Shown here: positions 1-43,783 of the stretch, piece after piece
How positions within the stretch are numbered: the first letter of the stretch is position 1
Layout of the letters: each line of letters opens with the position of its first letter
Origin: Candidatus Saccharimonadota bacterium
GTDB lineage: Bacteria > Patescibacteriota > Saccharimonadia > Saccharimonadales > UBA10212
Reading direction: 5' to 3'
Length of the DNA stretch: 43,783 nt
Assembly (NCBI GenBank): GCA_016187175.1
Contig: JACPKG010000001.1
Coordinates: 1 to 43,783 of the forward strand
Notes under the pieces: generated by a model
The model's database searches: none
Told to the model about the DNA's origin: nothing
Seen by the model: only the letters and a program-made list of their open reading frames with translations
Position numbers and translations under genes: made by a program

Positions 1-2
1 CC

Positions 3-809
3 AAAAACCTAAATGTCCTGAGGTCAGCTCGCATTGATACCGTATCTCTAGCCAACAACCACGTCTTAGACTTTGAATATGAAGCCATGGACGAAATGCT
101 GCAGCTGCTGGACAACACCAAGATTGCTCATGCTGGGGCCGGCCGGGATCGCTACCTTGCTTCAATGCCGGCGACAGTCCAAAAAGGCAAGGTGCGTATT
201 GGTTTAATTGCCTTCACTGACAACGAACCTGGGTGGGAAGCCGGAAAGAACCGACCGGGAGTTTTTTACGTACCGATAGATGTTGACGATCATCGTTCAC
301 AAGTGTTGTTGAGCCTAGTTGAGAAAATTAAACGGCAAGTGAACTGCTTAGTTGTTTCTGCCCATTGGGGTGGTAACTGGGGCTACCAACCGCCGCCCGA
401 GCACCCGCCGTTTGCCAGAGCTCTAATTGATGCTGGAGCCGATATTATTTTTGGCCACTCAACTCATGTTTTTAGGGGCATTGAAATTTATAAAGGCCGG
501 CCTATTTTGTACAGCACTGGCGATTTCATTGACGATTACGCGGTGGACGAAATAGAACGCAACGACGAGTCATTCATTTTCATGATCGAAACCCAACCCA
601 CTCATACTACAGGGTACGACCCTATAGCAGGCAGGAGTGAAATTAAGCGGTTGACACTTTACCCGACTGTTATAGACAATTTTCAGGCTAGATTAGCCGG
701 CGTTAGAGCCCAGGCGATTGCCGCCAAAATGACGCAGCTGTGTCAAAACCTGGGCACAAAGACAATCTGGCGTCCCGAGCGTCAATATCTGCAAATCCCG
801 CTTGCTTAG
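3..809 (+). CDS. CapA family (poly-gamma-glutamate synthesis/metallophosphatase-like) protein, 5'-truncated by the window edge
   Basis: Frame is open from base 3 (KNLNVLRSARIDTVSLANNHVLDFEYEAMDEM); motifs SLANNHVLDF, VVSAHWGGNWGY, FGHSTHVFRGIEIYKGRPILYSTGDFIDDY match the CapA/PgsA family. Confidence 0.85.
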   Translation, partial: KNLNVLRSARIDTVSLANNHVLDFEYEAMDEMLQLLDNTKIAHAGAGRDRYLASMPATVQKGKVRIGLIAFTDNEPGWEAGKNRPGVFYVPIDVDDHRSQVLLSLVEKIKRQVNCLVVSAHWGGNWGYQPPPEHPPFARALIDAGADIIFGHSTHVFRGIEIYKGRPILYSTGDFIDDYAVDEIERNDESFIFMIETQPTHTTGYDPIAGRSEIKRLTLYPTVIDNFQARLAGVRAQAIAAKMTQLCQNLGTKTIWRPERQYLQIPLA

Positions 810-1957
810 CCTTTGACAACGGCTAGAGGCAGAAGTTTATGGATAGGACGCGCTAAGTCAGACTGAAGCTGAATAATTCGGTCAATGTTTTTATAAGCCA
901 TGGGTAGTTCGTCGTACTGGCCTTGACGGACATGGAAAACAATATCTTTCATAGCTTCGACTGCCTGTTCGTAAGTGAAGGTACGATTAGCTTCCCTACG
1001 GCCAATGGTACGGCCGGCGCCATGGGAACAAGACCTAAACGACTCAGCCGATTTTAGGCCCTGGCAAATGTAGCTAGCCGTGCCCATGGAGCCTGGAATA
1101 GACAGCCTGCCTTCGGCCTTAACCGCGCCCTTACGATGAATCAGCAATTTTTGGCCGTGATGTTTTTCCATAGCGGCAAAATTGTGATGCGTATCGAAGT
1201 GCTCCTTAATCGTGATAGGTACACCACATGCTGCGAAAGCCGATTTAACGCGCTTAAGCATCAGTTGCCGGCTAGCCTGCGCAAAGTTCAGGCAATAGTC
1301 CATAGCCTCTAAATACATCTGATACTCCAACTTACCGGTGGGGATGTAAGCCAAATCTGGCGTTGGCAAATCGGGGCTTTTGGCGGTGTATTGGCGGGCT
1401 ATCTTGTGATAATAATCAGCTACCCGTTTACCTAAATTGCGCGAACCACTGTGGATCATTAGCCATATTTGCCCGACTTCATCAGCTTGGATTTCAATAA
1501 AATGATTGCCCCCGCCAAGCGTACCAATTTGCTTGTCGGCCGCGCTCAATTGAGTTTTAATGACTGGATCTTTAGTTGGATGTTTAAAATAGGGGTGATG
1601 CTGAGGCTGTTCATGGTGGCGAAAGCCGACTGGAATCAGTTCGTGTGTTTTGAGTCTGATCGCCTCCAGTTTCTGGCGTCCAAGTTTATCGGCCTGAAGA
1701 TTAGTCTTAGCAGCCAGCACGCCACAGCCGATATCCACACCCACTGCGTTGGGAATGACACCGCCAATAGTACCAACCACGCCACCGATGGGCATGCCGT
1801 AGCCGATATGAAAATCCGGCATCAAGGCTATCCATTGGCGCGCCAGCGGATGATTAGCCAAGTCAACCGCCTGAGCAATGGCCTCATCGTACCCCTTTAA
1901 GTCGCTGGGGTCTGCCCAAATTTTGACTGGCAGCTTGCCCTTATTGACGATAACCAT
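806..1957 (-). CDS. rtcB: RtcB-family RNA ligase
   Basis: 383 aa; motifs MPDFHIGYGMPIGGV, GVDIGCGV, GTLGGGNHFIE, MIHSGSRNLGK, SCSHGAGRTIGR typical of RtcB. Confidence 0.93.
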   Translation of the reverse strand: MVIVNKGKLPVKIWADPSDLKGYDEAIAQAVDLANHPLARQWIALMPDFHIGYGMPIGGVVGTIGGVIPNAVGVDIGCGVLAAKTNLQADKLGRQKLEAIRLKTHELIPVGFRHHEQPQHHPYFKHPTKDPVIKTQLSAADKQIGTLGGGNHFIEIQADEVGQIWLMIHSGSRNLGKRVADYYHKIARQYTAKSPDLPTPDLAYIPTGKLEYQMYLEAMDYCLNFAQASRQLMLKRVKSAFAACGVPITIKEHFDTHHNFAAMEKHHGQKLLIHRKGAVKAEGRLSIPGSMGTASYICQGLKSAESFRSCSHGAGRTIGRREANRTFTYEQAVEAMKDIVFHVRQGQYDELPMAYKNIDRIIQLQSDLARPIHKLLPLAVVKG

Positions 1958-2864
1958 ATAAACCCTTGGTAAGTCTTTTAGTCTCTTTTTCTATGCGCCC
2001 GTCACGCATATAAATAACCCGGCGGCAGACTTTGGCGACATCGGGGTTGTGGGTAACAATAATAAACGTCTGGCCTTTTTTATTAAGGCTGACAACCAGC
2101 TTCATAACGTCGGCAGTCATTTTGCTGTCCAGTTCGCCAGTTAACTCATCACCTAAGACGATGGCTGGATTATTAACAATTGAGCGGGCAATCGCCACCC
2201 GTTGGCGTTGGCCGCCCGACAGCTCATTGGGTGTATGGTGCAAGCGATCGGCCAGGCCAACACGTTCCAGCGCCAAAGTAGCCACTTCTTTCCTTCTACG
2301 GGGCCGGAGGCCGGCGTATTTTAACGGTAGACAGACATTTTCAAGAGCCGTCAGGGTTGGTATAAGATTAAAAGATTGGAAAACAAAGCCAAGTTCCCGG
2401 CTACGGACATCAGGTAAGTCGCGATTTTTTATGGAGGTCACACTTTTACCCTTAAGAAAAATTTGGCCGGCTGTAGGTTCATCCAGCAGCCCCAGCATAT
2501 TAAGTAGCGTTGATTTACCGCTGCCCGATGGACCCATGATGGCCACCAGTTCGCCCCGCTTAATTTCCAGGCTAACGCTATTGAGTGCATGAACAACGCT
2601 GCCTCGGTCTTTAGAACGTTTTTGGAGATTTTCACCAGTAACTAGGCGATAACTCTGTTCGTATTTTTCATTAACGAACAGCTCCTGGGCCTTTTGCAGC
2701 AGTTGCTCGGCAATCATATCTGGCTGGTTTTTGCCAAGTTGTTTTTCATAACTTTTTTGCAACTTCTGTATGGCCTTTTGGGCCCTAGCGGCATTCTTGC
2801 GGCTACCCAAAATGTAAGTCTTGGTGAGATTATTAAGTTTGAGGATCACGTCTGGCTCAGCCAT
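1941..2864 (-). CDS. ABC transporter ATP-binding protein, MacB/LolD type, with an unusual N-terminal insertion
   Basis: Walker A GPSGSGKST, signature LSGGQRQRVAIARS, Walker B IVLGDELTGELD; overlaps rtcB start and sits directly downstream of the permease. Confidence 0.92.
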   Translation of the reverse strand: MAEPDVILKLNNLTKTYILGSRKNAARAQKAIQKLQKSYEKQLGKNQPDMIAEQLLQKAQELFVNEKYEQSYRLVTGENLQKRSKDRGSVVHALNSVSLEIKRGELVAIMGPSGSGKSTLLNMLGLLDEPTAGQIFLKGKSVTSIKNRDLPDVRSRELGFVFQSFNLIPTLTALENVCLPLKYAGLRPRRRKEVATLALERVGLADRLHHTPNELSGGQRQRVAIARSIVNNPAIVLGDELTGELDSKMTADVMKLVVSLNKKGQTFIIVTHNPDVAKVCRRVIYMRDGRIEKETKRLTKGLYGYRQ

Positions 2865-2866
2865 GG

Positions 2867-4033
2867 CTATTCCTCTCTTATGGCTTTGACGATGTTAATT
2901 TTGACAGCGTGGTAGGCCGGGTAAAAACCAGCGATAATTCCTAAAATTACCGAAAAGCCAATAGCCAATAAACTAATCCGGGCCGACAATAAGAATATCT
3001 GATTGCCGCTCTCTTCCAAAGCCTTGTTGATGAGAACCACGGTTATGGCGCCAAGACCCCAGCCTAACAAGCCGCCAAAGAGTCCAATTAGCCCAGCTTC
3101 GGTTAGATACTCGCTTAAAATATTACGGGTACGGGCACCGATAGCTTTTTTAATGCCAATTTCGCGAGTACGTTCAGCAATTGACATTGTCATAGTGTTG
3201 ATAACGCTCAAGCCACCAACGATCAATGAAATAAGAGCCACGCCGAATAAAATGGCGTTGAATATGGAGGTAGCACTGGCAATTTGATCTTGGAAGACTT
3301 TAGGACCATTAGCCTTAACGCTCGGCACTTGCTTGTTGATTTTCTCGGCTAGTTGGTCGGGGTCGACGCCAGGCTTGAGATAGACGGTGAAACCATTAAC
3401 TACATCACCTGCTTTGATATTAGCCCGGACAATCTCAGGTAACTCGGCGTAGTAGATTTTTTGGACGTCAAGTAACGTCATAAAAACTTCGTTGTCTGGC
3501 GCCGTAAGTGTTTTGTTCATAATGCCGACGACTTCATAATCTTGACCGCGAACTTTAACCGTGCCGCCGACTTTAGCATTCAACTTTTTTACGAGGTCCG
3601 AGCCAACGCTAACCTTACCTTGCTCGTTAGCCTTAAGCGCCCGGCCGGAGCTGTAGGTTATCTTGAAACTTTCATACTGCTTTTCGATGTCAATCTCGCT
3701 GCCAACGATACTGGCCGGCGGGCCAAAACTGGCGGCGTCAAATTTCCCAGTTAAGGTCGTGACGACGGTAGCCGCCACAGCCGTCACGCCGTCTACCTTT
3801 TCGATCTGCGGTTTTTTGTGAATGTCCAGTGGTGTTGAAATAAATAGCGAGTCGCTACCACTAACCACTACTTTGTCGGCGTAATATTGAGTTCCGCCGC
3901 TAACTAGCAAGCTGATTTTTTCGGCCATGCTACCCATGACCGTAAAAGCAAAAATCCCGATAGTGATGCCGAAAATAGTCAGCAGGGTGCGCGTTTTGCG
4001 CCGGAACATGTTCCTCAGAATTTCGGTTATCAC
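2867..4033 (-). CDS. ABC transporter permease, MacB/FtsX type
   Basis: 388 aa; N-terminal MFRRKTRTLLTIFGITIGIFAF, periplasmic MacB_PCD-like domain, C-terminal NTMTMSIAERTREIGIKKAIGAR. Confidence 0.92.
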   Translation of the reverse strand: MITEILRNMFRRKTRTLLTIFGITIGIFAFTVMGSMAEKISLLVSGGTQYYADKVVVSGSDSLFISTPLDIHKKPQIEKVDGVTAVAATVVTTLTGKFDAASFGPPASIVGSEIDIEKQYESFKITYSSGRALKANEQGKVSVGSDLVKKLNAKVGGTVKVRGQDYEVVGIMNKTLTAPDNEVFMTLLDVQKIYYAELPEIVRANIKAGDVVNGFTVYLKPGVDPDQLAEKINKQVPSVKANGPKVFQDQIASATSIFNAILFGVALISLIVGGLSVINTMTMSIAERTREIGIKKAIGARTRNILSEYLTEAGLIGLFGGLLGWGLGAITVVLINKALEESGNQIFLLSARISLLAIGFSVILGIIAGFYPAYHAVKINIVKAIREE

Positions 4034-4039
4034 TTTTGA

Positions 4040-4068
4040 TATTTTAATACGCGGACCGTATTAAAATA
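4040..4068. promoter_or_regulatory. 12-bp perfect inverted repeat (candidate operator or hairpin) upstream of the MacB-like operon
   Basis: TATTTTAATACG - CGGAC - CGTATTAAAATA, 7 bp upstream of the permease start codon in a divergent intergenic region. Confidence 0.45.
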
Positions 4069-4143
4069 CAGCTCTCTTGATTTTTAAAAAAACAGGTAGA
4101 TAATTACTAAACATAAGTACTAAATAAAGAGGGAATTTATTTT

Positions 4144-4371
4144 ATGGAATCACTTGAAGATATAATTCCAGGCTCGTCCCGGGATCCAGCTGGAGGTAGG
4201 CAGTTTAACAGCTGGAGTGACCCAAATCCGACTTTAGCCGATTACCGCAAAAGACCAATAACTAGCGAAGTAGCAGATGATATGACTTCTCCTGAAGCTT
4301 TGGGGGTAGTGAGGCGTCTGATGGGATCCACAGCTCTTGCCACTGAAGTAGTACCTCCCGCTGCAGCTTAA
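4144..4371 (+). CDS. hypothetical small protein (75 aa)
   Basis: ORF preceded by purine-rich AAAGAGGG; no recognised family. Confidence 0.45.
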   Translation: MESLEDIIPGSSRDPAGGRQFNSWSDPNPTLADYRKRPITSEVADDMTSPEALGVVRRLMGSTALATEVVPPAAA

Positions 4372-4476
4372 TCTTACTTTTCTTTACCAAAAACGCGCCG
4401 CAATTCTATTTTGGCCTGCTGCAGCGTCTCTTTACGGCTGGCGCTCAAATTTTTACCGGCGCGGTTAATATAAAAA

Positions 4477-5379
4477 TTAAGAACCAATCCTGTCCATAAT
4501 TTTTTTGATATCAATACCTTTGCCGAGCACCGGCTGCCAAAGATCATTGACTCTATTGATTCGCCTGTGAATGTTTTTGATTGTGAAGTTTTTGGGATTA
4601 AGTTGGGCATCCACTTCATCCCAGTGCAGCGGTGTTGAAACAGTTGCTTCAGGGGTGGGACGTACCGAATACGGTGCGGCCAAAGTTTGACCCTGGCTAT
4701 TTTGTAAGTAGTCTACATAAACCCTCTTTTGTCTTTTAGCCGGGTACCGCTCCAAGCTAGTAATCCTAGGTAGCCGCTGGTTAACCAATGTCGCCAGGAT
4801 TTTAGCAAAGTCGCGCACTTGTTTATAAGTGTACTTGGCGCCCAACGGTATAAAAATATGGAGGCCGGTTTTACCGGAAGTTTTAGGTAAAGCTGGGATA
4901 GACAGTTCCTCGCAGACTGCCTGCACGGCTTTAGCGGTTTTTATGACTTTGCCAAAACCTACCCCTTCTGGATCAAGGTCTAATATTAACCAATCCGGTT
5001 TATTTAACCCACCGACGCGTGAATTCCAGGGATTGATCTCAATGCAACCCAACTGGACCATATATAGAAGGTGGCTCTGATCGGCGCAGACTAAATAATG
5101 TACGTCTTCATCCGTAGATTCTGAATGCAGAGTAATGGTTCTAAGCCAGGCTGGCGGCTTCTCGATATTTTTCTGAAAAAAGGCTTCGCCGTTGACACCA
5201 TCTGGCTGGCGTAACAAGCTATGCGGCCGGTTTTTTAGATACGGCAACATGATCTCAGCCACGCCTTCATAGTAATTAACCAGGTCACCTTTGGTGTAGC
5301 CGGTTTTAGGAAAGAAAACCTTCTCCAAATTGGATAGGTTTAACCTATCATGCTGATTCTTTCTGGCGGCTTTTTTCAT
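4477..5379 (-). CDS. ligD (POL): LigD polymerase/primase (POL) domain protein
   Basis: 300 aa; NLEKVFFPKTGYTKGDLVNYY, RQPDGVNGEAFFQKN, WLILDLDPEGVGF, KTSGKTGLHIFIPL match LigD POL; ATGA overlap with the ligase gene. Confidence 0.93.
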   Translation of the reverse strand: MKKAARKNQHDRLNLSNLEKVFFPKTGYTKGDLVNYYEGVAEIMLPYLKNRPHSLLRQPDGVNGEAFFQKNIEKPPAWLRTITLHSESTDEDVHYLVCADQSHLLYMVQLGCIEINPWNSRVGGLNKPDWLILDLDPEGVGFGKVIKTAKAVQAVCEELSIPALPKTSGKTGLHIFIPLGAKYTYKQVRDFAKILATLVNQRLPRITSLERYPAKRQKRVYVDYLQNSQGQTLAAPYSVRPTPEATVSTPLHWDEVDAQLNPKNFTIKNIHRRINRVNDLWQPVLGKGIDIKKIMDRIGS

Positions 5380-6356
5380 ATCTTTGTCCTTGGCAGCTCC
5401 CTTTTAATATCAAGTGGGTCTTTGTCCGGGCGCAAGCCAACGAATATCGGCTGACGCATCAGACCCTCGGCGGTCCACTCTTCAAAATTAACTTCGCATA
5501 CCAATTTAGGTGAAACCCAGTGAGCCGGCGCGTTGGCTTTCACCTCGGCCTTAAATGGCGAGCTGTCACGCTCCAGTCTTAAGAGCCTTTGGTGCAGGCT
5601 TTTTAGTTGGCTAGGCGGCATACCGCTGGCATGACCAACAAATATAAAATCACCTTTTTGATAAACGCCTAGCAGCAGGGAACCAATGTAGCGGCGGCTG
5701 CCTCTTGGCTCGGTAAAGCCGCCTATGACCGCCTCCTGCCGCAGGTGAGTCTTAATTTTTAACCACAGCTGCCCGCGATAGCCTTCGAGGTAGGGACTAT
5801 CGGCTTTTTTGGCCATAATGCCTTCTAGCTCCCGCTGAACTGCTTTAGCAAAAAAAGCCTTACCGCGACCAACAATATGATCGCTATAGCGGATCATACT
5901 TTTCTTGGGCAGAATTCTTTTAAGAACTTCTCTACGTTGTATCAGCGGCCAGTCGCGTAAATCATGGCCATCGATCCAAAGCAAATCAAAGACACAATAT
6001 ATTAATTGGCTCTCTCGGCGGCGGCCCCAATTTTGCAGCCAGTCAAAACGCGAATGGTTATTCTTGTCCAAGGCTACCACTTCCCCATCCAAAACTACTT
6101 GACTTGTTAAGTATTTTCTAAAGCTGTCAGTGATTTCAGAGTATCTACTACTAAAATCAAGCCCATTTCTGGAATAAAACTCGGCCTTTTTGCCGTCCCA
6201 ACTGCCAATGGCTCTATAGCCGTCCCACTTGATTTCAAACAGCCAGTCATCTCCATCAAATGACTCACTGACTAGTGTTGCCAGCATTGGCTTCACGCTT
6301 CGCAGTATTTTACTTTTGGGCGTACCCGACCAATCAAGTTTAGGCGGACGAAGCAT
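5376..6356 (-). CDS. ligD (LIG): ATP-dependent DNA ligase (LigD ligase domain)
   Basis: 326 aa; adenylation motif EIKWDGYRAIG, SRNGLDFSSRY, LDGEVVALD, EGIMAKKADSPY, WLKIKTHLRQEAVIGGFTEPRGSR. Confidence 0.93.
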   Translation of the reverse strand: MLRPPKLDWSGTPKSKILRSVKPMLATLVSESFDGDDWLFEIKWDGYRAIGSWDGKKAEFYSRNGLDFSSRYSEITDSFRKYLTSQVVLDGEVVALDKNNHSRFDWLQNWGRRRESQLIYCVFDLLWIDGHDLRDWPLIQRREVLKRILPKKSMIRYSDHIVGRGKAFFAKAVQRELEGIMAKKADSPYLEGYRGQLWLKIKTHLRQEAVIGGFTEPRGSRRYIGSLLLGVYQKGDFIFVGHASGMPPSQLKSLHQRLLRLERDSSPFKAEVKANAPAHWVSPKLVCEVNFEEWTAEGLMRQPIFVGLRPDKDPLDIKRELPRTKI

Positions 6357-6909
6357 ACTCGTCTCCTTTTTTTATAAGCAGCCAGGCATTTTTACTCATG
6401 TGCTCGGCTCTAACTAGTGCGAATTCACCTTTAAGTTTCTGGCCATGAAGTATGAATGTCAGGTGACCGGCTTTAAGTTCCTGCCGGAGTACTTTCTGTC
6501 GATCGCTAATGCTGGTCGGCTCACCCGACGAAACTTTGCCTTGCAAAGTTTTTTCGGGCAAGTACCAGCCGCGGTCCCAGATGACAACCTTACCAGCACC
6601 ATAATTGCCTTCTGGAATCACACCCTCGAATGTCCGATATTCATAAGGGTGGTCCTCAACCATCATGGCTAGCCGCTTATCGTGAGGATTCAACGAGGGA
6701 CCCTTCGGCACAGCCCAGCTTTTTAATACGCCATCCAGCTCTAGCCTAAAATCATAGTGCAGCTGGCTGGCATGATGCTTCTGAACCACAAATTCTAACT
6801 TTTTCAAATCAGCTGTTTTTGGCTGCCGCTGACTAACGGGCGGCGGCTTACCGACTGGTTCTGGAGTTTTATCAAAATGTCTCTTGCGGATATATTCAGC
6901 TAAACTCAT
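6340..6909 (-). CDS. ligD (PE): LigD 3'-phosphoesterase (PE) domain protein
   Basis: 189 aa; LEFVVQKHHASQLHYDFRLELDGVLKSWAVPKGPSLNPHDKRLAMMVEDHPYEYRTFEGVIPEGNYGAGKVVIWDRG is the PE domain; overlaps ligase start by 17 bp. Confidence 0.92.
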   Translation of the reverse strand: MSLAEYIRKRHFDKTPEPVGKPPPVSQRQPKTADLKKLEFVVQKHHASQLHYDFRLELDGVLKSWAVPKGPSLNPHDKRLAMMVEDHPYEYRTFEGVIPEGNYGAGKVVIWDRGWYLPEKTLQGKVSSGEPTSISDRQKVLRQELKAGHLTFILHGQKLKGEFALVRAEHMSKNAWLLIKKGDEYASSA

Positions 6910-7044
6910 TACTTAGATTTTACATCTTCATCACTATCTGTTCACCTAAAAACAGCTGTCAGACAATTTCCATGAACCAAAATGTGACTTATTTTACATA
7001 CTAAAGCTTAGTCTAGCTATAAGCTGTAGATGATAGGGGGAGTC

Positions 7045-7161
7045 ATGAGTAAGCATGCCAAAACCGTTCGTGTCAGCGGCCATCGGTTAATAAAAGACGA
7101 CCATACGCCCTTGCCTTTTTTGATCAAAAAGAAGACCAATGCTGATAATCAGTATAAGTAA
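7045..7161 (+). CDS. small basic protein, 38 aa (MSKHAKTVRVSGHRLIKDDHTPLPFLIKKKTNADNQYK)
   Basis: ORF below the track's length cutoff; strong SD-like AGGGGGAG just upstream; 8 bp before the next CDS. Confidence 0.45.
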   Translation: MSKHAKTVRVSGHRLIKDDHTPLPFLIKKKTNADNQYK

Positions 7162-7169
7162 GGTAAGTT

Positions 7170-7436
7170 ATGATTTTACTCTATAACCAACCAACTCTAT
7201 CGGACATCCAGGCCTTGACTAAGAGGATACCTCATTTCCCTTTTTCGGTTAAACAGTTAATTCAGCTGGCGCGCCAGGAGCACTTTCCTGAATCGGTCAT
7301 AAGATTTTACAAAACTTTTCCACCCGATGAAATCTTTGAGGACGCCGAGGATCTGATGGCCCGGACTGAACAAGTTGAGCTGATGCACCACGCCGAGCAA
7401 GACCAGCCCAGCGAACCGTATTTTGATGAACCTTAG
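7170..7436 (+). CDS. DUF2795-like small protein
   Basis: 88 aa; HFPFSVKQLIQLARQEHFPESVIRFYKTFPPDEIFEDAEDL resembles DUF2795. Confidence 0.55.
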   Translation: MILLYNQPTLSDIQALTKRIPHFPFSVKQLIQLARQEHFPESVIRFYKTFPPDEIFEDAEDLMARTEQVELMHHAEQDQPSEPYFDEP

Positions 7437-8323
7437 AGTTTTTGTTTAATGTAACTGCGTAGTTCGGATCCAATAGACGGATCTTCCAAAGCAAAATCAA
7501 AGACCGTTTTTAGATATTCCAGCTTATTGCCGGCATCGTAGTATCTACCGTTCTTGATTTGGCAAACTAAAATACGCTTCCCAGCGGCAATCATCAACTT
7601 TAAGCCGTCATTGTAATAAAATTCTTGGCCCGGTTGTAGCTGGGCCATTGCTTGATGTAAATAGGGGAAAACTTCAGGCGTCATCAGCATACCGCTAACT
7701 GTCGCTAGATCAGAGGGCGCACTGGCTTTGCCTGGTTTTTCTATGATCAAGTCAACATCTAAAACGCCTTCGCGCATAACTTGGCCGCCGGCAAAGCCGT
7801 ATCTGGCATAATCTATGTCTTTAGTTACCCTAATAGCGCTCATGACTGGACAATTAAACTCCTCATAAATATTGATCATTTGCTTAAAGCGTGGTGGCGA
7901 AGCGGCAATAAAATCATCGCTCCAGGTATAAATAAACGGTTCATCGCCTAGTAAGTGTTCGGCATTAACAAGCGGTGTGCCGTTGCCGTAAGGTCCCTTC
8001 TGGCGGATATAGACAAAGTTAGCCAGTTCGGAGATTTTTTTGGTTTCTTCCAATAGTTTGAGCTTGCCAGCGTTTTTTAGATTGCTACGTAGATCAGCGC
8101 TTATTTGGTCGAAATGATCTTCGACAGCGCGTTTATGGTACCCTGTCACAATCACGATATCTTCAATGCCAACCGATACCAGCTCCTCTACCACATATTG
8201 AATGATTGGCTTATCCACAATCGGCAGCATTTCCTTGGGCATGGCCTTGGTTTGAGGCAAAAAACGGGTGCCCATGCCAGCTGCTGCTATCACCGCTTTC
8301 CTAACCTTCTTACGGGAATTCAC
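7433..8323 (-). CDS. galU: UTP--glucose-1-phosphate uridylyltransferase
   Basis: 296 aa; KAVIAAAGMGTRFLPQTKAMPKEMLPIVDKPIIQYVVEE, IEKPGKASAPSDLA. Confidence 0.95.
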   Translation of the reverse strand: MNSRKKVRKAVIAAAGMGTRFLPQTKAMPKEMLPIVDKPIIQYVVEELVSVGIEDIVIVTGYHKRAVEDHFDQISADLRSNLKNAGKLKLLEETKKISELANFVYIRQKGPYGNGTPLVNAEHLLGDEPFIYTWSDDFIAASPPRFKQMINIYEEFNCPVMSAIRVTKDIDYARYGFAGGQVMREGVLDVDLIIEKPGKASAPSDLATVSGMLMTPEVFPYLHQAMAQLQPGQEFYYNDGLKLMIAAGKRILVCQIKNGRYYDAGNKLEYLKTVFDFALEDPSIGSELRSYIKQKL

Positions 8324-8397
8324 CCTTATATAATACAGTCTAGTTACTGAAGCTTGTTAGGTATATCATGAAAACATCTGAGTAGAGGGAGGTAGGA

Positions 8398-8802
8398 ATG
8401 CCAAGTGTAGATGTGAGCTGGTTGGCCATAATTGTGGCGGCTGCCGTTAATATGATTGTGGGTTCGGTCTGGTACAGCAAGGATGTGTTTGGTAAAGAAT
8501 GGACAAAATTAACCGGGCGTAAAGTCGAAGCTATGACCGGCGGTGGCACCGGCTATGGTGTAGCCGCTGTAGGCGCGCTGGTCCAATCTTGGATTTTGGC
8601 TCATTTTGTTATTTATGCCGGATCGGACACTTTCTGGAGAGGTTTAGTCACTGGTTTTTGGCTTTGGTTAGGTTTTGTAGCCATAATCATGGCTGTCAAC
8701 GCCGTTTTTGAAGACCGTCCATGGATGCTTTGGAAGATTAATGCCGGTTACTTCTTGGTCGTGTTACTCATCAATGGCGGCTTGCTGGCCGTCTGGCAAT
8801 AG
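8398..8802 (+). CDS. DUF1761-like integral membrane protein
   Basis: 134 aa; WLAIIVAAAVNMIVGSVWYSKDVFGKEWTKLTG and four hydrophobic segments. Confidence 0.75.
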   Translation: MPSVDVSWLAIIVAAAVNMIVGSVWYSKDVFGKEWTKLTGRKVEAMTGGGTGYGVAAVGALVQSWILAHFVIYAGSDTFWRGLVTGFWLWLGFVAIIMAVNAVFEDRPWMLWKINAGYFLVVLLINGGLLAVWQ

Positions 8803-9294
8803 TCTTTTAGCTATTTGGTAACCAGTCCAACCTCCTAAGGCACCTAAAGCTAGGCCGCCTATAATATCGATTGGCCAGTGAACATGGGCTAGAACTCGGC
8901 CTGCTCCAACAAATAAAGCAAGCAACGAGACAACTATTCCAAGACGCCGGTGGTAAAGATAGACTACGGTTGCTAGAGTGCTGGCCCAGAGCATATGGTC
9001 TGAAGGAAAGGCGTTATCGTCGCCGTGCGGTATCAGCGGTGTAATGCTTTGGACTACAAACGGCCGATCATGGAAGTAAAGCAGGCCGGCTAATTTACTT
9101 AAAGCCAGCGCCAGGATCCCGCTTAAAACTATCGTAAATGCAAATTGCCACCGGGTTTTTGCTGTTGTCTTAAACCAAGCGGCCAGAGTAGCTAAAACAA
9201 TTATAATAATCAGGTCCTCAGCCAGAAAAATTATCAGGTTATCCACTTTTTCCATTGTACACGAGAGAAGAACTATGGCTGTTATGCTTGGCAT
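8764..9294 (-). CDS. PAP2-family phosphatase (undecaprenyl-diphosphatase-like)
   Basis: 176 aa; NAFPSDHMLWAST, GAGRVLAHVHWPIDIIGG phosphatase motifs; start possibly internal. Confidence 0.85.
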   Translation of the reverse strand: MPSITAIVLLSCTMEKVDNLIIFLAEDLIIIIVLATLAAWFKTTAKTRWQFAFTIVLSGILALALSKLAGLLYFHDRPFVVQSITPLIPHGDDNAFPSDHMLWASTLATVVYLYHRRLGIVVSLLALFVGAGRVLAHVHWPIDIIGGLALGALGGWTGYQIAKRLLPDGQQAAIDE

Positions 9295-9370
9295 GCGTTA
9301 CAATTAAGTTATAAGTAAGGTCCGCTATCCGCCTAAGGCGGATTGGCTGATAAAGGAGAGACTAGAGTTT

Positions 9371-9589
9371 ATGGATCCGCAAAACAGTCCACAACCGCCA
9401 ACACAAACACCTCCAACATCAACTCCACCAGAAGCAATGCCGCCCGCTGAACCCGCGCCGCCAGCCGAGCCAGCTTCACCCGTTTCTACCGCCACACCGC
9501 CGGCAGCCCATAAATCAAATAACAAAATGTGGCTTTGGGTTGTAGTTGTTGTGGCAGTCGTTATTGTAGCCTGGCTACTACTTAAGTAG
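9371..9589 (+). CDS. proline/alanine-rich small protein with C-terminal TM helix
   Basis: 72 aa; PPTQTPPTSTPPEAMPPAEPAPPAEPASP then MWLWVVVVVAVVIVAWLLLK; SD-like AAAGGAG. Confidence 0.6.
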   Translation: MDPQNSPQPPTQTPPTSTPPEAMPPAEPAPPAEPASPVSTATPPAAHKSNNKMWLWVVVVVAVVIVAWLLLK

Positions 9590-9595
9590 TCAAAG

Positions 9596-9763
9596 ATGAC
9601 AGACCGACCCAACCAATCGCCAAAACCAGAAAAAGCTTATGCTAAGCGCTCAATGCGCCAATGGGTTGTAATATATTTGGTTGTGGCCGCAATTGTTTAC
9701 GCCATCTACTTTTTGTTCATCAAGGGCGACGGCAGTTCTTCAACCGGCGGCGGTTTGTATTAA
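9596..9763 (+). CDS. small single-TM protein (55 aa)
   Basis: MTDRPNQSPKPEKAYAKRSMRQWVVIYLVVAAIVYAIYFLFIKGDGSSSTGGGLY; immediately follows the preceding small TM protein; below the ORF track cutoff. Confidence 0.55.
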   Translation: MTDRPNQSPKPEKAYAKRSMRQWVVIYLVVAAIVYAIYFLFIKGDGSSSTGGGLY

Positions 9764-10287
9764 GCTACATATTGGCTCTCAGAAGTACGCTTTTTGAGTT
9801 CGGTGAGCCTGGCAATAAAGGCTTGCGCGGCGCCATGGGCGCCTAAAACTTTAAGCGCGCCAATCAAAACATAAAGTTGGTCTAATTCTTTTTCTATGAT
9901 CTTGGGCGTACTTTCGACTTCTTTAAAAAATAGTTCTATTTTGTCAACCAGCCATTTTTCTTCGCTAGTCTTAAGCTGTTTGGGCGTTATTTTTGGCTCC
10001 TGGGTGATAGTCGGTTTGATAACCTCCAGCGATCGGGCTGAACGGTCGCGCTTATGTAGGTGCCCGCGCTTAATTAAGTTATTAACATGAAGCGCTACTG
10101 TCGCTACAGATGTATATTGCAATCCCTGCATAATTTCACGGTAGCTCGGACTATAGCCACGAGCGGCAATAAACTGTTCGATAAAACTCAGCAGTTCTTT
10201 TTGTTTCTTGGTCGGTCGTAACGGTGTTCGTTTTTCGTCCATAACAATTACCAATATACACCCAAAACTCCTTGCTTCTCTTATCAA
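9760..10287 (-). CDS. LexA-like winged-helix DNA-binding protein lacking the S24 peptidase domain (likely start at 10242)
   Basis: LRPTKKQKELLSFIEQFIAARGYSPSYREIMQGLQYTSVATVALHVNNLIKRGHLHKRDRSARSLEV is the LexA DNA-binding domain; the remainder is helical with no recognisable Ser/Lys protease motifs. Confidence 0.8.
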   Translation of the reverse strand: MIREARSFGCILVIVMDEKRTPLRPTKKQKELLSFIEQFIAARGYSPSYREIMQGLQYTSVATVALHVNNLIKRGHLHKRDRSARSLEVIKPTITQEPKITPKQLKTSEEKWLVDKIELFFKEVESTPKIIEKELDQLYVLIGALKVLGAHGAAQAFIARLTELKKRTSESQYVA

Positions 10288-10341
10288 CTATTCTGGTTTT
10301 CTTAAGAAAGCCAGAAGTATGTTCAACAAGCTAAATACATT

Positions 10342-10803
10342 TCAGTTAAGATGATGCGGCCGGATTTGTTTACGGCCTGGGTGGCGTGGTGACGGCAACC
10401 TCTGCGGGAAAACCCAATACCTATACCATACATAGTTCCAAATCGTAAAGAAGCCGGCCGAAATAAACTGGCCAATATAGGGGGTAATACCTATTAACCT
10501 TAGGCCATAGATAATGAAGTAGTCCATCAAAAAATCAACCAAAGTTATAACCATGTAGCGACCAGTGACTTCGACTAGATGGCCTTTGAGGTGAGGGTTT
10601 CTAAAAACCCAGTAGCGCTGTAGTAAAAAATTAACTGTCCAGCCAACTATATTAGCGCCGAGCTTGGCCCACCACAAGCTAAGACCCAGTACCGACCACA
10701 ATAAAGCAAAAACAGCGTAACCGGTCCAAAAATACGCCCCGCCACTAACCAAATACTCAACTGACTGGATAATAGCTTTTCGATTTTTACTGTTTTTTGC
10801 CAT
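10342..10803 (-). CDS. GtrA-family membrane protein
   Basis: 153 aa, four TM segments; VEYLVSGGAYFWTGYAVFALL, NIVGWTVNFLLQRYWVF, FTIWNYVWYRYWVF. Confidence 0.82.
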   Translation of the reverse strand: MAKNSKNRKAIIQSVEYLVSGGAYFWTGYAVFALLWSVLGLSLWWAKLGANIVGWTVNFLLQRYWVFRNPHLKGHLVEVTGRYMVITLVDFLMDYFIIYGLRLIGITPYIGQFISAGFFTIWNYVWYRYWVFPQRLPSPRHPGRKQIRPHHLN

Positions 10804-12142
10804 TCCGCTTAAGTATAGGAGCTAAGGCCATGCCGGCCAAGCCCCACCAAACGTAACTAAGTGTGTCGTCGGTCCAAGCGTGCGAAAGCAGGTTCACGAT
10901 TGTTAGTCCAATCAAGCTTGCCAATAAAATTTTTGCCAGCTGGTCTTTGCGCCGCACCCAAAGCTCTCTAGCGACTAAAATATTGATGGCAACAAACAAA
11001 GCCATGCCAATCACACCGACTTCCTGGCCGATTTGCAGAAAATAATTTTCGGCGATTCTAGGCGGCTGGTCGTTTCTAAACGAGGCTGGGCCAGCAGTTC
11101 CCGGCCCCCGGCCTAAGGGTTGGTAGATAATATCCTTGGCGCCAGCTTCTAAGGATGCTAAGCGGTCAGCGTTGGAGCTACGGGCCGACGCGGAATCACC
11201 ACTGGTGTGGAACACAACATTTTGTGCTTCCTCGCTTTTATTAGTCAGATAAATCCCCCCTCCGACCAAAATTAACAAAGCAATAAGTATCAGTAGTGCC
11301 CGATAACTGACGCTGAGATTTCTTAGCGTCATAGCCCGAAGCGTTGCAGCAATAGCAGCTAGACCTAACCAAGCGCTGCGTGAATAACTGAAAATAAGTA
11401 CCAACAGTCCGGCCAAAACTACTCCTGCCCGCAGAATTCTGGACTTTTTGGTGCCAACGCCAAGAGCTGGAATGACTAATACCAAGTAGGCACCCAGCGG
11501 GTTAGCACCGCGCAGTGTTGACTGGATACGCCGATAGTCTAAGTTGGCATCGACTGTTTGGTAGGCCGGAATTGTGCTGCTGCCGTAGCCAAAGTGCCGC
11601 AAAAAATCATATGGCAGAAGGAATTTTTGTACTAAGCCAAACAATACTACAATGCCAGCCGGAATTAGTAATATCTTTTGCCAATGCCGCCTAAGAAAGC
11701 CGCTATAAGCAGCAACAATGAAACAAAGGATAAAAAAACCAACCAATCGCAAGTTAACTACTAAAGAATAAATAAGTGCCGTTTTGTTAACTTCATGATT
11801 CGTATACGCCCAAGTGCCAAGAGCCAAATGCAAAAAAATATAGATAGCGAATAACCGCGTAATCCAGGCATTAACTAACCATTTTTTAAGCGTGGGGCTG
11901 TGCCAAACTAGCCAGCCCGCAGGCGGTAGCATTAACAAGAATAGAATTTCTTTCCAAACTCGCCAGCTATCCAAGTGGCCAAAGTTACTGCCGGCCCAAG
12001 TTGTAAGTAAGGCATGAAAAGGTAGCAAAACCAAAATGCCAGCTATTACCCAAGACAGAATAGTTGCCAATTTAAAGGTCCGACCTTGAAAAAAGTAGGG
12101 TAAAACTTTGCGGTTTTGATAGTTGATTTTGGCTTTTTTCAA
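10787..12142 (-). CDS. O-antigen ligase/polymerase-like polytopic membrane protein
   Basis: 451 aa; RIQSTLRGANPLGAYLVLVIPALG, LIFSYSRSAWLGL, GRGPGTAGPASFRN, AENYFLQIGQEVGVIGMALF match Wzy_C/WaaL-type proteins. Confidence 0.85.
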   Translation of the reverse strand: MKKAKINYQNRKVLPYFFQGRTFKLATILSWVIAGILVLLPFHALLTTWAGSNFGHLDSWRVWKEILFLLMLPPAGWLVWHSPTLKKWLVNAWITRLFAIYIFLHLALGTWAYTNHEVNKTALIYSLVVNLRLVGFFILCFIVAAYSGFLRRHWQKILLIPAGIVVLFGLVQKFLLPYDFLRHFGYGSSTIPAYQTVDANLDYRRIQSTLRGANPLGAYLVLVIPALGVGTKKSRILRAGVVLAGLLVLIFSYSRSAWLGLAAIAATLRAMTLRNLSVSYRALLILIALLILVGGGIYLTNKSEEAQNVVFHTSGDSASARSSNADRLASLEAGAKDIIYQPLGRGPGTAGPASFRNDQPPRIAENYFLQIGQEVGVIGMALFVAINILVARELWVRRKDQLAKILLASLIGLTIVNLLSHAWTDDTLSYVWWGLAGMALAPILKRNGKKQ

Positions 12143-12152
12143 GGTCGGACCT
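12076..12152. repeat. Palindromic element copy A: 20-bp perfect inverted repeat with 37-nt loop, overlapping the start of the O-antigen ligase-like CDS
   Basis: AGGTCCGACCTTGAAAAAAG (12076-12095) / CTTTTTTCAAGGTCGGACCT (12133-12152). Confidence 0.9.
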
Positions 12153-12189
12153 CCTTCCTATCGGAAGTGTTACAATCTAGTATAGCGCT

Positions 12190-12303
12190 ATGAATCCCGT
12201 TAGACCTCAAAAAACCTACAGTGTCTATTTATGCTTTGAAGCAAGCATGCGTGTTCAATCGTTAAACGTGGTACGGAAGTTAAGTGAGGTTCTAACGGGA
12301 TGA
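12190..12303 (+). repeat. Mini copy of the MNPVR...LTG inverted-repeat element; carries a 37-codon ORF
   Basis: ATCCCGTTAGACCTCA (12194-12209) / TGAGGTTCTAACGGGAT (12285-12301), one indel; ORF MNPVRPQKTYSVYLCFEASMRVQSLNVVRKLSEVLTG*. Confidence 0.75.
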
Positions 12304-13742
12304 AGAGCAACGCCTCGCTAATTTACAGTCTGATATTAGTGGTGGGCGATTTTTTAGCTTTGGTGGCAGCTTTTGTTTTCGCCTATGCAATTCGCGGCAC
12401 TTTAAGTACTGTGCCAGTAGCCCATCCAATTCCGGCCACAACTTACGTCAGTATTTTTCTGACGTTACTCCCCTTTTGGATTTTAATTTTTGCGCTACTG
12501 GGCCTTTACAATAGCTCTATCCAGGAAAAGCGTTTCAATGAACTTGGCCGTTTGCTGATTGGCTCTTTCGTCGGACTGCTTTTTGTTATTAGTTACGGCT
12601 ACGCCGTAAATAAGACGATCTTCCCGGCTCGACTGGTACCAGTTTATGGATTTGTTCTGGCTTTTTTGTTCTTGGTAATCTTTCGCAATCTTGCCCGTGC
12701 AGTGCGTGCCTATCTATATAAATACGATATTGGCATCACTAATATTTTAATCATTGGCAATACAAAGATTGCCACCGAATTAGTAAGAGCCCTATCGGAC
12801 AGTAAGATATCTGGCTACCGCATTGTGGGTATTGTTGGTAATAAATCTCACACGCCCGAGCGCTTCCCCCACATCCCAGTTTTCGACTCCTTTGGTGAGG
12901 CGGCAAAAAAGCTCCGCACCAACGATATTCATAGCATTGTCCAGACCGAACTCTATGCCGCCCAAGATACTAATAATGAGATGCTGGAATTTGCCCAAAC
13001 GCACCACATTGCCTATCGTTTTGTGCCTGGTAACAGTGAGCTCTTTGTCGGTAACATTGCGGTTGAATTGTTTCGATCACAAATCCCGGTCATTGCTGTC
13101 CACCAAACAGCTTTAATCGGCTGGGGCCGTATCATCAAGCGTGTATTCGATCTTCTGGTATCTGTAATTGCTCTGGTGATACTGTCCCCGCTATTGATAC
13201 TGATAAGCCTTCTAATATTAGTTTTCGATCCAGGCCCTATTATCTTTCAACAAAAACGAATCACTCGTTTCGACAATCGGTTTAAGGCATACAAATTTCG
13301 GACTATGAAACGGAAATATAGTAACCGAGGCCCCATTGTCGTATTTAAGGAACTGGGGCGTGAAGATTTGATCAAGGCTTATCAGGGCGCCCAGAAATTA
13401 ACTGACGACCCGCGTATCAGCTTAATCGGCCGATTTTTAAGACGCTTCAGCCTCGATGAACTACCTCAGTTAATCAATGTGGTTAAGGGCGATATAAGTT
13501 TGGTCGGACCGCGGGCAGTGGTGCCTGCTGAACTGAAGTATTATGCAAGTAAAAGTCCGATGCTGCTCAGTATCAAAACCGGTATAACCGGGCTTGCCCA
13601 GGTTAGCGGCCGTAGCAACTTAGACTACTATGAACGCGCCAAGCTTGACCTCTACTATATCCAGAATTGGAGTTTCTGGTTAGATCTTACAATACTTGTG
13701 AAAACCATAAGGGTGATTTTTAGGCGCGGCGGAGTTCGTTAG
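12300..13742 (+). CDS. Undecaprenyl-phosphate sugar phosphotransferase (polyprenyl glycosylphosphotransferase)
   Basis: 480 aa; N-terminal TMs, CoA-binding-like domain, KRVFDLLVSVIALVILSPLLI, FQQKRITRFDNRFKAYKFRTMK, RFLRRFSLDELPQLINVVKGDISLVGPRAVVPAE. Confidence 0.93.
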   Translation: MKSNASLIYSLILVVGDFLALVAAFVFAYAIRGTLSTVPVAHPIPATTYVSIFLTLLPFWILIFALLGLYNSSIQEKRFNELGRLLIGSFVGLLFVISYGYAVNKTIFPARLVPVYGFVLAFLFLVIFRNLARAVRAYLYKYDIGITNILIIGNTKIATELVRALSDSKISGYRIVGIVGNKSHTPERFPHIPVFDSFGEAAKKLRTNDIHSIVQTELYAAQDTNNEMLEFAQTHHIAYRFVPGNSELFVGNIAVELFRSQIPVIAVHQTALIGWGRIIKRVFDLLVSVIALVILSPLLILISLLILVFDPGPIIFQQKRITRFDNRFKAYKFRTMKRKYSNRGPIVVFKELGREDLIKAYQGAQKLTDDPRISLIGRFLRRFSLDELPQLINVVKGDISLVGPRAVVPAELKYYASKSPMLLSIKTGITGLAQVSGRSNLDYYERAKLDLYYIQNWSFWLDLTILVKTIRVIFRRGGVR

Positions 13743-14893
13743 TGAGGGTTGCGATTGTTTGTGATTGGTTATTAGGTACTGGCGGCGCTGAGCGGGTAAT
13801 TTTAGAACTGCATAAAGTATTTCCGAACGCGCCGATTTACACATCACAGTACGATAAGAATCCAAAAAATTGGTATGGCGATAAGTGGTTCGAAGATGCC
13901 GATATCCGAACGACTTGGCTGCAAAAGCTGCCGAAACCACTAAAAAAATTCTTACCGCCACTAAGAGCATGGGTTTTTAGCCGCCTAAATCTGGATGATT
14001 ACGACCTGGTTATTTCTTCCAGCGGCGCCGAGGCTAAATTCGTCAAAGTTCGAGCTGGCACTAAGCATATTTCATATATTCATGCGCCAACACATTATTA
14101 CTGGGCGCGATATGAAGAATACTTAAAGTATCCGGGGTTCGGAAAACTAGATTTTTTGGCACGATTCGGGCTTAGGTTATTGGTCGGGCCGATGCGCCAC
14201 TGGGACTTCCAAGCCGCTCAGCGGCCGGACTATTTAATTGCTAATTCAAACTACACCAAAGAGCAGATCAAAAAATACTACGGCCGCGATGCGGTTGTCA
14301 TACATCCGCCAGTTGATATAGAAAGGTTCGAGGTTACAGCCCCGACGTTTCAGTCGGGGTCCCGACTATCCGTCGGGAGTGACAAGCTACATAAACAGAG
14401 CAGAAGGGGGTTTGTGACGGCTGGGCGGCAAGTGCTGTACAAAAAAATTGACCTGGCAGTTAAGACCGCTACGCAACTTAACGCGCCGTTGGTTGTTATT
14501 GGTCGTGGTCCGGACCATAGCAAACTCAAACGGATGGCTGGCCGCAGTGTAATTTTTTTAACCAATGTTTCAGACGAAGAAATTGCCCGACGCTTTGCGG
14601 AAGCTGAAGCTTTTATCTTCCCCGGTGTCGACGATTTTGGCATCGTAGCCGTCGAGGCCATGGCCGCCGGCACACCGGTCATCGCCTACAAAGCCGGCGG
14701 CGCGCTGGATTACGTCGATAAAACCACTGGTATTTTTTTCAACAATCAAACGCCAGAAAGCTTAGCCAAAGCCATGCAAGAATTTAGCAAACTCGTCTTC
14801 AATCACGACCACATCGCCAAGCAGGCCAAAAAATTCTCCCCTGATAAATTCAGGACTAAAGTGTTACAGCTTATAAAGCAATTATCCTCTTAG
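13742..14893 (+). CDS. GT4-family glycosyltransferase
   Basis: 383 aa, GTG start overlapping upstream stop; CDWLLGTGGAERVILELHKVFP, EAEAFIFPGVDDFGIVAVEAMAAGTPVIAY. Confidence 0.9.
   Translation: MRVAIVCDWLLGTGGAERVILELHKVFPNAPIYTSQYDKNPKNWYGDKWFEDADIRTTWLQKLPKPLKKFLPPLRAWVFSRLNLDDYDLVISSSGAEAKFVKVRAGTKHISYIHAPTHYYWARYEEYLKYPGFGKLDFLARFGLRLLVGPMRHWDFQAAQRPDYLIANSNYTKEQIKKYYGRDAVVIHPPVDIERFEVTAPTFQSGSRLSVGSDKLHKQSRRGFVTAGRQVLYKKIDLAVKTATQLNAPLVVIGRGPDHSKLKRMAGRSVIFLTNVSDEEIARRFAEAEAFIFPGVDDFGIVAVEAMAAGTPVIAYKAGGALDYVDKTTGIFFNNQTPESLAKAMQEFSKLVFNHDHIAKQAKKFSPDKFRTKVLQLIKQLSS
14340..14378. repeat. Tandem hairpin pair inserted in frame inside the GT4 CDS
   Basis: CCCCGAC-GTTTCA-GTCGGGG (14340-14359) followed directly by TCCCGAC-TATCC-GTCGGGA (14360-14378). 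Confidence 0.85.
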
Positions 14894-15211
14894 GACCGTT
14901 GCACCAATTCCTCTCTTGACGGTGCTCGAAAATCGTCGGGCCAACCTAAGTGCTTCGGTTTGTGATGCGTCCATTTCCATATGTAATATGGCAGGACCTC
15001 GATAAGATGGATCGTCTAACTTTCTTTGATTTTCCAAATTGATAAATCCAAGTATCGACTCTGCTCCGCTTAGAGTCTCAATCAATCTTGGTGCCCCAGA
15101 AGCCTCACCATCCAGTAAACTCTTATGAATTCTAATCAATTCCTGAAGTCTTTCGGCATCAGTAAAAAAGATTTCCCCTGTTGATGGCTTTGGCGGGCTG
15201 TATCTATTCAT
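14882..15211 (-). CDS. hypothetical protein (109 aa)
   Basis: ORF with ATG start, upstream AAGGAG; no recognised family. Confidence 0.5.
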   Translation of the reverse strand: MNRYSPPKPSTGEIFFTDAERLQELIRIHKSLLDGEASGAPRLIETLSGAESILGFINLENQRKLDDPSYRGPAILHMEMDASQTEALRLARRFSSTVKRGIGATVLRG

Positions 15212-15259
15212 AACTCTCCTTGATAATTAGCTTAACATATTTAAATAAAAAGTACAAAT

Positions 15260-15766
15260 TTAGCGGCTGTTAGTCCATTCGTGCAAAAATTCACTGCTTG
15301 ACCACTTTTTGTCTTCACCGACACCAGAGATAACCTTAATGCCATGTTTTTGACAAGTTTCCCATTCAGGGATACTGGTTGCGTCGATACGGTCTCCACC
15401 TTTAGTAAAAACGTCAGGCTTAAGCTTCTCTAGTGCTTTATTGACCGTTTGGTCGCCTTTTATTTCGAATGGAATAACGTAATCGACTTCCCGAATGCCG
15501 CTGACTATTTGGCAGCGGGTTTTCAGATTTTGGAACGGACGGCCTTTTTTGGCAGTTAAAAAGGCATCGCCATTAACAATGACCGCTAGGGTGTCTCCAA
15601 ACTTTTTACTTTCGATGATGCAGCTTATGTGGCCAGGGTGAATGGGGTCAAAACCACCGCTTGTAGCAACAACTTTGCCTAATTTAGGTCGTAGTTTAGC
15701 AAATTCGGCAAAACTTACAATTGGGGCTCCCCAGCTAGTCTTTTCAGTTTCTGACATCGGCACCAT
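15260..15766 (-). CDS. Adenylyl/cytidylyltransferase-family protein (HldE C-terminal / glycerol-3-P cytidylyltransferase-like)
   Basis: 168 aa; TSGGFDPIHPGHISCIIESKKFGDTLAVIVNGDAFLTAKKGRPFQ, KGGDR. Confidence 0.85.
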   Translation of the reverse strand: MVPMSETEKTSWGAPIVSFAEFAKLRPKLGKVVATSGGFDPIHPGHISCIIESKKFGDTLAVIVNGDAFLTAKKGRPFQNLKTRCQIVSGIREVDYVIPFEIKGDQTVNKALEKLKPDVFTKGGDRIDATSIPEWETCQKHGIKVISGVGEDKKWSSSEFLHEWTNSR

Positions 15767-15798
15767 AGTAACATAATCATTTGTTAATATAGTGTAGT

Positions 15799-15814
15799 GA
15801 ATCCCGTTAGAAGT
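15799..15814 (+). repeat. Solo left end of the MNPVR...LTG element
   Basis: GAATCCCGTTAGAAGT, identical to the left ends at 12193 and 17285 over GAATCCCGTTAGA; no right arm found downstream. Confidence 0.6.
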
Positions 15815-15824
15815 AAGTACTTTG

Positions 15825-17267
15825 ATGAAAGTTAACCCCCATATTTTTCGCGGTTATGACCTACGGGGCCTGGTTGGTGAAGACTTAACCCCGGAAGTCA
15901 ACCTGCATCTGGGCAAGGCTTTTGGTACATATTTAAAACGACATAACATCAAAGAGGCAGTCGTTGGTCACGACTGTCGGGCCACCAGCCCAACCTACAG
16001 CCAAAAAATAATTGAGGGACTTAATTGGGCAGGTATAGATGTAGTTGACATAGGTATGCAGCTGGTCGGCACATTTTACTGGTCGCAGTACCATTTCAAA
16101 CGACCCGGCGGTGTTTATATTACCGCCTCGCATAATCCCAAAGAGTTCAACGGCTGTAAATTCGCCAACGATTACTCTGAGACGTTAGTTTCCGAAGGCA
16201 TGCAAGCAATGCGTCGACTGGTTGAAGAAGAAGACTACGAACAGGGCGAAGAGCCAGGAAAAACTAAAACCGCAAGTGTTCAAAAAGCCTACTTTGCTGA
16301 TTTACTGAAACGTCTACACGTAACTAAACCGTTTAGGGTAGTGGTGGACTCCAGTCATTCAACTGCGGGAGCGATAGCACCGGAATTGTTACGCCGGACC
16401 GGTTGTGAAGTGATTGAATATAACACCAAGATTGATCCCTCTTTCCCTCTTGGCACGCCTGACCCTACGGAAACTAAGGTAATGGAGAGGCTACGCAAGG
16501 AAGTCCTAGAGTCCAAAGCGGATATTGGTTTTACTTACGATGCCGATGGGGACCGTATTGGTATAGTTGATGAGCGCGGCGGCATTATTTGGAACGACGT
16601 ACTAGTTGCCCTATTGGCCAGTGATGTATTGCGAGACCACCCCGGCGCCACCATTGTTTTCAATACTTTATGTTCAAAAGTCGTGCCGGAAACAATTAGC
16701 AAGGAAGAGGGTAAACCCTTTATGTGGCGCACTGGCCACTCTTTTATAAAGAAAAAGGGTCAGGAGATTAAATCAGCTTTTTCGGGTGAGTTATCCGGTC
16801 ATTTCTTTTTTTCGGCCGATTTTTACAATCACGATGATGGCCTATACTCAACACTGCGTCTCTTACAATTTTTATCGCGCACTAACCAAAAATTATCGGT
16901 GGCAGTGGCTTCCCTGCCACAATATATATCCAGCCCCGAGATCAAAGTCTTCTGTGCCGACCACCAAAAGGCTGCTCTTGTAGAAAAACTTGCTACCATC
17001 CTCAAAAAAGACTATCCCCATGCCGATGTGATTGATGACGAACGGGCTGGGGATGGTTTGCGGTTAGAGCTACAAGCCGCGATGTTCGTAGTGCGCTACT
17101 CCCAAAACGGTCCTTACCTAACCATCAAATTCGAGGCTAAAACTCAAGCCGAATATAATGATCTTCGTACCTATATTTCAAAACTTCTACATAATCAGTC
17201 TGAGGTTGGTTGGCAATCAGAGATTAACGTCAACGCCGAAGCCCTAGACCCAAAGTATAAGAAGTAG
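15825..17267 (+). CDS. manB: Phosphomannomutase/phosphoglucomutase
   Basis: HIFRGYDLRGLVGEDLTPEVNLHLGKAFGTYL, GVYITASHNPKEFNGCKF (phosphoserine loop), FTYDADGDRIGIVDE (metal loop), GELSGHFFF. Confidence 0.93.
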   Translation: MKVNPHIFRGYDLRGLVGEDLTPEVNLHLGKAFGTYLKRHNIKEAVVGHDCRATSPTYSQKIIEGLNWAGIDVVDIGMQLVGTFYWSQYHFKRPGGVYITASHNPKEFNGCKFANDYSETLVSEGMQAMRRLVEEEDYEQGEEPGKTKTASVQKAYFADLLKRLHVTKPFRVVVDSSHSTAGAIAPELLRRTGCEVIEYNTKIDPSFPLGTPDPTETKVMERLRKEVLESKADIGFTYDADGDRIGIVDERGGIIWNDVLVALLASDVLRDHPGATIVFNTLCSKVVPETISKEEGKPFMWRTGHSFIKKKGQEIKSAFSGELSGHFFFSADFYNHDDGLYSTLRLLQFLSRTNQKLSVAVASLPQYISSPEIKVFCADHQKAALVEKLATILKKDYPHADVIDDERAGDGLRLELQAAMFVVRYSQNGPYLTIKFEAKTQAEYNDLRTYISKLLHNQSEVGWQSEINVNAEALDPKYKK

Positions 17268-17281
17268 CTATACTTAAGGGG

Positions 17282-17563
17282 ATGAATCCCGTTAGAGCCA
17301 GCATGTTTTACATTTACGTGTTACGCAGCAAAAGGAGTAGGAAGTTATATACAGGCTTTGCGTCTGACCTACGGAAACGCTTGACTGAGCATCGTGACAG
17401 CAAGTCACCATACACAAGCAGTCGAGGACCGTACGAGTTGATATATTATGAAGCCTGCATGAATCGTAATGATGCGGCCGCAAGAGAAAAGTATTTAAAG
17501 ACAGGAACAGGCAAACGCTATTTGAAAAACAGAAACAAGCGTTTCCTGGCTCTAACGGGATGA
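17282..17563 (+). CDS. Single-domain GIY-YIG nuclease (UvrC N-terminal-like), carried by an inverted-repeat element
   Basis: 93 aa; FYIYVLRSKRSRKLYTGFASDLRKRLTEHRD, GPYELIYYEACMNRNDAAAREKYLKTGTGKRYLKNR. Confidence 0.92.
   Translation: MNPVRASMFYIYVLRSKRSRKLYTGFASDLRKRLTEHRDSKSPYTSSRGPYELIYYEACMNRNDAAAREKYLKTGTGKRYLKNRNKRFLALTG
17286..17561. mobile_element. GIY-YIG-encoding element bounded by 16-bp perfect inverted repeats
   Basis: ATCCCGTTAGAGCCAG (17286-17301) / CTGGCTCTAACGGGAT (17546-17561); ends recur at 12194-12301 and 15800. Confidence 0.7.
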
Positions 17564-18576
17564 AACTATTAGTAACGGGCGGCGCCGGATTTATCGGCTC
17601 CAACTTCGTGCACTACATTCTTAATAAATATCCTAATTACGCAATAAGCGTCGTTGATGCACTGACTTACGCTGGCGATAGGGCCAGGCTAGCAAATGTT
17701 GAAAATAAAATTTCATTTCATCAGGCCAACGTAGCCGATTTCGCGGCCATGGAAGAATTGACGAAAGGTACTGACACAGTTGTCCATTTCGCCGCCGAAA
17801 GCCACGTTGACCGTTCGATTGCCGACCCCAGCCCATTTTTAAATACCAACGTTTTGGGGACTGACGTCTTGGCCCGCGCCTTGCTAAAGAATAGCGTGAA
17901 GCGTTTCCATCATATTTCGACTGATGAGGTTTTTGGAACCCTGGAGCTAGACAGCCCGGATAAATTTAATGAGCAAACTCCCTACAATCCGCGCAGTCCT
18001 TATGCCGCCAGTAAAGCCGCCAGCGACCATATTGTTAGGGCTTACGGCGAAAGTTACGGCCTGCCCTTCACTATTACAAATTGTTCAAATAACTATGGGC
18101 CGTTTGATTCCCCCGGACGAGTAGTGCCGGTCTTTATAACAAATGCGCTGGAAGACAAGCCTTTGCCTATCTACGGTAAAGGCCAAGCCGTGCGCGATTA
18201 TCTTTATGTATACGACCATTGCACTGCAATTGATATGGTTCTACATAACGGTGTGCTTGGCGAGACGTATTGCGTCGGTGGCGGCGCCCAGCGCAATGGA
18301 CTCCAAGTCGCAGAAGCGATTTTGGACGCGCTTGGCAAGCCTAAAAGCCTGATACAATTTGTTGCTGATCGGCCAGGACATGATATACGCTATAACATTG
18401 ATCCAAGTTATATTCAGCAAAAGCTGGGCTGGAAACAAACTGTATCTTTTGAGGAGGGTATCGCTAAAACTCTCGAGTGGTACAAGGCTAACGAATCTTG
18501 GTGGCGGCCTTTTAAAGAACGGATGGATTTGATGCGCGACAAAGGTCTCTACAACACCAAGAAAGTGACAAGCTAA
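17560..18576 (+). CDS. rfbB: dTDP-glucose 4,6-dehydratase
   Basis: 338 aa; LVTGGAGFIGSNFVHYIL, HFAAESHVDRSI, HISTDEVFGTL, YAASKAASDH. Confidence 0.95.
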   Translation: MKLLVTGGAGFIGSNFVHYILNKYPNYAISVVDALTYAGDRARLANVENKISFHQANVADFAAMEELTKGTDTVVHFAAESHVDRSIADPSPFLNTNVLGTDVLARALLKNSVKRFHHISTDEVFGTLELDSPDKFNEQTPYNPRSPYAASKAASDHIVRAYGESYGLPFTITNCSNNYGPFDSPGRVVPVFITNALEDKPLPIYGKGQAVRDYLYVYDHCTAIDMVLHNGVLGETYCVGGGAQRNGLQVAEAILDALGKPKSLIQFVADRPGHDIRYNIDPSYIQQKLGWKQTVSFEEGIAKTLEWYKANESWWRPFKERMDLMRDKGLYNTKKVTS

Positions 18577-19128
18577 ATGACTGACCGACTGGCCGTCCGC
18601 GAAACTGCTATACCAGGACTTTTTGAAATAGACTTAGTACTGCATGGAGATAGCCGTGGCTGGTTTAAAGAAAATTATCAAAAACAAAAAATGGAAGCTT
18701 TGGGTCTGCCTAAATTTGAAGTCGTACAAAACAATTTTTCTTTTAACGCAGATGTCGGCGTTACCCGCGGCTTACACGCTGAGCCTTGGGTTAAGTTTAT
18801 TTCAGTGGCCAATGGCAAAGTTTTTGGGGCTTGGGTTGATTTGCGGGCTGGATCCGGTTTTGGTAAGGTCTTGACACTAGAGATCACTCCAGCCAAAGCC
18901 GTATTTGTGCCGCTTGGTGTAGCCAATGGCTACCAAACACTGGAACCTAATGTTACCTACACCTATCTAGTTAACGAACATTGGTCGCTAGAAACTAAAT
19001 ACGTTGGTGTAAATCTTTTCGATCCGGCACTTGGCATACAGTGGCCGATTAGCAAAGACCAAGCAATTACTTCGGAGAAGGATGTGGCTAATTCAATGTT
19101 AAAAGAGATTCAGCCAATAGAAGTTTAA
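18577..19128 (+). CDS. rfbC: dTDP-4-dehydrorhamnose 3,5-epimerase family protein
   Basis: 183 aa; GDSRGWFKENYQKQKM, VTRGLHAEPWVKF, FGAWVDLRAGSGFGKV; operon position between rfbB and rfbD. Confidence 0.9.
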   Translation: MTDRLAVRETAIPGLFEIDLVLHGDSRGWFKENYQKQKMEALGLPKFEVVQNNFSFNADVGVTRGLHAEPWVKFISVANGKVFGAWVDLRAGSGFGKVLTLEITPAKAVFVPLGVANGYQTLEPNVTYTYLVNEHWSLETKYVGVNLFDPALGIQWPISKDQAITSEKDVANSMLKEIQPIEV

Positions 19129-19982
19129 TGGACTCTAGCAAATTTTTAATTTTGGGGGTTAACGGTCAACTGGGTAGAGCACTATCTGTCTTGTACCCAC
19201 AGGCTCAAAAAACCGACATTGATGAACTGGATATTACTAGTTTCCAGTCAGTCAATAATTACAATTGGGATAATATAACCACCATTCTTAACGCGGCGGC
19301 CTATACAAACGTAGATGGAGCGGAAACCGAAGAGGGCCAAGCAAGCGCCTGGGCAGTCAATGACAAAGCTGTTGCCAGCTTGGCAGACATAGCAAAAGTA
19401 AAGAATTTATTGCTGGTTCATATCTCCACGGAGTATGTTTTTGACGGCACAAAAGGCCCGCATAAAGAAGACGAGCCGCCATCGCCATTAGGCGTCTATG
19501 CCAAGACCAAGACTGCTGGCGATAAGGCAGCCGCAAAGGCACCGAAACATTACATTGTGCGTACCTCTTGGGTGATTGGCGATGGTAAAAACTTTGCGCG
19601 TACGATGCTGGAGCTTGGCAAGCAAGGCGTAGCGCCAACAGTTGTCGCCGACCAAATCGGCCGGCCAACATTTACGACTGAGCTGGCTAAGGCTATTAAA
19701 TTCTTGATTGATAAAAAAGCTCCTTATGGAACTTACAATGTTACAAATGAAGGCGAGCCGGTCAGCTGGGCTGACTTCACACGGGCCATTTTTAAAGAAG
19801 CGGGTCTTGATCTGAATGTTACCGATACAACCACTGAAAAATACTTTGCCGCTAAACCCGGCGTTGCGCCCCGGCCCTTGAATAGCGTGCTTGACTTGTC
19901 CAAAATAGAATCTGCTGGATTTTCGCCACGTGATTGGCGCGAAGATTTGAAAGACTACATAAGAAAGGAACTTAAAAAATGA
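19128..19982 (+). CDS. rfbD: dTDP-4-dehydrorhamnose reductase
   Basis: 284 aa; [54 protein letters not shown]. Confidence 0.93.
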
Positions 19983-20842
19983 AAGGGATTGTTCTTGCAG
20001 GCGGAACCGCTACACGCTTGTATCCAATTACGCTCGCCAATTCTAAGCAGCTGCTGCCAGTTTATGACAAGCCAATGATTTACTATCCGCTCAGCATTCT
20101 GATGAGTGCCGGTATCCGCGACATTTTAATCATCTCGACGCCTCACGATTTACCGCGTTTTGAGCAGTTACTTGGCGATGGCAAACAGCTGGGTTGCAAT
20201 TTTGAATACCAAAAACAGGATGAACCGCGCGGGTTAGCGGATGCCTTTATTGTTGGCGAAGAATTTATTGGCAGCGACAAAGTAGCGATGATTTTGGGCG
20301 ACAATATTTTTTATAGCAGCAGCTTAGAAGAAAATCTTAAAAGCTACACCAATCCAGACGGCGGTATAGTTTTTGGCTATCAAGTAGTTGATCCTGAGCG
20401 CTATGGTGTCGTTGAATTCGACCAAGGCGGCAAGGTTATTTCAATCGAAGAAAAGCCCACAAAGCCAAAATCTCATTATGCTGTTACCGGACTTTATTTC
20501 TATGACAACCAGGTTATAGAAATTGCCAAAAATTTACAGCCTAGTGCCCGGGGCGAAATTGAAATTACTGATGTCAATAACACTTACCTGAAGCAGGACA
20601 AATTAAAGGTTAGTCTACTCGACCGCGGTACAGCTTGGTTAGATACTGGTACGTTTGCCAGCTTAAATCAAGCGGCCCAATTTGTCCAAGCCATAGAAGA
20701 GCGCCAAGGTCTCAAAATTGGCTGCATCGAAGAGACCGCTTGGAGACAGGGCTTTATAGACGACAATCAACTTAATAAGCTTGCTGAACCATTGATCAAG
20801 TCTGGTTATGGCCAATACCTTCTGAGGTTGCTGGAGAAATAG
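19979..20842 (+). CDS. rfbA: Glucose-1-phosphate thymidylyltransferase
   Basis: 287 aa; [47 protein letters not shown]. Confidence 0.95.
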
Positions 20843-20846
20843 AAAT

Positions 20847-20876
20847 TTGACGAATCCATAGTTCTTATGCTATAAC
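20847..20876 (+). promoter_or_regulatory. Candidate sigma70-type promoter for the subtilisin gene
   Basis: TTGACG (20847-20852), 18-bp spacer, TATAAC (20871-20876); ATG 12 nt after the -10. Confidence 0.55.
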
Positions 20877-20888
20877 TGCAAAAGTTAT

Positions 20889-23048
20889 ATGGGTTTACCG
20901 AAAATTAAAAAATTATTCCTGGTAGCAACAAGTCTTAGCTTGCTGGGAGCTACTATTGGACTGCAAGCTCAACACGGTCCTTCTTCTGCCGAGCCGACTA
21001 TGCCGCAAATCAATCTTCCGGCCGAGCCTTCATCGCTTGAGGCCAACAACTATCCTCGTCTTAAACATGCCATTAAAGAAAGTGTTGTACGTTTTGACAG
21101 TGACGAAGTTAAACAAAACTTTCTAAACACCAACAATTTATCAGCCAGCGAGCTTATACCAGTAAATTATTTGCCCAATACTTATACCGTGGTTAAGACG
21201 CCGGATAAGTTAAAAGCTGCTGGCGCGCTGCTTAGCGAACAAAAAACTTACGCCGCTCTACTTACCCCAAACGACCCGATCTATCCGCAGTGGTACACTG
21301 ATAAAATTTCGGCCCCAACAGCTTGGGATATTTCGACCGGCTCCAATAGTATCATTGTAGCCGATATTGACACCGGCTTTGCCCTAAACCACGAAGACTT
21401 AGTCGGCCGCTGGGCAAGCGGCGGTAGAGATTTTATAAATAACGATGGCGATCCCTCGGCCGGCACAACTAATCCGAATGGTGAAGGAGTCAGCCACGGC
21501 ACTGAAACCGCCGGCTTGATTGGTGCGGCTACTAACAATGGTAAAGGAGTCGCCGCCATTAACTGGGGAGTCAGGATATTGCCACTGCAAGCTCTTGATG
21601 ACGATGGCGAGGGTACTACCACCGCCGTGGCTACAGCGGTGCGTTATGCGGTTAACCAAGGGGCCAAAGTTATTAATTTGAGTCTAGGCGTAACCAGCCC
21701 GGATCCTATTTTAAAGGCTGAGCTAGATTACGCCCAAAGTTTTGACGTGCTGATTGTAGCCGCCGCCGGCAACTGCGGCAGTCCAAGTAGCTATTACTTG
21801 AACGGTTGTAGTTCCCCGGGACAGATGGTTTACCCAGCTAACTACCCGCAGGTGCTGGCGGTCGGCGCTACAGATAGTAACGACGTACGAGCTAGCTTTA
21901 GCAGTTATGGATCTAATTTGGATGTCGTAGCACCAGGCACAGGTAGCATCAGAACAACCGCCTGGTCGTTTGGCAACCAAACCAGCGCCTATACCAATAG
22001 TCTTAGCGGCACTTCATTCTCAACGCCAATCGTGGCCGGACTAGCCGCCCTTTATAGGAGCTATAGTCCTGGCGCCTCGGCCAGCTCCACAGCTAGCGCC
22101 ATCACTAACAGTGCCGACAAGCTTAATAGCATGGGCGGTCAAATTTTTGCCAGTGAATATGGTTATGGCCGGATTAATGCTGCCAACACATTGAGAGGCA
22201 TTGCAACTTCACCGCCGAGTCCGGCACCGGTACCCACATCTCCTGAAACCTCTCCTAGCCCCCTGCCAGCGCCTTTTATCGTAGTGGCCCATCCTGATGG
22301 TACTTTGGTCCGTAGTGTCAGTGAACCACAAGTCTATCTAATTATTGACAGCACCAGATACCATGTACCAGATATTTATACCTTTAGTTCTCATGGCTAT
22401 TCGTGGTCTGAAGTTAAAACCGCCAATGACAAAGATAGAGAGCTACCAATAAGCCCGGCTAGATTAGCCTTCAAAAGTGGTAGTTTAGTCCGCGGAGACA
22501 GCAGTTCGGCAGTCTACAGCCTGCGCTGTTCCGCCACATCATGCACTAAGGACCACATCGCCTCGTTAGCAGTCTTTGTTGGCCTTGGTCTGAGTTTTAA
22601 CGAAGTTCAAGTAGTCCCCCAAGCTAGCGTCGACGCCATGGCTTCCGGCAGCATCATAACTTCAACCAATCTTCACCTTCAAGATCAACTGGTTCTTGAT
22701 AAAGCCACCGGTAAAGTTTACTTGATAGATAACAGCTCTAAGCGCTGGGTGCCCAGCTTGGAAATCTTTGCTGCCAATCATTTTAGTTGGCCAAGAGTCA
22801 AGACTGCCACGGCAGGTGATTTAGTATTAACTGACGGAGCTAATATTCCCTTTCCAGAAGGAGCCTTAGTGCGAGCCCACAACGACCCTGCCGTATATGC
22901 AATCAACCAGACTTCCCCAGGTAGTTACGAAAAGCGGCATATAGCATCGGGCATAACTTTCAGCGAGCTTGGCTACAAGCCGGACGAAGTTTTTGTAGTG
23001 AGCGCGTCTTACTTACCAAGTACCAGCGGCTCGGCCATTGGCTATTAA
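20889..23048 (+). CDS. Secreted S8 subtilisin-like serine protease with C-terminal four-repeat surface domain
   Basis: 719 aa; signal peptide; VADIDTGF (Asp), SHGTETAGLIGA (His), GTSFSTPIVAG (Ser); C-terminus homologous to that of the 29326 CDS. Confidence 0.93.
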   Translation: MGLPKIKKLFLVATSLSLLGATIGLQAQHGPSSAEPTMPQINLPAEPSSLEANNYPRLKHAIKESVVRFDSDEVKQNFLNTNNLSASELIPVNYLPNTYTVVKTPDKLKAAGALLSEQKTYAALLTPNDPIYPQWYTDKISAPTAWDISTGSNSIIVADIDTGFALNHEDLVGRWASGGRDFINNDGDPSAGTTNPNGEGVSHGTETAGLIGAATNNGKGVAAINWGVRILPLQALDDDGEGTTTAVATAVRYAVNQGAKVINLSLGVTSPDPILKAELDYAQSFDVLIVAAAGNCGSPSSYYLNGCSSPGQMVYPANYPQVLAVGATDSNDVRASFSSYGSNLDVVAPGTGSIRTTAWSFGNQTSAYTNSLSGTSFSTPIVAGLAALYRSYSPGASASSTASAITNSADKLNSMGGQIFASEYGYGRINAANTLRGIATSPPSPAPVPTSPETSPSPLPAPFIVVAHPDGTLVRSVSEPQVYLIIDSTRYHVPDIYTFSSHGYSWSEVKTANDKDRELPISPARLAFKSGSLVRGDSSSAVYSLRCSATSCTKDHIASLAVFVGLGLSFNEVQVVPQASVDAMASGSIITSTNLHLQDQLVLDKATGKVYLIDNSSKRWVPSLEIFAANHFSWPRVKTATAGDLVLTDGANIPFPEGALVRAHNDPAVYAINQTSPGSYEKRHIASGITFSELGYKPDEVFVVSASYLPSTSGSAIGY

Positions 23049-24004
23049 GATATTCCTAACTCTTCTTTAAAATAGGCAATAGTTTTTTTAAGGCCGCTGT
23101 CCAGATTGGCTTTTGGTTGCCAGCCCAGCCTTTGCTTGGCTAATGTAATATCTGGCCGACGTTGCAGCGGGTCATCGCCCGGCAATGGTTTGTAAACCAG
23201 TCGTGAAGACGTACTTGTTAGTCGACGAATTTTTTTAGCCAGTTCTAGAATGGTGAACTCAGTCGGATTGCCCAGATTCATCGGCCCTTCCTGTGAAGAG
23301 TCTATAAGTTTTATTACGCCTTCAACTAAATCATCAACGTAACAAAAACTGCGTGTTTGGTTGCCTGTGCCATAGATTGTTAGCGGCTGGCCTTTTAGCG
23401 CCTGGACGACAAAATTGGACACCACTCGCCCATCTGCTGGATCCATGCGCGGGCCATAGGTGTTAAAAAAGCGCGCTACTACCGTATCAACCCTGTGCTT
23501 TTGGCGATAAGCATAGACTAGAGCTTCGGCGTAGCGTTTCGCCTCGTCGTACATGCTACGTGGGCCATAGCTATGGACCATCCCCCAATAGCTTTCTGGC
23601 TGGGGGTGAACTTCCGGGTCGCCATAAACTTCGCTGGTTGACGCTAGGCAAAAACGGGCGTTTGAATTCTTGGCCAGTTCCAGCAAATTCAAAGTTCCTT
23701 GCGAACCAGCTTGCAGAGTCTCAATTGCCAATCGGCGATACTGCGGTGGGCTGGCTGGTGAAGCCAAGTTGATAACTAAACCATATTTAGTGGTCATGAT
23801 CTTTCTGGGTAGTGGATTGATAATATCGTGTCTTACAAAATTAAAGTTAGATTTGGATTTGAGATGTTCAATATTATGACCACTACTTGTTGATAAATTA
23901 TCAACGCAGTCCACTAGCCAGTCTTGCGAGACATAATAATCGCAGAAGTACGAGCCAAGAAAGCCAGCTCCGCCGGCAATTAAAACCCGTTTATTTTTGA
24001 CCAT
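23045..24004 (-). CDS. NAD-dependent epimerase/dehydratase, UDP-glucuronate decarboxylase-like
   Basis: 319 aa; GGAGFLGSYFCDYYVSQDW, NLASPASPPQYRRLAIETLQAGSQGTLNLLELA, RFFNTYGPRMDPADGRVVSNFV. Confidence 0.9.
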   Translation of the reverse strand: MVKNKRVLIAGGAGFLGSYFCDYYVSQDWLVDCVDNLSTSSGHNIEHLKSKSNFNFVRHDIINPLPRKIMTTKYGLVINLASPASPPQYRRLAIETLQAGSQGTLNLLELAKNSNARFCLASTSEVYGDPEVHPQPESYWGMVHSYGPRSMYDEAKRYAEALVYAYRQKHRVDTVVARFFNTYGPRMDPADGRVVSNFVVQALKGQPLTIYGTGNQTRSFCYVDDLVEGVIKLIDSSQEGPMNLGNPTEFTILELAKKIRRLTSTSSRLVYKPLPGDDPLQRRPDITLAKQRLGWQPKANLDSGLKKTIAYFKEELGIS

Positions 24005-25322
24005 TCGTTTTCACCGTCGGCCGCCCGACGCTTTGATAATAAAAACCATGTTCACGGGCCTCATCTAGACTATAGATGTTACGGCCGTCAAAAATCACTG
24101 GGTGCTTTAATGCTCTCCTCATCCGCTTAAAGTCAGGACTCTTAAATATCTGCCACTCTGTGGCGATTATCAAAGCATCGGCACCGTCCAAAGCAGAATA
24201 TTGATCGGCGCAAAATTTCAGATTAGTTTTACCATCCATAAATTTTTTAACACTACTAATTGCTGCGGGGTCGAAAGCTTTGACCTTAGAACCACTAGCC
24301 AAAAGCTCGTCAATAATTTCTAGTGCCGGTGCCTCGCGGATATCGTCAGTATCGGGTTTAAAAGACAGCCCCCAGAGCGCAAAAACTTTACCGGCAATAT
24401 CGCCGCCAAAGTATTTTTTGGCTTTGCTAACAATTGTTTTTTTCTGACGGTTATTAATAGTTTGCACCGCCTTCAGAAGCTTGAAGTCATAGTTGTGGTT
24501 AAGCGCAATTTTTTGCAGAGCCAGCACGTCTTTTGGAAAACAGCTACCGCCATAACCGATGCCGGCAAATAGGAACTTTGAGCCAATCCTGGGATCGGCG
24601 CCGATACCTAGGCGTACCGCGTCGACATCGGCGCCGGTTTGTTCGCACAGGTTGGCAATTTCGTTAATAAAGCTGATTTTGGTTGCCAAAAAAACGTTAG
24701 CGGCGTATTTAGTCATTTCGGCCGAGCGCTCATCCATAAAAATCAGCGGTGAGCTTTGCGAGGTAAAGGGTTGGTAAAGTTCGGTCATTTTGGAGCGTGC
24801 TTTCGCCGAATTGGTGCCCACAACAATGCGATCCGGTTTCATAAAATCGTCAACCGCCAAGCCTTCGCGTAAAAATTCCGGATTAGAGATTACATCGAAA
24901 TCGACTTTGGCAGCTTTGGCTATCAGGCGGCGGACTTTCTCGGCAGTGCCAATTGGTACGGTACTTTTATTAACAATGACCGTATAGCTCTGCAGTAGTA
25001 GACCGATTTGTCTAGCAACTGCCAAAACAGCAGATAAGTCGGCACTGCCATCATTATCAGGCGGTGTTGGCAGAGCTAAAAAAATAATTTCGGCGCCGGA
25101 AACGGCTTGACTCATTCGGGTAGTAAAGCTCAGCCGGCCACTGTCAACATTACGGACCAGTAAATCATTAAGTCCCGGTTCGTAAATTGGTGTGCGTTTC
25201 GCCCGCAATTGTTTAATTTTGACCTTATCAATATCAACGCAAACTACGTCATTACCGGTTTCAGCCAAGCAAACGCCAGTTACTAGCCCCACATAGCCAG
25301 TGCCAACAACCGCAATTTTTAT
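23991..25322 (-). CDS. ugd: UDP-glucose 6-dehydrogenase (start likely upstream of the tracked ORF, at an ATA codon)
   Basis: LVTGVCLAETGNDVVCVDID, NPEFLREGLAVDDFMKPDRIVVG, GIGYGGSCFPKDVLAL, WGLSFKPDTDDIREAPAL; upstream in-frame I-K-I-A-V-V-G-T-G-Y-V-G completes the Rossmann motif. Confidence 0.93.
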   Translation of the reverse strand: MKIAVVGTGYVGLVTGVCLAETGNDVVCVDIDKVKIKQLRAKRTPIYEPGLNDLLVRNVDSGRLSFTTRMSQAVSGAEIIFLALPTPPDNDGSADLSAVLAVARQIGLLLQSYTVIVNKSTVPIGTAEKVRRLIAKAAKVDFDVISNPEFLREGLAVDDFMKPDRIVVGTNSAKARSKMTELYQPFTSQSSPLIFMDERSAEMTKYAANVFLATKISFINEIANLCEQTGADVDAVRLGIGADPRIGSKFLFAGIGYGGSCFPKDVLALQKIALNHNYDFKLLKAVQTINNRQKKTIVSKAKKYFGGDIAGKVFALWGLSFKPDTDDIREAPALEIIDELLASGSKVKAFDPAAISSVKKFMDGKTNLKFCADQYSALDGADALIIATEWQIFKSPDFKRMRRALKHPVIFDGRNIYSLDEAREHGFYYQSVGRPTVKTNGQK

Positions 25323-25765
25323 ACTCTGTCCTCTTGTAGGGCGACTTCATGATGGCGCCGCCAAATTACAAATTTAGTCCAAGCAAAGTTCCAAAACAGC
25401 CCTGCAGCCGAAGCAATTACTAATGCTACGACGTAGTTCAAGTTGAACGTTTTCACTGCCACAGAGACTATCACTGCACTGCCCAAAATCGCCGACCATG
25501 AGGAAGCATGGAACTGAATTAGCAACCGTTTAATAGATTTATCGCTGCGGTTCTTGTAGGTCCAGTTATTGTGCAGCACAAAATTGTTAAATAGAGCTAT
25601 TTCGCTGGATATAAGCTGGGCAACAAACACATGAAGTCCGATAACTTTGTACAAAGTGGTAAGCAGCGCAAAGTTAATAATAAAGCCCGATGTGCCCACT
25701 ATACAGAAGCGAACAAAATCTATTTTATGGAGGTTTTTGATCTTACCTCCGATGTATACAAACAT
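25319..25765 (-). CDS. GtrA-family membrane protein
   Basis: 148 aa; FVRFCIVGTSGFIINFALLTTLYKVIG, NNFVLHNNWTYKNRS, FWNFAWTKFVIWR. Confidence 0.88.
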   Translation of the reverse strand: MFVYIGGKIKNLHKIDFVRFCIVGTSGFIINFALLTTLYKVIGLHVFVAQLISSEIALFNNFVLHNNWTYKNRSDKSIKRLLIQFHASSWSAILGSAVIVSVAVKTFNLNYVVALVIASAAGLFWNFAWTKFVIWRRHHEVALQEDRV

Positions 25766-25831
25766 GTCTTAACTATGTTAGCATGACGGCACGCGCTTCG
25801 CACCGCGCGTTTTTAGATGAATTAAATTTAT

Positions 25832-26551
25832 ATGACTAAGACTAAAAAGTTATCAATTATCATACCTTGCTACAACGAGAAGAATACTATCCGGGAAATT
25901 TTGGCTGAGGTTGACGGCGTTGATCTCGGCAGCACCAAAAAGGAAATCATTATCGTCGACGACGGCTCCACGGACGGTACCCGCGACATCCTAAAAGACT
26001 TGGCCAAGCTGGATAAATCAATCGAAGTACTTTTTCAAGAAACCAACCAGGGCAAAGGCGCGGCCCTCAGGCGCGGTATTTTGCGCTCAACCGGTGATGT
26101 CGTAGTAATCCAGGACGCCGACCTAGAGTACGATCCTCAGGATTACAAACGTCTGCTCTACCCAATTGAGCGCGGCCCGGCTGACGTTGTTTACGGCTCC
26201 CGCTTCAAAGGTGGTGAACCGCACCGGATGATTTATTACCGCCATCAGATAGCCAATAATTTTTTGACGATGCTATCCAACCTTTTCACCGGCTTGAATC
26301 TCAGTGATATGGAAACTTGCTACAAAATGTTTCGTGGCGATTTAGTTCGCAAACTGGCCAAAGAACTAAAGGCCAAACGCTTCGGTTTCGAGCCGGAAAT
26401 AACTGCCCGCGTCGCCAAATCTGGCGCCCGGGTTTACGAAATTGGCATTGCTTACTACGGCCGCAGTAAAGAAGAAGGCAAAAAGATTGGCGTCAAAGAC
26501 GGTATTAAAGCCATCTGGGAAATAATTTACTTCAACTTATTTTCTAGGTAA
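25832..26551 (+). CDS. GT2-family glycosyltransferase (DPM1/dolichol-phosphate mannosyltransferase-like)
   Basis: 239 aa; LSIIIPCYNEKNTIREIL, IIVDDGSTDGTRDIL, VVIQDADLEYDPQDY, SRFKGGEPHRMIYYRHQIANNFLTMLSNLFTGLNLSDMETCYKMF. Confidence 0.94.
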   Translation: MTKTKKLSIIIPCYNEKNTIREILAEVDGVDLGSTKKEIIIVDDGSTDGTRDILKDLAKLDKSIEVLFQETNQGKGAALRRGILRSTGDVVVIQDADLEYDPQDYKRLLYPIERGPADVVYGSRFKGGEPHRMIYYRHQIANNFLTMLSNLFTGLNLSDMETCYKMFRGDLVRKLAKELKAKRFGFEPEITARVAKSGARVYEIGIAYYGRSKEEGKKIGVKDGIKAIWEIIYFNLFSR

Positions 26552-26569
26552 AATATTTAAACTCCTCAA

Positions 26570-26593
26570 AATTACTTAACTAGTTAAGTAATT
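26570..26593. terminator. 24-bp perfect palindrome between convergent genes (possible bidirectional terminator)
   Basis: AATTACTTAACTAGTTAAGTAATT equals its reverse complement; lies between + stop at 26551 and - stop at 26616. Confidence 0.4.
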
Positions 26594-26615
26594 AACAGCG
26601 AACGGGTCAAGAATT

Positions 26616-28679
26616 TTATAGAATTTTCAAGGGTTTGTAGCTTAGTTCGATGATGTGCTTACCGGGCGGTGCGTCAAATGACTTAAACAGCGGCGTGTTG
26701 CCAACCGTGTAAGTTTTTAAGGTCGTGGTGTGGCCATCAATTTTGAGTGTCCAGCCCGGATAGGCAATTTCCGACATTATGACAACAGTGTTATTATCAA
26801 CATTCAGCGAATATTTCTGATAGTTATCGCGGTAGTTTATAGTCGTTACACCCAGCGGCTGGTAGTCACTACGCACAGTTGAGCCCGGCTGGGCGGAAGT
26901 AAACATCTTTGGTAGAGCGCTAGACCGTTTAACTACATATATACTGGCAGACTGATCGCTATAAACTACCTCTTGTCCTGGCAATGACTGTTTGTCAATT
27001 TCCAGTTGTACGCCTAGCAGGTCGCGGACAAATTCCATATCGTAGCGGCCTTGCTTGTTAAATTCAAAATATGGCGCATATATTGTTGCGCCGTAACCAC
27101 CAGTCGTCTGGACTTTATAAACATTACCTATGTTTACTGGCAGGGCGCTATCACTAACTTCCACGCGGTATTGGCCGTTGGTCTGTTCTAGGATATTAAG
27201 TAAGAACCACAGCGTGTTGACAGCGGCGGTTAAAATGATCAGGCCACCAAGAGTAATTTGCCTAGTTTTCTCAACTTGTAAATAGGCCAACGCTACCAAG
27301 GCTAGTCCTAGCAGCAAGTTTTGCAGCGCAAAGTGCAGGCTGAAAATGTGGTCGCGCAGCAAAAATAGATAAAGCGAGTTAATTAACAAAAAAGCACCGG
27401 CGGACGCCAGGCCCAACCTTTGGCGCTTTGTTAGTCTTAGGCCGGCGACAGCTGAAAGGGCGGCGGCCAGAACAATCATTAACGCCAGATGAAAGAGAAT
27501 GGAATAGCGGCCAAGTTGCCGGATTTGGTAAACAAACGGCAGTTCGTATAAAACTACCGCTAGCCAAGTGACGTAACCAAGCATGGCGACAATACTAAAA
27601 ATCAGCAAGGATTTGGCAAATAATGCCTGCTGCGCCCAGATCTTTGTCTTTTTAAACTGTTCCCTGCCCCAAAATACTGCCAGGATGATGAGAAATAGTG
27701 GTACCAACCCGATAAACAGGTTGTTACCGTCACGAATTTGGTACGCCACCGGATCAATAAGGTTAGCATATTCATGCACGTCAATGTTAAAGGCCTTGGA
27801 AAAATCACCATAGTCAATTTTTTCATCCGGACGAGAATAGCCTTCGGCCTGCACCCGGTAGCTGTTTGGCAGATACCGGGCGCTCAGCCAGACTTGGGGC
27901 GCGGCGATAGCCAAAGCGCAGGCTATAATAACTACCAAACGCTTGGTGCTTGACCATAGCTGCGCCTTCAGTCCGGAAAAGCGCGTGTACTTTTTATAGA
28001 TAAAAACGGCTTCAAAAATAACCAACGCTAAAAAGGCATGAAAAAAGGGCTGGATATGGCCCGACAAAATAATTAAACCCAACGCCAAACCGCTAAATAT
28101 CAGCCAGCGGCGTCTGTTTTGGTTCGGCGCATGATATTTGGCTAAAAAGTAAAGCGGGTAAGGTAGTAGTGCCAAGCCAAAGAAGATAGCTGTCTGCGAA
28201 ACCGAGCGCAGGGCCAGCACGCCGGAAAAAGCAAAGGTTAAGCCGGCCAAAAAAGCCGCCCAGCGCCGGGCGCCCAGTTGTTTAAGTAGTAGAAAGCAGC
28301 CAAAGGCGGCAATTACAAAATGTAGCGCCACCAGCCAGTCTAAGGCAGCCTGCGAAATGCCAGCACCGCTGCCAAATAGCCACACCCAAATAATGTTTAT
28401 AGGGTAGAGAACGCCGGGCTGCAGCTCGCCGGCAAAAGATTGCCCGGAAAATACATTACTGTTCCAAATTGGCAAATAGCCGTCGTGAATGGCGGTGGCC
28501 AGTTTTTGATACCAAGTATAAAATTGGTCAACGTTATCAAGATTAGTAAAAAAGGTCGTTTCGCGAAAAATCAGTACTCCGGAAAGTAGAAAAGTAGTTA
28601 ACAAGCCAAGCAGTAGCGCTATGCCTAAATTTGTCCCCCAAAATAATTTCTTCAACCCTTGCATCGTTACAGCCTCCAT
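26616..28679 (-). CDS. Large polytopic membrane protein, YfhO-like/GT-C-like
   Basis: 687 aa, many TM helices; NLDNVDQFYTWYQKLATAIHDGYLPIWNSNVFSGQSFAGELQPGVLYPINIIW; C-terminal soluble domain ending in PGWTLKIDGHTT...PLFKSFDAPPGKHIIELSYKP typical of YfhO. Confidence 0.8.
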   Translation of the reverse strand: MEAVTMQGLKKLFWGTNLGIALLLGLLTTFLLSGVLIFRETTFFTNLDNVDQFYTWYQKLATAIHDGYLPIWNSNVFSGQSFAGELQPGVLYPINIIWVWLFGSGAGISQAALDWLVALHFVIAAFGCFLLLKQLGARRWAAFLAGLTFAFSGVLALRSVSQTAIFFGLALLPYPLYFLAKYHAPNQNRRRWLIFSGLALGLIILSGHIQPFFHAFLALVIFEAVFIYKKYTRFSGLKAQLWSSTKRLVVIIACALAIAAPQVWLSARYLPNSYRVQAEGYSRPDEKIDYGDFSKAFNIDVHEYANLIDPVAYQIRDGNNLFIGLVPLFLIILAVFWGREQFKKTKIWAQQALFAKSLLIFSIVAMLGYVTWLAVVLYELPFVYQIRQLGRYSILFHLALMIVLAAALSAVAGLRLTKRQRLGLASAGAFLLINSLYLFLLRDHIFSLHFALQNLLLGLALVALAYLQVEKTRQITLGGLIILTAAVNTLWFLLNILEQTNGQYRVEVSDSALPVNIGNVYKVQTTGGYGATIYAPYFEFNKQGRYDMEFVRDLLGVQLEIDKQSLPGQEVVYSDQSASIYVVKRSSALPKMFTSAQPGSTVRSDYQPLGVTTINYRDNYQKYSLNVDNNTVVIMSEIAYPGWTLKIDGHTTTLKTYTVGNTPLFKSFDAPPGKHIIELSYKPLKIL

Positions 28680-28730
28680 AATAACAGGCTCCCCTCCAGC
28701 GCAACAGGGGTGACTTAAGCTTAAATGTGG

Positions 28731-28736
28731 TATAAT
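28731..28736 (+). promoter_or_regulatory. Candidate -10 box (TATAAT) for the 28769 gene
   Basis: GGTATAATTAGGGG, 32 nt before the ATG; -35 weak; SD AAAGGA upstream of ATG. Confidence 0.45.
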
Positions 28737-28768
28737 TAGGGGTACAATATCAAAATTAACAAAGGATT

Positions 28769-29329
28769 ATGAAAACTAGAACAAGTAGATACGCTTCTTT
28801 CAAAAACTCAAGATTTGGGCGTCGCAGACTATTTTTACTGTTCTTAATTATCCTGTTAGCGGTTGGTTTGGGGCTAGTTCTTGGGATTGATAAATCGGCA
28901 GATAAAACAGACGGTAACACAACTAGCAAACCCGCTAGTTCTAAGGGCGAACCGGCTCAGGATTCCAACACTGCTACTCCCAGCCCAAAGACGCCGGGCA
29001 ATTCGACTAGCGATTCTGCACCATCCGGCGAAGCACCCAAAACGCCTTACGGAAACTTTGTTAGCAGCCATAGCGCCCGCTTAAATGATGCGGAATTTTC
29101 GACTTGCATCACTTCTACCGGCGCCAAGTGTAAAATCAGTTTTAGTAAAGATAGTACCACTAAGACACTTGATGAAAAAACCACCGATGCCGACGGAGCC
29201 GCTTATTGGACCTGGAAGCCTCAGGACTTGGGCTTAACCGCTGGCAGCTGGCAAATTACCGCCACGGCAACCATGAACGGCAAAATCTCTAGCGCTACTG
29301 ATAACCGCCCCTTTGTAATTCAGCCATGA
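28769..29329 (+). CDS. Membrane-anchored secreted protein with Ser/Thr/Pro-rich linker and Ig-like C-terminal domain
   Basis: 186 aa; N-terminal TM (LFLLFLIILLAVGLGLVLG), low-complexity linker, beta-rich C-terminus (CKISFSKDSTTKTLDEKTTDADGAAYWTW...). Confidence 0.7.
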   Translation: MKTRTSRYASFKNSRFGRRRLFLLFLIILLAVGLGLVLGIDKSADKTDGNTTSKPASSKGEPAQDSNTATPSPKTPGNSTSDSAPSGEAPKTPYGNFVSSHSARLNDAEFSTCITSTGAKCKISFSKDSTTKTLDEKTTDADGAAYWTWKPQDLGLTAGSWQITATATMNGKISSATDNRPFVIQP

Positions 29330-31005
29330 TAAAAAGGTCGTTATTTACAATTTGCGCTGCAGTTACTGTTTTTGCTTCTTTGGCCGCTTTGGCGCCTTTT
29401 AAGGTCAACGCCGCCTTTAATCAAAACAATCTTATTGGTGACGGTATGTTCGAAAACAGCGGTACCATGATGGCCGGTGACATCAATAATTTCTTGAATC
29501 GTTACTCAAATAGCTGCATCAGCCCCAATAGCGGTTTTGAGGCTAAAATACCGTCTGGCTACACGCCTTCGGGTGGCTTTACTTTTGGTAATTTTACCAG
29601 CGCTGGTGACGTAATTGCTACCGCGTCCCAAGCCTACGGTATTAACCCACAAGTTCTGCTGGTTACGCTAGAAAAGGAGCAAAGCCTAGTAAACGGTAGG
29701 AATAACTTCGCCGGTTATTGTAACAATGGTGATGAGCACAAATATGCCGCGGCTATGGGCTATGGTTGTCCTGACAGTGGCGGAAGCACTAACTATTCTG
29801 ATGTCAGTCTATACCGCCGCAATGGTGTAGAACGAACCAGTGTCAACACGACTTGCGTCAATTCGGCCGCCAAAGCCGGTTTCTCACAACAAGTAATCCG
29901 TGCCGCTTGGTTGCTAAAATTCAGTCAGCAACACTCTCTAGGCAATGTGAATTGGGCCGTTATTAGAGACAGTTGGGATAATTCCGATGATCCAGCAACC
30001 TGTTACAGCGGACCGATGACTCAAGGCGACCGTGCCCGCTCTAAAACTAGCTCCAGCTGCAACCAAACAGTTTACTACGATGGTTACACCACAATTGACG
30101 GAACTTCCGTGCATATGGACACCGGCGGTACAGCCTCGCTCTACCATTACACACCGCATTTTCATGGCAATCAAAACTTCGTCAGCATTTTTGAGGGCTG
30201 GTTTGGCTCGACCCAATCTGGTTCTTTCACCATTGCCAACACTACCCATCCCGACGGTGCCTTAATCCAAAGTTTCAGCGAACCTGAGGTCTATCAAATT
30301 ATTGACGGAGTCCGCTACCACATTCCCAATATCGATACGTTTAATTCCCACAGTTTTTCATGGTCTGAGGTAAAAGTAGCTACCATTCCAGATAAACAAT
30401 TGCCGGGTGCCGGCAGCAGTAAATTGACATTTAGAGGCGGCACGTTGGTACGCGGTGATGCTTCACCCCAGGTTTATGATCTACGCTGTATGCCAACTTT
30501 CTGTGTCAAAGACCATATTTCTTCCATAGAAGTTTTTAGCGGTCTAGGTCTGGGCTTTATCGACGTCTTAGTACTGCCCCAGGCTCAAGTTGACGGCATA
30601 GCTCAAGACAAAACTATTGCCTCGGCCGATGTGCATATGCAGGATCAGTTGGTTCTGGATAGAAGTAGCGGTAAAGTTTACTTGATTGATACCGGCACCA
30701 AGCGCTGGGTGCCTTCGCTTGAAGTGTTTGCTGCCAACCATTTTAAGTGGTCAAAAGTTAAAACTGCCAAGGCTGGGGATCTGGCATTGTCCGATGGTGC
30801 GAACGTGTCCTTTCCTGAAGGTGCGCTACTGAGACCTAACAGTGATCCGTCCGTCTACGCAGTCAACCAAAACGGCAGCACTTACGAGAAGCGACATATA
30901 ACCAGTGCCACCACGTTTGGCGGCTTAAGCTACCGGCTTAGTGATGTGTTTGTTGTAGACTCTTCATTCTTACCAAGCGCCACTGGCGCAAGCATATCGG
31001 AATAG
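29326..31005 (+). CDS. Secreted protein: putative lysozyme/hemagglutinin-like N-terminal domain plus four-repeat C-terminal domain
   Basis: 559 aa; signal peptide; YGINPQVLLVTLEKEQSLV; C-terminal ~260 aa strongly resembles the subtilisin C-terminus. Confidence 0.8.
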   Translation: MIKRSLFTICAAVTVFASLAALAPFKVNAAFNQNNLIGDGMFENSGTMMAGDINNFLNRYSNSCISPNSGFEAKIPSGYTPSGGFTFGNFTSAGDVIATASQAYGINPQVLLVTLEKEQSLVNGRNNFAGYCNNGDEHKYAAAMGYGCPDSGGSTNYSDVSLYRRNGVERTSVNTTCVNSAAKAGFSQQVIRAAWLLKFSQQHSLGNVNWAVIRDSWDNSDDPATCYSGPMTQGDRARSKTSSSCNQTVYYDGYTTIDGTSVHMDTGGTASLYHYTPHFHGNQNFVSIFEGWFGSTQSGSFTIANTTHPDGALIQSFSEPEVYQIIDGVRYHIPNIDTFNSHSFSWSEVKVATIPDKQLPGAGSSKLTFRGGTLVRGDASPQVYDLRCMPTFCVKDHISSIEVFSGLGLGFIDVLVLPQAQVDGIAQDKTIASADVHMQDQLVLDRSSGKVYLIDTGTKRWVPSLEVFAANHFKWSKVKTAKAGDLALSDGANVSFPEGALLRPNSDPSVYAVNQNGSTYEKRHITSATTFGGLSYRLSDVFVVDSSFLPSATGASISE

Positions 31006-31019
31006 ACTAAGATATTGTA

Positions 31020-31997
31020 ATGGCTACCGCTAACAATCATCCGTTGGTTTCGGTGGTGGTGCTTAATTGGAACCGCAAAAAATTTGTCGACCCATTTATG
31101 AAGACCATCATGGCTCAGTCTTATCCCAAAGAGAAATTGGAAGTCTTATTTACTGATAACGCCAGCAGTGACGGTTCGGTGCAGTATATCAAAGAAAAAT
31201 ATGGTGACTTGCCCTATTTAAAAATCGTCCAAAATGATAAAAATTACGGCTACTCTAAGGGCAACAACTTAGGTATTCACCGGGCTAAGGGCGACTATGT
31301 GCTGGTTTGTAATAATGACTTGCAGCTAGAGAAAAATCTTATCGAAGATCTAGTGGCTGTTGCCAAACAAAAACGGGCCGGTGCGACCGTGCCTAAGCTG
31401 GTTTATGCCAATAAAAAAGGCTACCTCAATAATGCCGGTTCGCGGTTGGAGCCTACCAGCGACTGGCCAATCTACGAAGATGGCAAGGATGAAAAAGACG
31501 AGGGTCAATACGATAAAATTCGCGAAATCACGGCCTTTTGCGGCGCCTGTGTGCTATTTAGCCGCCAGTTTTTACACAAGGTCGGCCTATTTGACCCCAA
31601 ATTTTTTATGTACTTTGAAGACGGCGACCTTTCCTGGCGCGGCCAAAAGGCCGGCTTTAAGTTTTTTTATGCTCCCAGGGCCATAGCTTACCATGTCCAT
31701 ACCGGTACCACCACTGAGGGCTCACCGATATTTAATTTTTTTGTTGGCCGCAACAGAATCCTGATTTTGACTAAAAATGCCGAATTTAAAGTTATAGCCA
31801 AGGGCTGGCTAAAAACTTGGCGTGATCACTTGCTGCTGCGGTTGAAGCGACTGTTTCTAGCTGCCGTTGGTAGATATCCCAGACGACTGGCGCTACGCGA
31901 GTTGTTAGCCAGCCAGAGAATGATCTGGGGAGCTATTTTTATGACTCCATATGCCTTGGGTAAGCGATTTCGTATTATTAAAGAAGACAAACTATGA
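31020..31997 (+). CDS. GT2-family glycosyltransferase (rhamnosyltransferase-like)
   Basis: 325 aa; VSVVVLNWNRKKFVDPF, FTDNASSDGSVQYI, YSKGNNLGIHRAKGDYVLVCNNDLQLE, DPKFFMYFEDGDLSWRGQKAGF. Confidence 0.92.
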   Translation: MATANNHPLVSVVVLNWNRKKFVDPFMKTIMAQSYPKEKLEVLFTDNASSDGSVQYIKEKYGDLPYLKIVQNDKNYGYSKGNNLGIHRAKGDYVLVCNNDLQLEKNLIEDLVAVAKQKRAGATVPKLVYANKKGYLNNAGSRLEPTSDWPIYEDGKDEKDEGQYDKIREITAFCGACVLFSRQFLHKVGLFDPKFFMYFEDGDLSWRGQKAGFKFFYAPRAIAYHVHTGTTTEGSPIFNFFVGRNRILILTKNAEFKVIAKGWLKTWRDHLLLRLKRLFLAAVGRYPRRLALRELLASQRMIWGAIFMTPYALGKRFRIIKEDKL

Positions 31998-32023
31998 ATC
32001 CGTTGACAGTTTACCTTTTTGAC

Positions 32024-32101
32024 AGGTCCGACCTTGTAAAAAGCAAAGAGATTTTAGGCAAAATCACTAGATTGTACCTATCTTTTTACAAGGTCGGACC
32101 T
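32024..32101. repeat. Palindromic element copy B: 20-bp perfect inverted repeat with 38-nt loop, intergenic
   Basis: AGGTCCGACCTTGTAAAAAG (32024-32043) / CTTTTTACAAGGTCGGACCT (32082-32101); arms differ from copy A at one position. Confidence 0.9.
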
Positions 32102-32154
32102 TTATCACGATGTAGGGTAAATGGTAAGGGCAAAATTGTTAATAAGGGGTTGTT

Positions 32155-33372
32155 GTGAAAATCGGGATATACAACCCCTACCTTGATACCAAGGGTGGCG
32201 GCGAAAAAGTCTGCGCGGCTTTAGCCGAGTATTTTGCCAAAGATAAAAATAATAAAGTTTTTTTAATTTCCCACGCTAAGATTAACCTTGACGAACTGGC
32301 TGATTATTTCTCTATTGATCTCAGCCGGGTCCAATTTATGTTAATCAAGGCTGACAATTTGCTGTTAAAGATCGTCCGCCGCTTGCCGTTGCCATCCATG
32401 GCAAAAAGCTTTTTTTTCGATTATTTTCACCTCCGGGCCCTCAAAAAACAAAAGTTCGACATATTCATAAACAATAGTGTCTTTAGCAATATGCCATCGC
32501 CATCTGCAGGCGGTGTATACTTGTGCATGTTTCCGCAAAAATTAGGCTGGTCTAAAAATATAAGCCCGGCCAAAAAGATATACATGAAATTGATGCACGG
32601 TTTATACCGCATCACTATGCACCGCGGCGCAAAGTACGGTGTCTTGACTTACAAGAAAATTCTCGCCAATTCTGAATTTACAAAAGACCACATAATGCGG
32701 CGCTGGGGCCTGCAGAGTGATGTTTTATACCCTATATGCGATGATATGCGCCTCAAAAACCCGCCTCAAAAAGAGAAGATTATTCTCCATGTTGGGAGGT
32801 TTTTTGCGAATGACGGTGGTAACCACCATAAACGCCAGGATATGTTGCTAGAAGAGTTTTCCAAAATGGATAAGCTGCACAAGGACAGTTGGCAACTGCA
32901 TTTTGCCGGTAGCGTAGCTGAAGACAGTGGGGCCTTAAAGTATATAATTGGCCTTACGCAAAAGGCTAAGGGATTACCGGTTTATTTCCACTTTAATTGC
33001 TCTTTCCCGGAGCTTAAGGACCTTTTCAACGTGGCAACTATTTACTGGCACGCGACGGGTTATGGCAGCAACCCCGAAAAATATCCGCAGCGCCAGGAAC
33101 ATTTTGGTATGTCAACTGTCGAGGCTATGTCTACCGGCGCTATCCCTGTTGTCATCAATACAGCTGGCCAAAAAGAATCTGTTACTCAGGGTAAAAATGG
33201 TTTTTTGTGGTCAACCAAAAAAGAACTTGCCGACTACACTACGAGGGTCAGCAGCCTCAGCCCAGCTGAGCTAAAATTGCTCCAAGACGAAGCTATAAAA
33301 AGCGCCGCTCGTTTTAACAAGTCTGCTTTTATCAAGCAAGTTGATACTATTTTCGGCGAAATGCTCGGCTAA
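32155..33372 (+). CDS. GT4-family glycosyltransferase (ALG11-like)
   Basis: 405 aa, GTG start; GIYNPYLDTKGGGEKVCAALAEYF, ILHVGRFFANDGGNHHKRQDMLLEEF, RQEHFGMSTVEAMSTGAIPVV. Confidence 0.9.
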   Translation: MKIGIYNPYLDTKGGGEKVCAALAEYFAKDKNNKVFLISHAKINLDELADYFSIDLSRVQFMLIKADNLLLKIVRRLPLPSMAKSFFFDYFHLRALKKQKFDIFINNSVFSNMPSPSAGGVYLCMFPQKLGWSKNISPAKKIYMKLMHGLYRITMHRGAKYGVLTYKKILANSEFTKDHIMRRWGLQSDVLYPICDDMRLKNPPQKEKIILHVGRFFANDGGNHHKRQDMLLEEFSKMDKLHKDSWQLHFAGSVAEDSGALKYIIGLTQKAKGLPVYFHFNCSFPELKDLFNVATIYWHATGYGSNPEKYPQRQEHFGMSTVEAMSTGAIPVVINTAGQKESVTQGKNGFLWSTKKELADYTTRVSSLSPAELKLLQDEAIKSAARFNKSAFIKQVDTIFGEMLG

Positions 33373-34327
33373 GGGCTTGTTTGAGTCTATAAAATCTGGT
33401 TAGTAAGTGCCAGCCTTTGGAGTTTTCAATGGCTTCAAGCCTTTGTTGGAGCCTCTTCGTTTTTTGCTCTAACTCCTGTTGTGAGGCACTATGTACCCGC
33501 TTCTGCTCTTTCAGCTCGGCCTTCAAGGATTTTATTTGGCTGACCTGCTCTTTCCTAGCCCTATGAACTTCATCAAATTGCCGGCTGAAAAAATCGTAAG
33601 GCGTTTTTGATTCTATATCGATTTTTTTAGTTCTAGTTTTCTTAGCAACTGGCTCGGCCACACCAATAAATTGGAAGGTTACGGCGTCTATGTCTTTGGC
33701 CATTTTCAAAAACTTCTCGGATGGCGTCAGACCCAGTTTTGTTAATTCTGTAGTGATGGCCGTGGCTGGCAAATCCCGAATAGTATTATCATATTTCTTA
33801 ACTGCAAAGCCAGCTTTAGCCATAACTTTCTCAAACTCAAGGCGGTCATAGTAATGCACGTGGGTTTCATCAAGCAGCCCATATTTAGTGTATTTATAGC
33901 GGCCACCAAGCAATTCAATGCGGTTGGCGATGTTGGCCATGTTGGGAACTGAAAAAACTAATTTGCCGTCCGGTAACAGCAATTTCTTAATTTTTCTAAG
34001 AGCACCAACAGGGGTCAGCAAGTGCTCAATAACATCGGCCATTAACACAAAGTCGAATTTACCCAGATCCGATAAGTCGTCTTGTTCAATATTTCGCTTG
34101 AAGGCCTTGGTAAGATTCTGCTTAGCATACTCCAGGTCACCTTCATTAATATCCACACCAACTACCGTGCAGTGTTTCTGCTCTATCAGCGCCTTACCAA
34201 AATTACCGCTGCTGCAGCCAGCGTCCAGGACTGCCGAGTTGGGTGTAAAAAAATCAAACAATTTCGTCCAAGCATCATTTTCTTGGCCCTCGATTAATGT
34301 GTTGTCAGCATAAACAGATCTAGTCAT
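33347..34327 (-). CDS. Class I SAM-dependent methyltransferase with C-terminal coiled coil
   Basis: 326 aa; AVLDAGCSSGNFGKALIEQ, DFVLMADVIEHLLTPVGALRKIKKLLLPDGKLVFSVPN; C-terminal heptad-rich region. Confidence 0.9.
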   Translation of the reverse strand: MTRSVYADNTLIEGQENDAWTKLFDFFTPNSAVLDAGCSSGNFGKALIEQKHCTVVGVDINEGDLEYAKQNLTKAFKRNIEQDDLSDLGKFDFVLMADVIEHLLTPVGALRKIKKLLLPDGKLVFSVPNMANIANRIELLGGRYKYTKYGLLDETHVHYYDRLEFEKVMAKAGFAVKKYDNTIRDLPATAITTELTKLGLTPSEKFLKMAKDIDAVTFQFIGVAEPVAKKTRTKKIDIESKTPYDFFSRQFDEVHRARKEQVSQIKSLKAELKEQKRVHSASQQELEQKTKRLQQRLEAIENSKGWHLLTRFYRLKQALSRAFRRK

Positions 34328-35493
34328 GATTTCTTAATTGTAACCTTAGTATTGGGCAGGGCTATGGCTGTGGTTATTTTGTCTTTATCCACCGAAAAAA
34401 TCGATGCTTCTTCCCACCAATCATAATAGTCAGTGGCATCATGGTTAGACAGGGCTGCGGTGATAGTTTGGATGCCATTGGTAAAAATATCGTCAATCTC
34501 CCATGTTACTGATAGCTTTTGGCCGGCTTTAACATCACCAATATTTATTCTTTCCCATTTAGTATTTGATTCAAAAATTCTGATGCCAATTGGATTTTTA
34601 ATGTAGATACCGATAACCGGATCGTTATCAGCCCGCTTAAAGTGGCTATCTATAGTTACCCGGACCTTGCCTGATTGGCTGGTAACTTGAACCGACTTGA
34701 TCTTGGCCGCACCACTGCCCCAGCGATTTTTATCTGCGCCGGCCTGGGTCTTGGTGTCGGTCATGAACAATTTGATGTATTCTTGGGCAACAGCTTCAGC
34801 CGAGCCAGATTTTAGAATTTTTCCTTTTTCAAGCAAAATAGCGCGGTCACAATATTCACGCACCGCGTTCATATCGTGGCTGATAAAGACTACTGTTTTC
34901 TTGTCTTTTTTAAGCTGTCTGAAATAGTTAAAGCATTTTTTTTGGAAAGCGGCGTCACCAACTGCTAATACTTCGTCGAGTAGCAAAATATCGCTGTTAA
35001 CCTTAATGGCAATCGAAAATGCCAGTCGCACTTCCATCCCCGACGAATAGTTCTTTAGCTTCTGGTCCATAAATCGCCTAAGTTCGGCGAATTCAACTAT
35101 GTCATCGTACATGGCCTGCATTTCTTTTCTGGAAAATCCTAGCAATGCGCCGTTTAGAAAGATATTTTCGCGACCGGTTAGTTCTGGATTAAAACCAACA
35201 CCAAGTTCAATAAATGGCGTCAAGCTGCCGTTAACTTTAACGACGCCAGAGGTTGGCGTGTAAATACCCGCCAGTAGTTTGAGCAGGGTGCTTTTACCGC
35301 TGCCGTTTCGTCCGACAATACCAAAAAACTCGCCTGGTTTGATTTCGAAGCTAACGTCTTTTAGAGCCTGCTGCAACTCGTAAGTACGCCTGCGCGGCCG
35401 GAAGTTAACAAAACTAGACTTCAGCGAAGAATAGCGCTCATGGGGCAATTTAAAAGTCTTACCAAGATTTTCAACCCTAACTGCGCTGTCCAT
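34324..35493 (-). CDS. wzt: Polysaccharide/teichoic acid ABC exporter ATP-binding protein (Wzt/TagH type) with C-terminal Wzt_C-like domain
   Basis: 389 aa; GIVGRNGSGKSTLLKLLAGIYTPTSG, YSSGMEVRLAFSIA, LLDEVLAVGDAAFQKKC. Confidence 0.93.
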   Translation of the reverse strand: MDSAVRVENLGKTFKLPHERYSSLKSSFVNFRPRRRTYELQQALKDVSFEIKPGEFFGIVGRNGSGKSTLLKLLAGIYTPTSGVVKVNGSLTPFIELGVGFNPELTGRENIFLNGALLGFSRKEMQAMYDDIVEFAELRRFMDQKLKNYSSGMEVRLAFSIAIKVNSDILLLDEVLAVGDAAFQKKCFNYFRQLKKDKKTVVFISHDMNAVREYCDRAILLEKGKILKSGSAEAVAQEYIKLFMTDTKTQAGADKNRWGSGAAKIKSVQVTSQSGKVRVTIDSHFKRADNDPVIGIYIKNPIGIRIFESNTKWERINIGDVKAGQKLSVTWEIDDIFTNGIQTITAALSNHDATDYYDWWEEASIFSVDKDKITTAIALPNTKVTIKKS

Positions 35494-36293
35494 TAGATAT
35501 TCTCCGCAAAAAACTTAGACTGCTGTCTAAAGTATCTCAGGGCAGCCAAAAGAACTAGAATGACTAGCAGATAGGGCGTGTATTTCAGACCACCTTGCAG
35601 GACTTGCCTAGAAATAACGGTTTGATGGGTAATGGTGGCATAGCGCGCATCCTGAATGGCTTGGGCCATGGGGTTAAGCAACATCAACTTCTGTAAGGCT
35701 GGGTTAGTAATAAGCGTAATTGGGTAAAGGATCGGGGTGAGGTAAAAACCGGCCTGCAAAATGACCTCCCATATATAATTAATGTCCCGATATTTGACGA
35801 AGGCGGCAGCCAAAAAAAGTGACAGCCCTAGCGCAAAAACATAAATTTCTAGCAAAATTAGCGGCAGCCACAGGGTCGTCTCCAGTAAATCTACCTCATT
35901 AATAAACAAAAAGAGGATTACTACCAGTAAGTTCAAAAACAAGTTGATTAATGCCGAAATACTGCTGGAAAGTACGATTATCCAGCGCGGGATGCGGATT
36001 TTTCGTACTAAATCCCCGCGGTTGACAATCGAACCCAGGCTTTGAGAGGTCATCTCGGCAAAAAAATTCCACAGCACTATACCTAACAGCAAATAGACCG
36101 GAAAGTGTGGTATATCACCGCCAATTTTAAGAAAGCGTACAAATACAATATACAAAATCAAAAAGAGCAGCAGCGGGCGCAGCAGCGACCAGGCATAACC
36201 AAGAACCGAGCCTTGGTAACGAAGCTTAAAATCCGTCCGGACAAGCTCTGCTAGCAGTGCCCGATTCGTCTTATTAAAAACGCGGGTAATCAT
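35493..36293 (-). CDS. wzm: Polysaccharide/teichoic acid ABC exporter permease (Wzm/TagG type)
   Basis: 266 aa; ELVRTDFKLRYQGSVLGYAWSLLRPLLLFLILYIVF, VKYRDINYIWEVILQAGFYLTPILYP. Confidence 0.93.
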   Translation of the reverse strand: MITRVFNKTNRALLAELVRTDFKLRYQGSVLGYAWSLLRPLLLFLILYIVFVRFLKIGGDIPHFPVYLLLGIVLWNFFAEMTSQSLGSIVNRGDLVRKIRIPRWIIVLSSSISALINLFLNLLVVILFLFINEVDLLETTLWLPLILLEIYVFALGLSLFLAAAFVKYRDINYIWEVILQAGFYLTPILYPITLITNPALQKLMLLNPMAQAIQDARYATITHQTVISRQVLQGGLKYTPYLLVILVLLAALRYFRQQSKFFAENI

Positions 36294-36330
36294 AACTAAC
36301 TGATAGGGTATTATAGAGTAAACAGATGAT

Positions 36331-36450
36331 TCGGTTAACAGTTTACAGTTTTCAGTTTCCGGTAGGTTGTCTGTTTACAGTTTACAGTGAAGAACAGCTA
36401 ACCGCTAACTGCCAACACACTGTCAACGGTCAACTGACAACCGGTAACTA
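36331..36450. repeat. Degenerate AACTGT/ACAGTT repeat-rich intergenic block
   Basis: Iterated GTTAACAGTTTACAGTTTTCAG...CTGTTTACAGTTTACAGTG followed by opposite-oriented AACTG/GTCAAC units (ACTGTCAACGGTCAACTGACAACCGG). Confidence 0.6.
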
Positions 36451-36468
36451 CACAGGAGGCATCCTGTG
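36451..36468 (+). promoter_or_regulatory. Hairpin overlapping SD and GTG start of the downstream GT2 gene
   Basis: CACAGGA-GGCA-TCCTGTG; contains AGGAGG and the GTG start at 36466-36468. Confidence 0.55.
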
Positions 36469-37479
36469 CGAGTAAGCGTTGTTATACCGAATTGGAATGG
36501 CGAGCAGGAGCTGCCAGCTTGTTTGGATGCCTTGTTAGCCCAAAGCCTGACGCCCGAAGAAATAATAGTTGTCGATAACGGTTCCACAGATGGTTCTAAA
36601 GAGTTACTGTACGGCCAATACCCCCAGGTTACAGTCATCCCTTTGCCGTTTAACACTGGTTTTGCCAGTGGTGTTAATGTCGGCCTGAGATACTCTAGTT
36701 CTGCTGGCTATGATTACACCGCATTGCTAAATAACGACGCTGTAGCTGACAAAAATTGGCTAAAAAGCCTAGTTGACATCATGTATTCAAATCCAAGAGC
36801 TGGCATAGTTACCAGTAAAATGATTAACGACACAGGGGAGTATTTGGACTCTACCGGGGAGCTTTATACAGTTTGGGGGCTACCTTACCCCAGAGGGCGG
36901 CGCGAGGCCAACACTGGCAAGTACGATGGTCAAAAAGAAGTTTTTGGCGCTTCAGGTGGCGCGAGTTTGTACCGCCACAAAATGCTGGCTGAGATCGGTT
37001 TTTTTGACGAAGATTTTTTTGCTTATTATGAAGACGTGGATATCAGTTTTCGCGCCCAATTGGCTGGCTGGAAAGTGCTTCACGAACCAAACGCCAAAGT
37101 TCATCACCATATTGGCGCCACCAGCGGCCGCGTTAGAGGTTTTACAACTTACCATACCATGAAAAACTTACCCTGGCTAGCTATCAAAAACGTGCCTAAA
37201 GGCTTGCTGCATAAGGTTTTACCGCGCCTATTTTTAGCTTACAGCTTATTTTTGGGACGTGCCCTAGCCCGCGGCCAGAGCTGGACAGCCCTCAAGGGCA
37301 GTGGCCGAATGTGGTGGTTACTGCCTAAAAAATTGGTGCAGCGATACAAAATCCAAAAAAACCGCAAAGTTTCACCGCGATACATTAATTCGATACTAAC
37401 TCATGATCTGCCACCTGACGCCCGTGGTCTACGTCGCCTGCGCTCCAGCTGGTGGACACTACGCCGAAAAAAGGTTTGA
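36466..37479 (+). CDS. GT2-family glycosyltransferase (rhamnosyltransferase-like)
   Basis: 337 aa; VSVVIPNWNGEQELPACLDALLAQ, IIVVDNGSTDGSKELL, ALLNNDAVADKNW, FFAYYEDVDISFRAQLAGW. Confidence 0.93.
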   Translation: MRVSVVIPNWNGEQELPACLDALLAQSLTPEEIIVVDNGSTDGSKELLYGQYPQVTVIPLPFNTGFASGVNVGLRYSSSAGYDYTALLNNDAVADKNWLKSLVDIMYSNPRAGIVTSKMINDTGEYLDSTGELYTVWGLPYPRGRREANTGKYDGQKEVFGASGGASLYRHKMLAEIGFFDEDFFAYYEDVDISFRAQLAGWKVLHEPNAKVHHHIGATSGRVRGFTTYHTMKNLPWLAIKNVPKGLLHKVLPRLFLAYSLFLGRALARGQSWTALKGSGRMWWLLPKKLVQRYKIQKNRKVSPRYINSILTHDLPPDARGLRRLRSSWWTLRRKKV

Positions 37480-37526
37480 TTGTCCCACTTGACGGAATTA
37501 TACCATTTTGATACTATTTTAATACT

Positions 37527-37811
37527 ATGAAGACAGTGAAATTACAGGTTCCTATGGACGAAGGTGTCCGTAAAGGCCTTGAAATTCGAGCCCGCGAGTT
37601 AGGCTTTGATTCTGCGCAGGCCTATATCCGTGTTTGGGCAAAAGCCCAGGCAGAAAGACGTTCAATTGATTTCGGCGACTATTGGGGTGAGCCAAGCGAC
37701 ACGGCCGCCGCCCGCATCAACAAGGCTGCCGAGGAAGCAAAAAAAGGCATCAATGTCAGTGAGCCATTTTATACCTTAGAAGAAATGATGGCTCATCTCG
37801 ACAAATTATGA
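37527..37811 (+). CDS. RelB/DinJ-like antitoxin
   Basis: 94 aa; short gene immediately upstream of and overlapping (ATGA) a RelE/YafQ-like toxin; N-terminal MKTVKLQVPMDEGVRKGLEIRARELGFDSAQAYIRVWAKA resembles a ribbon-helix-helix. Confidence 0.75.
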   Translation: MKTVKLQVPMDEGVRKGLEIRARELGFDSAQAYIRVWAKAQAERRSIDFGDYWGEPSDTAAARINKAAEEAKKGINVSEPFYTLEEMMAHLDKL

Positions 37812-38077
37812 AGCCTATCCGTCTTAGCAAGAAATTCGATAAGGCTTACTTAAAACTTATAAGAAGTAGCCCCGAGTTTAGGACAAATTATATAAGACGT
37901 GTTTTATTTTTTAAGTCAGGTGAACGCGGTTATCCACTGAATGATCACGCGCTTGGTGGCAAACTCTCGGGCAAGCGGGTATTTTCAATAACTAGCGATA
38001 TTAGGGTAGTTTACGAAGAGACTGAAAAAGAGATAATCTTCCTAGATATTGGCACCCATAACCAGGTGTACAAATAG
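37808..38077 (+). CDS. RelE/YafQ-like mRNA interferase toxin
   Basis: 89 aa; LSKKFDKAYLKLI, YPLNDHALGGKLSGKRVFSITSDIRVVYEETEKEIIFLDIGTHNQVYK. Confidence 0.87.
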   Translation: MKPIRLSKKFDKAYLKLIRSSPEFRTNYIRRVLFFKSGERGYPLNDHALGGKLSGKRVFSITSDIRVVYEETEKEIIFLDIGTHNQVYK

Positions 38078-38078
38078 A

Positions 38079-39176
38079 ATGATGAAGCGGGCTATCGTTG
38101 ATGCGAGGGAATCGGGGACTAGTACTGGTAGATATGTCGATAAGCTAATTGAGTATCTCCATAAGCTCGAACCGGAGTACGAGATCATTGTACTGACCAA
38201 AACACCCCGGGTTGAATATATAAAGTCAGTGGCGTCCGGTTTTCGAATAGTTGAATCTAATTTTAAGGAGTTTACTTTGGCTGAACAGCTTGGACTGCTC
38301 CGGCAAATCAATGACCTTAAACCAGACCTAGTGCACTTTAGCATGACGCAGCAACCAATTTTGTACCGCGGTCCTGTTGTGACGACCATTCACGACCTAA
38401 CAACTGCCAGGTTCCGCAATCCAGCCAAGAACTGGCTGGTATTCGCACTTAAGCAACGAGTTTATAAATGGCTTGTCAAACGCGTTGCCAGAAAATCTAT
38501 CCAGCTAATAACTCCCAGTAATTGGGTTAAATACGACGTCGTACAATTTGCAAATGTACAACCTAGTAAAATAACCGTAACCTATGAAGCGGCGGATGAA
38601 ATTCCAGATAATCCAGAGCCTGTGGCGGAGCTGCAAAGCCAAAAATTCGTCATGTATATTGGCCGACCGCAACCGCACAAAAATTTAAGGCGGCTGGTTC
38701 GGGCTTTTTCTGAGGTTCAGCTAATCCATCCTAAACTAAAGCTAGCCCTGGTTGGCAAGAACGACGCCAATTTTGAATCGCTTAAAAAATATATCCACCG
38801 TCAAGACATTAGTGGCATAATTTTTACCGATTTTGTTAGCGAAGGCCAACTGCGCTGGCTGTACGAGCACGCCCAAATTTATGTTTTTCCTTCACTCTCC
38901 GAAGGCTTCGGCCTGCCGGGCCTAGAGGCACTGGCACACGGACTGCCGCTTGTCTCTAGCCGGGCAACTTGCCTGCCCGAGATTTATAAAGACGCAGCAA
39001 TTTACTTTGACCCGACCAACACCCAAGATATGGCCGAGAAAATTCGAATGGTACTGGAAGATAAGAAGTTAGCAACCGATTTGCGCACAAAAGGCCTCAA
39101 AGTTGCCTCGAAATACTCTTGGCTCCACACTGCTCAACAAACTCTAGAAATCTACGAACAAGCTCTCGAGCATTAA
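38079..39176 (+). CDS. GT4-family glycosyltransferase
   Basis: Likely start MMKRAIVDARESGTSTGRYVDKL; KFVMYIGRPQPHKNLRRLVRAFSE, YVFPSLSEGFGLPGLEALAHGLPLVSS. Confidence 0.93.
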   Translation: MMKRAIVDARESGTSTGRYVDKLIEYLHKLEPEYEIIVLTKTPRVEYIKSVASGFRIVESNFKEFTLAEQLGLLRQINDLKPDLVHFSMTQQPILYRGPVVTTIHDLTTARFRNPAKNWLVFALKQRVYKWLVKRVARKSIQLITPSNWVKYDVVQFANVQPSKITVTYEAADEIPDNPEPVAELQSQKFVMYIGRPQPHKNLRRLVRAFSEVQLIHPKLKLALVGKNDANFESLKKYIHRQDISGIIFTDFVSEGQLRWLYEHAQIYVFPSLSEGFGLPGLEALAHGLPLVSSRATCLPEIYKDAAIYFDPTNTQDMAEKIRMVLEDKKLATDLRTKGLKVASKYSWLHTAQQTLEIYEQALEH

Positions 39177-39237
39177 AGCTTGAGCAATTTTCTGTTTACT
39201 GAAGACCTTATAGAATATGACTTACAGTGACTGACTT

Positions 39238-39286
39238 AGGGCTTACAGGGACAATCCCTGCAACAGGGATTGTCCCTGTAAGCCCT
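39238..39286. repeat. REP-like hairpin, upstream copy
   Basis: AGGGCTTACAGGGACAATCCCTG-CAA-CAGGGATTGTCCCTGTAAGCCCT: 23-bp perfect stem, 3-nt loop. Confidence 0.93.
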
Positions 39287-39327
39287 GTAAGTCTGTAAGT
39301 CTGTAAGTAAGACTATTGGAGAAATTT

Positions 39328-39942
39328 ATGCCAACCAAGCACTGTGTAAAAACTTATGTGCCAGAATCTTATTACCATGTCTATAATCGTGGGGTTAATA
39401 AACGGCGCATTTTTCTTGATGATCAAGACTATTCTGTTTTTTTAAGTCTTCTCAAACGATACCTATCAGATGAGACTGTCCCTAACAAATACAACATAAC
39501 GTATGAGAACTTATCTAATGAAGTGGAGGTACTTGCCTATTGTCTAATGCCAAATCACGTTCATCTTCTCATCTACCAAATAAGTCCTGACGGCATGACA
39601 AATCTTATGCGCCGGGTCTTTACAGCCTATTCTATGTACTTTAATAAGAAATATAAGCGAGTTGGTGGCTTATTCCAAGATGCGTACAAAGCAAGCCACA
39701 TAGACTCCGATGAATACCTGCAACACATTTCTCGCTACATACATTTGAATCCTGCTAAGTGGGCGACTTGGAATTTTTCGAGCCTAGATTATTACAGAGT
39801 CAATAAAGTAAGTTCTTGGATAAATCATAAAAGGATATTAGAACTATTTAAAGACAGTGAGGAATATCTGAGTTTTTTGGCAGACTACGAGGATTACAAA
39901 AGGTCGCTTGATGAGATTAAACACCAGCTTGCTGACCACTAA
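39328..39942 (+). CDS. REP-associated tyrosine transposase (RAYT, IS200/Y1_Tnp-like)
   Basis: SYYHVYNRGVNKRRIFLDDQDYSVFLSLLKRYL, HUH motif YCLMPNHVHLLIYQ, catalytic-Tyr region LQHISRYIHLNPAKWA; SD GGAG before the ATG at 39328. Confidence 0.93.
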   Translation: MPTKHCVKTYVPESYYHVYNRGVNKRRIFLDDQDYSVFLSLLKRYLSDETVPNKYNITYENLSNEVEVLAYCLMPNHVHLLIYQISPDGMTNLMRRVFTAYSMYFNKKYKRVGGLFQDAYKASHIDSDEYLQHISRYIHLNPAKWATWNFSSLDYYRVNKVSSWINHKRILELFKDSEEYLSFLADYEDYKRSLDEIKHQLADH

Positions 39943-39957
39943 TATTATGTGCTTACA

Positions 39958-39996
39958 GGCTTACAGGGACAATCCCTGCAACAGGGATTGTCCCTG
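39958..39996. repeat. REP-like hairpin, downstream copy
   Basis: GGCTTACAGGGACAATCCCTGCAACAGGGATTGTCCCTG, identical to 39240-39278 (39 nt). Confidence 0.93.
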
Positions 39997-40052
39997 GTCC
40001 CTCCCTGTGCCTGCTGTACCTGTTCTCTGGTCACGGGAAATGGCAGCCGGTG

Positions 40053-40964
40053 CTAGGGTTGTTTTTTGTTGGTAAGAGGATTTGGCAACTGCATGCCTGT
40101 GAGTTTCCATTGTCTGTCAATTTTTTTGAAGTATAAGGCGCCGGAGGCCGGCTTAAAATCGCTGTTGAGGGGGATGAAATAAATGACGGCCCCGAACTCG
40201 CCGCCTGAGTAGCTACCACCGTTGATAATAGTCTGGCCTTGGCTATAAATTTCCTCGGCCGCCAACAGTTTAGATATTTCGTCCTCGGTGTTTTTCGACC
40301 GAAGCTCCGGCGCTGCCCCAGCATATAGTTCTTTAGCTTTCTTGTCCCTGATATTTTGGGCGGTAGTTTGGGTAGCCTGTTTAAGCGGTTCGATCTCGTT
40401 TTTTAGGTCTGTCTTTTCAACGTCAGTAACAGATTCTTCAATCTTTTTGAAGTTGTCCGTTTCTTCTTTGCTGACTATCGAAACCGGGTGTAGGCTGTTT
40501 TTAATATAAATAAAGCGTAGTGACTGACCATCTTTTTTGACCATTACTTTAGCTACGTCCCAACCGTTAGATTTTTCAAAACTAGCGATTACGTCCGGTG
40601 ATAATTTCTGTTTTTGCTCTGGCACCAGCGTCTCATTGATATATTTTTTGAAATCATTGCCCTTTTTATCCTCTAAAAATTCGACTGGCTGGAGGCTGAT
40701 ATTATTGTCGGCGTAAACTTCATCTATTGTTTTACCGGTTATTTTACCGATGTGGACTATTTGGATGCCTTGTACGGCATGAGTGTCCACCGCCATCCCC
40801 TTAGGAACACTAAAAACATAGCCACCCGCAAAGCTAAGATATTCCGGATACTCCAGAACCCGAGTAGAGTTTGAACTGCGCAAGTATAGTCCTCCGCCAA
40901 TTGCCAGTAAAACTAGCAACAGAATTACCAGTCGGGGCCGAGAACGTTTGAGCTTAAATACCAT
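40053..40964 (-). CDS. Membrane-anchored protein, paralog 3 of a tandem family
   Basis: 303 aa; N-terminal TM, EYPEYLSFAGGYVFSVPKGMAVDTHAVQGIQIVHIGKI... aligns with the two upstream paralogs. Confidence 0.8.
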   Translation of the reverse strand: MVFKLKRSRPRLVILLLVLLAIGGGLYLRSSNSTRVLEYPEYLSFAGGYVFSVPKGMAVDTHAVQGIQIVHIGKITGKTIDEVYADNNISLQPVEFLEDKKGNDFKKYINETLVPEQKQKLSPDVIASFEKSNGWDVAKVMVKKDGQSLRFIYIKNSLHPVSIVSKEETDNFKKIEESVTDVEKTDLKNEIEPLKQATQTTAQNIRDKKAKELYAGAAPELRSKNTEDEISKLLAAEEIYSQGQTIINGGSYSGGEFGAVIYFIPLNSDFKPASGALYFKKIDRQWKLTGMQLPNPLTNKKQP

Positions 40965-40973
40965 TATTACCTA

Positions 40974-41885
40974 TTACTGTCGAGTTGGGTCCGGTAGAGT
41001 TAATAGCTCCAACTTCCATTGGCCATCAACTTTTTTGAAAGTCAAAGCGCCAATCGCCGGCTGTTGGTCGTCTTTATTAAGCTTGGTTAACCGTAATACC
41101 GTCGAGAAACTGTCGGGAGTGTAACTTACACCGCTAATAATAACATTGCCTTCCGTGTATGGGGTTGCTGTCTTTAAAGCGGCAGCTAGCTCCGCTTCGG
41201 TTGTGCTGGCTTTAAGCTCCGTTGAACCGGCAGAATATAGATCTTTGGCTTTTTGGTCCTTAACCAGTTGGGTAGTATCTCTAATTAACTTTTTTATTGA
41301 AGCTTGTTCAGTCTTAAGATCGCTTTTTTCTACATCAATTAGTGTCCGCTCGATATCTTTAAGTGCGGCCGACTCCTGTTTTGCGACCACTGCCACTGGG
41401 TGCTGGCCACCTTTGAGAAATAAAAAGCGAAACTGTTTGCCATCCTTTTTGGCAGTAACAGCGGCGTTATCCGTGCCGCCTACCTTGCCAAACTTTACCT
41501 GCACATCATCAGTAGACAGATTCTTCTTAAACTCCGGTAAATACTGGTCGTTGACGTACTTTTTAAAGGCTTTGCCGGTTTGGTCAGTTAAATCGGTAAT
41601 TGGCTGGATGGCTATGCCGCTGGCGGCGTAGACGTCTTCCAGAGTTTTAGCTTCGATTTTCCCAGTGTAGACCAGTTGGGCACCCGGTACAGATTGTTCA
41701 TCAACCGTGTAATTTTTTGGCACGCTAAAGACGTAGTTGCCGTCAAAATTCAAATATACAGGGTAGTCGGACTTAGAGCCTTTATCTTCATTGTCCCGCG
41801 TATAAACCAGAACACCCACCGCAATTATTATAACCAAGATAATTAATAGGGTTTTGCGCGGTAGTGAAAAAAGGTTTTTAATCAT
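40974..41885 (-). CDS. Membrane-anchored protein, paralog 2 of a tandem family
   Basis: 303 aa; DYPVYLNFDGNYVFSVPKNYTVDEQSVPGAQLVYTGKIEAKTLEDVYAASGIAIQPI. Confidence 0.8.
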   Translation of the reverse strand: MIKNLFSLPRKTLLIILVIIIAVGVLVYTRDNEDKGSKSDYPVYLNFDGNYVFSVPKNYTVDEQSVPGAQLVYTGKIEAKTLEDVYAASGIAIQPITDLTDQTGKAFKKYVNDQYLPEFKKNLSTDDVQVKFGKVGGTDNAAVTAKKDGKQFRFLFLKGGQHPVAVVAKQESAALKDIERTLIDVEKSDLKTEQASIKKLIRDTTQLVKDQKAKDLYSAGSTELKASTTEAELAAALKTATPYTEGNVIISGVSYTPDSFSTVLRLTKLNKDDQQPAIGALTFKKVDGQWKLELLTLPDPTRQ

Positions 41886-41957
41886 AAATCGTAGTTTAAC
41901 ATATTAATCCTAGCCGTCCAGCCTGAGAGCTGGCTGAGAGAATTTACTTAACTTGGC

Positions 41958-42944
41958 TTACTGATCCTCCTCAGTAGCTCCTGTTATTGTGCCGTTTGGA
42001 AGTTGCAGGGTATACAACTTCCATTTCCCCTCAGACTGGCGAAAGACCATGCTGCCAAATTGGTTTTTTGCCGGGTTTTGGGAATCCGAAAAAAGAATCG
42101 CTGCAGTCATTTCTTTTTTACTAATTTTGACGCCAAAGACCTTTATTTCCAATTCTAATATATCTTTTGAGCGCTCAGCCAGTCGATTGAAATCATCCAG
42201 ATCGTTCGAATCCTTTAAGCCCTCATGGGCTAGAAAATAAATATCTTCGAACATACGGTTCTTAAGCATTACACCCTCGGCCAAGACCTTAACTTTTATA
42301 TTCTCATAGTCAGAAAATTTAGCTGAGGCTTGGCTAATACTCCGGCCAATGGACTTAAAGGTCTCATTATCTTCTTTACTGACCACAGCTACAGATTGCG
42401 GCAGGTTTACTATGTATTGACGGCGCAAGATTTGACCGTTCTTTTTTGATAACAGCTCCGCTGCTCTCACGCCATCCTTACGGTCACTGAAGAATATATC
42501 AGCTGTGCCCTGGAAAGCACTGGCCGCGGCCGGTTTAGAAATATTGTTTAAATAGCGCTCAAAGGCCTGATTCTCGCCATTTAGCGGAATTAGGGCCTGA
42601 ACCCCAACCGCTCCATCGTTAAACAAGTCATCCAAAGTATTGGTCTTAATACCCGCATTCAAGCTATATAAAAATTGGACGCCGGGTACGATCTTATCAT
42701 CCACTGTTTTTTGCTTGGGTACTTCGAAATAATAATCATCAAAACTGATGTAATAGGTCTTGTTGCTCTGGCTAGCTTGTTGAGACGTATCAGTGCTATT
42801 AGAAGAAGTCCGTTTAATGCCAATACCGATAATCAAAAGCCCGGCGGCGATTATAATTGCGGCAATTGCTAAATTTCTACCTCTCATTTTTTCTTTAGGC
42901 ACTCCATATATAAAATCAATCCCATCGATAATAGCAGCCGGCAA
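41958..42944 (-). CDS. Membrane-anchored protein, paralog 1 (most divergent) of a tandem family
   Basis: 328 aa; TYYISFDDYYFEVPKQKTVDDKIVPGVQFLYSLNAGIKTNTLDDLFNDGAVGVQAL. Confidence 0.75.
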   Translation of the reverse strand: MPAAIIDGIDFIYGVPKEKMRGRNLAIAAIIIAAGLLIIGIGIKRTSSNSTDTSQQASQSNKTYYISFDDYYFEVPKQKTVDDKIVPGVQFLYSLNAGIKTNTLDDLFNDGAVGVQALIPLNGENQAFERYLNNISKPAAASAFQGTADIFFSDRKDGVRAAELLSKKNGQILRRQYIVNLPQSVAVVSKEDNETFKSIGRSISQASAKFSDYENIKVKVLAEGVMLKNRMFEDIYFLAHEGLKDSNDLDDFNRLAERSKDILELEIKVFGVKISKKEMTAAILFSDSQNPAKNQFGSMVFRQSEGKWKLYTLQLPNGTITGATEEDQ

Positions 42945-42972
42945 CGAGTTTGGGCAAGTCTAGCACCCAATT

Positions 42973-42998
42973 CAAAAAAGGGCCGAAGCCCTTTTTTG
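42973..42998. terminator. Rho-independent terminator, bidirectional form
   Basis: CAAAAAAGGGC-CGAA-GCCCTTTTTTG; 11-bp stem, tetraloop, immediately downstream of the 43019 minus-strand stop. Confidence 0.85.
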
Positions 42999-43018
42999 AT
43001 TTTCGAACCTTTAACCTA

Positions 43019-43783
43019 CTACTGAGTAGTTGGGTCAATTAGGTCGAAGTTAGTGCCGTCGTAAACTGCGATGTAGGTTCGGTTAACGATTACATCGTTG
43101 TTGGCCAAGGCTGCATCATTGCCTTTGACCAAAGCCGCAGCGCCTAAACCGTTTACGTTCATAGTCGCTGCACCAGTGTTAGCTGTGGCAACAGTAAAGA
43201 CTATTACCTGTCCAGCAACGTAACCAGTAAGGGCCGGAGCCAGCGTGATTACGTAGGTGTCACTAACCTGGGCGTCAACTCCGTAGTTGAATCCACCTTG
43301 GACAGTCACGGTTGCACCGCTTAAGCGGACTGTGCCGACTGGGGCGCCGGTGATGTCACCCATAGTGATGACGTTAGCGACGTTACCTGTGGCGATGTTA
43401 ACTGTCTGAATAGCCGCGCCTGTACCAATGGCGATGGTTCGGGCGTCAGCAGTTGTACCAAGGTTCAAGCCACCAGTTCCGGCATGGATCGTGGTAGCAG
43501 CAGCTGTACCAGCTGTAGCGTTACCAATAATGATAACGTTAGCCACATTACCGGTAAACATGTTAACTGTCTGGATCGCAGCTCCTGTACCTATGTTCCA
43601 GGTGTTGGCAGCCGCGCCTGTACCAATGGCGATGGTTCGGGCGTCAGCCGTGGTAAATAGGTTAGCTCCGCCTGTACCAGCGTGAATAGTGGTAGCAGCG
43701 GCACCGCCTGCGGTAGCGTTACCAATGATGATGACATGGGCAGCGTTACCAGTAGCCAGGTTGACTGTTTGAATGGCTGCACC
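43019..43783 (-). CDS. Repeat-containing surface/fibre-like protein, truncated at the right window edge
   Basis: Frame open to 43783; tandem units GAAIQTVNxxTGNxAxVIIIGNATAGxAAATTIHAGTGGxNLxTTADARTIAIGT; C-terminus VNRTYIAVYDGTNFDLIDPT. Confidence 0.8.
   Translation of the reverse strand, partial: GAAIQTVNLATGNAAHVIIIGNATAGGAAATTIHAGTGGANLFTTADARTIAIGTGAAANTWNIGTGAAIQTVNMFTGNVANVIIIGNATAGTAAATTIHAGTGGLNLGTTADARTIAIGTGAAIQTVNIATGNVANVITMGDITGAPVGTVRLSGATVTVQGGFNYGVDAQVSDTYVITLAPALTGYVAGQVIVFTVATANTGAATMNVNGLGAAALVKGNDAALANNDVIVNRTYIAVYDGTNFDLIDPTTQ

Follow-up and report, generated by a model that had tools for sequence, protein, structure and literature searches.

A start-codon-inserting element of Patescibacteria whose sole gene encodes a GIY-YIG nuclease

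The element at the rfbB start codon and its miniature copies

The window, meaning the whole stretch of 43,783 nucleotides analysed here, is contig C13 of a 664-kb genome, referred to below as the home genome. At 17282..17563 on the forward strand lies an open reading frame (ORF) of 93 amino acids for a GIY-YIG nuclease, which begins on the original start codon of the host gene rfbB (dTDP-glucose 4,6-dehydratase; 17560..18576, forward strand). The complete element occupies 17287..17560 on the forward strand (274 bp, TCCCGTTAGAGCC ... GGCTCTAACGGGA), running from TCCCG at the left to CGGGA at the right, and consists of perfect 13-bp terminal inverted repeats (TIRs), a 4-bp target-site duplication (TSD) and the nuclease as its sole gene. 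The boundary of the left TIR (17287..17299) was set by covariation over 112 elements described below, and the right TIR (17548..17560) ends in an A that now begins the rfbB start codon. The left TSD copy TGAA (17283..17286) makes up, with A17282, the original start codon ATG. The right copy TGAA (17561..17564) serves twice, its TG completing the restored ATG and its TGA being the stop codon of the nuclease ORF. At the right end of the element, the rfbB start codon has been rebuilt from the element's last base A and the duplicated TG, and it overlaps the nuclease stop as ATGA. This anatomy, including the duplication, is read directly from the sequence and is shown.

A preliminary description, made from the sequence alone, had placed a 93-aa GIY-YIG ORF at 17282-17563, beginning in a 16-nt arm and ending in its exact reverse complement. 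Both claims held: the ORF (MNPVRA...LALTG and stop) is present (PF01541, E 9.6e-16), and ATCCCGTTAGAGCCAG lies at 17286-17301 with its exact reverse complement at 17546-17561, and neither the window nor the 664-kb genome contains a further exact copy. The arm length held only in part, the real TIR being 13 bp. Pairing ends at 13 bp, the outermost A/T belongs to the TSD flank and the inner AG pairs by chance, and the 16-nt arms were rejected. The insertion, said to lie between manB and rfbB, is better put as lying within the rfbB start codon. The statement that the same end occurs at two other places in the window held in substance, one being a complete element (12195-12300) and the other a truncated one (about 15802-15823). 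That description had not recognised that the target is a start codon, that 4 bp are duplicated, how long the TIR really is or that miniature copies exist.

The complete miniature element (12195..12300, forward strand, 106 bp) occupies the start codon of a gene for an exopolysaccharide polyprenyl glycosylphosphotransferase (EPS sugar transferase, TIGR03025; 12300..13742, forward strand), with the TSD TGAA at 12191-12194 and 12301-12304. The truncated, short-type miniature (15802..15823, forward strand) is a left end preceded by GTGAA and lies where the phosphomannomutase gene starts. In this region (15797-15827) the listed TTG start of phosphomannomutase (15822) is probably wrong and the likely start is the ATG at 15825, with the truncated element just upstream.

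The core ATCCCGTTAGA gave 37 matches in the 664-kb genome, against 0 for the backwards control. The places carrying this core were aligned, without tiling the genome end to end, and yielded 18 complete elements, namely the 274-bp copy with the nuclease and 17 non-coding miniatures of 68-111 bp. The miniatures have the same TIR core and TSD as the nuclease element and meet the criterion for miniature inverted-repeat elements (MITEs). The TSD is perfect at 4 bp in 17 of the 18 and matches at 3 of 4 positions in the other; the sequences found are TGAA, TGAG, TGGA, TGGG and TAGA. Seventeen elements are on start codons, counting the second element at L034, whose host gene runs off the contig and is unreadable; the eighteenth is in-frame near the rpsB start. 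Host genes outside the window include gyrB, dnaG, pheT, gatC, murB, murJ and rpmJ. The miniature copies have diverged from one another, so current activity is not evident. The rpsB copy (L034, C18:1527-1596) is a 68-bp element which, at 72 bp including the TSD, adds 24 codons in-frame near the rpsB 5' end, within ribosomal protein S2.

The frame read from the original start codon was also followed. In the home genome it is open through 15 of the 16 short elements (stops by frame, 1/40/54), and it ends 4 nt before the rebuilt ATG or overlaps it, with TGA overlapping in ATGA in the nuclease copy and TAA 4 nt upstream in most miniatures. Such an arrangement fits the needs of translational coupling, which is an inference; coupling itself has not been shown. 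An open leader frame as a general law was rejected, since only 2 of 10 miniatures from other families have one. Coupling would therefore be a feature of these lineages and not universal. Gene calls are affected by the elements, in that spurious leader ORFs starting MNPVR... or MDPVR... are annotated and a GTG start can turn into ATG.

Relatives in other genomes, target choice and mobility

An ends-only scan of 84,980 species genomes returned at least 116 nuclease-sized stretches. The scan used a fixed length, and longer elements were not systematically covered. It gave 115 distinct elements, 112 of which were oriented via the nuclease motif. Patescibacteria account for most of the sources; a few others carry the names Omnitrophota, Planctomycetes, Desulfobacterales, Aminicenantes or Woesearchaeota, labels that could perhaps in part reflect binning errors. 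GIY-YIG ORFs with these ends were thus found in about a hundred other genomes, and the idea of the preliminary description that the ORF and its ends form one element was upheld.

An exact 4-bp duplication was present in 66 of the 112 elements from other genomes, and its borders were sharp. Left and right flanks were identical in 79-90 of 112 elements at the four TSD positions, compared with about 13-34 of 112 further out. The exception was the adjacent outside position (86/112), at which the A of the start codon, on the left, is compared with the terminal A of the element on the right. A 2-bp TSD (GA), suggested by the home genome, was rejected because TGAT, TGAG and GTG sites fix the length at 4 bp. 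Among miniatures of other families, 13 of 20 had an exact TSD and 15 of 20 had ATG at the right end. Separately, three miniatures of one genome (L282, L283 and L284 in G379) have the TSD TAGA/TTTA and a frame open throughout, suggesting in-frame inserts within genes.

The first 10 TIR positions were fixed by the search pattern, which left positions 11-13 for covariation. These three positions vary (GAT, GAC, GCC, GAA, CCx, AAG), yet they are complementary between the two ends in 98-99% of elements, compared with 80/62/46% at positions 11/12/13 in the shuffled control. Pairing drops to chance at position 14 over the 112 elements. The complementarity of the variable bases is shown; that paired change with free sequence reflects a stem, or two ends that are required to match, is inferred from it.

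Placement on start codons was quantified in the same set. Of the 112 elements, 106 have TG directly after the right end, giving ATG. An ORF of 50 codons or more begins at 103 of these 106 ATGs, compared with 28% of random nearby ATGs. The other two frames at the same places open such ORFs in 0/106 and 6/106. The nuclease ORF is co-directional with the host gene in the 106 elements having a right-end ATG, and this fixed orientation, like the placement itself, is shown. These statistics count related elements as independent. In the window, gene starts make up 40% of non-coding NTGR/ATGR sites by rough gene calls; the fraction observed is far above this, and the loss of gene-disrupting insertions by selection would not by itself account for it. 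The gyrB copy keeps GTG on its left flank and has ATG at its right end, and the element-free relative has GTG; a second GTG case is L141. The host genes are functionally unrelated to each other.

Sequences upstream of the targets showed a peak of -10-like TATAAT motifs 6-11 nt before the start, with 25 in that bin and 4-9 in the others (n=82); in the home genome 8 of 17 targets have the motif at this distance. Shine-Dalgarno motifs were scarce (14/83 targets, and 3/17 in the home genome). The targets may possibly be leaderless genes, a reading that rests on a rough background set and is only a lead.

For mobility, host-gene N-termini were used as probes in eight relatives and the gene starts were then compared. 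Empty sites whose upstream DNA matches the home genome up to the insertion point were found for gatC (L257), gyrB (L209, with GTG), dnaG (L195) and the 12195 site (L258), the last in a genome of the same genus. The murJ site is occupied in one relative and empty in others. The start of a PEGA-like gene (L014) carries a short-type element in the home genome and a long-type element in G002, and dnaG in G004 carries an element unlike that of the home genome (different-element sites: L254, L194). Different elements on one start codon in relatives indicate that the same start codon has been struck more than once. The preliminary description had looked to syntenic manB-rfbB junctions in relatives for an empty site. 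The element is absent from syntenic gene starts there; for the nuclease copy itself, rfbB starts are empty in family members, with weak flank similarity. Mobility and start-codon targeting are shown by this genome comparison.

A rival reading would be that the hairpins are regulatory or structural gene leaders spread by recombination, with the nuclease incidental. In its favor are the single orientation at gene starts, the TATAAT motifs 6-11 nt upstream of many targets, as for leaderless genes, and the frame-conserving leader ORFs of the home genome. Against it, mobile insertion is shown by the perfect TSDs, by the empty sites and by sister genomes in which one start codon bears different elements, the host genes have unrelated functions, and the elements are absent from most sampled species of the phylum. 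We regard this explanation as very unlikely.

The GIY-YIG nuclease and a proposed mechanism

The nuclease matches PF01541 at 58.3 bits against a gathering score of 22.6 and so meets the criterion for the GIY-YIG superfamily. Across 64 sequences, no variation occurs at residues Y12, Y23, G25, R33, R68 and E69, and almost none at H37 and N83. An ORF of at least 78 aa is intact in 103 of 113 oriented elements (the window included); its usual C-terminus, (S/A)LTG, is encoded by the right repeat and its TGA stop by the duplication. Pairwise dN/dS had a median of 0.13, with no value of 1 or more in 466 pairs. The nuclease is conserved and under purifying selection.

Profile searches placed it nearest UPF0213 (1zg2, E 6.5e-12), followed by SLX1 (E 4e-4). 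SLX1 is a branched-DNA nuclease. An AlphaFold2 model (pLDDT 84) gave the same order in Foldseek, 1zg2 and then SLX1 at probability 1.00 and E 2e-3 to 8e-2, with I-TevI behind. The criterion for a UPF0213/SLX1-like nuclease is met by sequence profile and fold jointly, the Foldseek E-values being modest. In NCBIfam there was no match of the nuclease above the curated cut-off, and PHROG matches were weak. A role in a defence system was rejected for want of a PADLOC match, phage carriage because the same end pattern had no match in IMG/VR, and a group I intron because no Rfam family reached its gathering score in the window. No known transposase (DDE, DEDD, HUH, serine, tyrosine or casposase) was found in the element, whose only ORF is the GIY-YIG gene; it is thus not an insertion sequence of any known enzyme class.

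The co-occurrence of nuclease and miniatures was examined in 379 other Patescibacteria genomes and is shown: miniatures are present in 6 of 9 genomes with a nuclease-size element and in 10 of 370 without (Fisher p=1.6e-7). Some genomes, for example G215 and G379, have miniature copies and no exact-match nuclease copy.

Taken as a DNA transposon, the element has the expected TIRs, TSD and precise empty sites (gatC, gyrB, dnaG and the 12195 site), and lacks a known transposase. We propose that it is likely a minimal start-codon-inserting DNA transposon mobilised by its UPF0213/SLX1-like GIY-YIG nuclease, the catalysis being inferred. The single-domain nuclease would mobilise the full copy and would also act in trans on the miniatures. 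Start codons within NTG-R-N, in most cases ATGA, would be the target, and strands opened 4 bp apart there would lead to duplication of TGRN. The terminal A of the element (TIR ...CGGGA) and the duplicated TG would then rebuild the host ATG, so that a GTG start would become ATG. The original start codon would now open an ORF within the element ending at, or no more than 4 nt from, the rebuilt start, and ribosomes could re-initiate on the host gene and keep it expressed via coupling; this maintenance of expression is inferred only. The protein is predicted to act on the paired ends and the start codon, with host repair finishing the reaction. Excision and integration by the GIY-YIG protein, recognition of the ends in paired form (hairpin or cruciform) and not by sequence alone, and completion by host repair are likewise inferences. 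Some points count against the proposal, among them the genomes with miniatures and no exact-match nuclease copy. To our knowledge, no single 93-aa GIY-YIG domain joins DNA, and no biochemical activity has been shown here. In addition, the GIY-YIG homing enzymes that have been studied leave 2-nt 3' overhangs and not a 4-nt stagger.

The preliminary description had called the locus a compact selfish element that has no enzyme but the GIY-YIG protein, which is supported by the relatives and the empty gene starts. Its label 'homing-type' is probably the wrong class, because the many unrelated sites and the TSD resemble transposition and UPF0213/SLX1 is closer than I-TevI. As a rival explanation, homing would mean that the nuclease makes double-strand breaks in start-codon sequences, and that repair by the host then brings in the element from an existing copy via flanking ATGA microhomology, without transposition chemistry. 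Points for it are that GIY-YIG is a classic homing-nuclease fold, that ATGR stands on both sides of most filled sites and that I-TevI is among the weaker structural matches. However, the 4-bp duplication takes its sequence from the target and not from the donor (TGAA, TGAG, TGAT, TGGA, TGCA, TGGG, TAGA), gyrB keeps GTG on the left while the right end supplies A, and nuclease-free miniatures with perfect TSDs are abundant. The sites also share only a start codon, so that a single conserved allelic target, as homing would have, is lacking. Homing is considered unlikely.

Another rival is that the TIRs are the substrate of an unseen transposase, with the GIY-YIG gene as cargo or helper. TIRs, a 4-bp TSD and miniature copies are typical of DDE transposons, and the genomes with miniatures and no exact-match nuclease copy speak for it as well. 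On the other hand, no element with these ends carried another enzyme, within a fixed-length search that leaves larger TCCCGTTAG elements outside it, and almost all nuclease-size elements carry GIY-YIG alone. Moreover, unrelated TIR types also enclose GIY-YIG genes, and the nuclease is under strong purifying selection and co-occurs with miniatures. This explanation, too, appears unlikely, and mobilisation by the GIY-YIG protein remains the preferred reading.

A bolder version of the preferred reading is possible, in which the elements would form an enzymatic class of transposon not known before. Their GIY-YIG nuclease, selective for structure, would see the paired TIRs as a stem, by their complementarity and not by the inner sequence, and insert the element at melted transcription starts that coincide with start codons, as in leaderless genes, with the start rebuilt so that essential genes tolerate the insertion. 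Sister lineages of this nuclease would place hairpins in the genes of structured RNAs (RNase P RNA, 16S rRNA), an entire superfamily thereby being adapted to do no harm at the RNA level.

In the literature searched, coverage of which is incomplete, neither a GIY-YIG-only transposon nor an element that targets and rebuilds start codons was found, and within that limit the kind of mobile element is likely undescribed. If the GIY-YIG protein is the transposase, DNA transposition gains an enzyme class in about 275 bp and 93 residues. Start-codon rebuilding explains how insertion on gyrB, dnaG, pheT, rpmJ and other genes can be non-lethal in the streamlined genomes of Patescibacteria.

Comparison with known systems

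The element shares with insertion sequences and MITEs its TIRs, short TSD, single gene, non-autonomous miniatures, scattered sites and empty sites in relatives. Unlike these systems, which use DDE, HUH, serine or tyrosine enzymes, its only enzyme is a GIY-YIG protein of 93 aa in about 275 bp, and it shows paired TIR variation at positions 11-13, a rebuilt start-codon target and fixed orientation. With free-standing GIY-YIG homing endonucleases of the I-TevI/Seg type it has in common an intergenic GIY-YIG gene and selfish spread; it differs in its TIRs, 4-bp TSD, many unrelated sites, miniatures, lack of an intron and UPF0213/SLX1-like structure. Penelope-like retroelements are mobile and use a GIY-YIG nuclease, whereas the present element is prokaryotic, lacks a reverse transcriptase and has symmetric TIRs.

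Rickettsia palindromic elements are palindromic repeats of about 100-150 bp that are inserted into genes and translated (PMC10969869). The rpsB copy of the home genome is such an in-frame insert, but in-frame insertion within coding sequence is not the rule here (17 of 18 at start codons, 1 in rpsB), and the present element has a start-codon target, a defined 4-bp TSD and an associated nuclease gene. The mycobacteriophage element MPME is an ultra-small mobile element that has short inverted repeats and a single small ORF; its protein is unrelated, its hosts are phages, and it is not known to target start codons.

Small GIY-YIG genes that are more distantly related have different inverted repeats around them (TAGTGAG..CTACTA, TCCRCC.., CCCCGTAGG..). 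Those of the TAGTGAG..CTACTA type are also on start codons, and two other types abut or lie within structured RNA genes, namely RNase P RNA in the home genome and 16S rRNA in G002. In the home genome, a broken GIY-YIG gene with one internal TAG (L006, C3:4333-4569, reverse strand), bounded by CCCCGCACATAACATTAC../..GTAATGTTATGTGCGGGG, directly adjoins the RNase P RNA core (gaggaaagtccgggc) and resembles an insertion at the P3 helix of rnpB. In G002 (L075, C3:769-1008), a GIY-YIG gene with long inverted repeats (atgcaagtcgagcg / gagcggcggacggctgag) lies in 16S rRNA near V1. At five further loci in relatives (L065, L066, L068, L069 and L073), tRNA genes share a short stretch with small GIY-YIG genes, several directly adjoining; tRNA genes may possibly be a further target class of such genes.

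GIY-YIG insertion sequences that are not introns and do not show homing-like spread have been reported in rRNA genes of CPR bacteria (PMC11270868), and the inserts at RNase P RNA and 16S rRNA are consistent with that report. In comparison with the start-codon element, those inserts are known only from rRNA genes and their mechanism is unexplained. They may conceivably form a branch of a wider family whose members have inverted repeats at their ends, and if the GIY-YIG protein is the transposase, the start-codon element offers an explanation for them.
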